The notes under the pieces are model-generated. The model worked only from the letters and a program-made list of their open reading frames with translations, had not been told where the DNA came from and searched no databases. The translations under genes and the position numbers were made by a program. This document shows positions 1-46,111 of a DNA stretch of 46,111 nt, one piece after another; the stretch's first letter is position 1, and every line of letters starts with the position of its first letter. Source of the stretch: an uncultured Chlorobiaceae bacterium. Lineage in GTDB: Bacteria > Bacteroidota > Chlorobiia > Chlorobiales > Chlorobiaceae. The stretch is from the NCBI GenBank assembly GCA_903869365.1, contig CAIPYV010000017.1:1-46111 (forward strand), in the 5' to 3' direction.

Positions 1-35
1 CCCTCAGCACTCAACCCTTTGCCCTCAGCACTCAA
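1..35 (+). repeat. Short direct repeat CCCTCAGCACTCAA (two copies)
   Basis: The 14-mer CCCTCAGCACTCAA occurs at 1-14 and again at 22-35, inside the open frame leading into the receiver domain, where it encodes the linker PSAL-NPL-PSAL. A close relative (TCAGTACTCAGCACTCAACA, minus strand, about 29700-29725) lies in the linker before the REC domain of the hybrid kinase. It looks like a dispersed simple repeat that has settled in tolerant inter-domain linkers. Confidence 0.7.
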
Positions 36-387
36 GATACTTATCGCTGAAGATGACAGTATGAGCACCCTGTTAATGAAAAAGATGTTGCAGGGTGAAA
101 ACATAACCATCCTCTATGCTGTTAATGGCCGTCAGGCTGTTGAAATAATCAAGTTACATCCAGAGATCAATCTCGTACTGATGGATGTACAAATGCCGGA
201 AATGAGTGGTTTTGAAGCCACTAAGCTCATCAAACAGCTTCGACCCGACCTGCCCGTCATTATCCAGACAGCTCTAACAACCAAAGAAGACAGAGAAAAA
301 GCTCAGGAAGCAGGCAGCAACAGCTTCATCACCAAACCCATCAACAAAACCGAACTCCTTAACCTCATCCACAAACTTTTCTCCTAA
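1..387 (+). CDS. Response-regulator receiver domain, probably the C-terminal end of a hybrid sensor kinase (5' cut by window)
   Basis: The protein is a single REC domain: acidic pocket (IAEDD), phospho-acceptor Asp in LVLMDVQMP, the Thr/Ser switch region and the conserved Lys in FITKPI. No output domain follows. A TTG at 19 could start a free-standing CheY-like protein of about 122 residues, but the frame stays open to base 1 and reads PSALNPLPSALKILIAEDD. That Pro/Ser/Ala/Leu stretch resembles the linker before the REC domain of the hybrid kinase at 29328-31592, and the two REC domains are very alike (both have HPEINLV and RPDLPVI). I therefore infer the tail of a second hybrid kinase of the same family. 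Certain: REC domain. Uncertain: true start. Confidence 0.8.
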   Translation, partial: PSALNPLPSALKILIAEDDSMSTLLMKKMLQGENITILYAVNGRQAVEIIKLHPEINLVLMDVQMPEMSGFEATKLIKQLRPDLPVIIQTALTTKEDREKAQEAGSNSFITKPINKTELLNLIHKLFS

Positions 388-411
388 GAACTTATCACTC
401 AGAACTTATCA
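387..411. repeat. Direct repeat AGAACTTATCA x2
   Basis: AGAACTTATCA is found at 387-397 and 401-411 with CTC between, a 14-base period like the repeat at the window start. The second copy supplies the last residues (NDKF) and the stop of the minus-strand NTF2-like gene, so the repeat lies across the convergent gene ends. Confidence 0.65.
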
Positions 412-833
412 TTTCCCCATGATTCATGCGAATGAAGAATCTTCCAGCCGTCAGGCTCCTTTTTCCAGAGCATCGTAAAAACATGTCGAAATACTGTAGC
501 TTCTCCGCTTTTCAATTCCATCTCTGACCTCTCCTCACTGGTCATAAGTGCCAGGTTTGAGGTAAGCGCTGTAACCCTTACCTCGACAGGCTCAACCTGC
601 TGGCGCTTCCTCGTCGAAAAATATGAGGTGATTACATCCACCCACTCACTCCGTGCAGCATAATGGTCTGTGCTGACGATCGCCGACAAGAACTCATCCT
701 TGCTGTAATGCTCTGACCAGGCAGCAGCATCCAATTGGTTTATTGCAGACACCAGATGGATAAACTGTTCAGTTACCTCTTTCCTGATGAGATCTGTTTC
801 CTTCTCTGTTAAGCCCTCTTGAACTGATTTCAT
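399..833 (-). CDS. SnoaL/NTF2-like small protein
   Basis: A 144-residue protein if started at the ATG at 833, which is preceded by AAGGAG six bases upstream. An upstream in-frame ATG at 908 would add 25 residues but has no such site, so the shorter form is preferred. The pattern fits the cystatin-like NTF2/SnoaL fold: an N-terminal helix (EQFIHLVSAINQLDAAAWSEHYS), a mid-protein strand run and the C-terminal signature FTMLWKKEPDGWKILHSHESW. Such proteins are small enzymes or ligand-binding proteins of varied function; nothing here identifies the ligand. No signal peptide, so cytoplasmic. It converges on the receiver-domain gene and stands alone. Confidence 0.7.
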   Translation of the reverse strand: MKSVQEGLTEKETDLIRKEVTEQFIHLVSAINQLDAAAWSEHYSKDEFLSAIVSTDHYAARSEWVDVITSYFSTRKRQQVEPVEVRVTALTSNLALMTSEERSEMELKSGEATVFRHVFTMLWKKEPDGWKILHSHESWGNDKF

Positions 834-984
834 GATGAACTCCTTGCTGAATGGTATCAAAACATAATCATAAAATAGTAATTTATAGTGGTAATGTTTA
901 CATTTCATTTACGTTGACAATAACATAGATTGCCCTGTGGTGACGTATTTTACGTAACATTGAATAACATAAACGGAGATTTCA

Positions 985-1758
985 ATGACAAAGTTTGTTA
1001 CACTTGTTGTCTCAGTGATTCTTTTTGTTTTTTCTGTTACAGTCCGGGCTGAAGCTGCATCCAATGACCTCAAATTTGATCCCCAGGTTGCCTTAGGCGC
1101 CTACAAAGGGCTGGTTGAAGATCATTTGAGCGGTGTTTTACGGACTGCAAGGGTGATTGCTTTGACTTCAGAGGCCAGGTCGGCCCAGTGGGAATCAGTC
1201 AAGCCCCTGCTTGTTCGCTTCAGCAACGACCTTCCTACAGGAGCAACAGTATGGTTTGCAATGCCTGATGGCAGTTATTACTCAACTGAATCTGGGGGAT
1301 TAACCGGTCAGAACCTGAAGGACCGTCCGTACTTCTCGAAACTTTCGGCAAGCCAGGATGTTTTAGGTGACCTGGTGATCAGTCGCTCGACCGGTCATCG
1401 CTCGGTGATTGTTGCCACTCCTGTAATTCTGGATGGAAAAGTTGTTGCTGCTATTGGTGTATCTGTAAGAGTTCGTTTATTGAGTACGCTTGTCGAATCG
1501 ACAATGAAATTGCCGGAGGATGCATATTTTTATGCCCTTGATTCCGATACAAAAATAGTTCTGCACAGGAACGTCGATCGCATGTTCAAAACCGTCAGCG
1601 ATATAGGAGACGAAAACCTTGGCGAAACCTTTAAAGCCAGCATGTACAAGGAGCAGGGTGTTTTCAACTATACCCTTAATGGCAAGAAAATGAATTCGAT
1701 CTTCCAGAAGTCAAACTTCTTAGGATGGTACTTTTTCATCGCCCAAGAAAAAAAGTGA
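985..1758 (+). CDS. Secreted stand-alone Cache-domain sensor protein
   Basis: 257 residues. A clear signal peptide (residues 1 to about 24, MTKFVTLVVSVILFVFSVTVRAEA) is followed by a Cache-type ligand-binding domain: a long N-terminal helix (about 30-70), then VWFAMPDGSYYST, GQNLKDRPYFSK and TGHRSVIVATPVILDGKVVAAIGVSV, typical of the membrane-distal dCache module, and a second half near YALDSDTKIVLHR. Unlike most Cache proteins there is no second membrane segment, HAMP, kinase or GGDEF part; the protein ends with the sensor. It would sit in the periplasm and presumably present a bound small molecule to a partner. CGGAGA upstream of ATG serves as ribosome site. Ligand unknown. Confidence 0.75.
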   Translation: MTKFVTLVVSVILFVFSVTVRAEAASNDLKFDPQVALGAYKGLVEDHLSGVLRTARVIALTSEARSAQWESVKPLLVRFSNDLPTGATVWFAMPDGSYYSTESGGLTGQNLKDRPYFSKLSASQDVLGDLVISRSTGHRSVIVATPVILDGKVVAAIGVSVRVRLLSTLVESTMKLPEDAYFYALDSDTKIVLHRNVDRMFKTVSDIGDENLGETFKASMYKEQGVFNYTLNGKKMNSIFQKSNFLGWYFFIAQEKK

Positions 1759-1777
1759 GATATGAGTGCTCTTTTAC

Positions 1778-3202
1778 TTAAAAGTGTAGTTCACCCCTTT
1801 TTTTGTACCAGGCTCTGTCGATTTTTTGAGATCCGGGCAAAGTGGTCCACTGAGATACCCGAAAATAACGAACTGGTGTTTTCAATTTTCCAACAGTGGC
1901 ATTCATCGTCATAGTTATGGTCTCGTCATCGGGGCAATTCACCTCAAAGGTCTCTATGAACGCTACAGCACGTTGCCCATACTCACAATCAGGAACCGCC
2001 ACAACAAGAGCTTCCCGGATGCCATCAACCATCATAAGTGCTTTTTCTATTTCCTCAGGGTGAATATTTTCCCCCCCTGAGATAAACATATTATCCTTGC
2101 GCCCAAGCACAGTCACAGTTCCATCTTCCTCAACACGCCCGATATCAGCGGTATGGAACCACCCGTCACCGTCGATCTGAGGATGAATGCTTCCCTCGCG
2201 CAGGTAGCCCTTAAAAAGGCATGCTCCTTTAACAAGAAGTTCACCATCCTCTGCCCGCATGATTTCTCTGTAGGGCAGCAGCAGACCGCTGTTTTGCGTC
2301 ATGCAGCTAATTGGCCCGGGAGATGTCGTAATCTGTGTGCTCATCTCGGTTGAACCATAGCTCAAATAAAGTGGAATATTGTGCCGGATGGCTTCATCAA
2401 TCAGCGATTTCGGCGCAGGACTGCCTCCAAGCAGGACCGCTTTCAGGCGACACAGCAACTCAGTGCTTTTTGGATCAGCAAGCAGCCGGTAAAGCTGTGT
2501 TGGTACAACAGAAAGGTGAGTTACAGGAAACAGCTGCAGTGAGAGAGAAAGACTCTCATCAGGGCGACCGACGGCCATGGATCCGCCTGAAGCCAACGAT
2601 CTGAAAAGCAGGGCATAGCCTCCTATATGGAAAAGCGGCAGAGAAACTAACCAGCAATCTCCTGGACCGAAAGAAATATTTTCATTGGAACCCAGTGCGC
2701 TGAACCAGTGATTTCCCAGACTGTGCACCGCAGCTTTTGCAACTCCGGTACTTGCCGATGTATGGATAATGCTGACCGGACGCTCCATTGATTCAGTGAA
2801 CACCAGCTCCTTCCGGATGGGGCACGTTAAGGCACTCTCAATAATTGAGGTAACCGTTTCTTTTCTGATGCCGCAGAGCGTAACGTACTGCTCGTTATTG
2901 GTCACCAGCAGTTGAGGAGAGAGTTTATCAAGAGTAGCCTTCAGCAGGTGTCCCGGAAAACGGTTATTGAGCGGAGCGGCAATCATTCCCGCTTTCAGCA
3001 CTCCTGCCAGAAGAAGCAGAAGTGCTGGAGTATTAGGCGAAAGAACAGCAATAATATCGCCGGAACGGAGACCTTTTTGGTAGAGAAGGTTTGCAATCTG
3101 TACTGCCTGATTATTGTACTCTTCAAACGAGAGGGTTTTCTCTGGCATTCTCAGGGCTGGAAAGTTGCCGAAAAGCCCTGCAGATCGCTCTTGTATGTCC
3201 AT
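1778..3202 (-). CDS. menE: O-succinylbenzoate-CoA ligase (MenE)
   Basis: 474-residue member of the ANL adenylate-forming superfamily. Visible: the P-loop (SIIHTSASTGVAKAA; somewhat altered from the usual TSGTTGKPK form), the aromatic/acid motif YLSYGSTEMSTQ, the hinge Asp region DGWFHTADIGRVEEDG and the C-terminal GRKDNMFISGGENIHPEEIE typical of MenE. It activates o-succinylbenzoate to its CoA thioester in menaquinone (and chlorobiumquinone) synthesis. Its start lies 8 bases past the argG stop on the same strand, so it is probably co-transcribed with the arginine operon even though the pathways are unrelated. Assignment as MenE rather than another acyl-CoA ligase rests on length and overall pattern. 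Confidence 0.85.
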   Translation of the reverse strand: MDIQERSAGLFGNFPALRMPEKTLSFEEYNNQAVQIANLLYQKGLRSGDIIAVLSPNTPALLLLLAGVLKAGMIAAPLNNRFPGHLLKATLDKLSPQLLVTNNEQYVTLCGIRKETVTSIIESALTCPIRKELVFTESMERPVSIIHTSASTGVAKAAVHSLGNHWFSALGSNENISFGPGDCWLVSLPLFHIGGYALLFRSLASGGSMAVGRPDESLSLSLQLFPVTHLSVVPTQLYRLLADPKSTELLCRLKAVLLGGSPAPKSLIDEAIRHNIPLYLSYGSTEMSTQITTSPGPISCMTQNSGLLLPYREIMRAEDGELLVKGACLFKGYLREGSIHPQIDGDGWFHTADIGRVEEDGTVTVLGRKDNMFISGGENIHPEEIEKALMMVDGIREALVVAVPDCEYGQRAVAFIETFEVNCPDDETITMTMNATVGKLKTPVRYFRVSQWTTLPGSQKIDRAWYKKRGELHF

Positions 3203-3210
3203 GGCTTAAC

Positions 3211-4413
3211 TTATCTTCCTTGATTAACCTCACTGAATGTTTTCAGACCAAGGCCATACAGGTGTATAAATCCGGCAGCCGCCTTATGGTTGAAGGTATC
3301 AGCTTCAGTATAGGTAGCCAGTTCCTCGTTATAAAGCGAGTAAGGTGAATTTCTTCCAAGAAGCGAAACGCCGCCCTTATAAAGCTTCAACCGTACAAGC
3401 CCTGTCACAGGATGCTGTGTTTCATGCACAAATGCATCAAGCGCCTTTCTCATTGGAGAAAACCATGTGCCGTTGTAAATAAGGTTCGCATAATCCTGAC
3501 TGATATTCTTCTTGTACTGGAAAACTGATTTCTCAAGGGTAAGACGTTCCAGCTCACGATGGGCGAAATGAAGGATCGTAGCAGCCGGTGCTTCATAGAT
3601 TTCACGCGATTTGATGCCGACAACACGGTTTTCGATCATGTCAAGCCGACCAATGCCATTTGCAGCACCAATCTCATTAAGGCGGATGATAAGGTCAAGG
3701 CCGCTTAATTTTTTGCCGTCAAGCGAAACCGGAATACCTTTCTCAAACTCAATATCAACAACTGCCGGACTGTCAGGGGCATTCTCAGGAGAGGTGGTTA
3801 TCTGATAGGCATCCTCAGGAGGAGCGACCATCGGATCTTCAAGCACGCCACACTCGATACTGATTCCCCAGATATTTTCATCTATAGAGTAGGGGCTCTT
3901 TTTGGTGGCCGAAACCGGAATGTTGTATTCCTGTGCGTATGCAATTTCAGCTTCTCTTGAGGTGAACTCCCATTCACGCAGGGGAGCAAGTACCCTGAGA
4001 TGCGGAGCAAGTGAAGCAAAGGTCACTTCAAACCTCACCTGGTCATTGCCTTTTCCTGTGCAGCCGTGAGCAAGCATGGTGCAACCTTCAGCGAGGGCGG
4101 TATCAACAATAGCTTTGGCAAGCAGAGGGCGTCCAAGCGCCGTAGCGAGCGGGTAGACATCCTCATAAAGTGCACCAGCCTTGAGTGCTCGCCAGATATA
4201 TTCTTCAACAAATTCATTGCGCAGATCCACAAACTTGAATTTCGAAGCACCGGTCGATAGCGCCTTTGATTCAAGGTTTTCAATCTCTTTCTGCTGACCA
4301 AGATTACCGGTAACGGCAACAATTTCGGCACCATATTTGTCTTTCAGCCACTTGATCATGATGGAGGTGTCAAGTCCACCGGAATAGGCTATTGCAATTT
4401 TTTCCTTACTCAT
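3211..4413 (-). CDS. argG: Argininosuccinate synthase
   Basis: 400 residues, the normal length. N-terminal PP-loop ATP pyrophosphatase motif ([16 protein letters not shown]), then [16 protein letters not shown] and [17 protein letters not shown], all diagnostic for ArgG. It joins citrulline and aspartate with ATP to give argininosuccinate in the cytoplasm, the penultimate step to arginine. It follows argR by 18 bases in the minus-strand arg operon; menE follows. argH is not in this window. Confidence 0.97.
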
Positions 4414-4431
4414 ACGTTTTCAATTGAATTA

Positions 4432-4878
4432 TCAGTTTTTGGAAAGATTTTTAAGGATATATGCTATCAAAGTCGGAATATTCACCACCGAAGTTGGAAT
4501 AAGGAGCACCGTATCATCCCCGGCGATAGTTCCGAGAATGAGCGGACTTCTCAGTTGATCCAGATAGGAACCAACACCGTGAGCCCTGCCGGGCAGAGTC
4601 TTGATAATCACCGTGGTTTCATTCGAATTAACGGCCAGCACCTCAATCCCGACAAGACCCTTGATAATCCTGCCGGCGTTATCATCAGGAAACAGAAGCC
4701 GGTAGTTTCCATCCATTTTCGAACGGATAATGCCAAGCTCTGCACAGTCGCGCGAAAGGGTGGCCTGCGCAACGGTCATTCCGGAATCTCTGAGAAGCTG
4801 CAGAAGGTCATGCTGATTTCCAACACTGTTCTGCTGAAGAATCTCTCTGATTTTTAACTGCCTGGCATGCTTGTTCAT
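4432..4878 (-). CDS. argR: Arginine repressor ArgR
   Basis: 148 residues from the ATG at 4878 (MNKHARQLKIREIL). A start at 4920 would add 14 residues but would overlap the end of argF; the shorter form fits the usual ArgR length of about 150. The N-terminal winged helix includes VAQATLSRDCAELGIIR, the DNA-recognition signature, and the C-terminal oligomerisation/arginine-binding domain includes LPGRAHGVGSYLDQL and the loop GTIAGDDTVLLIP. It is expected to bind ARG boxes upstream of arginine genes when arginine is plentiful. Its place inside the operon, between argF and argG, suggests negative autoregulation; see the candidate ARG boxes before argC. Confidence 0.95.
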   Translation of the reverse strand: MNKHARQLKIREILQQNSVGNQHDLLQLLRDSGMTVAQATLSRDCAELGIIRSKMDGNYRLLFPDDNAGRIIKGLVGIEVLAVNSNETTVIIKTLPGRAHGVGSYLDQLRSPLILGTIAGDDTVLLIPTSVVNIPTLIAYILKNLSKN

Positions 4879-4894
4879 TCTTGTTTTCCCCCGT

Positions 4895-5905
4895 TCAGGC
4901 CTTGATTTTTTTTGACGCATTCATCAGCCTGTGGGTAAGATGAAATTTTCTGTACTCATCATGGTTTAACAGTTTCACCAGAAGAGCTTTCTGAACATGC
5001 AGACGGTTTTCGGCCTCATCAAGAATAATGGATTGCGCTCCGTCCATGACCTCACCGCTTATCTCCAGACCGCGATGAGCAGGCATGCAGTGCATGACAA
5101 CGGCCGAAGGTTTGGCCTTGGCGAGCAGAGCACTGTTGATCTGAAAAGGGGCAAATATCCTGAGGCGTTCCTCTTTCTCTTCTTCCTGGCCCATACTGGT
5201 CCACACATCGGTATAGAGCACATCAGCGCCCGTGGCAGCTTCAACAGGATCATGCAGAATCTCGATCCGGCTTATTCCCTTTGCCCTTGCAGCATCAAGC
5301 ACTCCCTGATCCGGCGAATATCCTTCAGGGCAGGCAAGTACAAAATGAAAGGGGAGAAACCCTGCCAGTTCAATCCATGAATTGGCGACATTATTGCCGT
5401 CGCCGACAAAAACGACCTTTGTAGTATCACACCACAACGATCGCTCATAAAGCGTAAAGGCATCAGCAAGGACCTGGCATGGATGCGACAGATCGGTAAG
5501 AGCATTGATAACTGGAATTGAGGCATGCTTTGCCATCCCTTCAATAATGGAATGTTCATGGAGCCTTGCGACAATGGCATCGTTATAGCGAGACAAAAGC
5601 CTGGCAACATCCTCCACCGATTCACGCGACCCCAGACCGATTGATTGCCCATCAAGGTTTATGGCATATCCCCCCAGCTCATGAATGCCAAGCTCAAAGG
5701 ATACCCTTGTTCTCAGCGACGGTTTGCTGAATATCATCGCTACCGTTTTATCGCGCAATGGCAGAAAGCCCGAAGAGCTTTGCTTTCGTTTTTTTTTGAT
5801 AAAAAGGGAATAATCAAACAACTCAATAATTTTACTGCCATCCAGAGGGGAAAACCCGAGAAAATCACGTTTTCCAAACTCTTGCTTTACTGTAACCGCT
5901 TCCAT
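4895..5905 (-). CDS. argF: Ornithine carbamoyltransferase
   Basis: 336 residues. Carbamoyl-phosphate site SLRTRVSFE (the S-x-R-T-R motif), HPCQVLAD, the ornithine loop HCMPAHRG and VVFVGDGNNVANSW are all present. It converts ornithine plus carbamoyl phosphate to citrulline. It lies 27 bases after argB and just before argR in the arg operon. The ATG start at 5905 gives MEAVTVKQEFGKRDFLG, about 15 residues longer at the N-terminus than the minimal family core. Confidence 0.96.
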   Translation of the reverse strand: MEAVTVKQEFGKRDFLGFSPLDGSKIIELFDYSLFIKKKRKQSSSGFLPLRDKTVAMIFSKPSLRTRVSFELGIHELGGYAINLDGQSIGLGSRESVEDVARLLSRYNDAIVARLHEHSIIEGMAKHASIPVINALTDLSHPCQVLADAFTLYERSLWCDTTKVVFVGDGNNVANSWIELAGFLPFHFVLACPEGYSPDQGVLDAARAKGISRIEILHDPVEAATGADVLYTDVWTSMGQEEEKEERLRIFAPFQINSALLAKAKPSAVVMHCMPAHRGLEISGEVMDGAQSIILDEAENRLHVQKALLVKLLNHDEYRKFHLTHRLMNASKKIKA

Positions 5906-5932
5906 TCCATTACCTGTTTAAGGATTGAGTAC

Positions 5933-6826
5933 TTAGTCCTGCTCTGCAATAAACTGGGTGCCGACCCCTTCATGGGTGAATATTTCAAGCAGGAGCGAAT
6001 GTGTTGATTTTCCATCAATAAGATGAATTTTTCTGACTCCGCCGTCAAGTGTGTTGAATGCCGAAAGCACCTTCGGAATCATTCCGCCGGAAATAATACC
6101 CTGTTCAATAAAGTCTGCCGCTTCAGCCTTGCAGATGGTTTTCAGAATTCTCTCGCCCACATGAATGCCTTCAACATCACTGACATAAATAAGTTTTTCA
6201 GCTTTCAATGCAATAGCAATACTACTTGCCGCATCATCGGCATTGATATTGTAAATATTTCCCTCGTCATCAAACCCGATCGGCGCTATGACAGGAATCA
6301 ATCCTGCGTTACAGAGCAGGTTGATATACGCCGTATTGATTTTTTCCACATTTCCAACAAGACCAAGCGTTTCAGCATTCTGATGCGGAACAGCTCTGAT
6401 GGTATCGGCATCAAGTCCCGTGACCCCAACACTATTGCCACCATGCTCGCTGATCAACTGCACAATATCCTGGTTTACCTTTCCGGCAAGCGTCATCTGA
6501 ATAACGGAAATCATCTCCTTGTCAGTGACACGCCTGCCTTGAACAAAGCGCGAGTTCAGGCCGAGTTTCTCAGCAGTTCTCGTTATGGCGTCACCTCCGC
6601 CGTGTACCAGAACAACGTTGATGCCCACTTTGCGCAGCAGCGTCACATTCTGGGCAAAACTGTTCTTGAGACACTCGTCTTTCATTGCCGAACCACCGTA
6701 TTTAATAACAAAGGTTTTCCCTTCAAACTCGCGTATATAGGGCAATGCCTCAATAAGTACTTGACCAATAGCTGCCTGAGGAGCCTTTCTTACCGCTTTA
6801 TGTTCACGACACTCTAAGTGTTCCAT
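5933..6826 (-). CDS. argB: Acetylglutamate kinase
   Basis: 297 residues. Glycine-rich nucleotide and substrate loops KYGGSAM and [11 protein letters not shown], and the C-terminal GGMIPKV motif identify ArgB of the amino-acid kinase family. It phosphorylates N-acetylglutamate, the second step of arginine synthesis. An N-terminal helix of about 30 residues before the core ([13 protein letters not shown]) is the feature found in arginine-inhibited hexameric forms, so feedback inhibition by arginine is likely (inference from the family). Position: 36 bases after argJ, 27 before argF. Confidence 0.96.
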
Positions 6827-6862
6827 TCCACGAAATGTTCTCTTGATAGGTTAAAGAAAGTG

Positions 6863-8149
6863 TCAGCTTCTGTAGCTTCCGTTTATATCGACATACTCCT
6901 TGCTCAAGTCACACGTCCAAACCCTTGCACTCCCGGGTCCGCTGCCAAGCCGAAGCGTGATGGTGTATGACCTTTTTGCCATGATTTCAGCCGCGGCCTC
7001 TTCAGAAAAGTCCGCAATGAACCCCGGTTTGAGCACAACAAGATCATTGAAACAAAGCTCAAGCTCATCCTGATTGAAGTGTGCGCCCGAGCGCCCCGCA
7101 GCAGCCACAACTCTGCCCCAGTTGGCATCCTCACCGTGAATGGCCGTTTTAACAAGGCTTGACTGTGCAATGCTCCTTGCTGCAAGTTCTGCATCTCTGT
7201 CGTCAGCAGCTCCGGCAACCCTGACCTCAACAAGTTTTGTTGCACCCTCTCCATCAATGACAATCAGCTTTGCCAGAAAAGTCATCAACGCTTCAAGGGC
7301 TTCACAAAACAAGGTGTAATCCATGCTGTCAGCCGCAATTTCATGGCCGGCACCGCTCGCAAGGATGGCAACCATATCGTTCGTACTGGTATCTCCATCG
7401 ACGGTAATGGCGTTAAAGCTGTTGCGGTTTGCCTGCAGAAGCGCTTTCTGAAGAAGAGAGGGAGCTATTGCAGCATCAGTCGCAAGAAAAGCAAGCATGG
7501 TGGCCATGTTCGGGCAAATCATGCCCGATCCTTTTCCCAGCCCGCTCAGACGGATACTCCCCTTGGAAAGCCTGACTTCTATCGTGAAAAACTTCGGAAA
7601 AGTATCGGTAGTCATAATGGCACGAGCCGTATCCAGAACGGATTCACGCTGCAGGCTGGAGGGCAGGGTAGCAATGCCATCCAGAACTTTTTCCATTGGC
7701 AGAAGCTGGCCGATAACTCCTGTTGAAGCAACCAGAACCTCCTCAGGTTTAATTCCAAGTACACGGGCAGCAGCTTCAGCCATGCTTCGAGCATCACGCA
7801 TGCCCTGCTCACCGGTAGCTGCATTGGCATTCCCGCTGTTGCAGACAAGAGCACGGATCGAAGAAGCCGATCTCACCAGATGATCTTGCGAAAGCATAAC
7901 AGGAGCAGCACAGCAAAGATTTGTTGTGAAAAGTGCTGCCGCGATGCAGGGTGCATCCGCTGAAAGCAGCATCAGGTCATTGCGGTTACTGTACTTGATG
8001 TCGGCGGAAACAGCTCCCGACGAAAAACCTTCAGGCCAGAATCCATGCGATCCATCTGATTCAGCTGACATAGGGATGACCGATGCCGGCCAGGAGGTTT
8101 CCTGCGAAAGCTCCCTGATCACGTTAAGCCCTTTGTTGAGTCTCTCCAA
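6863..8149 (-). CDS. argJ: Glutamate N-acetyltransferase / amino-acid acetyltransferase
   Basis: 428 residues, a full-length ornithine acetyltransferase. The self-cleavage site with its nucleophile Thr is visible in GMICPNMATMLAFLATDA; other family blocks are LVCNSGNANAATGEQG, TVDGDTSTNDM and GEDANWGRVVAAAGRSGA. ArgJ moves the acetyl group from acetylornithine back to glutamate, so arginine synthesis runs as a cycle; many such enzymes also use acetyl-CoA. With argC, B and F present but no argE or argA in the cluster, the acetyl-recycling route is indicated. argD is not in the cluster and must be elsewhere. Confidence 0.95.
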   Translation of the reverse strand: MERLNKGLNVIRELSQETSWPASVIPMSAESDGSHGFWPEGFSSGAVSADIKYSNRNDLMLLSADAPCIAAALFTTNLCCAAPVMLSQDHLVRSASSIRALVCNSGNANAATGEQGMRDARSMAEAAARVLGIKPEEVLVASTGVIGQLLPMEKVLDGIATLPSSLQRESVLDTARAIMTTDTFPKFFTIEVRLSKGSIRLSGLGKGSGMICPNMATMLAFLATDAAIAPSLLQKALLQANRNSFNAITVDGDTSTNDMVAILASGAGHEIAADSMDYTLFCEALEALMTFLAKLIVIDGEGATKLVEVRVAGAADDRDAELAARSIAQSSLVKTAIHGEDANWGRVVAAAGRSGAHFNQDELELCFNDLVVLKPGFIADFSEEAAAEIMAKRSYTITLRLGSGPGSARVWTCDLSKEYVDINGSYRS

Positions 8150-8182
8150 TGCAGTATAAAGCGTTAATGGTTATGAAAGTTA

Positions 8183-9193
8183 TCACGACAGTCCGGTTGT
8201 CTCATCAATGCCGAGCATGATGTTCATATTCTGCACCGCCTGACCGGCAGCACCCTTCAAAAGATTGTCGATGGCCGTGACAATGACAAGCGATCCGCTT
8301 CTACCGGTATGAGCAATATGGATATCGCACCTGTTTGTACGGTAGACATGCTTGACCTCTGTCATGTTCTCGCACACCCTCACAAATGGCGCATTCCTGT
8401 AGAACTTCCTGTAGAGCTGCTTTATCTCTTCTCTGTCGGCAGGTTTGTCTAACTGAATATGAAGAATGCTGTAGATGCCCCTCACCAGAGCGCCGATCAT
8501 AGGCGTAAAGGTAAAATCAAAAGAGGGAGTGGTAGCGGAAGTGCCAAGAGCCTGCATGATTTCAGGGGTATGCTGATGAACGCCGACCTTGTAGGCTCTG
8601 ACGTTTTCGCTCATCTCTGAAAACGAGAGCTCGGTCTTGCTGCTGCGACCTGCTCCGGAAATACCGGAAGTGGAAGTGCAGTTAATGGCCTGAACCTTCA
8701 AAGAACGTTCACTGCCGAGCAACAGCGGAGCAGCCCCGAGAATAATGCTGGTGGCAAAACATCCAGGATTACTGATTGCCTTGACACTCTTGATTTCATT
8801 CCCGAAGAGCTCTGGCATACCGTAGGTCATGACGGCTTCGGGTGATTTCGTCTGTTGATAGAATTGCTCATGCTCAATGACACTTTTCAGCCTGAAATCG
8901 CCGGAAAGATCAATAACACTCTTACCTGCTTGGAGAAGAGCCGGAACCAGCTGCAATGCCTCCCCATGGGGGAGAGCAAGAAAGTAGATATCACTCTCTG
9001 TTTCTCCGTTGTAGCTTTTATATATCATGTCACAGTCAAGAGCGGGGTAGAGTTCTGACGCGTGTTTTCCAACCTGTGAAAAAGCATAAAGCTCGCGAAG
9101 TTCGACCCAGGGATGCTGAAGAAGCACTCTTGTCAGTTCAGCTCCGGAATAGCCCGAAGCGCCAATGATTGATACTGAATATTTTTTTAAAAT
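8183..9193 (-). CDS. argC: N-acetyl-gamma-glutamyl-phosphate reductase, probable ATT start
   Basis: The catalytic core is clear: [13 protein letters not shown] with the active-site Cys, HQHTPEI, and the NADP-binding start [16 protein letters not shown]. That Rossmann start lies upstream of the first usual start codon (GTG at 9127), so a GTG start would cut off the nucleotide-binding loop. Reading upstream, the frame is open to a stop at 9226-9224 and contains no ATG, GTG or TTG. The best start is ATT at 9193, eight bases after GAGGGGG (9208-9202), giving 336 residues beginning (M)[13 protein letters not shown]. First gene of the arg operon. Reduces acetylglutamyl phosphate to the semialdehyde. 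Function is secure; the start codon is inferred. Confidence 0.9.
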
Positions 9194-9224
9194 AAGCTTA
9201 TCCCCCTCTTTCTTGTCTTGTCTT

Positions 9225-9242
9225 TATGAATAATTATCCAAT
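9225..9242. promoter_or_regulatory. Candidate ARG box (ArgR operator) upstream of argC
   Basis: TATGAATAATTATCCAAT matches the classical ARG-box core TGAAT-WWWW-ATTCA with one mismatch (ATCCA). It lies about 32-50 bases before the inferred argC start, where a repressor would block the promoter, and argR is in the same operon. In AT-rich intergenic DNA chance matches are possible. Confidence 0.5.
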
Positions 9243-9348
9243 AAAGTGGAAATATTAACCTTTTTTATCAGATTTTCAAGGCGGGAAACAAAAGATCTTT
9301 TTTCTCGCTATCTTAGCGTTTAACCACAGTAAAGTCTGTCAGGCAGAT

Positions 9349-9366
9349 TCATGAATATTTATTGCA
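9349..9366. promoter_or_regulatory. Second ARG-box-like site
   Basis: TGAATATTTATTGC at 9351-9364 matches the TGAAT-WWWW-ATTCA half-site pattern with a mismatch in the second arm. It abuts the ATG of the phosphate-binding-like lipoprotein gene, about 120 bases from the first site. Paired sites are usual for ArgR hexamers, but this one is distant from argC, so it may be chance. Confidence 0.3.
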
Positions 9367-10269
9367 ATGAATAACAAGGCACATTCGAGAGACTCCATCA
9401 AGACCATGAACGCTCTTCTCCTTGTTGTTGCTATGGTTGTATTGACGAACTGCTCGCCGCAGAAGGTTGGCGAGACGGCACGAAGCGGACAGATGTCGCT
9501 TGCTGTCGACCGGCAGCTAGGAGATAGTGCAGGCAGTCAGATAGAGACCTTTAAGCGTTATTATCCCGATGCCCGAATTACACTCATTCCTTCACCATCC
9601 GGTACGACACTCAAACATCTGCTCAGTCGCAACGCCCGCGCAGCTCTGATCAGCGGAGATCCTGAATCAGCCGAAGATTCCCTGTTTGCAACACTGCACC
9701 CACCTCTTCGCCGTGAACCGGTTGCCCGTGATGCCATTGTCTGCATTGTCAATCGACTGAATCCAGTCAGCAAGTTCTCACTGAGCGAACTTAAGTCGCT
9801 CTACTCAGGCAAAGAGAAAGAGGGCGTGACTCCTCTTCTCACGGCAGATGATTACCGCCTTCGGTCAGTTATAGCTACAGGAACAGGGATGCACAAAAAA
9901 GACATTCGTGCCCGGGTTTGCAAAAATGAAACTGAGTTGATCCAGAGAGTTTCCAGTGATAGCAAGGCTGTTGGACTCCTTTTCCGCTCATCGCTTGATG
10001 AAGTGCTTAACGCAGGCAAGGCAGAGCAGAGTGTCAGAATCATTCCTCTTGCCAGAGATTCTGAAGGTTTTCCACCATGCCAGCCAACACAGCAAAATAT
10101 CTTCGAAGGCCGCTATCCTCTTGTTACAACCGTTTACTATATATACTATTCCGGAGATGCGCTTGCTGCAGGGTTCGGTTCCTGGCTCAGCAGTTCAGGG
10201 CAGAAAGCATTTGAAAGAAGTTCTCTTGCCCCCTACAGGTCGTTTGAAAGGACTGTTATTTTAAAATAA
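9367..10269 (+). CDS. PstS-like periplasmic binding lipoprotein
   Basis: 300 residues. A hydrophobic N-terminal segment (ALLLVVAMVVLTN) ends in a lipobox-like LTNC, so residue Cys29 or thereabouts is probably lipid-anchored; the -1 Asn is unusual. The rest resembles the phosphate-type substrate-binding fold: AVDRQLGDSAGSQIETFKRYYPDARITLIPSPSGTTLKHLL, then VARDAIVCIVNRLNPVSKFSLSELKSLYSGK, a hallmark of PstS-like domains, and a C-terminal SSGQKAFERSSLAPYR. No pstCAB genes adjoin. It is followed after 35 bases by a LolC/E-type permease. Ligand not known; possibly not phosphate. Confidence 0.7.
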   Translation: MNNKAHSRDSIKTMNALLLVVAMVVLTNCSPQKVGETARSGQMSLAVDRQLGDSAGSQIETFKRYYPDARITLIPSPSGTTLKHLLSRNARAALISGDPESAEDSLFATLHPPLRREPVARDAIVCIVNRLNPVSKFSLSELKSLYSGKEKEGVTPLLTADDYRLRSVIATGTGMHKKDIRARVCKNETELIQRVSSDSKAVGLLFRSSLDEVLNAGKAEQSVRIIPLARDSEGFPPCQPTQQNIFEGRYPLVTTVYYIYYSGDALAAGFGSWLSSSGQKAFERSSLAPYRSFERTVILK

Positions 10270-10304
10270 ATCACCATGAACATTCCGCAAAGCAGAACAG
10301 CTGT

Positions 10305-11585
10305 ATGAAACCTGAGTTCTACATTGCAAGACGCTTTGCATTCAAGCAACGTTCAGCAACAAAGCCGACCTTCATTGTCATGGTCGCGGTTATTGGTATA
10401 GCCGTAGGAACTGCAGCTCTTATTCTGACACTTTCCATAGTCAAAGGATTTGCCGGCAGTGTGGAAAATAAGCTCATCAGCTTCAGCGCTCATTTACAGA
10501 TCCGTCATCCCGAAGACCAGCTCTTTCAGGAGCGCCGCTCAGACTTTGCAAAAGTCACGGGTCATAGCAACGTTACTGAAGCAACCCCGTTTCTGGAAAA
10601 GAGTTTTGTTCTCCGAAGCCGTAATGTCGCTCAAGGTGAAACCTGGCTGAGCAAGCCGATCATCATCAAAGGAATCAACAAGCAGCAGCAGCAGATTTTT
10701 ATGAAAAAATTCCTTAAGGCAGGGACTATAGATCCTTTTGGAGAGAAGCTGAAGAACGAAGGAATTGCACTTTATGCGGGACAAACTCTTGCTGAAAACC
10801 TTGGCCTCAGCGTTGGAAAAAAAGTTATGCTGGTGGGTCTTGGTAATAATGCATCAGGCGCAAAACTTATTGCACGTCATAACAACATTGTCGACCTCCT
10901 CTCTTCACTCGATCTTGAAGTCGGAGTCATACGCGGAATTTATGATACCGGCCTTCAGGAAGGATTTGATGATTATGTCGTCATTTCTGACCTGCATCAG
11001 TTGCAGCAGCGCTTTAACCCCACCTTGATCAGCGGCTATGATGCCAACGTGCACAACCTTGCCGATCTCCCGAAGACCTTGAAAGAGCTTACGGCATCTC
11101 TTGGATTTCCATTTTTTGGTTATACCGTTTTTGAGCGCTATGCAAATCTTTTTGAGTGGCTGAAACTGCAGAAAAACATCACGCCACTGCTGATCGTAAC
11201 CATTACTATCGTGGCTGTTTTTAACATTATCTCCACGCTTCTGGTGCTGATTATCGAAAAAACCCGTGAAATAGGAATGCTCAGTGCACTCGGCCTTGAA
11301 CCCGGAAAAATCAGTATGGTGTTTATGGCACAGGCCCTTCTTATCTCACTTTCCGGCATAGCAGCCGGCAATATCCTTGCTCTTTCACTCTCTCTTTTCG
11401 AATTGCGTTTTCACCTCATCACCCTTCCCGAAAAAAGCTACTTCATAAAATATGTACCGCTGCTTATCGATCCGCTCGATTACATCCTGGTCTCCATTGC
11501 CGTCACAGCCCTGACACTCATCTTTGCCTTTATCCCCGCCCGTATAGCCGCATCCCTGAAACCCGGAACCGCACTCAGCACCTGA
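10305..11585 (+). CDS. LolC/LolE-family lipoprotein-releasing permease (copy 1)
   Basis: 426 residues with the MacB/FtsX-type layout: one N-terminal membrane helix (about 22-45, VMVAVIGIAVGTAALILTLSIVKGF), a large periplasmic domain (about 50-270), and three C-terminal helices (PLLIVTITIVAVFNIISTLLVLIIEKTREIGMLSALG, QALLISLSGIAAGNILALSL, YILVSIAVTALTLIFAFIPA). EKTREIGMLSALGL is the coupling motif for the LolD ATPase. It would form part of a complex extracting lipoproteins from the inner membrane. No lolD is adjacent. A second family member lies at 20133-21383 in the same direction. Confidence 0.85.
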   Translation: MKPEFYIARRFAFKQRSATKPTFIVMVAVIGIAVGTAALILTLSIVKGFAGSVENKLISFSAHLQIRHPEDQLFQERRSDFAKVTGHSNVTEATPFLEKSFVLRSRNVAQGETWLSKPIIIKGINKQQQQIFMKKFLKAGTIDPFGEKLKNEGIALYAGQTLAENLGLSVGKKVMLVGLGNNASGAKLIARHNNIVDLLSSLDLEVGVIRGIYDTGLQEGFDDYVVISDLHQLQQRFNPTLISGYDANVHNLADLPKTLKELTASLGFPFFGYTVFERYANLFEWLKLQKNITPLLIVTITIVAVFNIISTLLVLIIEKTREIGMLSALGLEPGKISMVFMAQALLISLSGIAAGNILALSLSLFELRFHLITLPEKSYFIKYVPLLIDPLDYILVSIAVTALTLIFAFIPARIAASLKPGTALST

Positions 11586-11595
11586 TCCTTTCCCT

Positions 11596-12243
11596 TTAAC
11601 CGCCTATACCGAAAAACCTCTCTACTGGCATGGTTTCGGGAAGGATGTATGCATAGCCATTAGTATGATCGAATAATGGAGAGAGGATGGTTAGGTAAAA
11701 TTCTTTCGTCACATTGACACACCCTAAAGTTGCCCTGTGTTCATTTGGATTTTTTGATTTAAGTTGCTTCAGGCGTGTGCTCTTGTTTTTTTCAGGAATA
11801 GAATGAATTGCAAGTCCCGATTCATAGTCAAGCCAGAGTACCTTTCCTCCTTCCAGATCCATTCCTTTTTGCAGGAGAAACTTTCCTGCCGCAGTTGTAC
11901 GGTCTTTTCGAGGTATCTCGGAGGGCTTCATTTTGCCTATACCCGGCGTAGTCACATCACCTCGTGTAAGACCAAGGAGCACCGGAGTGGCCGCGAGTAT
12001 TCGACCATCCATATCAAACACAAAAAGTTTCGCCTTTTTTTTATCAACAACCATAAATGGTTTACCACGATTATTCTGGCTCTTTACGATCCAGTCGACA
12101 ACATCCTGAACGGATGTATCCGCTTCCTCTGAGGCAAAGAAACCTTCTTCACTATCCACCTTTGCCGTCGAGGCATTAAAGAGTGTCAGGCTACCCGTTA
12201 TAAAAGTGATACAAACAAATGTTTGTACGAGCACCTTCTTCAT
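11596..12243 (-). CDS. L,D-transpeptidase-family (YkuD) secreted protein
   Basis: 215 residues with an N-terminal signal sequence (MKKVLVQTFVCITFITGSLTLFNAS). The mature part has MVVDKKKAKLFVFDMDGRIL, the typical opening strand pair of YkuD domains, then AIHSIPE and HRATLGCVNV, matching the catalytic His and the S/T-x-G-C-x-N nucleophile Cys signature. It probably makes or edits peptidoglycan cross-links, or acts on a related periplasmic substrate. Length is short for the family and there is no LysM or other binding domain. It converges on the LolC/E gene and follows bchU on the same strand after about 180 bases. Confidence 0.8.
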   Translation of the reverse strand: MKKVLVQTFVCITFITGSLTLFNASTAKVDSEEGFFASEEADTSVQDVVDWIVKSQNNRGKPFMVVDKKKAKLFVFDMDGRILAATPVLLGLTRGDVTTPGIGKMKPSEIPRKDRTTAAGKFLLQKGMDLEGGKVLWLDYESGLAIHSIPEKNKSTRLKQLKSKNPNEHRATLGCVNVTKEFYLTILSPLFDHTNGYAYILPETMPVERFFGIGG

Positions 12244-12427
12244 GTGGCTGATGTTTTAGAACTTGGCGATTAAGAATAATGAGCAATATCAAGATTCTTT
12301 ATCATATAGGAATAGATGCGAAGCGATGCACATACAGCATGGCCTCTTCTCTATCACCAGTAAAGAGAGTATACACATTATCAGCATACACTTGTTTCAA
12401 TATCGAAATTTATCGCCGTTTTTTGGT

Positions 12428-13447
12428 TCAAGCTGCTTTGACCGCCTCACAAAACAGGTGACCGTATTTTCTTACCGTCCTGATATCCCGGAATCCGAGC
12501 GACTCAAGAATCTCCTTGTAGGTATTCTGGGGTTTGAAGCCGAGGACTGAAAAGGGCATTCCGGTACCAAGAATATAGTGGCTCAGGTAGTCGAAATTCG
12601 GGTTTTCCGGATCATCGATAATCATGTCAAGGATAAGCAGTCTGCCGCCAGCAGGCAGAGCTTCATAAGCTTTTCTGCACATCATGTCTGTCAACTGTTC
12701 ATTAGCCGAATACAGAATTCTGCAGAACATCACGGCATCCGCTTCTGGGTAAGCATCTCTGTAGATATCAACAGCTGCACCTCTGAGTCGGTCACCAACC
12801 CCTTTTTCAGCCGCGTTTTCATTGACCAGTGCAACAGCACCGGGAAGGTTAAGAATGGTTGAATCAAGGTGAGGGAATTTCTTGAGAAGAGCAGCAGAAA
12901 TGTCGCCAATTCCACCACCGACATCAACAAGGGTTTTGGCTGTTGACAGGTCAGCCTCTTCAAGCAGCAGCATGATTGCAAAATGGGCATTACTGCGGTG
13001 GATTTCCTCAAAGTACAGGTTGTCTTCACGAGTGATCGGCGGATAGGCCACTTCTCCCTTGAAATTCATGTTACCCCTCACAGCATCAGCTATCTTCAGG
13101 TAAAAGTTATCCGAAAGGTTCGCCACCGCTTTAGCCAGAGGAGTCATATAAAGATTGGGGTGCTCAGGGTTCGGCAGAAACATTCGTTTTGCAAAAGGGG
13201 TAAGGCACCATTTTTCACCCTCCCGTGCGGTAATTCCCATATGCCGCAACGCTTCAAGCAGCGTGGCGAGCCTTTGAGGAATTGCACCGACCGCAGTTGC
13301 CAGTGTGTCGGTCTCTTTTGCTTCATCACCAAGGTGTGCAAAAAGATCAAGTTCAAGAGCGGCTTTAAAACAACCGCACTCTACAACTCCTTTGAAAATA
13401 AGTTCATTGGCCCTGTAGTGTTGTTTCAGTAATTCATGATCATCCAT
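12428..13447 (-). CDS. bchU: Bacteriochlorophyllide C-20 methyltransferase BchU
   Basis: 339 residues from the ATG at 13447. The open frame extends upstream to a TTG at 13495, but MDDHELLKQHYRANELIFKG aligns with the known BchU N-terminus. It has the plant O-methyltransferase-like fold: an N-terminal helical dimerisation domain (about 1-150), the SAM-binding LVDVGGGIGDISAALLKKFP, and GGRLLILDMIIDDPENPNFDYLSHYILG near the pigment pocket. BchU puts a methyl group on C-20 of the bacteriochlorophyllide d ring, giving BChl c (and e) chlorosomes their red-shifted absorption. It is last in a minus-strand series after the radical SAM gene (71-base gap). Strong match to the known C. tepidum protein from memory. 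Confidence 0.93.
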   Translation of the reverse strand: MDDHELLKQHYRANELIFKGVVECGCFKAALELDLFAHLGDEAKETDTLATAVGAIPQRLATLLEALRHMGITAREGEKWCLTPFAKRMFLPNPEHPNLYMTPLAKAVANLSDNFYLKIADAVRGNMNFKGEVAYPPITREDNLYFEEIHRSNAHFAIMLLLEEADLSTAKTLVDVGGGIGDISAALLKKFPHLDSTILNLPGAVALVNENAAEKGVGDRLRGAAVDIYRDAYPEADAVMFCRILYSANEQLTDMMCRKAYEALPAGGRLLILDMIIDDPENPNFDYLSHYILGTGMPFSVLGFKPQNTYKEILESLGFRDIRTVRKYGHLFCEAVKAA

Positions 13448-13518
13448 GATAGAGATAAAGCTAAAAAGTTTAAAAAAAATAGATATCAACAACAAGACCT
13501 TCTCATGATTACAACAAA

Positions 13519-14973
13519 TTACCTTGTAAAATTATTGAAAATCAGAATCCGGTTTTTTACAAATAATTCAACAGAATTACTCATTACACCCTCTTTGATG
13601 TTGTAATCTTTTTCAAAAGTTCCCAGTTGTTCCTGAAGATTTTTTCTGAAGGCTAAACTCGTGACAAGGTTGAGCAGTTTATAAGGGTTTCGTCTGACCC
13701 TGTTGACAATATTTTTCCATGAGTACGCCTTGTAATAGCTGGTCATGAATTTATGCTGGAATTTTACAGGATCGTATTTCTCTGAACGGATAACAAGATT
13801 CATGGCATTATATTTTTCCCAGTCCTCACTGGTAATCCATCCTTTACTTTTGTATTCCCAGTACATTGAGGTACCTGGATACGGGGTAATAATTTGAAAA
13901 ATCGGCATGAAAACACTGTTCTTTCCGACAAACTTTACCAGATTATCCATATCTTCGAAACTGTCAAGCGCCGGATTGACCAAAAAATTACCCTGAACAT
14001 TCAGACCGGCCTGACGACACTCCTCAATTAAACGGGAAAACTGGTCTGCAGAATTGACATGGCCTTTATTGTAGGCTTCAAGGGTACTTTGATTGATCGA
14101 CTCGAATCCGACAAGCACCATGATACACCCTGCCGCCACAAGTCTCTTGACCGTCTCCTTGTCTTCAAGAAAATTGATGCTAAAAAAAACGCTGAAGTTG
14201 ATATTACACTCCTTGATCAGGTCAAGAGACTCCCACAGTCGTTTTTTGCTGACACCGAGGTTCTCATCACAAAGCATGAACCATGGTTTTGATGACTTGC
14301 CACTTGCCTTAAAAAAAACCTTTTTAGCGGTTTCAATTTGCAGCTTCAGTTCTTCAGGTTTTTGCGATCGATAGAGTTTGCCGGTAAAATTCGGAGTAAC
14401 GCAAAATGAGCATTCGTAAGGACAGCCACGGGTTATATAGAGAGGAATGGATTTTGTTCCATCGACTTTTTCGCGCTTTGAGGCTTTGGCAATCCGCTCA
14501 TAATCAAGCGCTATAACCTCCTTTACAGGAGCAAATTCTTTAGAATTATAGAGTGGTTTTAAGCGGTTGCAGGCAACGTCTTCAAGAACGGTCAACCAAA
14601 GGTTCTCTGCTTCGCCGCAAACTATGCAGTCGGCATGGACTCTTGCCTCATCCAGATTGAATGAAACATGCAGGCCTCCAAGGATGACTTTTTTTCCTTT
14701 TTTTCGAAACTGGTCAGCAATTTCATAGCCTCTTGTTGCATCAATTGTTCGCGATGTTATGCCGACCAGATCATAATCCCCGTCATAATTGATGGCATCC
14801 CCAAAATGTTCATCGACAATTTCAATATGATGCTCTTTCGGAGTAAGGCTTACTAATACTCCTATTGCCATATTGAACAATGGCTTCTGGTTTGTTTTCG
14901 AGTCTTTTTTCCCTTTAGGGGCAATGAAGAGGATCTTGAGTGGCTTAATATGTCGATCTTCAGGGTTACTCAT
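13519..14973 (-). CDS. Radical SAM protein with B12-binding-like N-domain; BciD candidate (paralog 1)
   Basis: 484 residues. Residues 12-140 form a cobalamin-binding-type Rossmann domain ([19 protein letters not shown]...[12 protein letters not shown]), but the B12 histidine motif DxHxxG is not seen (DEHFGD instead). The radical SAM core starts at about 175 with [11 protein letters not shown]: Cys184, Cys188, Cys191 for the 4Fe-4S cluster. Then [14 protein letters not shown] and [11 protein letters not shown], as in the BchE/P-methylase group. Adjacent to bchU (71 bases) and to an ArsA-like gene (35 bases), it probably tailors a bacteriochlorophyll. Candidates are BciD (C-7 methyl to formyl, BChl e) or a BchQ/BchR-like methylase. 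I cannot choose from sequence alone. It is paralogous to 16646-18055. Confidence 0.8.
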
Positions 14974-15008
14974 GCTTGAGTTTGTTTTATTACATATTGT
15001 ATGCCCCT

Positions 15009-16232
15009 TCAGTTGAGCACCTTGTCATAACTCTTTCGCTGGTGATTCTGGTCATGCTGGTTGAGATCAAAGGGAATGTGCAGCCATTTGTCCTTGAAAA
15101 ATGCTTCCCCCGGTTCCAGGCCCGTCAGACTTATCGGAAGCGTAATAATTTTACGCTGATTGGCGATATGAATATAAAGCTCATCACCGGTGACCCACAC
15201 ATCGATATCAACAGGATTTGCAAACATAAGTTTCAACTGCACTTCATAGACATTGCCATTGCGGATAAATTTGATCGGCGGTTCATCATACATCATATCT
15301 GACGGATCACTATCGCCATACATATCTTTAGCGAACAACTCAAGCGACTGGAGGCCGACAATCTCTTTTTCGTACATCCTGAGTTTCATCACAGGAAGGG
15401 GAGAGAAGCCCTCCTCTATTTCACCAAGGTATTTCTGCTGAATGTTTTTCCACTTTTCCAGATATCCACTGTTCTCTTTGGTATCAAGCAGTCTGTTGAC
15501 AAGGACCATATCGACCTTGAAGCCATAAAGATTCAGATAGGTCAATGCGCGCATGGTCTCCTTGATCGACATTTTTTCCGCATTCATGACCAAACGTACA
15601 GTGGATTTATTATTATCCGTCAGGATTTCCCGGATATCGACAAGCTCATCAAAAACCTGATCAACAGAATCAACAGCATCAGCCGGTGGAATATAAAAAG
15701 CGATTTTATCCGACATTTTAGACAGAGGCTTGCTCAGCGGCTTGATGATATATTTTGTAACATTTTTGACAGCCTTCATACCCCATGCCAAAGTGTCTGG
15801 AAGGGAGAGAAGCCGCAACGTTTCACCTGTCGGTGCTGTATCAAGCACCAGAACATCATAAAGACCTGACGCTTTATAGCGCTTTATCCGTAAAAGGGAA
15901 AACAGCTCTTCCATCCCGGGAAGGATAGTCATCTCGTCCGCCATAACCCCCGAAACACCTTGACCCATAAAAATTTTTGTATAGAACTTCTGGACAGACT
16001 GCCAATTCTCCTTAAGGTCTACGTATGGGTTGACCTCAATAGCATGAAGGTTTTCCTTGATTTTTGTCGGTTGGGCACCGAGCGGCAGGTTGAACGAGTC
16101 CGAAAGACTGTGAGCAGGATCGGTTGAGAGGACAAGGGTACGATAGCCAAGCTGCGACAATCGGACAGCAGTAGCAGCTGAAACACTGGTTTTACCAACC
16201 CCGCCTTTACCCGTAAAGGTTAAAATACGCAT
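15009..16232 (-). CDS. ArsA/Get3-like ATPase with C-terminal HSP20-like domain, no cysteines
   Basis: 407 residues. The deviant Walker A loop [15 protein letters not shown], switch [13 protein letters not shown] and switch [18 protein letters not shown] define the ArsA/Get3 family; about 330-400 form a beta-rich HSP20-like tail ([20 protein letters not shown]...KWLHIPFD) as found in some bacterial ArsA homologs. I find no cysteine at all, so it lacks both the metalloid-binding Cys of true ArsA and the zinc CxxC of Get3; arsenite pumping is unlikely. There is no arsB nearby. ArsA-like proteins of this kind also occur near chlorosome genes in green sulfur bacteria (memory), so a role in handling membrane or chlorosome proteins is a plausible guess. 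It lies 35 bases before the radical SAM gene. Confidence 0.88.
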
Positions 16233-16645
16233 GAATACTGATTTGAAAAAATTACATAGAAAAACCAGAAAGCCGAATCCCAGCTTTCAATAATAATGCA
16301 AGAAACTTTTTATTAACGTCAGAAGTAACAAAAGGCACCGGCAACATAGAACCAATCTCTATGAAATTATCCCACGCGTTTACTGGAGGGAGTTCTTTAT
16401 TCAGATGGCTTTAAGCTACTCTATATCTACCAAAAACCCATGTTCTAATCTCTACGGTCTCCTTTCCGCAATCTACGCAAAACATAATCAAAAGAGAGAT
16501 CCCTCACAGGAAGTTCGGGATGGCATGGGATGGGGAAGGGGAGGATGTGTAACAGTTTTAAATTGAGATGAACCATGAACTGACGCTGAAAGCCGAATCT
16601 TGCTGTTTGAATTCAAAGGTAAAGAGCAAAAGTCGTCCTTGGAGC
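16233..16645. other. 412-base gene-free gap within the pigment block
   Basis: No credible gene on either strand. It separates the two halves of an otherwise tight minus-strand series (ArsA-radical SAM-bchU from AraC-radical SAM), so it probably carries the promoter and leader of the ArsA-bchU half. A purine-rich run (GGGATGGGGAAGGGGAGGATG, about 16526-16547) stands out. No hairpin terminator was recognised by eye. Confidence 0.5.
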
Positions 16646-18055
16646 TTAATAAAAATAACGTGGCGAAAGCTTGCTCGTAAAGCGGTTCATGGCATAGTTG
16701 GCAAGCCAGATCCAGTTCAGCGGCTTTCCCTTCATCCGCTGCATAATCGCACGGCCTTTATAGACCTCTCGTTGAAGCTTGACAAAATTTTCAAGCATTT
16801 TCTCACCGCTCATTTTATTCGGCTCAAACATGTAATGGTAGGTGTCATACTTGTCCCAGTCGAAATGGCGGATGCGAGGTTTCATTTCCTCGAAATAAGG
16901 TGTTCCGGGAAATGGGGTGACTAACGAAAAGACCGGAAACTCAATCCTGTTTTTCATGATAAAATCGTAGGTAAGCTGAAAACTTTCCTCCGTATCATTA
17001 TCAAAACCGAACATGAAATATCCCTGGATTGCAATACCGTTCTTATGGAGGTTGCTTACAACCGTTTCATAATTGCCAAGCCTGTTGGATCCTTTCTGGA
17101 CGCTTTTGATTGTCTCCGGATTGAGTGATTCAAAGCCGATGCTGAGCAGGTCGCATCCTGAACGACCGGCCAGTTCGGCAACCTCAGGTTTATCGAGAAA
17201 GTTCATGGAAATATTGGCATTCCAGTGCACGCCAAGCTTTGCCATCTCCTCAAGCAAAGTCATGAAATATTTTGGTCGAAAACTGATATTGTCGTCCATA
17301 AAAGAAAAATTGACCTTCTCCTTGCCGACTCTTTGCTGATGATAACGCATTTCATCAAGCACAAGATCCAGCTCTCGATAGCGGTAGCTTTTTCCGTAGA
17401 CCGTCGGCGTCGTGCAGAAGTTGCACCCAACCGGGCAGCCTTTCGTAGCAAGAAGAGGAATACGGGAACTGTATTTTTTTGCATTTTTTGAAGAAAGGGC
17501 ATAGCTGAAATCCGGATGGAGCATCGCACTCATCGGCTTAAGCTCTTTTGCCCTGTAAACGCTCCGCATCTTTCCTTTCAGGATATCAGTGGCCAGCTCT
17601 GTCCATATCGACTCAATTTCACCATAAACCACGCTCGTGCAGTGTCCAGAGGCCTCTTCATGAAGCATGGTGGGATGAACGCCTCCAAGGATCACTGTTT
17701 TTCCCTGAGCAAGAGCGGCATCACCGATCCGGTATGCCTTGGACGCATTGAGTGTTCGGGAAGTGATCGCTACAATATCAAAGCCGGAAAAATCTTCCGG
17801 AACCTTGTCACCAAGTCGTTCATCAATGAAGGTGATATCGAACAGCTTTCCTGCAAGGGAAGCAACCATGATAAGATTTAAAGGCATACTGACCGTTCCG
17901 GAATCTACCATCATGCTGGTGTTGCTGACCGGCTGAATTAACAGCCATTTCTTGCGTGATTTTTGCTTTGCGGCAAGCTGATGAAGAAGTTCCTCAGATA
18001 AATTTGAGGCCGGATCAAGCGGTAAAAAGAGAGCGTCTGATGGTAAGGTCTGCAT
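16646..18055 (-). CDS. Radical SAM protein with B12-binding-like N-domain; BciD candidate (paralog 2)
   Basis: 469 residues. After an N-terminal stretch (1-45), a Rossmann domain (about 55-165; VAITSRTLNASKAYRIGD...KTVILGGVHPTM) again without DxHxxG, then the radical SAM core from about 200: KGCPVGCNFC with Cys207, Cys211, Cys214, then FMDDNISFRPKYF, LLSIGFESLNPETI and FPVFSLVTPFPGTPYFEEM. It shares blocks with the protein at 13519-14973 (ITSRT..A...Y.I.D, K.VILGG.H), so the two are paralogs. Such enzymes include BchE, BchQ, BchR and BciD of chlorophyll synthesis. It lies 66 bases after the AraC gene on the same strand. Which reaction it performs is not settled; a C-7, C-8 or C-12 side-chain change is plausible. 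Confidence 0.8.
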   Translation of the reverse strand: MQTLPSDALFLPLDPASNLSEELLHQLAAKQKSRKKWLLIQPVSNTSMMVDSGTVSMPLNLIMVASLAGKLFDITFIDERLGDKVPEDFSGFDIVAITSRTLNASKAYRIGDAALAQGKTVILGGVHPTMLHEEASGHCTSVVYGEIESIWTELATDILKGKMRSVYRAKELKPMSAMLHPDFSYALSSKNAKKYSSRIPLLATKGCPVGCNFCTTPTVYGKSYRYRELDLVLDEMRYHQQRVGKEKVNFSFMDDNISFRPKYFMTLLEEMAKLGVHWNANISMNFLDKPEVAELAGRSGCDLLSIGFESLNPETIKSVQKGSNRLGNYETVVSNLHKNGIAIQGYFMFGFDNDTEESFQLTYDFIMKNRIEFPVFSLVTPFPGTPYFEEMKPRIRHFDWDKYDTYHYMFEPNKMSGEKMLENFVKLQREVYKGRAIMQRMKGKPLNWIWLANYAMNRFTSKLSPRYFY

Positions 18056-18121
18056 ACCCTGGAATCTGCGATAAGTGTAAAAAATCGTTACATCAAAAGA
18101 AACAAGGTAGGAAAAGTTTTT

Positions 18122-19159
18122 TTAAACTGACCAGCCATTTTTTAAAATATGATCTGCGTTATTTTTCTTTCTCAAACTCCCTGGTGAATAGCCGAATTGC
18201 TTGTTAAAAGCTGTGATAAAGTGATTGACATGAGAATAACCAAGATGTTTTGCAATGGTTTTCATCGGTATATCACTTTTTTGAAGAGACGCATGAGCCT
18301 CAATGAGCCGCACCTCGGTAATGTAACTGAAAAGAGACTTTTTGTAGGTATTCCTGAACTCATGGCTCAGTTGCTTGACCGATAGATCATAGCGCTTTGC
18401 CAGTTCGCCAAGTGAAGGTACCTTTCCATGCAGGTGAATAAGATCATCATGCACCTGATAGATAAGCTCCTGCATGTTTCGGGATGACTGCTCTTCCTGG
18501 ATCTCGTTTGCAAAATATTTATGCAGAGCACAGAGATAGTCAAGAACTTTAGCCTGCGCATGCAGTTTAGCGGTATTCCCGGTCAAATGATCTGATATGG
18601 AAGAGTGGAGGATAGTGTTGATATGGTGCGGAACCTTGTTAACGGTTCCCGAAGGTATTGATGCAACGTGCAGTCCTTGTAAAAGGGAGGCGGCACACTC
18701 TTCCCCGAAAAGTTTCTTGAGAACCGAATTTCCAATAATAAGAATGACATACTCAACATCCTCACTGGTGTCCATCTTTGCGCTGCTGTTCCGATGAACC
18801 AAATGCTGAAACAAAGAACTATTACTGTTTATACTATAGTCCTGTCCATGATTGAGATCTGAGAGCATGACCAGCCCGGTTTTCACCGAATGAATGCAGA
18901 GTACCGGTTCTCTAAAATGCTCCACCATGGTCGATAGAGGATAGAGCTGTCCCGACACTTTGGGCTTGAAGGAAACATAACCTCTTCGAATGATCTGATT
19001 TAAGGGTAAATGCATGGACTCTACCCAACCCGAACCGATCTCTTCAGGTATTTGGTGTACTATCCTTGGATGGTCCTGATTTGAGCCATCCAATGCAACA
19101 AAAGATGTCTCATCAGAACCTAACCAGTCAAACCTGCTCGAAAGGATTGTCGATTCCAT
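18122..19159 (-). CDS. AraC-family transcriptional regulator
   Basis: 345 residues. The C-terminal 100 form the two helix-turn-helix AraC DNA-binding domain (LGELAKRYDLSVKQLSHEFRNTYKKSL and IPMKTIAKHLGYSHVNHFITAFNKQFGYSP, the second being the family signature). The N-terminal 230 residues resemble those of PchR-type regulators (SGQLYPLSTMVEHFREPVLCIHS), which sense small molecules such as siderophores; the ligand here is unknown. It sits at the upstream end of the minus-strand pigment series and divergent from the csm gene, well placed to control both. The inverted repeat at 19408-19428 is a possible binding site. Confidence 0.85.
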   Translation of the reverse strand: MESTILSSRFDWLGSDETSFVALDGSNQDHPRIVHQIPEEIGSGWVESMHLPLNQIIRRGYVSFKPKVSGQLYPLSTMVEHFREPVLCIHSVKTGLVMLSDLNHGQDYSINSNSSLFQHLVHRNSSAKMDTSEDVEYVILIIGNSVLKKLFGEECAASLLQGLHVASIPSGTVNKVPHHINTILHSSISDHLTGNTAKLHAQAKVLDYLCALHKYFANEIQEEQSSRNMQELIYQVHDDLIHLHGKVPSLGELAKRYDLSVKQLSHEFRNTYKKSLFSYITEVRLIEAHASLQKSDIPMKTIAKHLGYSHVNHFITAFNKQFGYSPGSLRKKNNADHILKNGWSV

Positions 19160-19464
19160 ACGTAATCGAGGTTAAAGCAAATTGATTGTTTACGTTAAGA
19201 AATATAATCATTTAACTTCAAGAAACATGGATAATTACTTTTCGAAAGATAAACCGGCGAACTCCGGAGAAGGGTAGTGCAATATCATGGTAATTCGGTT
19301 GGGTAACAGAAGCACGGATCCAGCTTGACGGCAGAAGTGCATGCATTCCGAAATTTATTGAAAGTAATTGTTTAAAAATATTTTAACTTATGGCAAACCA
19401 AAAAAAGTATGGGATAGTTTGACCCATATTGCTCTTTAACTCCAACAATAAAATAATAATTCTC
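19160..19464. promoter_or_regulatory. Divergent control region between the AraC gene and the csm gene
   Basis: A 305-base gene-free region between divergent starts, with an AT-rich stretch near 19365-19390 and the inverted repeat described separately. It must hold promoters for both directions. I could not fix -10/-35 elements with confidence, though TTGACC at 19419 could be part of a plus-strand promoter. Confidence 0.45.
19408..19428. promoter_or_regulatory. Inverted repeat TATGGG-N9-CCCATA, candidate operator
   Basis: TATGGG (19408-19413) and CCCATA (19423-19428) are perfect inverted arms around nine bases, 37 bases before the csm ATG. Size and place suit an operator or attenuating hairpin; short perfect arms of six can occur by chance. 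Confidence 0.4.
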
Positions 19465-19704
19465 ATGTCAAACGTAACAAACAACGAGTTTTCCGTTGCT
19501 CTCAACAATTATTTCCAGACGCTTGGAACGCTTACCCAGCAATTGGTTGAATTGGTGAATGTTGTCATTAAGACAGCAGGCTCAATTACAGCGTCAATTA
19601 TTGAACCGATCTCCAAAGCAGCTACCGGTCTTGCTGGGAATGCTTCAACCACTGTTACCAAGGTATATCAAGGCGCCGCTGCAGCTGTTGCTCCTAAAAA
19701 GTAA
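19465..19704 (+). CDS. CsmB/CsmF-family chlorosome envelope protein
   Basis: 79 residues from the ATG at 19465 (an upstream in-frame start at 19429 would add 12 unlikely residues). The sequence MSNVTNNEFSVALNNYFQTL, a long hydrophobic helical middle (LVELVNVVIKTAGSITASIIEP) and the ending AAAAVAPKK match the small amphipathic CsmB/CsmF proteins that coat the chlorosome. They sit in the lipid monolayer envelope and help organise bacteriochlorophyll aggregates. I cannot say which of CsmB or CsmF from memory alone. A strong intrinsic terminator follows at 19720, so it is monocistronic, as befits an abundant structural protein. Divergent from the AraC regulator. Confidence 0.8.
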   Translation: MSNVTNNEFSVALNNYFQTLGTLTQQLVELVNVVIKTAGSITASIIEPISKAATGLAGNASTTVTKVYQGAAAAVAPKK

Positions 19705-19719
19705 GCTGTTACCGTATTT

Positions 19720-19758
19720 AAAAAAGCACCTTGCACGTCCAGTATAAGGTGCTTTTTT
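19720..19758 (+). terminator. Intrinsic terminator after the csm gene
   Basis: A perfect 13-base stem AAAAAAGCACCTT / AAGGTGCTTTTTT with a 13-base loop ends in a T-run. It lies 15 bases after the csm stop. Confidence 0.9.
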
Positions 19759-19803
19759 AATAGAAAAACAACACAGAAGCAATACCATTAAAAAAGGTAA
19801 ACC

Positions 19804-20097
19804 ATGTCAAAACTTATAGTAGTCGCAAAAGTTGTTGCAAAAAAGGAGTTCCTCTCGAGCGTCAAAAGCTCGCTGATGAACCTCATAGCACCAACCAGAC
19901 AGGAAGAAGGCTGTATCGATTATATCCTGCATCAGGAGAATGAAGACCCATTGGTTTTTGTCTTTTATGAAACATGGGAGAATCTTGCCAGCCTCGAAAA
20001 TCACCTGCAAAGTGACCACTACAAAGCCCATGCCCAGGCAGTACACGGCATGATTGAAGACAAGGAGGTCTTTAAAATGACTCGACTTGAAGTTTAA
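19804..20097 (+). CDS. ABM-domain (antibiotic biosynthesis monooxygenase-like) small protein
   Basis: 97 residues, one ferredoxin-like ABM domain: [21 protein letters not shown], then [44 protein letters not shown], which is the family signature. These dimeric proteins include cofactor-less monooxygenases acting on quinones or polycyclic phenols, haem-degrading enzymes (IsdG) and proteins of unknown role. No haem-ligand His in the IsdG position was confirmed. It starts about 45 bases after the csm terminator and ends 35 bases before the LolC/E gene, likely sharing a transcript with it. Confidence 0.85.
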
Positions 20098-20132
20098 ACC
20101 TCATTGATGACTCTCCGGTTATTATTGCTTGT

Positions 20133-21383
20133 ATGAAAACAGGGTTATGGATTGCTCGCCGCTTTAGCTTTGCTCGGAAACGCTTCAGGGTCATCAATGT
20201 CATTTCGGCTATAAGTCTTGCCGGAATCATTATCGGTGTCAGCACTCTTCTTGTCGTTATGAGCGTGTTGAACGGATTTCAAAAACTTGCCCGCGATCTC
20301 TTTATCACCATTGACAGCCCCGCTCAGATTGTTCCCGTAAACGGCCGAACCTTGACAGTGTCCGACACTCTTCTGCAGGCGATAAAAGCACTCGAAGGTG
20401 TCGGAGCCGTTGAACCCTATGCCGAAGGTGAGGCTATTATGGGCAGCGGTGAAAAAAGCGAACTGGTGGTTGTAAAAGGACTCAGCGAAGCAGCTCATCG
20501 TCGCCTGATCCTGCAGACCCATGCAACTCACCCCTATTTCACCGGCGAAACCATTGCGGCAGGGGAGATTTTAGCCTACAGAACCAATCTCCATACATTC
20601 AGACAGGTTAAAATTTTCAGTCCCGAACTGATCTCCTTAGGCCTCGAATCTCTCTCGCAACCCTATCTCATACCGATGCTCGGTATTCCGGAAACCACGG
20701 TCTCATCCATATTTTCACTGCAGAAAATATTTGACGATCGCTACGTACTCACCTCCGACTCGTTTGCCCATAAAATCCTGCTGCTTGGCAGGGGAGAGTA
20801 TTCAGGGATTGACATCCGCCAGAAGGAAGGGTACTCTCGTGACGACTTCACCATCAGTCTCAGGAAATGGCTGGCTGCAAGCCCCATGAAAGCCTCCTGG
20901 AAAATTCGCACGCTCGAAGAAAAATACACCAACATCTTCACGGTGATGCAGCTTGAAAAATGGGTCAGCTTCAGTGTCCTGATGCTCATTATCCTTGTCG
21001 CAGCCCTCAGTCTCACAGGTGCACTTGCCATGACTGCCATCGACAAACAACGCGAACTCTTCTATCTGCGCTGCCTGGGTCTCGAAAAGCCTCAGTTCAT
21101 GTCCATATTTATCATACAGGGCGGCATGACTGGACTCGCGGGAACCGCTGCAGGAATAAGTATCGCCGGGACTATCTGCAAACTTCAGGAACTCTATGGC
21201 ATAGTGCAGCTCCCTTCAAAAAGCGCCTTCATCATTTCAGCCTATCCAGTCAGCATGCACCTTGATGATTTTATCATCGTAGCAATAACAGGAGTCATGC
21301 TCTGTCTCGCAGTAAGCCTCTACCCGGCAAGAAAAGCCGCCCTGATAGCCACCGCCAACTCCCTCGACCAAAAAACCAACTAA
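20133..21383 (+). CDS. LolC/LolE-family lipoprotein-releasing permease (copy 2)
   Basis: 416 residues with the same layout as 10305-11585: N-terminal helix (about 22-45, [29 protein letters not shown]), periplasmic domain, then three C-terminal helices and the coupling motif [19 protein letters not shown]. Starts in the same style ([25 protein letters not shown]). Together the two copies could form a LolCE-type heterodimer, but they are separated by about 8.5 kb. No lolD ATPase is present in the window. Confidence 0.85.
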
Positions 21384-21410
21384 CCAACCCTTCACCCCTT
21401 CTCCCTCCAC

Positions 21411-21452
21411 TGTCATTTCGTGCCGAAGGTGAGAAATCCATCAAGATTTAAT
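21411..21452. repeat. Candidate dispersed intergenic repeat
   Basis: TGTCATTTCGTGCCGAAGGTGAGAAATCCATCAAGATTTA-like sequence follows the LolC/E gene. It resembles the TCATTTCG-x-CGAAGG-GAGAAATC type of dispersed short repeat familiar from Bacteroidetes/Chlorobi genomes. Only one copy lies in this window, so the repeat status is from memory and not shown here. Confidence 0.4.
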
Positions 21453-21587
21453 TTCCCTTCTCTTTTTTTTCTTATAAAAATTAAAAAATAAATATAATAT
21501 TTGCGATATTAGTATGGAACTAATACATCCAAATATACGTTCCACTCCTTAATCTCTTATATTCATATATAATTTTGGCGTTTTCAT

Positions 21588-22238
21588 TTGATCGACAAAA
21601 GTTATAAAATTATGTTTCAGAAGAGTATGGTAATTCCCTCTCTCTATACGAAGGAAGATCAAGTTGTTATTGAGCGCTGGATAGAGCACTCCCCGGTCTA
21701 CCCTGAGAGAGATGATTGTATCGACGCAAACAAAGTCGCGGAGATTGCTCTCTCTTCGGTTCAGCAGCGACTTCCTCAATGTTTCACCATCAGGGAAGAT
21801 GGTTCTGCCGATATTGGACGCGAATTCTGGGACTGTTCTGTTTACTTGAGAAAAAATCTCCTCAGCCCGATACATCTTTTTGAAATTAACTGGTCGGACG
21901 ACTCTCTACCTGCTGTGGCATGGCCCGAAACCTATTACGCCACGTTACTTCCCGGCTATAATGTCTATGCCGTCACACTCTCTCAGAATTCAGCCGATTC
22001 TTATGATTATTTTGATTTAGCTATAGGCTGTTTCAAGGCAGACAATGAGGGCGAAATAGCTGAAAAAGCAGCCAGGGCTGTTCAGGCATGGTGGCAATAC
22101 CAGAATAAAAAGTGGAGTCAGTGGGCTTGGTACGAAGTGTTGAAGTCCGGACTGATAGATGCTGATGTTGCTTTGCGCTTGCGCCATGAGGTATGGCAAC
22201 AGATCAAACACCTGTCAGCTGAATTCGAATACGTCTGA
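21588..22238 (+). CDS. Hypothetical protein
   Basis: 216 residues; I do not recognise the family. A start at the internal ATG 21612 (MFQKSMVIPSLYTKEDQ) is as likely as the first one. The protein is soluble, acidic and rich in Trp and Tyr (WPETYYATLLPGYNVYAV, YDYFDLAIGCFK, AVQAWWQYQNKKWSQWAWYEVLKSGLID), with no signal peptide or membrane segment. It looks real because codon use is ordinary and the frame is long and unbroken. It follows an AT-rich 200-base gap; a methyltransferase gene comes 150 bases after. Confidence 0.6.
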   Translation: MIDKSYKIMFQKSMVIPSLYTKEDQVVIERWIEHSPVYPERDDCIDANKVAEIALSSVQQRLPQCFTIREDGSADIGREFWDCSVYLRKNLLSPIHLFEINWSDDSLPAVAWPETYYATLLPGYNVYAVTLSQNSADSYDYFDLAIGCFKADNEGEIAEKAARAVQAWWQYQNKKWSQWAWYEVLKSGLIDADVALRLRHEVWQQIKHLSAEFEYV

Positions 22239-22391
22239 AGAGCTGATTCCCCAGATCTCAAAATCCACCTTAACTCCTTTCTGACACTCTCCATTCAACA
22301 CATTCGCTCAGTTTTACGCTGAAAGTACCTGCTCGTAACGACAAAAGCGAAATAGATTTTTATATTTAAACAAGAGCAGCCCTTTGCAATT

Positions 22392-23006
22392 ATGACTGAA
22401 ACAAAAACCTTCCTTCACATTGGCTGTGGCCACAAACGAAAAGACCAAACCACCAGAGGCTTCAATTCTCCAAGATGGAAAGAGTTGCGTCTCGATATCG
22501 ACCAGTCATGCCATCCTGATATTACCGGTACCATGACGGAGATGTCAGCCGTACCAGACGCTTCAGTTGATGCCATATTCTCGTCACATAACATTGAACA
22601 TCTTTATCCCCATGAGGTGCCTCTTGCTTTAGCGGAGTTCAAGCGCGTGCTTGTACCGGAAGGGTATGCTGTGATTACCTGCCCGGATTTGCAGTCAGTG
22701 GCCGCATTAATTGCTGAGGATAAATTGACAGATCCAGCCTATCTATCACCCGCAGGCCCTATTACTCCTCTTGATATTCTTTACGGTCTTCGTTCTTCAA
22801 TGGCTAAGGGTAATATTTTCATGGCGCACCGGTGCGGATTTACGAAGAAGGTGTTGGTGAGCACCTTGCAGGCAGGGGGATTTTCTGCGGTGGCATCCAG
22901 CCGAAGAGGACATCCTTTTTATGACTTGTGGGCATGGGCGAGCGTTTCAGCACGAAGCGGGGATGAGATGCGTCAATTGGCATTGGAGCATTTTGCCGAA
23001 GGCTGA
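22392..23006 (+). CDS. Class I SAM-dependent methyltransferase
   Basis: 204 residues. Methyltransf_11-type domain: FLHIGCGHKRKDQ as the SAM loop (motif I), LRLDIDQSCHPDITGTM (acidic residue of motif II), IFSSHNIEHLYPHEVPLALAEFKRVLVPEGYAVITCPDL (motifs III/post-III). The substrate cannot be told; related proteins often act in sugar or cell-surface pathways and share the SSHNIEHL form. It stands alone on the plus strand, converging on the outer-membrane barrel gene with 12 bases between. Confidence 0.8.
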   Translation: MTETKTFLHIGCGHKRKDQTTRGFNSPRWKELRLDIDQSCHPDITGTMTEMSAVPDASVDAIFSSHNIEHLYPHEVPLALAEFKRVLVPEGYAVITCPDLQSVAALIAEDKLTDPAYLSPAGPITPLDILYGLRSSMAKGNIFMAHRCGFTKKVLVSTLQAGGFSAVASSRRGHPFYDLWAWASVSARSGDEMRQLALEHFAEG

Positions 23007-23018
23007 AGAAAACTCTGC

Positions 23019-23675
23019 TCATTTATTTTTTTCCATTCCAATGGTTAACCCGATCAAAAAACTGCTGCATGATAATTTGAAATCGCTGCTATTATCGATA
23101 AAACTGCAACTCCCTGTGCCAAAATAGCGATACCGAGCATCAAGAGCTATTACCTTGCTTATCGGAATAAAAACACCAGCACCAATCTGATACGCAGGTA
23201 CTGAACTGCTTATATAATTTGTATCAGAGACACCTGCATATCCAATACCCGCCGTGAGGTAAGGGGTAACAGCACTTGAATTGAAATCACAATAACCGTT
23301 TAATAGAATCGAGACCACATTGATCGTCCCAATTTGGTTGGATGTGTTATTCTGCAAGGCTCCTTCTATCTCTACTCTGTAATCTTCAAAGTTCCGTCCC
23401 AAAGCGCCCTGCAAACCCAGTCCACTTCCTGATTTGATTTTGGCGGTAGAGTTCTTCAGGGTGATATCATTAAGGGAAGCTGCACCAATATTTCCGCGTA
23501 AGTAATAAGTAGTAAAATCATCAGCAAGATGTGGATTGTTGAGGTAAATGGGAGTCACATAAGGATTCGCATTTGAATCACTTATGGAACTTCTCGTAAA
23601 ATCAGCCGCATAGACAGGAACCGTGAACATCCCTATAAAAGTAAAAACCCAAAGAATGGAAAGATATTTTTTCAT
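23019..23675 (-). CDS. Outer-membrane beta-barrel protein (porin-like/OprF-N type)
   Basis: 218 residues from the ATG at 23675; the open frame runs 21 codons further but the signal peptide starts here (MKKYLSILWVFTFIGMFTVPVYAA). The mature protein has alternating-residue strands, for example YYLRGNIGAASLNDI, YRVEIEGALQN, VVSILLNGYCDF, VTPYLTAGIGYAGVS, YQIGAGVFIPISKVIALDARYRYFG and SSFLIGLTIGMEK, typical of eight-stranded OmpA/Opa-like barrels. It probably sits in the outer membrane. There are Cys residues in the last third (SCSFI, KLSCS). Function unknown. Confidence 0.75.
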   Translation of the reverse strand: MKKYLSILWVFTFIGMFTVPVYAADFTRSSISDSNANPYVTPIYLNNPHLADDFTTYYLRGNIGAASLNDITLKNSTAKIKSGSGLGLQGALGRNFEDYRVEIEGALQNNTSNQIGTINVVSILLNGYCDFNSSAVTPYLTAGIGYAGVSDTNYISSSVPAYQIGAGVFIPISKVIALDARYRYFGTGSCSFIDNSSDFKLSCSSFLIGLTIGMEKNK

Positions 23676-23919
23676 AACATTGTTGATCTTGTTAACCAGG
23701 AGAATAACCACCTCAAAATCCACTACTTCACCAATCATCGGATTAGGAAGCTCTTTAAAGAAAAGAGCTAAAAGAAAAATTCATAAAGCCAATTTAGCGA
23801 ATTTTCATGAATCTGGCGTCTGGTGATGATGGCTATCATGACTCTCTTCTGCAACTTCTTCGTTTCAAAAGCATCTCTACCAGCGTCCAGCCGCGTAAAA
23901 TAAACTGGTGGAACGGAAT

Positions 23920-24432
23920 CTAAAAAACCCGCACAGCTCGGACACGACCGAGGACTGCCTTATTACTCAGACACTGGCTCCCATCGCTGAAGTACTGGTT
24001 CCATGCGCCCACCGCACTGCTCTCCGAGGAACTCCAGTAGATGTTATCCGTTAAACCGTCGACAATACTTTTATGCAGATAGAGCTGATGCAGTTGCTCC
24101 TGGTTTGGTAAAAACCAAATCATCTGCTTTGGACAAGACATCAGCGCATTATTTCCATACATATAAGTGGGCCCAAGATTATTACAGACCGCTATGGCAT
24201 CATTCCAATTAAAATTCTTTTCCGGGCAGTTTTTTGAGTGACCCGGCATATCCGAAAGGGCTGCTATCAAACCATGCTTGCCAGTACCATCAACATAAAA
24301 GACAATTCCTTCTCCATAATGTTCACCAGGGGTTACTGCCGAGGAGAGTGATGAAAATGAGCCGCTGGTAATGCCTGTGAACAATAAAATAATCAAGAGC
24401 CGCGCCAGAGGGGCTTTTGCAATGTGTTTCAT
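23920..24432 (-). CDS. Secreted DUF1566-like protein
   Basis: 170 residues with a signal peptide (about 1-32, LARLLIILLFTGITSGSFSSLSSA). The mature part begins PGEHYGEGIVFYVDGTGKHGLIAA and later has IWFLPNQEQLHQLYLHKS, YWSSSESSAVGAWNQYFSDG and a final GRVRAVRVF, the W-LP-EL...YWSSSE...VRAVR pattern of DUF1566/Lcl-type domains. These domains are common in exported proteins of Chlorobi and Fibrobacteres, with unknown role, perhaps surface binding. Six or so Cys could form disulfides. It is monocistronic on the minus strand. Confidence 0.75.
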   Translation of the reverse strand: MKHIAKAPLARLLIILLFTGITSGSFSSLSSAVTPGEHYGEGIVFYVDGTGKHGLIAALSDMPGHSKNCPEKNFNWNDAIAVCNNLGPTYMYGNNALMSCPKQMIWFLPNQEQLHQLYLHKSIVDGLTDNIYWSSSESSAVGAWNQYFSDGSQCLSNKAVLGRVRAVRVF

Positions 24433-24549
24433 AGTCGTTTTTTTGGGTTGGGGGTTGTAACAACAGTTATAATATAACCATCATCAAGCAATGTTATTAA
24501 GGTTATCCAGTAGTACCCCCAAATGTTCCGTTCAGCTCGGCTCTAACCT

Positions 24550-25623
24550 TTAATGGGCATGCCCTTTCACAGGTAGCATAGCCTTCACTACCAGCACGAA
24601 GAGTACCATAGCCGATACGACGGACAAAGGACCGCTATTCTCGTGTGCCGATGCCGAAAGCCAGCCTGTGATACCGATGCCGAGCGATGCGTAAAGAGCA
24701 TTGACCCCAATGCCGGCAAGAAATGACATAACAACGATCACCACCACATAGACGATGGTGGCACGCTTCCCGAGCAGCTTGGCGATAACCGTAATCGCCG
24801 CAGCGTTGGTGGCAGGACCGGCAAGCAGGAACACCAGTGCCGCACCGGGAGAAATGCCTTTCAGAGCAAGTGCGGCCGCAATCGGTGTCGATGCTGTGGC
24901 GCAGACATAGAGCGGTACCGAAATGGCCAGCATCACCAGCATGGAGAGATATTCATTCGACAGATAACGGCTCACGATTTCAGGAGAGAGGAATACGGAA
25001 ATCACACCGGAAAGCAGAATGCCGAAAAAAAGCCATCCGCCGATATCCTTCAGCAGGTCACCGAAAGCGAAGCGCATGCCTTTCATGAATTTGCTGCCCG
25101 ATTCCTCCGCTTCAGGCTTCCGGTGGCTGCAGCAGCAGTTGGAGGTGCATGTGTCAGGCTGAACCATCTTTGAATCCTCAGGCATCCCTGCACCAGAATG
25201 TTTTTCAGTAAAAGCAACAGCAATGCCCGCCGCCACAGCGGTGAAAAACGCGACAAACGGTCGGATGACAGTCATGAGAGGATCAAGCAAAGCATAAGAG
25301 ACCGCTATGGAATCCACGCCGGTTTCCGGCGTCGATATAAGAAATGAGGTGACTGCGCCTTTTCCGGCACCCTGCTTCTTCAGACCCGCCGCTGCAGGCA
25401 GAACTCCGCAACTGCAGAGCGGAATGGGCACGCCCATTGCAGCCGCCTTGAAAATAGATGCCGTGCTCCCTCCTCCGAGATGACGGGCAACAAAATCATC
25501 AGGGAGAAACGCCTTCAGCAGGCCAGCGACAAAAAAGCCGAGCAGTACAAAAGGCGCCGATTCAAGAAGCACATTCCACGAAGCCAGAAACACGGCGATA
25601 AAAGCATCGATAATGGTATTCAT
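24550..25623 (-). CDS. SO_0444/ArsP-type permease with cysteine-rich loop
   Basis: 357 residues, about eight membrane helices in two repeats. IPLCSCGVLPAAAGLKKQGAGKGAVTSFLISTPETGVDSI (Cys70, Cys72) is the hallmark of this permease group, and its partner in the second half is YVCATASTPIAAALALKGISPGAALVFLLAGPATNAA. Between the halves is a hydrophilic loop with CTSNCCCSH (Cys159, 163, 164, 165), a likely metal-binding site. Members are described as Cu/Zn efflux or organoarsenical permeases. The gene directly follows an ArsR-type regulator (71-base gap), so export of a toxic metal or metalloid is likely; which one cannot be told. Confidence 0.82.
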   Translation of the reverse strand: MNTIIDAFIAVFLASWNVLLESAPFVLLGFFVAGLLKAFLPDDFVARHLGGGSTASIFKAAAMGVPIPLCSCGVLPAAAGLKKQGAGKGAVTSFLISTPETGVDSIAVSYALLDPLMTVIRPFVAFFTAVAAGIAVAFTEKHSGAGMPEDSKMVQPDTCTSNCCCSHRKPEAEESGSKFMKGMRFAFGDLLKDIGGWLFFGILLSGVISVFLSPEIVSRYLSNEYLSMLVMLAISVPLYVCATASTPIAAALALKGISPGAALVFLLAGPATNAAAITVIAKLLGKRATIVYVVVIVVMSFLAGIGVNALYASLGIGITGWLSASAHENSGPLSVVSAMVLFVLVVKAMLPVKGHAH

Positions 25624-25666
25624 GACAAAATTATTAACCTTTTATAAATTCTCGTATGATAATATG

Positions 25667-25678
25667 TTCATATATAAA
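25667..25678. promoter_or_regulatory. Candidate ArsR operator copy 1 (TTCATATATAAA)
   Basis: TTCATATATAAA lies in the gap between the regulator gene and the permease gene, within ATATGTTCATATATAAA. Its exact reverse complement occurs upstream of the regulator gene at 26073-26084. A shared, oppositely oriented 12-mer at both genes is what an autoregulating ArsR operator would look like. Confidence 0.5.
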
Positions 25679-25694
25679 ACAAAAAAAAATGCAG

Positions 25695-26063
25695 CTATCT
25701 TTTCAGCTCATGGACATGCTCTGACCCCATACGTACCAGTCCTGATATATGCTCGTCGTCCAGGCTGTACAGTACATTTTTGCCATGCTTTCTCGATTTC
25801 ACGATTCTTGAGTCGCGCAGGACCCTGAGCTGATGCGAAACCGCAGACTGGTTCATACCAAGCAACGCTGTCAAGTCGCACACACAGAGTTCCGACCGAT
25901 AGAGAGCATCAAGTATCCTTATCCTCGTATTGTCCCCAAGCACCTTGAACAGTTGCGCAAGCTCATCGGCCGGAACACTGCCGAGCATATTCCGACGAAC
26001 CGATTCCACCACCTCCGGATGAAAACACTGCTCCTGACAAATGTCCTTTCTATTCCCCTCCAT
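25695..26063 (-). CDS. ArsR/SmtB-family metal-sensing repressor
   Basis: 122 residues. Winged-helix ArsR fold: ELAQLFKVLGDNTRIRILDALYRSELCVCDLTALLGMNQSAVSHQLRVLRDSRIVKSRKHGKNVLYSLDDEHI. The ELCVCDL motif carries the alpha-3 Cys pair that senses As(III), Cd(II) or similar thiophilic ions; a further Cys is in the N-terminus (ICQEQC), as in CadC/CmtR-like sensors. The last part has His (EHVHEL). It would repress itself and the downstream permease until metal binds. Likely operators are listed separately. Confidence 0.9.
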   Translation of the reverse strand: MEGNRKDICQEQCFHPEVVESVRRNMLGSVPADELAQLFKVLGDNTRIRILDALYRSELCVCDLTALLGMNQSAVSHQLRVLRDSRIVKSRKHGKNVLYSLDDEHISGLVRMGSEHVHELKR

Positions 26064-26072
26064 ATTTCAACA

Positions 26073-26084
26073 TTTATATATGAA
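26073..26084. promoter_or_regulatory. Candidate ArsR operator copy 2 (TTTATATATGAA)
   Basis: The reverse complement of the 12-mer at 25667-25678, located 10 bases upstream of the regulator's ATG, where binding would block transcription of regulator and permease. Confidence 0.5.
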
Positions 26085-26197
26085 TACTCCCTCACATGAT
26101 AACAAATAAAAGATGCATCTCAAATCCCATCGAATGCTGTCGAGATAGTTGGCCGGGTCAAAATCCCGGATTGTACATGATTTCTATGACTGGGCCA

Positions 26198-27442
26198 TCA
26201 TTTGCCCCATAACGTCGACAATGGAGCCGCCCACAGGCCATCACCCAGTGGTATGGTCTCTGTGCCATCATAAAGCAAAACCCCCATTTTGAAGAGGTCA
26301 CCAGCTGCGCTTGCCAGTTTTTTCAGACCGCGCAAATCACCAGCATTCACGGTGGCCGAGGCTTTTACCTCAACGCCAATCAGGTGGCCGGAAGCGTTTT
26401 CGATTACCACGTCCACTTCAAGCATGTCAAGGTCACGGTAGTAGAGCAGGTTGTAGTCACCTTCCGCTGCGGAGTTGTGCTTGAGTAGTTCACCATAAAC
26501 AAAGGTTTCTAAAATTTTGCCAAACCGGCTTCGATCTTGTTGCACTTCGGTTGCGCCAAGATCAAGCAATGTGGCCAGCAAACCGGCATCAATAAACTGC
26601 AACTTAGGGGTTTTAACAACACGCTTGAGTCGATTCCTTCCCCAGGCCTCAATGCGCTTAAGCAAATACATCTGTTCCAGCACTCCTGTATAGCGTGAAG
26701 CAGTTTTGTTGTCCAAGCCGACCTGACCACCCAGTTTGGTGTAATTACACAGTTGACCTGATATCTCAGCGAGGATGCGCAAAAACCTGGGCAATTGATC
26801 GAGCTTGTCGATGCTGGCCACGTCTCGAACATCGCGTTGAATGATAGCATTAATATACTGGCGCGCCCAAACAGTACGTCTGCGTGCACCAGTTCGGGAA
26901 ATCGCTTCAGGATAGCCGCCCCGCAAAACAGCTTCGACCAACTTCTCTCCTGTCAACGGCATGTTTACCTCGAGCAATTTGCCTGCAAAAGCAGCATCGA
27001 TCCAATTCGCTGTACTTCCTTGCAACTCGCTTTGCGATAGCGGCAGCAACGTGAGCGTCTCCATCCGACCGGCCAGGGAATCCGCTACCGCAGGCAGTAC
27101 CATTAAGTTTGCCGATCCCGTCAGCAAAAACCGCCCAGGGCGCCGATCCTCATCAACACTCTTCTTGATAGCCAGCAGCAGTTGCGGGGCACGCTGGATT
27201 TCATCAATGACAGCACGATCAAGGCTGCGAATCATCCCTACAGGATCAATCTTTGCCGACAACAATGTCAACTCGTCATCAAGTGTGAGATAGCGCATCC
27301 CTTCGATTGCCATCTGCCGCACCAAGGTCGTTTTTCCTGCCTGCCTCGGCCCTGCAACCAAAACAACAGGAGTGTCGGCCAGCGCTTCAGCAATGCGCAT
27401 TTCAATCAGGCGCGGGTAAAGAGAAGACTTATTCATAAGCAT
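26198..27442 (-). CDS. AAA_14/DUF4143 ATP-binding protein
   Basis: 414 residues. N-terminal P-loop ATPase (AAA_14): VVLVAGPRQAGKTTLVRQMA (Walker A), RAVIDEIQRAPQLLLAIK (Walker B), FLLTGSANLMVLPAVADSLAGRMETLTLLPLSQSEL (sensor region); then a winged-helix part and a C-terminal DUF4143 nuclease-like domain (LLYYRDLDMLEVDVVIENASGHLIGVEVKAS, with D/E-x-K residues reminiscent of PD-(D/E)XK). This is a very common, mobile family of unclear function. The start may be MLMNK or MNK, two codons apart. A broken relative lies at 32419-32582. Confidence 0.88.
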   Translation of the reverse strand: MLMNKSSLYPRLIEMRIAEALADTPVVLVAGPRQAGKTTLVRQMAIEGMRYLTLDDELTLLSAKIDPVGMIRSLDRAVIDEIQRAPQLLLAIKKSVDEDRRPGRFLLTGSANLMVLPAVADSLAGRMETLTLLPLSQSELQGSTANWIDAAFAGKLLEVNMPLTGEKLVEAVLRGGYPEAISRTGARRRTVWARQYINAIIQRDVRDVASIDKLDQLPRFLRILAEISGQLCNYTKLGGQVGLDNKTASRYTGVLEQMYLLKRIEAWGRNRLKRVVKTPKLQFIDAGLLATLLDLGATEVQQDRSRFGKILETFVYGELLKHNSAAEGDYNLLYYRDLDMLEVDVVIENASGHLIGVEVKASATVNAGDLRGLKKLASAAGDLFKMGVLLYDGTETIPLGDGLWAAPLSTLWGK

Positions 27443-27646
27443 TGAGGAACATAAAATATGGAATCACCGAGCATAAAATATGGAATCGATGAACGTAAAT
27501 TACGGAATATAAATCACACGGCACCAGAACATCAAAAATAAATCCCGTAACAACAATGCAACTTGTTACTTGGCTATTCTGCAATTAATCATTAAATATC
27601 CTTATGGTTATTGATGACTTGTCAATCCAAAGAGGAGAGAGTTTCC

Positions 27647-27927
27647 ATGGAAAGCGTCATTCAGAGTGCAATCGGTATGCAACTCATGCCGGTAGCGATC
27701 ATACAGACGAATAGCTTGCCAGAGCAGCTGAATCCGAAACACCAAGAGCTGTTATCGGGTTGACTGATATTACCGTACGCAACAAATTTGCAAAGGATCT
27801 CCTCTCGTTTGCCATACCCTATGCTATGTTTCTTGAAATGGAATCAAATGTTAGGGGGAGTGTTCTTGAAAAACACAATTGGCAGAACCTGCTCGAACGA
27901 AACAAAACAACACAAGTAACCCCATGA
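27647..27927 (+). pseudogene. Decayed DUF169-family gene (internal deletion with frame change)
   Basis: Starting at ATG 27647 after AGAGGAGAGAG, the frame reads MESVIQSAIGMQLMPVAIIQ, the usual beginning of DUF169 proteins, then stops at 27763. From 27736 another frame (shifted) reads ETPRAVIGLTDITVRN...AKDLLSFAIPYAMFLEMESN and ...EKHNWQNLLERN, the usual C-terminus of DUF169 proteins, ending in a TGA that overlaps the nitroreductase ATG. Only about 90 codons remain of a family normally some 250 long, so the middle has been lost. The intact copy was probably co-transcribed with the nitroreductase. Confidence 0.65.
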
Positions 27928-28445
27928 TTGAACTATTACGCAAGCGCCGCAGCATAAGGAAATTCACCGACGAAAAAATATCCCCGGAAACTCTTCAATC
28001 ACTCAGTGAGGCCGCTCTCAGGTCACCCTCTTCAAAGGGGAGTAACCCTTGGGAGTTCATTCTGGTCGATGAACCTGACCTGCTGGACCAGTTGTCCGAA
28101 GTCAAAAAATCGGGATCGGCATTCCTGAAAAATGCTCCTCTGGGCATAGTTGTCTGTGCCGACAGCACCAAATCGGACGTATGGATTGAGGATTGCTCGA
28201 TTGCTGCGATAATCATTCAGCTTGCGGCCGAGTCATTGGGCCTTGGCAGTTGCTGGATTCAAATCCGGGAACGATGGTATAATGACGGAAAAACCGCTGA
28301 AGCACGCATTCAGGAACTGCTTGGTCTGCCGGAACATATAAAGGTATTATCCATTATCGCGATCGGTTATCCAATTGAATCAAAACCATCCGTACCTTCT
28401 GAAAAACTTCCGAACAACAGAATCAAAAACAATCGCTGGGCTTAA
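27924..28445 (+). CDS. Nitroreductase-family FMN oxidoreductase
   Basis: 173 residues from the ATG at 27924, which matches the family start (MIELLRKRRSIRKFTDEKIS); the longer open frame upstream belongs to the dead DUF169 gene. Visible: RRSIRKF phosphate-binding Arg, LRSPSSKGSNPWEFILVDEP, GLGSCWIQIRER and IIAIGYPIE. It belongs to the flavin-dependent nitroreductase superfamily, using NAD(P)H to reduce nitro compounds, quinones or flavins; the physiological substrate is unknown. It sits between two decayed redox-type genes, so it may be the last survivor of a former operon. Confidence 0.85.
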   Translation: MIELLRKRRSIRKFTDEKISPETLQSLSEAALRSPSSKGSNPWEFILVDEPDLLDQLSEVKKSGSAFLKNAPLGIVVCADSTKSDVWIEDCSIAAIIIQLAAESLGLGSCWIQIRERWYNDGKTAEARIQELLGLPEHIKVLSIIAIGYPIESKPSVPSEKLPNNRIKNNRWA

Positions 28446-28683
28446 GGCTCACACAAGGAAACGCCTTTTCCGACACCTTTTTTGATGGTCGGAACATACG
28501 ATCAGACCGGAAAACCCAACCTTCTGAGTGCCGCCTTCTGCACGTTCTTGAAATCGGCCTGCACACACACAGTTTATTGGCGAAATACTTGATGTAAAGG
28601 GTGATACCGATGTTTGCGGTGAGGATGGCTCTCTTGACATCAAGAAAATCAATCCGCTCATCTATGATACCTCTCAAACGTAG
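28446..28683 (+). pseudogene. Decayed flavoredoxin-like flavin reductase
   Basis: Three reading frames must be joined to see the protein. From 28446: PTPFLMVGTYDQTGKPNLLSAAF (frame 1), the FMN-binding start of flavoredoxin-type reductases. From about 28532: RLLHVLEIGLHT (second frame). After the (CA)5 run at 28562-28571: QFIGEILDVKGDTDVCGEDG and ...DIKKINPLIYD (third frame), ending at TAG 28681. This is a compressed remnant of the about 190-residue family: a large internal deletion near 28530-28538 plus a frameshift at the CA repeat. It immediately follows the nitroreductase stop. The tail overlaps the rubredoxin gene on the other strand. Confidence 0.72.
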
Positions 28684-28822
28684 CTTTCTCCGCATAACAG
28701 ACCGGACATGCCCACTCATCTGACACCTGTTCAAATTGCGTCCCAGCCTTGATATTGTTGTCAAGATCACCTTCCGCAGGATCATAGATATAACCGCACT
28801 CTTTGCACATCCATACACTCAT
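28658..28822 (-). CDS. Rubredoxin (54 residues)
   Basis: A small gene that a length cutoff would miss. It encodes MSVWMCKECGYIYDPAEGD and continues with the second metal motif WACPVCYAEKATFERYHR. Two CxxC pairs (CKEC and CPVC) plus the GYIYDP and W-A-C-P core are the rubredoxin signature for a single Fe(Cys)4 site. The Gly usually following the last Cys is Tyr (CPVCYA). The ATG at 28822 is preceded by AAGGAAATGATC. It is an electron carrier in the cytoplasm, often in oxygen-defence or pyruvate oxidoreductase chains in this group (family knowledge). It lies 11 bases after the GNAT gene. Confidence 0.93.
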   Translation of the reverse strand: MSVWMCKECGYIYDPAEGDLDNNIKAGTQFEQVSDEWACPVCYAEKATFERYHR

Positions 28823-28833
28823 GATCATTTCCT

Positions 28834-29307
28834 TTATTGTTCATAGCCATCAAGCAGTTTTCTGAAAACCACCATGTCCGATTGAGAAAATCCTTTCGAC
28901 TGGTAGAATTGCTGAGCCGCTTCATTATCCCTGTCAGTCAGCAGCGTTATCCGCCCGAAACCCTCCTGCTGGGCAAATGCAATGGCATGATTGATCAACA
29001 GGGAGCCGAGACCTTTACTTCGCCACTCCGGAGCGACAACCATATCCTCAAGCAGAGCAACTTTTTTGCCCAGAAAAGTGCTGACCGTAAAGAGCAGCAT
29101 AACCATTCCCTCAATAATTCCCTCAACGTCACATACAAATATCCGCCCAACCTCCGGATTTCCGATAATCATACCAAGAGCTCTCGACTGAGCTTCAGCA
29201 TCAGCAGTAAACTCATGCTCCTGGTTGAAAAGGATTTCAAGAAGCCCGGCACATCTCGGCACATCACTCATAAGCGCGGTTCTTACATCAGGCATTGTTC
29301 TTTTCAC
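28834..29307 (-). CDS. GNAT-family N-acetyltransferase
   Basis: 157 residues. One GNAT domain: acetyl-CoA loop VVAPEWRSKGLGSLLINHAIAFAQQEG (R/Q-x-x-G-x-G/A form), then ITLLTDRDNEAAQQFYQSKGFSQSDMVVFRK. Substrate unknown; possibly a free amino acid, amine or protein N-terminus. It starts 20 bases after the hybrid kinase stop and ends 11 bases before the rubredoxin start, so the three probably share a transcript. Confidence 0.85.
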   Translation of the reverse strand: MKRTMPDVRTALMSDVPRCAGLLEILFNQEHEFTADAEAQSRALGMIIGNPEVGRIFVCDVEGIIEGMVMLLFTVSTFLGKKVALLEDMVVAPEWRSKGLGSLLINHAIAFAQQEGFGRITLLTDRDNEAAQQFYQSKGFSQSDMVVFRKLLDGYEQ

Positions 29308-29327
29308 TTTTTTCTTTCAACACTCTT

Positions 29328-31592
29328 TCAACAACCAAGCTTCTCATCCACTAAAGAATGCAGTTCGCTCTTTTTGATTGGTTTGGTGATAAAGCCATCG
29401 CATCCAGCCTTTATTGCGTTCTCCCTGTTTTCTGCTGACGTAAAAGCTGTTTGAGCAATAACAGGCAGGTCAGGTCGAAACTCTTTGATATGTCGGGTTG
29501 CTTCATAACCATTCATTACCGGCATTTTAATGTCCATAAACACAAGATTTATTTCGGGATGCTGCCGAACCATGTCCACTGCCTCCTGGCCATTGACAGC
29601 AGAAAGGATGGTGATGTTATCGGCTTTCAAAAGCGTTGCAAGGACTAAGCGACAAACGGAGTCATCTTCAGCTATAAGAATAGTGAAAGATTGTGCCGGG
29701 TGTTGAGTGCTGAGTACTGAAGGCTGACTGCTGTGTTGTGAGTCTTTGGGATGAAGGGTCGGGTTATAGGGGATGGTGAAGGAAAAAGTACTTCCAGCGC
29801 CCATAACCGATTCCACACGGATTGAACCGCCCATCATTTCAGCGTATGCCTGGCTGATACTCAATCCGAGACCAGCTCCTTCATAATTACGGGTTAGGGA
29901 GTTGTTAAGCTGGTGGAACCGATCAAAAATTTTCTCTTTCATGTCAACCGGAATACCAATGCCTGTATCGATAACATAAAATTCCAGATGGTCATCCTTT
30001 TTTGTATAGCCGATATCAACGCCTCCCGATCTCGTGAATTTAAGGGCATTCTGGATAAGGTTGCATAAAATCTGGTTCAGTTTTGCGCTATCAGTCTTAA
30101 TAATACTTTCATTGTCAGGAACTCCTGCGGAACAATGCAAATGCAACCCTTTTTTGTCGGCTTCTGGTTTGAAAAAATCATTGAGGTCGCACAACAGATT
30201 GTTAACCGATGTTTCACAGAGATGTACTCTTGTTTCACCAGCCTCAATCCGGGAAATATCAATGAGATCATTAATAAGGTTCAACATACGTTTGCCGCTT
30301 TCCTGAATGAGATCAATATACCCGCTCTGCTCCTCCCCAGAAAGAAGAGTCTCTTTCAAGAGCTCCGAAAAGCCAAGAATACCATTCATCGGAGTGCGTA
30401 TTTCATGACTGATATTAGCAAGAAACGCTGATTTCAATCGGTCGCTCTCTTCTGCTTTTTCTTTCGCAGCAATCAGTTCGGCCAAATATGTTTTCTGTTC
30501 GGTGACATCCTCTTTAACTGCCACGAAACCAGTTATTACACCATTTTTGTCAACAATAGCCGAGATAACAGCTGTTTCACAGAAGAGTTCACCATTTTTC
30601 TTCCTGTTCTGGAACTCTCCTCGCCAGATCACTCCAGAAAGGATAGTTTGCCAGAGCTCTTCATAGACCTCCTTTTGCATAAGGCCTGATTGTAGAATTC
30701 GGAGATTTTTTCCGTTTATCTCTTCAGCACTATACCCTGTGAGCAGGGTAAACATCGGGTTGACGTATTCCACATTGCCGAGGGGATCGGTAATAACAAC
30801 AACAGCAGGACTTTGCTCTACAGCAGTGCTGAGTTTTACAAGTTGATTTTCAAGCAGTTTACGCTCACTGATATCACGGAGCAAGCCGATCACTCCGGAC
30901 GAACCGTTGTCATTAAAATATTGTGAATGAATTTCTGCCTGAAAGAGTGAACCGTTTTTTTTCCTGTACGTCAACTCAACGATCTGATTTGTCAATTGAC
31001 GAGACATCGCATCAGTGAAGATTGCAATAGCTCTGGGAATTTCCTCTTCCGCCAGGTATTCAAAAAAAACATGACCTATTAACTCTTCAGGCTTATAGCC
31101 GGTAATTTTTTCAACGATTGGTGAAACATAGCTTACCTCTCCAATAGAGTTGTTCACAAAAACCACCTCAGAAATTTGTTCAGTAATGGAACGGAACATC
31201 CTTTCACTTTCACGCAACTCCAGCTCGGTGCGTCTGAAATCTGAAATATCCTCGGCAACAATTAAAAGTCGATTGATCTCTCCCTCCGGTGAGCGCGAAG
31301 GATATATCGTATGACGTAAAACTCTTCCATTCCGTTCATCTTCAAAAGAGAGTGGTGTACCTGTGCGCAGAGTCTCCTCAGCCTTCTCTCTCCGCAGAGC
31401 GGCAATATCAGCCGGAAGCAGATCGTAAACGTTGGCTTCAAGGCACTCTTGCAGGTTCTTTCCCATACGGAGCGCAAAAGTCTCGTTCGCATCAAGAATG
31501 TTACCATCCTGTTCCATAAGGAATACAGATGCGGGGTAAAACTCAAAAAGGCTTTGAATACTATAACTTTGGTGATTCTGCTCTTTTTCCAT
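29328..31592 (-). CDS. Hybrid sensor histidine kinase (PAS-PAS-PAS-HisKA-HATPase-REC)
   Basis: 754 residues, no clear membrane segment, so cytoplasmic. Three PAS domains: about 15-125 (PASVFLMEQDGNILDANETF), about 130-250 (ITEQISEVVFVNNSIGEVSYVSP) and about 255-375 (TDPLGNVEYVNPMFTLLTGYSAEEINGKNLRILQSG). HisKA with phospho-His in FLANISHEIRTPMNGILGFSELL; HATPase with NLIQNALKFT, DTGIGIP and EGAGLGLSIS; a Ser/Gln-rich linker; then REC with FMDIKMP and FITKPIKK. An LOV/flavin Cys was not recognised, so the signal is unknown. No output partner adjoins. The REC domain is close to that at the window start. Confidence 0.93.
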   Translation of the reverse strand: MEKEQNHQSYSIQSLFEFYPASVFLMEQDGNILDANETFALRMGKNLQECLEANVYDLLPADIAALRREKAEETLRTGTPLSFEDERNGRVLRHTIYPSRSPEGEINRLLIVAEDISDFRRTELELRESERMFRSITEQISEVVFVNNSIGEVSYVSPIVEKITGYKPEELIGHVFFEYLAEEEIPRAIAIFTDAMSRQLTNQIVELTYRKKNGSLFQAEIHSQYFNDNGSSGVIGLLRDISERKLLENQLVKLSTAVEQSPAVVVITDPLGNVEYVNPMFTLLTGYSAEEINGKNLRILQSGLMQKEVYEELWQTILSGVIWRGEFQNRKKNGELFCETAVISAIVDKNGVITGFVAVKEDVTEQKTYLAELIAAKEKAEESDRLKSAFLANISHEIRTPMNGILGFSELLKETLLSGEEQSGYIDLIQESGKRMLNLINDLIDISRIEAGETRVHLCETSVNNLLCDLNDFFKPEADKKGLHLHCSAGVPDNESIIKTDSAKLNQILCNLIQNALKFTRSGGVDIGYTKKDDHLEFYVIDTGIGIPVDMKEKIFDRFHQLNNSLTRNYEGAGLGLSISQAYAEMMGGSIRVESVMGAGSTFSFTIPYNPTLHPKDSQHSSQPSVLSTQHPAQSFTILIAEDDSVCRLVLATLLKADNITILSAVNGQEAVDMVRQHPEINLVFMDIKMPVMNGYEATRHIKEFRPDLPVIAQTAFTSAENRENAIKAGCDGFITKPIKKSELHSLVDEKLGC

Positions 31593-31745
31593 GAAAGTCT
31601 TGGTTATATATTCCGGACGACTTTCTCAATATGTCATGAGAAGTGCTTGTGTTCGAGACATATTGTATCTAATATAGTTATTCATCAGTAAAGTACCTTC
31701 CAACGCACAACGTAAGACTTTTCTTTAACCGATAAACCCACCGTT

Positions 31746-32402
31746 ATGGATGCATTCTGGCTTTCGCTTGTCATGATTTTTATTGCGGAACTTGGCGACA
31801 AAACCCAGCTTGTAGCCTTGACGCTTGCAACCTGCTACAACTCCTGGGTTGTCCTGTGGGGCATTTTCTGGGCCACCCTTGCCATTCATGTTTTTTCCGC
31901 CGGCATAGGCTGGTTTATTGGCGACAAGCTTCCTACCGAATGGATCAAATTTGTTGCCGGTATTGCCTTTATAGCATTCGGCTTCTGGACACTCAGAGGC
32001 GATCAGCTTGATGAAGACGAGAAGAACTGTAAAACCGGCATTCACCCCTTCTGGCTTGTCTTTTCAACCTTTTTCATGGCCGAGCTTGGCGACAAAACCA
32101 TGCTCTCCACCATTACCCTCGCCTCAACGCACCCTTTTCTACCTGTCTGGATCGGATCAACGATCGGCATGGTCATTTCTGATGGACTTGCTATCATAGC
32201 AGGGAAAATGCTCGGAGCTCGGCTGCCCGAAAAAGCAATAAAAATCGGGGCATCAGCCATATTTTTTCTGTTCGGTATCTTCAGTATGTATGAAGGAGGC
32301 TCCGGATTCGCCATCTTCATCTGGGCAATTGCTGCAGCCCTCATTGCCCTCACCGGCTACATCTTTCTTCGTGAGCCCCGAGCCCCGGCTCGGCGTCCCT
32401 AA
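31746..32402 (+). CDS. TMEM165/GDT1-family (UPF0016) cation transporter
   Basis: 218 residues, six to seven membrane helices in two inverted repeats, each with the defining E-x-G-D-K-T motif ([16 protein letters not shown] near 15-30 and [17 protein letters not shown] near 110-127). Bacterial members export Mn(II), and eukaryotic ones exchange Ca/Mn for protons across Golgi or chloroplast membranes. It probably keeps cytoplasmic manganese or calcium in bounds. It is monocistronic; no riboswitch was identified by eye in the 150 bases upstream. Confidence 0.9.
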
Positions 32403-32418
32403 ATGGAGCCCAGTCGCT

Positions 32419-32582
32419 CTATAATTTTGGCTTTTCGAGATCCAGATACAGAAAAGGACGATCATAATTGATAAGATGTTTTACAACGGTCGACTTACCG
32501 CATTGACGGGGACCTGTGACGGCCGTTACAGATCAAGAATGCTGGATAATCGACCTATCTTTATGATAGGCTGTTCCATCAT
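32419..32582 (-). pseudogene. Remnant of an AAA_14/DUF4143-type ATPase gene
   Basis: From ATG at 32582 the frame reads MMEQPIIKIGRLSSILDL then a stop; after a shift of one base it reads VTAVTGPRQCGKSTVVKHL and ..INYDRPFLYLDLEKPK, ending at TAG 32421. GPRQCGKS is the AAA_14 Walker A; the YLDLE-type strand follows as expected. Everything beyond about 50 residues is missing. It is a short frameshifted fragment of the same family as 26198-27442, but the sequences differ enough that it is not a recent copy. The upstream 32583-32760 minus strand has an open run (NEAKIKSSHYKNWKHEDAEA) I do not recognise, perhaps another relic. Confidence 0.72.
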
Positions 32583-32886
32583 TGTCGGCCTTGGTTCAAT
32601 ACAGTTGTCAGAGCTGATCAGGCTGCTTCCTCCATGGATGTACAGTATCGCCAGTTCTCCTTTTGCTTCCGCATCCTCATGTTTCCAATTCTTATAATGC
32701 GATGACTTGATTTTCGCCTCGTTCGTCCCGCTTACTATGGCTTTATGTGGCCACCAAGCGTTCCCTTATGAGTGTTTATTGCGGAAAAATTGTTATTCTT
32801 TATTCCAGTAATCTTGGGGGCATTGTCGCTCAATGCTGGAAAAACATCTTCTCCCTTATTTTGTTGATTATAAACTGGATATAACC
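32583..32886. other. Gene-poor stretch with possible relic
   Basis: About 300 bases without a gene I can defend. On the minus strand an unbroken but startless run, about 32583-32770, feeds into the ATPase remnant. The rest is AT-rich and probably holds the promoter for the Rpn-family gene. Confidence 0.4.
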
Positions 32887-33750
32887 ATGGGTAAAATAAA
32901 TCCCCGCGTCGATTTCGCCTTTAAAAAGCTCTTTGGCAGCGAAGAGAATAAAGATTTACTCATCTCCTTGATTAACGCTATTGTGTCCGAAGAGGAGCAG
33001 GTTGTGGAGGTTGAGTTGAAAAATCCATTTAACCTGGCCGATTACCGGGCGGATAAAATCTCCATACTCGAAATCAAAGCCAAGGCTGAAAATGGTCGCT
33101 GGTTCAACGTCGAAATGCAGATCAGGGAAGATAATAACTTCGACAAGCGAGCTATTTTCTACTGGGCAAAACTGGTTACTGAACAACTCAGCGAAGGGAT
33201 GATGTACAAGGAGCTGAAAAAAACCATCAGCATCAACATCCTTGATTACGACTTTATACCTGATACCACGGAGGTTCACAGTTGCTATAAAATAATCAAT
33301 ACCGCTACAGGCAAAGATGACCGGCTGCACGATGTTTTTGAACTGCACTATATCGAATTGAAAAAGTTTACGAAAACATACCATGAAATCCAGAGTGCGC
33401 TGGATCGCTGGAGCAGTTTTTTGACGACTGCGCATCAGCTTGACCGGGAGCATACGCCAAAAGAGCTGGCATCCGATAAAAATATTGTGAAAGCCATTGC
33501 AGCGATTGATCGGATGTTTAATGAAGAAGAGCGTCAAGTCTATGAGGTTCGTCTGAAAGAGTACACCGATGTAGCAAGCATCATTGCCTCAGGAGCCGAA
33601 AAAAACATAGCCAAAGGCATGGAAAAAGCATCAAAAGCCATTGCACTCAATTTGTTGGGCAAAGGCATTGATTTAGCCACCATTGCCGAGACCACAGGTT
33701 TGACTGTGCTGGAACTTACCTCTTTATCACAGAATACGAGTGAGCAATGA
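32887..33750 (+). CDS. Rpn/PDDEXK-family nuclease (transposase-like)
   Basis: 287 residues from the ATG at 32887 (MGKINPRVDFAFKKLFGSEENKDLLISLINAIV), the standard opening of this family; the frame runs 18 codons further upstream but that part is not conserved. The PD-(D/E)XK nuclease core is ADKISILEIKAKAENGRWFNVEMQIRE (D...E-x-K-like, E-M-Q), then FDKRAIFYWAKLVTEQLSEGMMYKEL. The C-terminus (GMEKASKAIALNLLGKGIDLATIAETTGLTVLELTSL) is the helical tail with recurring leucines. These Rpn proteins promote recombination and are often called putative transposases; no terminal repeats are visible. It ends four bases before fetA. Confidence 0.88.
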   Translation: MGKINPRVDFAFKKLFGSEENKDLLISLINAIVSEEEQVVEVELKNPFNLADYRADKISILEIKAKAENGRWFNVEMQIREDNNFDKRAIFYWAKLVTEQLSEGMMYKELKKTISINILDYDFIPDTTEVHSCYKIINTATGKDDRLHDVFELHYIELKKFTKTYHEIQSALDRWSSFLTTAHQLDREHTPKELASDKNIVKAIAAIDRMFNEEERQVYEVRLKEYTDVASIIASGAEKNIAKGMEKASKAIALNLLGKGIDLATIAETTGLTVLELTSLSQNTSEQ

Positions 33751-33753
33751 TGT

Positions 33754-34425
33754 ATGCCCCCACTTCTTGAAATCCGAAACATCTCCTTTGCTTATGAGGG
33801 ATCAACCGCCCTTGTTTTTGACCGTCTCAACGGAAGCGTGCAAGAGGGGGAGTTTATTCTGGTGAAAGGCCCTTCCGGCACAGGGAAGTCGACACTGCTG
33901 CGTCTGATCTGTCGGCTGAACCAGCCACAGGGAGGTTCAATTCTTTTTCAGGGCCGCGACATTACCTCCATTGCTCCGGCAAAACTGCGGAGTGCTGTCA
34001 GCTATGTTGCCCAGATACCCCAGATGATCGATGCCTCGGTTAAGGAAAATCTGCTCCTGCCGTTCTCCTTTGCCATCAATGCAGCGAAACCCCGGCCCGG
34101 CACGGAAGAGCTGACCGAAATGCTGCAAAAGTTTTACCTTCCCGATCTCAATCTGGATCAATCCGCCATGAAACTTTCGATAGGCCAGAAACAGCGGCTG
34201 GCGCTGATGAGAGCACTCTTGCAGAAGCCCCTTCTTTTACTGCTTGATGAACCAACCTCAGCCCTTGACCATGAGAGTGCATCAATGGTTTTTTCCATCA
34301 TGGAGCGACTGAACACCGAAGAGCGCAAAACCCTGATAACGGTGACTCACCTTGATTACAAGCCGGAAACTGTGCGTCCTCTTACCTATACTCTCGCCCA
34401 TCGCCGCCTGAATCGTTTACTATGA
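33754..34425 (+). CDS. fetA: FetA-type ABC transporter ATP-binding protein
   Basis: 223 residues. Walker A GPSGTGKSTLLRL, Q-loop VAQIPQMIDASVKENLLLP, signature KLSIGQKQRLALMRALL (variant of LSGGQ), Walker B LLLLDEPTSALDHES and the H-loop VTHLDYK. Its stop overlaps the start of the membrane partner (ATGA), the usual FetA/FetB (YbbL/YbbM) pair. In E. coli the pair exports iron and protects from oxidative stress; the same role is inferred here. The start ATG lies four bases after the stop of the Rpn-like gene. Confidence 0.9.
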   Translation: MPPLLEIRNISFAYEGSTALVFDRLNGSVQEGEFILVKGPSGTGKSTLLRLICRLNQPQGGSILFQGRDITSIAPAKLRSAVSYVAQIPQMIDASVKENLLLPFSFAINAAKPRPGTEELTEMLQKFYLPDLNLDQSAMKLSIGQKQRLALMRALLQKPLLLLLDEPTSALDHESASMVFSIMERLNTEERKTLITVTHLDYKPETVRPLTYTLAHRRLNRLL

Positions 34426-35207
34426 ATCAGATCGTTACGATCTCTACCGGCCAGCTGCTGCTTGCCCTCGTGTTTATCCTGATCGCTCAGGCAAGCTCAT
34501 TCATCTACCATCTCGGCCTTAACCGCGATATCACCATTGGAACGCTGCGCACCTTTTCACAACTCTTTCTCATGGGATATGTCCTGACCTTTATTTTGAA
34601 AACCTCAAATCCATTGCTGGTCATGAGTGTTTTCATGGTGATGGTCGTTTCCGCCATGTTTATTATCAAGGGAAGAGTCAAGGAGAAGCAGATCCCATAT
34701 ATCATCCCGACATTTCTGACCATGCTTGTCAGTTATATGGCAACAGCTTTTTTCGTTTCCGGGCTGGTAATCGGTATGACGCCATGGTGGGAACCCCGCT
34801 ACTTTATTCCTGCCGGGGGCATGGTCATCGGAAATTCAATGTCAGCGCTTGCCATCTCTCTCGAACGGCTTTTCAGGGATATGCGGCAACAGAAAGAGCT
34901 GGTTGAAATGAAACTCTCCCTTGGAGCCGATTACCGTGAGGCAAGCCTCGACATATTCAGGAATGCTGTCTCTGCCGGCATGATCCCTTCCATCAACGCC
35001 ATGATGGGTGTAGGCCTTGTTTTCATTCCAGGCATGATGTCCGGCCAGATTCTTGCCGGAACTGATCCGCTTATTGCTGTCCGCTACCAGATTGTCGTCA
35101 TGCTGATGCTGGTAGGTTCAACGGCTGTCAGTTCCGTAGTTGTCATGCTCATTGTCAGGCGTCGCTGTTTCGGCAGCGGGGAAGAGGTGTTACTTAGCCC
35201 CCACTGA
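34422..35207 (+). CDS. fetB: FetB-type ABC permease (UPF0014)
   Basis: 261 residues, about six to seven membrane helices (LLLALVFILIAQASSFIYHLGL, LFLMGYVLTFILK, VMVVSAMFIIKG, FLTMLVSYMATAFFVSGLVIGM, VLMLVGSTAVSSVVVMLIVRR). The UPF0014 signature is visible: YFIPAGGMVIGNSMSALAISLERL and LSLGADYREASLDIFRNAVSAGMIPSINAMMGVGLVFIPGMMSGQILAG. Forms a transporter with FetA. Its last 18 bases overlap the 3' end of lgt on the other strand. Confidence 0.92.
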   Translation: MNQIVTISTGQLLLALVFILIAQASSFIYHLGLNRDITIGTLRTFSQLFLMGYVLTFILKTSNPLLVMSVFMVMVVSAMFIIKGRVKEKQIPYIIPTFLTMLVSYMATAFFVSGLVIGMTPWWEPRYFIPAGGMVIGNSMSALAISLERLFRDMRQQKELVEMKLSLGADYREASLDIFRNAVSAGMIPSINAMMGVGLVFIPGMMSGQILAGTDPLIAVRYQIVVMLMLVGSTAVSSVVVMLIVRRRCFGSGEEVLLSPH

Positions 35208-36044
35208 TCCTGCTGAAAGCCTGGAGGTTGTAAACACCACAATCCCCCCAATCATCATGATGAAGCAAAGCACCTGTCCCATGGAGAAATTCAGGAAGAC
35301 AAAGCCAAGTTGGGCATCAGGTTCACGAAAGTATTCGATAAAAAAGCGGACAAACCCATAACCGAAGAGATAGAGAGCGGAAAGAAATCCGGAAAAAGGG
35401 GATTTCCTGCGTAGAAGCCACAGAACAATAAAAAGGACGATTCCTTCGAAAAATGCTTCATAGAGCTGTGAAGGATGGCGCAGCTGATGGGTCGGAGCAA
35501 GAGGGAAAAACATGCCGAACGCTGAATCGGTTACTCTTCCATAAAGTTCACCGTTGATGAAGTTGCCAAGGCGGCCAAAGGTGTAACCAAGGGGTACGGA
35601 TGGAATAAAAAGATCAAATGTTTCAAAAAAACCGTTTTTATGAGAACGGGTAAAGAGATAAACCGCAAGAATAACGCCGATGACCGCTCCATGATAGGAC
35701 ATGCCGGTTATACCAGCGAAACGGCACCCGCCGGGAGCAGAAACCCAGGGCAGAATGCTGCCGAGAGGATCGGCCAGAAAATCGCTCAAGCCGTAAAACA
35801 GAATATAACCCAGCCGGCCGCCAGCAATCACACCGACCATAACCCAGGTGAGGGCATCACCGATAAAGGAGCGCTCAAAGGGAAGCTTTTCAGAGTCAAG
35901 TCGATACCGGGTAAGGAGATAGACAATGGCGAATGCCACAATATACATCATGCCATACCAGCGAATCGCAAAAGAACCTGCAGAAAAGATTACAGGATTC
36001 ATTTGTGACGGCAGATTCTGCCACCAAAGCACATAATCGCTCAT
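35190..36044 (-). CDS. lgt: Prolipoprotein diacylglyceryl transferase
   Basis: 284 residues, seven membrane helices. The Lgt signature GRLGNFINGELYGR is intact, with its conserved Arg and Glu; earlier blocks are IRWYGMMYIVAF and GMSYHGAVIGVILAVYLF (the His-Gly motif). It moves diacylglycerol from phosphatidylglycerol to the Cys of lipoprotein precursors in the inner membrane, and would serve the PstS-like and LemA-like lipoproteins in this window. It converges on fetB with an 18-base overlap and diverges from aclB. Confidence 0.96.
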   Translation of the reverse strand: MSDYVLWWQNLPSQMNPVIFSAGSFAIRWYGMMYIVAFAIVYLLTRYRLDSEKLPFERSFIGDALTWVMVGVIAGGRLGYILFYGLSDFLADPLGSILPWVSAPGGCRFAGITGMSYHGAVIGVILAVYLFTRSHKNGFFETFDLFIPSVPLGYTFGRLGNFINGELYGRVTDSAFGMFFPLAPTHQLRHPSQLYEAFFEGIVLFIVLWLLRRKSPFSGFLSALYLFGYGFVRFFIEYFREPDAQLGFVFLNFSMGQVLCFIMMIGGIVVFTTSRLSAGSVGAK

Positions 36045-36180
36045 AAAAGTTGTTTTTTTGATGATTTGCAGATGTGGAAAATTATAAATACTTGGATATA
36101 ATTAAAAAATAGTTAACTTAAAATCTTGCACATTTCCGTGCTTCGTTTTTCTACCCATAAACATACAAACACCTAATAGT

Positions 36181-37377
36181 ATGGCTAAAATACTTGAAGG
36201 GCCGGCCATGAAGCTATTCAACAAATGGGGCATTCCTGTGCCAAATTATGTTGTTATCATGGACCCAAACCGCCTCGAGCAGCTTGGAGAAGCTAATAAA
36301 TGGTTGAGAGAATCAAAACTCGTTGTTAAAGCTCATGAAGCAATAGGGGGGCGATTCAAGTTGGGGCTGGTTAAACTTGGCCTGAACCTTGATCAGGCTC
36401 TTGAAGCAGCAAAGGAGATGATTGGACGCGAAATCGGCACTTCGGTCGTTCGTCAGGTCATTGTTGCCGAAATGCTTGATCATGACGAAGAGTATTATAT
36501 ATCTATTGCAGGTAATCGCGATGGGGCAGAACTTCTTCTTTCCAACAAGGGTGGAGTTGATATCGAAGATAACTGGGATTCTGTGAAACGGCTTTTTATC
36601 CCTCTTGATGAAACTCCAAGTATTGAACGCATTACTGAAGCTGCTATCGAAGCGGGCTTCATGGGTGAAATCGCGGAACGTGTCGCAAAAATCACATCAC
36701 GCCTTATTCTCTGTTTCGATAACGAAGACGCACAGTCGATAGAAATCAATCCGCTCGTCATACGCAAGAGTGATATGCGGTTTGCCGCTCTTGATGCTGT
36801 CATGAACGTCGATTGGGATGCCCGATTCCGTCATGCTGACTGGGATTTCAAACCGGTTTCAGAAATTGGACGTCCATTCACCGAAGCCGAACAGCAGATC
36901 ATGGACATCGATGCCCGCATCAAGGGATCGGTCAAGCTGGTTGAAGTCCCCGGTGGTAACATAGCTCTGCTTACTGCAGGCGGTGGCGCATCGGTATTTT
37001 ATTCTGATGCGGTCGTTGCAAGAGGCGGCTCAATTGCCAATTATGCCGAATATTCCGGTGATCCTCCGGACTGGGCAGTAGAGGCTCTTACGGAAACCAT
37101 CTGCAGGCTTCCTGATATCAAACATATTATTGTTGGTGGAGCTATTGCCAATTTTACTGATGTGAAAGCAACATTCAACGGGATTATCAATGGATTCCGG
37201 GAAAGCAAATCAAAAGGGTACCTCGAAAATGTGAAAATCTGGGTAAGACGAGGCGGACCGAATGAAAATCAGGGCCTTGCATCCATGAAAAAGCTGCAGG
37301 AAGAGGGATTTGACATTCATGTCTATGACCGCAGCATGCCTATGACCGATATTGTTGATCTTGCCTTGAATTCATAA
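36181..37377 (+). CDS. aclB: ATP-citrate lyase small subunit (AclB)
   Basis: 398 residues, normal length. ATP-grasp part (about 1-240: VVKAHEAIGGRFKLGLVKLGLN, EEYYISIAGNRDGAELLLSNKGGVDIEDNWD, SIEINPLVIR), then the citrate-binding half (GNIALLTAGGGASVFYSDAVVARGG, VRRGGPNENQGLASMKKL). With AclA it cleaves citrate with ATP and CoA into acetyl-CoA and oxaloacetate, the step that closes the reductive TCA cycle in green sulfur bacteria. aclA follows after 57 bases, certainly in one operon. Confidence 0.97.
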   Translation: MAKILEGPAMKLFNKWGIPVPNYVVIMDPNRLEQLGEANKWLRESKLVVKAHEAIGGRFKLGLVKLGLNLDQALEAAKEMIGREIGTSVVRQVIVAEMLDHDEEYYISIAGNRDGAELLLSNKGGVDIEDNWDSVKRLFIPLDETPSIERITEAAIEAGFMGEIAERVAKITSRLILCFDNEDAQSIEINPLVIRKSDMRFAALDAVMNVDWDARFRHADWDFKPVSEIGRPFTEAEQQIMDIDARIKGSVKLVEVPGGNIALLTAGGGASVFYSDAVVARGGSIANYAEYSGDPPDWAVEALTETICRLPDIKHIIVGGAIANFTDVKATFNGIINGFRESKSKGYLENVKIWVRRGGPNENQGLASMKKLQEEGFDIHVYDRSMPMTDIVDLALNS

Positions 37378-37434
37378 GGCCGAACGGTATCGCACCCTTA
37401 AGAGAAACTTCTAACTTATAAACCGGAAAGAATC

Positions 37435-39267
37435 GTGAGTATTTTAGCAAATAGGGATACACGAGCGGTCATCATTGGTGGTATTGCGGGATTGAATGCT
37501 GCAAGGCGGATGGCTCAGTTCGACTTTCTGATCAACCGGCCACTGACGGTAGAGGCTTTTGTTTATCCACCGGAAGAAGGTCAGCACAAGGAAATATACA
37601 GAGGCGGTGAGCTGAACAACGTTACTGTTTATGCATCGCTCGACAAAGCGCTCGAGGAAAACCCTCAAATCAATACCGTACTGATCTACATTGGTGCCTC
37701 AAGAGCATATCAGTCGGCAAAAGAAGCGCTTGATGCCCGCGGGATCAAGCTTGTCACCATGATAACCGAAGGGGTTCCTGAAAAGGATGCCAAATGGCTG
37801 CGCAAGTATGCAATCGAAAAAGGCAAAATTTTTAACGGACCATCCTCAATCGGCATCATGTCGGCAGGGGAGTGTCGTCTCGGTGTTATTGGCGGTGAGT
37901 ATAAAAACCTGAAACTTTGTAACCTCTACCGTCCCGGTTCATTCGGCGTTATTACAAAATCAGGCGGTCTGTCCAATGAAGCCATGTGGCTCTGTGCTCA
38001 GAACGGCGATGGCATTACCTCTGCAGTCGCAATCGGCGGAGATTCCTATCCTGGTACCGATTTTGTCACCTACCTCCAGATGTTCGAAAATGATCCCGAA
38101 ACCAAGGCAGTTGTTATTGTCGGTGAAGTCGGCGGCACACTTGAGGAAGAAGCTGCGGAATGGTTCGGTGCTGAAAAACGCCGGATTAAACTGATTGCGG
38201 CCATTGGCGGAACCTGTCAGGATGTTTTGCCCCAGGGCATGAAATTCGGCCACGCCGGCGCCAAGGAGGGAAAAAAAGGTCTTGGCTCCGCCCGCTCTAA
38301 AATTAACGCTCTTCGTGAAGCAGGGGCAGTCGTACCTGATACATTCGGCGGTCTGAGCAAAGCAATCAAACAGGTTTATCTTGAACTCCAGGCAGCCGGC
38401 ATTATAAAACCGGAACCGGAACTGGACGAAAAGCTGCTTCCGGAGCTTCCGCCAAGTGTCCAGGAAATCATGAAACAGGGAGACGTTATTGTAGAACCCC
38501 TGATTCGTACCACCATCTCCGACGACCGTGGCGAAGAACCTCGTTACGTTGGTTATGCCGCATCTGAACTCTGCGAGAAAGGATACGGTATTGAGGATGT
38601 TATCGGCCTCTTGTGGAACAAGAAACTTCCTACCAGAGAAGAGTCTGAAATCATCAAGCGCATTATTATGATTTCAGCCGATCACGGTCCGGCAGTTTCC
38701 GGCGCATTCGGTTCCATTATTGCTGCATGTGCAGGCATTGATCTGCCTCAGGCTGTATCTGCCGGAATGACCATGATCGGCCCGAGATTCGGCGGAGCGG
38801 TCACCAATGCCGGTAAATATTTCAAGTACGGTGTCAAGGAGTATCCAAACGACATCCCTGGATTTCTGAACTGGATGAAGCAGAATGTCGGCCCGGTTCC
38901 AGGTATCGGACATAGAGTGAAAAGCGTGAAAAACCCTGATAAAAGGGTTAAATATCTGGTTGAATATGTAACAAACCAGACCACATTGCACACACCCTGT
39001 CTTGACTATGCACTTGAAGTGGAAAAGATCACCACAGCTAAAAAGGACAATCTTATCCTCAACGTTGATGGCACGATCGGCTGTATTCTTGTTGATCTCG
39101 ATTTCCCTGAATTCTCATTGAACGGCTTCTTTGTTCTGGCACGTACCATCGGTATGATTGGTCACTGGATTGATCAGAACAATCAGAATGCACGTCTTAT
39201 CAGGCTCTACGATTACCTGATCAACTATGCCGTGAAAGAAGAACGTGAGGTTCCGGACAAAAAATAA
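37435..39267 (+). CDS. aclA: ATP-citrate lyase large subunit (AclA), GTG start
   Basis: 610 residues starting with GTG. The CoA-ligase-like part (about 1-330) has KSGGLSNEAMW and the catalytic phospho-His in MKFGHAGAKEGKKGLGSARSKI (His273). The C-terminal part (about 350-600) is the citrate-synthase-like domain with SADHGPAVSGAFG and PRFGGAVTNAGKY and PGIGHRVKS. It cleaves citryl-CoA. Together with aclB it identifies the organism as fixing CO2 by the reductive TCA cycle. A strong terminator follows at 39304. Confidence 0.97.
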   Translation: MSILANRDTRAVIIGGIAGLNAARRMAQFDFLINRPLTVEAFVYPPEEGQHKEIYRGGELNNVTVYASLDKALEENPQINTVLIYIGASRAYQSAKEALDARGIKLVTMITEGVPEKDAKWLRKYAIEKGKIFNGPSSIGIMSAGECRLGVIGGEYKNLKLCNLYRPGSFGVITKSGGLSNEAMWLCAQNGDGITSAVAIGGDSYPGTDFVTYLQMFENDPETKAVVIVGEVGGTLEEEAAEWFGAEKRRIKLIAAIGGTCQDVLPQGMKFGHAGAKEGKKGLGSARSKINALREAGAVVPDTFGGLSKAIKQVYLELQAAGIIKPEPELDEKLLPELPPSVQEIMKQGDVIVEPLIRTTISDDRGEEPRYVGYAASELCEKGYGIEDVIGLLWNKKLPTREESEIIKRIIMISADHGPAVSGAFGSIIAACAGIDLPQAVSAGMTMIGPRFGGAVTNAGKYFKYGVKEYPNDIPGFLNWMKQNVGPVPGIGHRVKSVKNPDKRVKYLVEYVTNQTTLHTPCLDYALEVEKITTAKKDNLILNVDGTIGCILVDLDFPEFSLNGFFVLARTIGMIGHWIDQNNQNARLIRLYDYLINYAVKEEREVPDKK

Positions 39268-39303
39268 TACCTGCAGAGGGTAGTACGACAATCGATTGGC
39301 TTG

Positions 39304-39337
39304 AAAAAAGGCAGGAACCACAATTCCTGCCTTTTTT
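39304..39337 (+). terminator. Intrinsic terminator after aclBA
   Basis: A 12-base stem AAAAGGCAGGAA / TTCCTGCCTTTT with a short loop and T-run, 37 bases after the aclA stop. Confidence 0.9.
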
Positions 39338-39457
39338 CTTTTCCCCTATAGATAAAAACTGTATGGCATGAAAATATAAAGCAAGACGTAACCGATTTAT
39401 TTATAAACGAATAGATAGATCTGCAACGGCAAGAGTGATTCTTATTTTAAGAAATAA

Positions 39458-39486
39458 TTGACTTTAAGCATTTTTTGTTTGATAAG
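39458..39486 (+). promoter_or_regulatory. Candidate promoter of the RRM gene
   Basis: TTGACT (39458-39463), 17-base spacer, GATAAG (39481-39486). The -10 is a weak match. It would give a leader of about 120 bases, consistent with the structured sequence that follows. A second TTGACA lies at 39507 without a clear -10 partner. Confidence 0.35.
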
Positions 39487-39518
39487 TATCAATAATTACG
39501 TTAAACTTGACAATCAAA

Positions 39519-39537
39519 TCAGCCAATGGTTGGCTGA
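39519..39537 (+). promoter_or_regulatory. Perfect hairpin in the RRM gene leader
   Basis: TCAGCCAA / TTGGCTGA, an eight-base perfect stem with a three-base loop, 79 bases before the start codon. It may be an RNA structure in a cold- or growth-regulated leader or a protein-binding palindrome. Confidence 0.5.
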
Positions 39538-39616
39538 TAGTTACTCAAGTGATTTGTGCTTTGATTACTTGCCTGTATCTCTTTTTATCAATGCACACGT
39601 TTACTGAGATTAAACA

Positions 39617-39889
39617 ATGAATATTTACATCGGCAATTTGGCTTACACTGTTTCTGAAGATGATCTTCGCGATGCGTTTTCCGAATTCGGAGAGGTTGCA
39701 AACGCAAGCATCATCAACGATAAGTTTTCAGGCCGCTCCAAGGGTTTTGGTTTTGTAGAAATGCCTAAGGATAGCGAAGCCAGTGAAGCTATTGAGTCAC
39801 TGAATGGCAAAGAACTGAATGGCCGTACGGTTACGGTCAATGAAGCAAAGCCACGTGAAGAGAGAGCTCCAAGAAGAGATCGTTACTAA
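39617..39889 (+). CDS. Single-RRM RNA-binding protein
   Basis: 90 residues: one RNA-recognition motif with RNP2 (IYIGNLAY, residues 3-10) and RNP1 (KGFGFVEM, about 43-50), then a basic arginine-rich tail (KPREERAPRRDRY). Such small bacterial RRM proteins (as in cyanobacteria and Chlorobi) are often cold-induced and abundant; they bind single-stranded RNA. The 350 bases upstream contain no gene but a promoter-like site and a hairpin; a strong terminator follows at 39908. Confidence 0.95.
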   Translation: MNIYIGNLAYTVSEDDLRDAFSEFGEVANASIINDKFSGRSKGFGFVEMPKDSEASEAIESLNGKELNGRTVTVNEAKPREERAPRRDRY

Positions 39890-39907
39890 GATTTTTGGTT
39901 TTATTAC

Positions 39908-39944
39908 AAAAGCCAGACAGAACGCAAGTTTTGTCTGGCTTTTG
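39908..39944 (+). terminator. Intrinsic terminator after the RRM gene
   Basis: AAAAGCCAGACA / TGTCTGGCTTTT, a perfect 12-base stem and a 12-base loop with a T-rich end, 18 bases past the stop. It also lies near the 3' end of the converging aldo/keto reductase. Confidence 0.9.
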
Positions 39945-39958
39945 TTGTTTTCAGACAG

Positions 39959-40963
<1,005 letters not shown>

Positions 40964-41101
40964 AGAAAAAAACTCCTTTTTACAACAAAAAATCCAATTT
41001 TTGAAAATTAATTGAAAGAAAATCGACAGCCCTGCGTACTAAGTAGTATGAAGGGAAGAAATAAATAGTATCTGTTTTCTTAAATACAACCGAAAAGACA
41101 A

Positions 41102-41389
41102 ATGAAAAAGAACTTTATTGCTGGCGTTATCGTATCTCTTGCTGTCTCCGGAATCTTCGGTGGAGTTTCTTTCGCAGCTGACAAAGCAGCAGCACCTGCC
41201 GCCAAAGCCCCTGCCGCAGCTCCAGCAGCTCCTGCACCTGCCGCAGCTCCTGCTCCAGAAGCAAAGGCTGAAGCAAAGCCAGAAGTAAAAGCTGAGAAGA
41301 AAGTTGTTAAAAAAGTTAAGAAAGCAAAGAAAGTAGCCAAGAAGGCTGAAGTCAAGGCAGAAGCTAAGGCAGATGCACCCGCCAAGTAA
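41102..41389 (+). CDS. Exported Ala/Pro/Lys-rich low-complexity protein
   Basis: 95 residues. A signal peptide (MKKNFIAGVIVSLAVSGIFGGVSFAA, cleavage about residue 25) is followed by an Ala/Pro-rich run (APAAKAPAAAPAAPAPAAAP), then a Lys/Val/Glu-rich part (EKKVVKKVKKAKKVAKKAEVKAEAKA). No fold is recognised; the basic tail could bind acidic surfaces such as peptidoglycan, polysaccharide or nucleic acid. The gene is real: it has a signal peptide, a start context and its own terminator at 41418. The opposite-strand frame is a low-complexity shadow. Function unknown. Confidence 0.75.
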   Translation: MKKNFIAGVIVSLAVSGIFGGVSFAADKAAAPAAKAPAAAPAAPAPAAAPAPEAKAEAKPEVKAEKKVVKKVKKAKKVAKKAEVKAEAKADAPAK

Positions 41390-41417
41390 TTAAGGAAAAA
41401 TTATTCGCCTGATCTTG

Positions 41418-41451
41418 AGAAAAGCCCCTTGTTAAACAGGGGCTTTTCTTA
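41418..41451 (+). terminator. Intrinsic terminator after the Ala/Lys-rich gene
   Basis: AGAAAAGCCCCT / AGGGGCTTTTCT, a perfect 12-base stem with an eight-base loop, then a T-rich tail. Confidence 0.9.
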
Positions 41452-41659
41452 TTTTATACACTGGCGTATTGTCGGTGAAGACCTCTTAGAGCATTTCCAC
41501 CCAACTCACAAAGGTCATATCCAATTTTGATACGTATAATATCTCCTGTATTTTATGCTTAAAAGCGTAACGGAATGTCGTACCGTTGAGAATCCGTTAA
41601 CTGAAGACCGGTAATACTGTAGTTTTTATACTGTAAATTTCTATAACTCTATAAGATAA

Positions 41660-42178
41660 ATGCATAAAAAGATACTGTTTCTAAAAAAATATCTGAAAAA
41701 CCCGCAAAGTGTCGGCTCCGTAATGCCCTCTTCCGAATTTTTAGGCAAAGCTATTTATAAATCAGTCAAAGAGCTGGATCGGGCAGCTGTTATGGAAATT
41801 GGCGCAGGAACAGGTGCCATCACACAGCACATTTCCAGCTTAAACCCTGTTTTGGTTGAAATTGACAAGGAATTCTGTGCTTTGCTGCGGCAAAACTATC
41901 CGCATCTGAACATTGTCAATTCGTGTGCTTTGGAGCAGCTGAAAAAAATTGATGAGCGAGTTGGCTTGGTCGTCTCGATTCCTCTCATTAACAACCCATT
42001 TAAATTGTCATTTATTCCTCTGTTAAATGACCTTTACGCCAGGGGGCTCTTAACATGGTGTGTCATATTTACTTATGGCCTTAATGATCCATTGGGGCAA
42101 GTGAATTTTGAAAGTAAAAAAAGGAAACGATTTGTTCTGCAAAATATTCCACCTGCGCATGTCTGGGTTTATTCATAA
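41660..42178 (+). CDS. PmtA-like phospholipid N-methyltransferase family protein
   Basis: 172 residues, class I SAM-dependent methyltransferase. MHKKILFLKKYLKNPQSVGSVMPSSEFLGKAI is the characteristic opening of PmtA-like enzymes; the SAM loop is VMEIGAGTGAITQHI, followed by VLVEIDKEFCALLRQNYP. The usual motif IV is modified (VSIPLINNPF, where IPLxx is expected), suggesting phosphatidylethanolamine or a related lipid as substrate. It is somewhat shorter than PmtA. Function as a lipid methylase is inferred from the family; activity is not certain. Confidence 0.75.
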   Translation: MHKKILFLKKYLKNPQSVGSVMPSSEFLGKAIYKSVKELDRAAVMEIGAGTGAITQHISSLNPVLVEIDKEFCALLRQNYPHLNIVNSCALEQLKKIDERVGLVVSIPLINNPFKLSFIPLLNDLYARGLLTWCVIFTYGLNDPLGQVNFESKKRKRFVLQNIPPAHVWVYS

Positions 42179-42259
42179 GAACGGTGTTTCGAATCTGTTT
42201 GTTATCCCTCAAGACCAGTTTTGAAATCCTGGCTTAACGATACTTCATTTTGTCAGCAC

Positions 42260-44299
42260 ATGCTTAAAAAAAGTCTTCTTTGCATTATCGTTTTGCTCGG
42301 GCTTACTCTTCCCCTTGTTACCGGAAATCAGCTCACCTCAGCATCAGTCAAAGTCGCCATTCCCCTCAAACCGACCGATGCTGAGGACGAAGCATGTCAA
42401 TATATCACGCAATACTTGTTGAAGAAGCACTATAGAAAGGTGGCCGTTAATGACTCTCTTTCTCAACAGATACTGAAACGATATCTCGACAATCTTGATG
42501 CAAGCAGAAGTTATTTTTTGGCAAGTGATGTAGAGTCTCTCAGAAAAGCCTACAGCACAAGGATTGATGATGAATTACTTGCCGGACAGGCACATGCCGG
42601 GTTTGCCATCTATAACCTGTTCCTGCAGCGGGCAAAAGAGAAAATGCTCTTCATGAGGGCTGCCGTTGATACCGTGCATTTTAATTTTACTCTACCAGAA
42701 ACTCTCGACCTCGATCGAAAAAGTGATCCATGGCCTGCAGACAGGCAACAACTGACCGATCTTTGGAAAAAAGAACTTAAATACCAGTGGCTCAACCTGA
42801 AATATTCAGGCGAAAGCAAAAAGAACCTCCGTAACGCCCTTGCCAAAAGCTTTACAAACAGACTGAATCTATTAAACCATCAGAAACCGGATGATGCCTT
42901 CCAGGCCTATATCGATGCTCTGACAACTTCATTCGATCCCCATACCAGTTACTTCTCTCCAGACGAGTACAAAAACTTCCAGATCGACATGAGTCGTTCT
43001 CTTGAGGGAATCGGCGCTCGACTCCAGACCGAAAGTGAGTATACCGTTGTTAATGAGGTTATCCCGGGTGGACCGGCATTTAAAAGCAATCTCTTGAAAA
43101 AAGGAGATAAAATTGTTGGCGTCGGACAGGGAAAGAACGCAGAAATTGTCGATGTCATTGGATGGAGAATCAATGATGTTGTAAAACTCATCCGTGGCAA
43201 AAAAGGCACAATCGTTCGTCTGAAAATTCTTGCAGCAAGCCAGGCTGGCAGGGGAGCGGCAAAAATAGTCCAGCTCCTGCGAGAAAAAGTTGATCTGGTG
43301 GAACAGGCAGCGAAGAAAAGGATCATTCTGCAAGGTGATAAAAGAATCGGTGTTATTACCATACCCTCATTTTATCTGGATTTTGAAGGACAGCAAAAAA
43401 ACACTCTCAGTTACACCAGTACCAGCAATGATGTAAACCGTATTCTGCATGAACTGAATGCTGAGCATGTTGACGGAATCGTCATTGACCTTCGCAACAA
43501 TGGGGGAGGATCACTCGAAGAGTCGGTAAAAGTTACCGCTCTCTTTATACCAGGTGGTCCTGTGGTGCAGATAGGCAATGCAACAGGCGGGAAGAGCGTG
43601 CTCAATAACGAAGACATGCGCCAGCAGTATAGCGGACCGCTTGCGGTGGTTGTAAACCGTTATAGCGCTTCAGCTTCCGAAATTTTTGCTGCGGCAATTC
43701 AGGATTACGGCCGTGGGGTCATCATTGGCGAAAGAACGTTTGGAAAGGGAAGTGTTCAAAGTATCATCAAGCTTGCAAGACCGATTACTTTTTTTGAAAA
43801 ACCTCCCGATCTTGGAGAGATAAAGCTCACAATAGCAAAGTTTTACCGGATATCCGGAGGCAGTACTCAGCATAAAGGTGTTGTGCCGGATATCGTCTTG
43901 CCATCCATGATCGATATCACCACCATAGGAGAGGATACCTATACGAGCAGTCTGCCATGGAGTACCATCACTCGTGCTTCATATCATCCTACAGCAGAGG
44001 TTACTCCCGAAAAGATCAACCTGCTTCGCCAGAAAGAGGGTGACCGGTTATCGAAAAACGTCTTGTATCAAACCTATCTGCATGATCGGAATGTTCTTGA
44101 TCATATCCGTAAAAAAAAGTCAGTATCGCTTCAGGACAAAGCTTTTAAATCAGAAATAGAAACAATCAAGCATATCGAGAAACAGTGGCTTCCGGATCGG
44201 AATGCAAGGAGAGGTATTAGCAAGGACGTTCTGATCAACGAGGCTGCAGGAGTTGTTGCCGATCTGACAACGCTCAAGGCAGTGAAAGGTTTGCCATAA
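42260..44299 (+). CDS. Tail-specific (C-terminal processing) protease, S41 family, Prc-type
   Basis: About 679 residues from the ATG at 42260 (a TTG at 42221 would add 13 residues in front of the signal peptide MLKKSLLCIIVLLGLTLPLVTG, which makes it unlikely). Order: N-terminal helical domain (YLDNLDASRSYFLASDVESL and TSFDPHTSYFSPDEYKNF), PDZ domain (IGARLQTESEYTVVNEVIPGGPAFKSNLLKKGDKIVGVGQ), then the S41 core with GIVIDLRNNGGGSLEESV, the catalytic Ser in VNRYSASASEIFAAAIQDYG and the Lys in ERTFGKGSVQ, and a C-terminal DUF3340-like domain. It degrades or trims periplasmic proteins from their C-termini. Monocistronic or with the upstream methyltransferase. Confidence 0.93.
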   Translation: MLKKSLLCIIVLLGLTLPLVTGNQLTSASVKVAIPLKPTDAEDEACQYITQYLLKKHYRKVAVNDSLSQQILKRYLDNLDASRSYFLASDVESLRKAYSTRIDDELLAGQAHAGFAIYNLFLQRAKEKMLFMRAAVDTVHFNFTLPETLDLDRKSDPWPADRQQLTDLWKKELKYQWLNLKYSGESKKNLRNALAKSFTNRLNLLNHQKPDDAFQAYIDALTTSFDPHTSYFSPDEYKNFQIDMSRSLEGIGARLQTESEYTVVNEVIPGGPAFKSNLLKKGDKIVGVGQGKNAEIVDVIGWRINDVVKLIRGKKGTIVRLKILAASQAGRGAAKIVQLLREKVDLVEQAAKKRIILQGDKRIGVITIPSFYLDFEGQQKNTLSYTSTSNDVNRILHELNAEHVDGIVIDLRNNGGGSLEESVKVTALFIPGGPVVQIGNATGGKSVLNNEDMRQQYSGPLAVVVNRYSASASEIFAAAIQDYGRGVIIGERTFGKGSVQSIIKLARPITFFEKPPDLGEIKLTIAKFYRISGGSTQHKGVVPDIVLPSMIDITTIGEDTYTSSLPWSTITRASYHPTAEVTPEKINLLRQKEGDRLSKNVLYQTYLHDRNVLDHIRKKKSVSLQDKAFKSEIETIKHIEKQWLPDRNARRGISKDVLINEAAGVVADLTTLKAVKGLP

Positions 44300-44406
44300 G
44301 TCAGGAATTGGTCAAGGAAAATATCTTTTGTATTAGAACTTGTATCAATTGTATATTTCAAAGAAGTGAGATTTTTATTGACTAATTAACCTGAGGGGAA
44401 ATTGTT

Positions 44407-44652
44407 ATGTTTGGATTGGGTGGACAGGAACTGCTGCTTATTCTGTTTGTTGTCTTGCTGTTTTTTGGTCCTCAAAAATTACCTGAACTCATGCGAGGCC
44501 TGGGCAAAGGTATGAAGGAGTTCAAAAAAGCACAAGCTGATCTTGAAGACGAATTCCATAAAGCCGTTGAGGCCCCTGAGCCTAAAAAGAAACCCGTTGA
44601 GGCTGCGGCTTCCAAAAATGAAACAGAAGTTTCAGGCGCTAAAACAACGTGA
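44407..44652 (+). CDS. tatA: Twin-arginine translocation protein TatA
   Basis: 81 residues. N-terminal helix ([32 protein letters not shown]) with the FGPxKLPE motif and the amphipathic helix [18 protein letters not shown], then a Lys/Glu/Ala-rich tail. It forms the pore-like assembly exporting folded proteins. GAGGGGAA precedes the ATG. No tatB or tatC adjoins; TatA in this group may serve alone with a distant TatC. Confidence 0.95.
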
Positions 44653-44698
44653 TACGATTGTTACATAACTGCACAAAAAAAAGGGATAGGAGATATTT

Positions 44699-45286
44699 AT
44701 GAAGGCTTCATTAGCTAAACTTTTTGCGTTTTTTCTTTTTTTCAGTACACTTTCAGGATGTGGATACAACACTATTCAGCAGAATGAAGAGTCGGTTAAC
44801 CGCTCATGGGGCGATCTGGAATCTCAGTTGCAACGAAGAGCTGATCTTGTACCGAATCTTGTAGCGACAGTCAAGGGTGCTGCAAACTTTGAAAAGGAAA
44901 CATTGACCGCGGTTGTAGAAGCCAGATCGAAAGCTACCGCAATTCAGCTTACTCCAGCAATGCTCAGTGATCCATCAGCCATGGCAAAATTTCGTGAAGC
45001 ACAGGGGAATCTCTCCTCGACGCTTTCACGCCTGCTTGTAACGGTTGAACGTTATCCGGAACTCAAAGCTAACCAGAACTTCAGGGATCTGCAGAATCAG
45101 CTTGAAGGAACTGAGAACCGTATCAGTGTTGCACGTCAACGATATAATGCTTCTGTTGAGACGTTTAATTTCTCAATCAGGCAGTTTCCGAACTCTCTGA
45201 CAAACACGCTTATGTTGAAGCTGAAACCAAAAGAGTACTTTAAGGCTGATGCTGCAGCTAAAACAGTGCCGGGGGTGAAATTCTGA
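44699..45286 (+). CDS. LemA-family lipoprotein
   Basis: 195 residues. Lipoprotein signal [24 protein letters not shown] with lipobox LSGC; then the LemA coiled-helical domain: [89 protein letters not shown], an excellent match. The role of LemA proteins is not known; they are usually next to a TPM-domain gene, as here (24-base gap). Confidence 0.93.
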
Positions 45287-45309
45287 TTCAGAAAAGTTCA
45301 ATAACGCTT

Positions 45310-46035
45310 TTGGCGAGGAGAGGATCGTGGAGTCTTTCTACGATTCTCCTTCTTGCACTGCTGCAGTTTATGTCGTATAGCAGCCTTATGGCCGCTCTTG
45401 CCGTTCCTGCCCTTACAGGACGGGTAAACGATTATGCCGGAATGATTTCTGCGCCTGTCAAGGCTGACCTTCAGACAAAGCTCAAGCAGTTTGAAACCGC
45501 GGAATCAACACAGATAGTTATTCTTACCGTTCAATCGCTTAAGGGTGATCCAATTGAGGATTTTTCCATTAAGGTTGCCGAGGCCTGGAAAATAGGTCAG
45601 AAAGGCAAAGATAACGGTGTGTTGCTCATAGTCTCAAAAGATGACCATAAGGTACGCATTGAGGTCGGCTATGGTCTGGAAGGTAAACTGACCGATCTCA
45701 TGGCAGGCCGTATTGTAAGAGACGAGATTGTTCCAGCATTCAAGGCAGGTCGGTTTGATGAAGGGTTCACCAAAGGGGTTACCGCAATTATTGCCGCCGC
45801 ACATGGAGAATACAAGGCCAATCCAAGAACTCAACGCAATGGAGATAAACCGTCAATGACATTGCTGCTCATCATTTTTGCCGTGATCTATGTTGTTTAT
45901 CAGATTTTCAGAAGATTCTTCTGGGGTGGTTCAGGAGGAGGATTTTTTGGAGGTGGAGGTGGAGGCAGCAACGACGACAATTTCAGTGGTGGAGGTGGAA
46001 GTTTCGGCGGAGGCGGATCATCAGGCGACTGGTAG
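45310..46035 (+). CDS. TPM-domain (YgcG-family) membrane protein, TTG start
   Basis: 241 residues. Signal peptide (about 1-30, LSTILLLALLQFMSYSSLMAALAVP); a TPM domain (about 33-160: GRVNDYAGMISAPVKADLQTKL, TQIVILTVQSLKGDPIEDFSIKVAEAWKIGQKGKDNGVLLIVSKDDHKVRIEVGYGLEGKLTD); a membrane helix (TLLLIIFAVIYVVYQIF); then a Gly/Ser-rich tail (GGGGGSNDDNFSGGGGSFGGGG). No ATG lies in front, so TTG at 45310 is the start. The TPM fold is known from photosystem II repair proteins (TLP18.3) and bacterial partners of LemA. Its exact activity is unclear. Confidence 0.9.
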   Translation: MARRGSWSLSTILLLALLQFMSYSSLMAALAVPALTGRVNDYAGMISAPVKADLQTKLKQFETAESTQIVILTVQSLKGDPIEDFSIKVAEAWKIGQKGKDNGVLLIVSKDDHKVRIEVGYGLEGKLTDLMAGRIVRDEIVPAFKAGRFDEGFTKGVTAIIAAAHGEYKANPRTQRNGDKPSMTLLLIIFAVIYVVYQIFRRFFWGGSGGGFFGGGGGGSNDDNFSGGGGSFGGGGSSGDW

Positions 46036-46111
46036 AATCAAGATCATTGCTCAGATCAACTCCCATTGAAGCTTTTGCTGCAAGGCTTAGCTTTACATAA
46101 TATCTATTATA
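46036..46111. other. Right end of window, no feature seen
   Basis: The 76 bases after the TPM gene hold no hairpin terminator or gene that I can support. Confidence 0.4.

Follow-up and report, generated by a model that had tools for sequence, protein, structure and literature searches.

A gene coding for a Get3d-type ATPase precedes the chlorosome envelope/baseplate genes csmC and csmA, on one strand, in all 23 genomes tested from the order of green sulfur bacteria to which the analysed DNA belongs (four families, nine genera). The window, the whole stretch of 46,111 nucleotides under study, carries a paralogue of this csm-linked Get3d in a get3d-radical SAM-bchU unit that occurs in part of the Chlorobiaceae. 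The position of the sister copy beside the chlorosome shell genes suggests that the window protein helps to build the shell and does not pump arsenic. Get3d would be an ATP-driven chaperone or targeting factor for small hydrophobic proteins of the chlorosome envelope, and the window copy would be an additional form of it associated with the genes of bacteriochlorophyll methylation; a probability of about one half is given to this reading.

The protein family is known. Judging from the open-licence literature searched, we would regard as new the conserved csm block with its PH-like ORF, together with the bchU-linked offshoot. No report of a csm-Get3d linkage was found in that literature, and no assembly factor for chlorosome envelope proteins was found there either.

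Architecture and family of the window protein

The window gene codes for an ArsA/Get3 ATPase domain (PF02374, residues 1-305, E 1.5e-115) extended by an alpha-crystallin-like tail. Its features are listed below.

15009-16232, minus strand: get3d-type gene, ArsA/Get3 ATPase with alpha-crystallin-like tail, 407 amino acids, no cysteine
16188-16211, minus strand: P-loop GKGGVGKT, a deviant Walker A motif, residues 8-15, intact
16098-16127, minus strand: switch I, residues 36-45, around D38, intact
15825-15842, minus strand: switch II DTAPTG, residues 131-136, intact
15459-15470, minus strand: site of the Get3 zinc CXXC, S255-G-Y-L258 in the alignment to 3zq6 (CEFC in 3zq6)
15330-15368, minus strand: A-loop-like segment, aligned without gaps to 3zq6
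15069-15254, minus strand: ArsA_HSP20 or alpha-crystallin-like domain PF17886, residues 327-388, E 1.5e-18

D38 is taken here to be the catalytic Asp of Get3 and the segment 15330-15368 presumably holds the A-loop position. K9, K14 and D38 are invariant among the 30 aligned homologues, in which the P-loop, the switch I Asp and much of switch II are unchanged. Judged from its sequence, the window protein is a green sulfur form of Get3d that keeps the Walker A lysine and the switch I Asp. The ORF, the Pfam matches and the motifs agree with the initial annotation, which had described intact ATPase motifs, no cysteine in 407 residues and an HSP20-like tail. Promoter and terminator scans gave nothing informative.

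An AlphaFold2 monomer model built from the 30 aligned homologues (mean pLDDT 82.3) has archaeal TRC40 3zq6 as its best structural match (Z 32.7 over 287 residues). It also matches NosGet3d 8egk (Z 31.0, 349 residues, aligned range 1-391) and AtGet3d 8elf (Z 26.7, 341 residues). Among the 50 matches listed, only 8egk, 3igf (NosGet3d) and 8elf (AtGet3d) extend beyond residue 358. The client-binding helices (residues 141-190) are among the weakest parts of the monomer model, with block means of 58-73.

The window protein has the Get3d architecture, a known protein type. According to the text available of Barlow 2023 (PMC10248533), Get3d occurs in cyanobacteria, plants and green sulfur bacteria and lacks the CXXC motif; the green sulfur proteins, which retain switch I and the A-loop, are placed as nearest relatives, and Chlorobium chlorochromatii has five copies. 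The characterised proteins AtGet3d and NosGet3d hydrolyse ATP and can hold a tail-anchored protein, a hydrophobic chamber being the probable site, and the clients and pathway of Get3d are left open there; the word chlorosome is absent from the main text of that paper (PMC10248533). The window protein resembles NosGet3d (All4481) and AtGet3d (At1g26090) in the ATPase domain with a C-terminal alpha-crystallin domain, the absence of CXXC and the fold. It differs from them in having switch I and an A-loop-like segment, as published for the green sulfur forms, in being nearer in sequence to archaeal TRC40 (182 bits for 3zq6, the nearest solved protein by sequence, against 85 for NosGet3d), and in the linkage of its close homologues to csmC-csmA and of the window copy to bchU.

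Of the NCBIfam cut-offs, that of TIGR00345 GET3_arsA_TRC40 is passed (278 bits vs 135), whereas those of the NosGet3d-type equivalog NosAFP (139 vs 325) and of the ArsA equivalog (117 vs 650) are missed. The window protein is like Get3/TRC40 (archaeal 3zq6, fungal Get3) in its TIGR00345 score, nucleotide motifs and fold, but has no zinc CXXC and carries the additional HSP20-like tail. With ArsA of E. coli and the ArsA copy on contig C125 of its own genome it shares the ATPase superfamily PF02374; unlike them it has one ATPase domain, without tandem domains, cysteines or ars neighbours. Another likeness is to the ArsA homologues that Castillo and Saier (2010) grouped as cluster 8, which are single-domain proteins of 396 amino acids on average, come from Chlorobi, Chloroflexi, Cyanobacteria and others, and include most green sulfur proteins of that study (PMC2963123). 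Size and organisms would place the window protein in this cluster. For clusters 8-13 (four of six in its database) the 2010 study, in its available text, took no functional clue from genome context (PMC2963123); here the context is csmC-csmA.

Cysteine content had weighed in the initial annotation, which argued from the absent residues that neither a metalloid site nor a zinc clasp can form. This inference is weak since CXXC is missing throughout the Get3d family and also from AtGet3a, a Get3 that does target tail-anchored proteins (PMC10248533, available text). No CXXC was found in any of 111 homologue rows, which comprise 75 csm-linked, 31 bchU-linked (window included) and five others, two of them deeper paralogues, and in which some genes were fetched twice. 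Cysteine is absent from 31/31 bchU-linked and 59/75 csm-linked close homologues. As a key feature it was rejected because most close homologues share it: by sequence, having no cysteine is an ordinary trait of this subgroup and is not peculiar to the window copy. Zero cysteines are expected in ~2% of 407-residue proteins at 0.94% Cys, and 5 of 82 crude ORFs of at least 300 amino acids in the window and seven other regions of the same genome have none. The remaining six Get3d proteins encoded in this genome contain 1-4 cysteines each.

Searches with PF02374 and PF17886 gave seven ATPase-HSP20 genes in the window's genome: the window copy, two on C62, two on C114 and one each on C76 and C30. The C30 copy (L101:8500-9801) has 433 amino acids, a length similar to that of published cluster 11, to which it may belong (PMC2963123). 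An eighth homologue, on C69, is tail-less and lies in a gas-vesicle cluster with GvpL/GvpF and Gas_vesicle Pfam matches. There (L102:8784-10233) the Get3-like ATPase has a separate HSP20 gene next to it, the two modules being unfused beside the genes of another hydrophobic-shell organelle; arsA homologues and hsp20 in gas-vesicle clusters were already published (PMC2963123).

Get3d genes around csmC and csmA

Contig C62 carries a close paralogue that shares 90% identity with the window protein; after it come csmC (PF11098, 7.2e-63), csmA (PF02043, 1.2e-35), a 544-codon ORF and a second Get3d gene. The upstream gene, Get3d-I, codes for a protein 61-90% identical to the window protein across the genomes and lies 668-1307 bp upstream of csmA, on the same strand, in 23/23. 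CsmA is found in all 23 and CsmC once in each. Get3d-II follows 1338-2621 bp downstream of csmA in 21/23; the exceptions are G096, cut by a contig end, and G088, whose contig runs for ~1 kb after the ORF with no match there. The Get3d-csmC-csmA order extends to the eight genomes in which BchU does not reach its cut-off. Linkage is not the same as interaction, and, being related by descent, the genomes do not stand for 23 independent events.

The order comprises 98 genomes, and those tested are 13/86 of the window's own family (mostly in few contigs) and 10/12 of the other families, from which G093 (81% complete, no CsmA match) and G095 (13% contamination) were left out. CsmA is present in 96 of the 98, being missing in G083 (88% complete) and G093. 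Nearest flanking ORFs, crudely picked, show none matching between families upstream (n=13) and one kind matching between families downstream (n=11), in f1 and f2 only. In families where Get3d-I shares only 61-70% identity with the window protein, the csm block has persisted longer than the genes around it.

A neighbour-blind search for close homologues kept 80 loci of 112 confirmed from the genome scan; 51 have csmC/csmA nearby, 26 rSAM1/BchU and three neither. The labels csm and bchU were assigned from these nearby genes, so that counts within a label describe an arrangement and are not an independent test. The 23 genomes hold 136 Get3-type matches, 5-8 each, of which 44 flank csmC-csmA and 92 do not. 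In 5/23 genomes a different class of Get3d is found at a distance of 3.7-3.8 kb from a CsmA paralogue, the two being on opposite strands; other ORFs intervene at L156, and this linkage is too loose for use. A contig binned as Candidatus Latescibacterota (L063) carries get3d-csmC-csmA with Chlorobium-like identities of 87, 77 and 93%; this assignment is probably a binning error.

The gene between csmA and Get3d-II is unnamed.

L097:11868-13496, contig C62: ORF544, 544 amino acids, between csmA and get3d-II

Homologues of ORF544 are found in L144-L155, in all four families, and the ORF was recovered in 11 of the 12 regions read, with ends that are not all complete; in L149 it was not recovered and may have been missed by crude ORF picking. 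The model of its amino terminus is PH-like (pLDDT 83.6, Z up to 10.8 against PH-domain proteins, Foldseek best 7.7e-4), and its carboxyl end features RRKKIKIK-type basic motifs. The predicted fold hints at a lipid- or protein-binding partner, for which it would be suited. Its best Pfam match, to the RACo middle region (0.00078), is seen in 2/11 members, with the others weaker, and is not believed.

A Get3d gene beside csmA across an order merges the question of the Get3d clients with that of envelope assembly. The csmA gene is essential, while csmC is dispensable yet affects chlorosome properties, as stated in the text available of PMC12214013. Proteins of the chlorosome envelope are small and have a lipid monolayer to reach. 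In four Csm or Csm-like proteins the hydrophobic stretches are only mild, with 19-residue Kyte-Doolittle maxima of 1.19-1.47, and a tail-anchor-like client mode is for this reason not obvious.

The bchU-linked copy

Two genes for LolC/E-type permeases (10305-11585 and 20133-21383), both plus-strand and both below NCBIfam cut-off, bracket the pigment gene block of the window. Around get3d this block holds the following genes.

12428-13447, minus strand: bchU, C-20 methyltransferase, TIGR02716 477.6 bits against a cut-off of 276.1
13519-14973, minus strand: rSAM1, radical SAM gene with a B12-binding-like part, 35 bp after get3d
16646-18055, minus strand: rSAM2, second radical SAM gene, 413 bp upstream of get3d
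19429-19704, plus strand: CsmB-like small ORF, similar to an ORF beside a C114 Get3d

The start of bchU is listed at TTG 13495, the ATG at 13447 seeming likelier. Both radical SAM proteins match PF04055 over cut-off and B12-binding PF02310 below it (E 8.2e-6 and 3.3e-5), and they fall under every listed NCBIfam cut-off. Beyond rSAM2, upstream of get3d, lies an AraC-type regulator gene. The ORF 19429-19704, which we take to be CsmB-like, has no Pfam or NCBIfam match.

BchU is over cut-off in 15 of the 23 genomes, and in five of these (G000, G014, G028, G035, G036) a Get3d gene lies 106-1693 bp from bchU on the same strand. The link to csm genes holds in 23/23 genomes and that to bchU is partial, in 5/15. 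As primary partner bchU was rejected, since the csm order persists in eight genomes where BchU does not reach its cut-off. Among 27 bchU-type rows (window included), a label given for having rSAM1 or BchU nearby, rSAM1 is 39-232 bp downstream of get3d in 26 and bchU follows directly in one. The bchU gene is present in 22 of them and four others stop at contig ends; L023 has a bchU-type get3d and a radical SAM gene with no bchU within 8 kb downstream, possibly a natural bchU loss in a BChl d producer. The window copy is accordingly seen as a Get3d of the csm type that reached the bchU locus by duplication or relocation.

A quick tree of close homologues, from which the deeper paralogues L132 and L133 had been dropped beforehand, requires three changes of the bchU label. 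The bchU-linked copies may go back to one origin, and loss, gene conversion or repeated transposition may have shaped their distribution. A radical SAM gene is found on each side of the bchU-linked get3d in L158 (G036), L079, L080, L087 and L095. In one genome two window-type get3d copies lie within ~4 kb of each other (G079:C115:134046-138123).

Candidate roles and distribution

The window protein would act as a P-loop ATPase in homodimeric form, with a helical client-binding half and the C-terminal alpha-crystallin-like domain. In its ATP-bound state Get3d may shield small hydrophobic or amphipathic proteins of the chlorosome envelope after translation and hand them to the growing monolayer envelope or to a membrane attachment site, ATP hydrolysis then resetting it. 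Spaced by 35 bp and at most 71 bp, the window get3d, rSAM1 and bchU are probably co-transcribed, and this Get3d could be used when the BChl c pathway and the chlorosome are remodelled. Client, destination, dimer, co-transcription and the division of labour between the paralogues are what we infer. The role in chlorosome or envelope-protein assembly proposed in the initial annotation gains from the Get3d gene found before csmC-csmA in 23/23 genomes, the role itself being still a deduction. A broader version, held tentatively and at less than even odds, is a dedicated GET-like chlorosome system in which the two Get3d around csmC-csmA and PH-like ORF544, as lipid-binding receptor, form the assembly machinery of a lipid-monolayer organelle, with the window Get3d as its BChl c-tied version. 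The expansion of "ArsA" proteins in these bacteria would in that case represent a group of factors that target proteins to an organelle.

The envelope reading has to be weighed against a more general one, doubtful though still to be taken seriously, in which Get3d is a chaperone of membrane or tail-anchored proteins for the cytoplasmic membrane and reaction-centre parts and the csm and bchU neighbours reflect shared expression of photosynthesis genes. Plants and cyanobacteria are not known to have chlorosomes, which counts in its favour. The plant and cyanobacterial Get3d bind a tail-anchored protein (PMC10248533, available text), and 44 of the 136 Get3-type matches flank csmC-csmA in genomes with 5-8 each. 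Against it, a pair of Get3d genes encloses csmC and csmA in four families whose nearest flanking genes are mostly different, and bchU, the other photosynthesis gene examined, is close in only 5/15. The bchU and radical SAM neighbours would be explained, though quite improbably, if the protein were a carrier that took up a lipid, a carotenoid or a bacteriochlorophyll(ide) in its hydrophobic chamber and ferried it to the envelope or the baseplate. The window copy does sit with a BChl-modifying gene, and AtGet3d shows density consistent with a phospholipid; its authors consider that this may be nonspecific carry-over through purification (PMC10248533, available text), and csmC-csmA form the wider link, which is seen likewise in the eight genomes where BchU does not reach its cut-off.

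It is very unlikely that the protein is an ATP-independent or stress holdase of the small-heat-shock type, as its PF17886 tail could suggest. The P-loop, the switch I Asp and much of switch II are invariant in the 30 homologues, the csm linkage is stable, and in characterised Get3d the tail is dispensable for client binding and has no oligomerisation features (PMC10248533, available text). The least credible role is that of an arsenite-efflux ATPase, ArsA. A 2024 review, in its available text, lists six C. tepidum homologues of ArsA as serving to export arsenite, with reference to the genome paper of 2002 (PMC11269200); the envelope reading, if true, corrects this view of green sulfur Get3d genes as arsenite pumps. 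Arsenic resistance was rejected for the window protein on its single domain, the lack of cysteine, the missed ArsA cut-off and the absence of ars neighbours in the sequences searched. The window's genome has a separate ArsA on C125, of 612 amino acids with two ATPase halves and seven cysteines, flanked by genes for SBF-family (Acr3-like), LMWPc (ArsC-like) and HTH_20 (ArsR-like) proteins. These three proteins match in 1 of 103 searched sequences, which is the tandem-ArsA region itself, and ArsB (PF02040) is found in 0/23 genomes, with a control positive in 6/14. No arsenic genes were found near the window copy or its relatives in these 103 sequences and 23 genomes; such linkage in relatives is what the initial annotation had named as evidence against its reading.

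The window protein (P0001) has a match in all 98 class genomes examined. A phylum sample of 392 genomes gave matches in 77 class members and in 25 of 315 others; CsmA has no match in these 25, with a model positive in 96/98 class members. PF17886 is found in 7 of 11 scanned genomes outside the class, in open frames of 393-427 amino acids; L135 and L137-L141, from the phylum outside the class, are Get3d-like with an HSP20 tail in genomes without a CsmA match. The presence of Get3d-type proteins outside the chlorosome-bearing class speaks against linking the family as a whole to photosynthesis. A plasmid search with P0001 gave 39 records, all below 60% identity, one with the C30 copy gave five and one with CsmA gave none.

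Chloroherpeton, C. tepidum, Chloroflexus aurantiacus and Ca. Chloracidobacterium thermophilum all form chlorosomes. They account for the four members of cluster 11, which in the available text has no others (PMC2963123). Record numbers in the table of that study place two Chloroflexus homologues 4 apart, and pairs of csm-flanking size 6 apart in C. tepidum and 5 apart in Chloroherpeton (PMC2963123). This numbering is a lead that the Chloroflexus homologues are possibly paired like the csm-flanking Get3d. Chloroflexus bchU, bchK, csmM and csmN are Caur_0137-0140 (PMC3150298, available text).

A Nif11-like protein of 97 residues (L099:11239-11532; Pfam below cut-off) matches the C-terminal part of CsmA over residues 69-96, corresponding to PF02043 positions 53-80. 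This tail might be a shared chlorosome targeting or processing signal.
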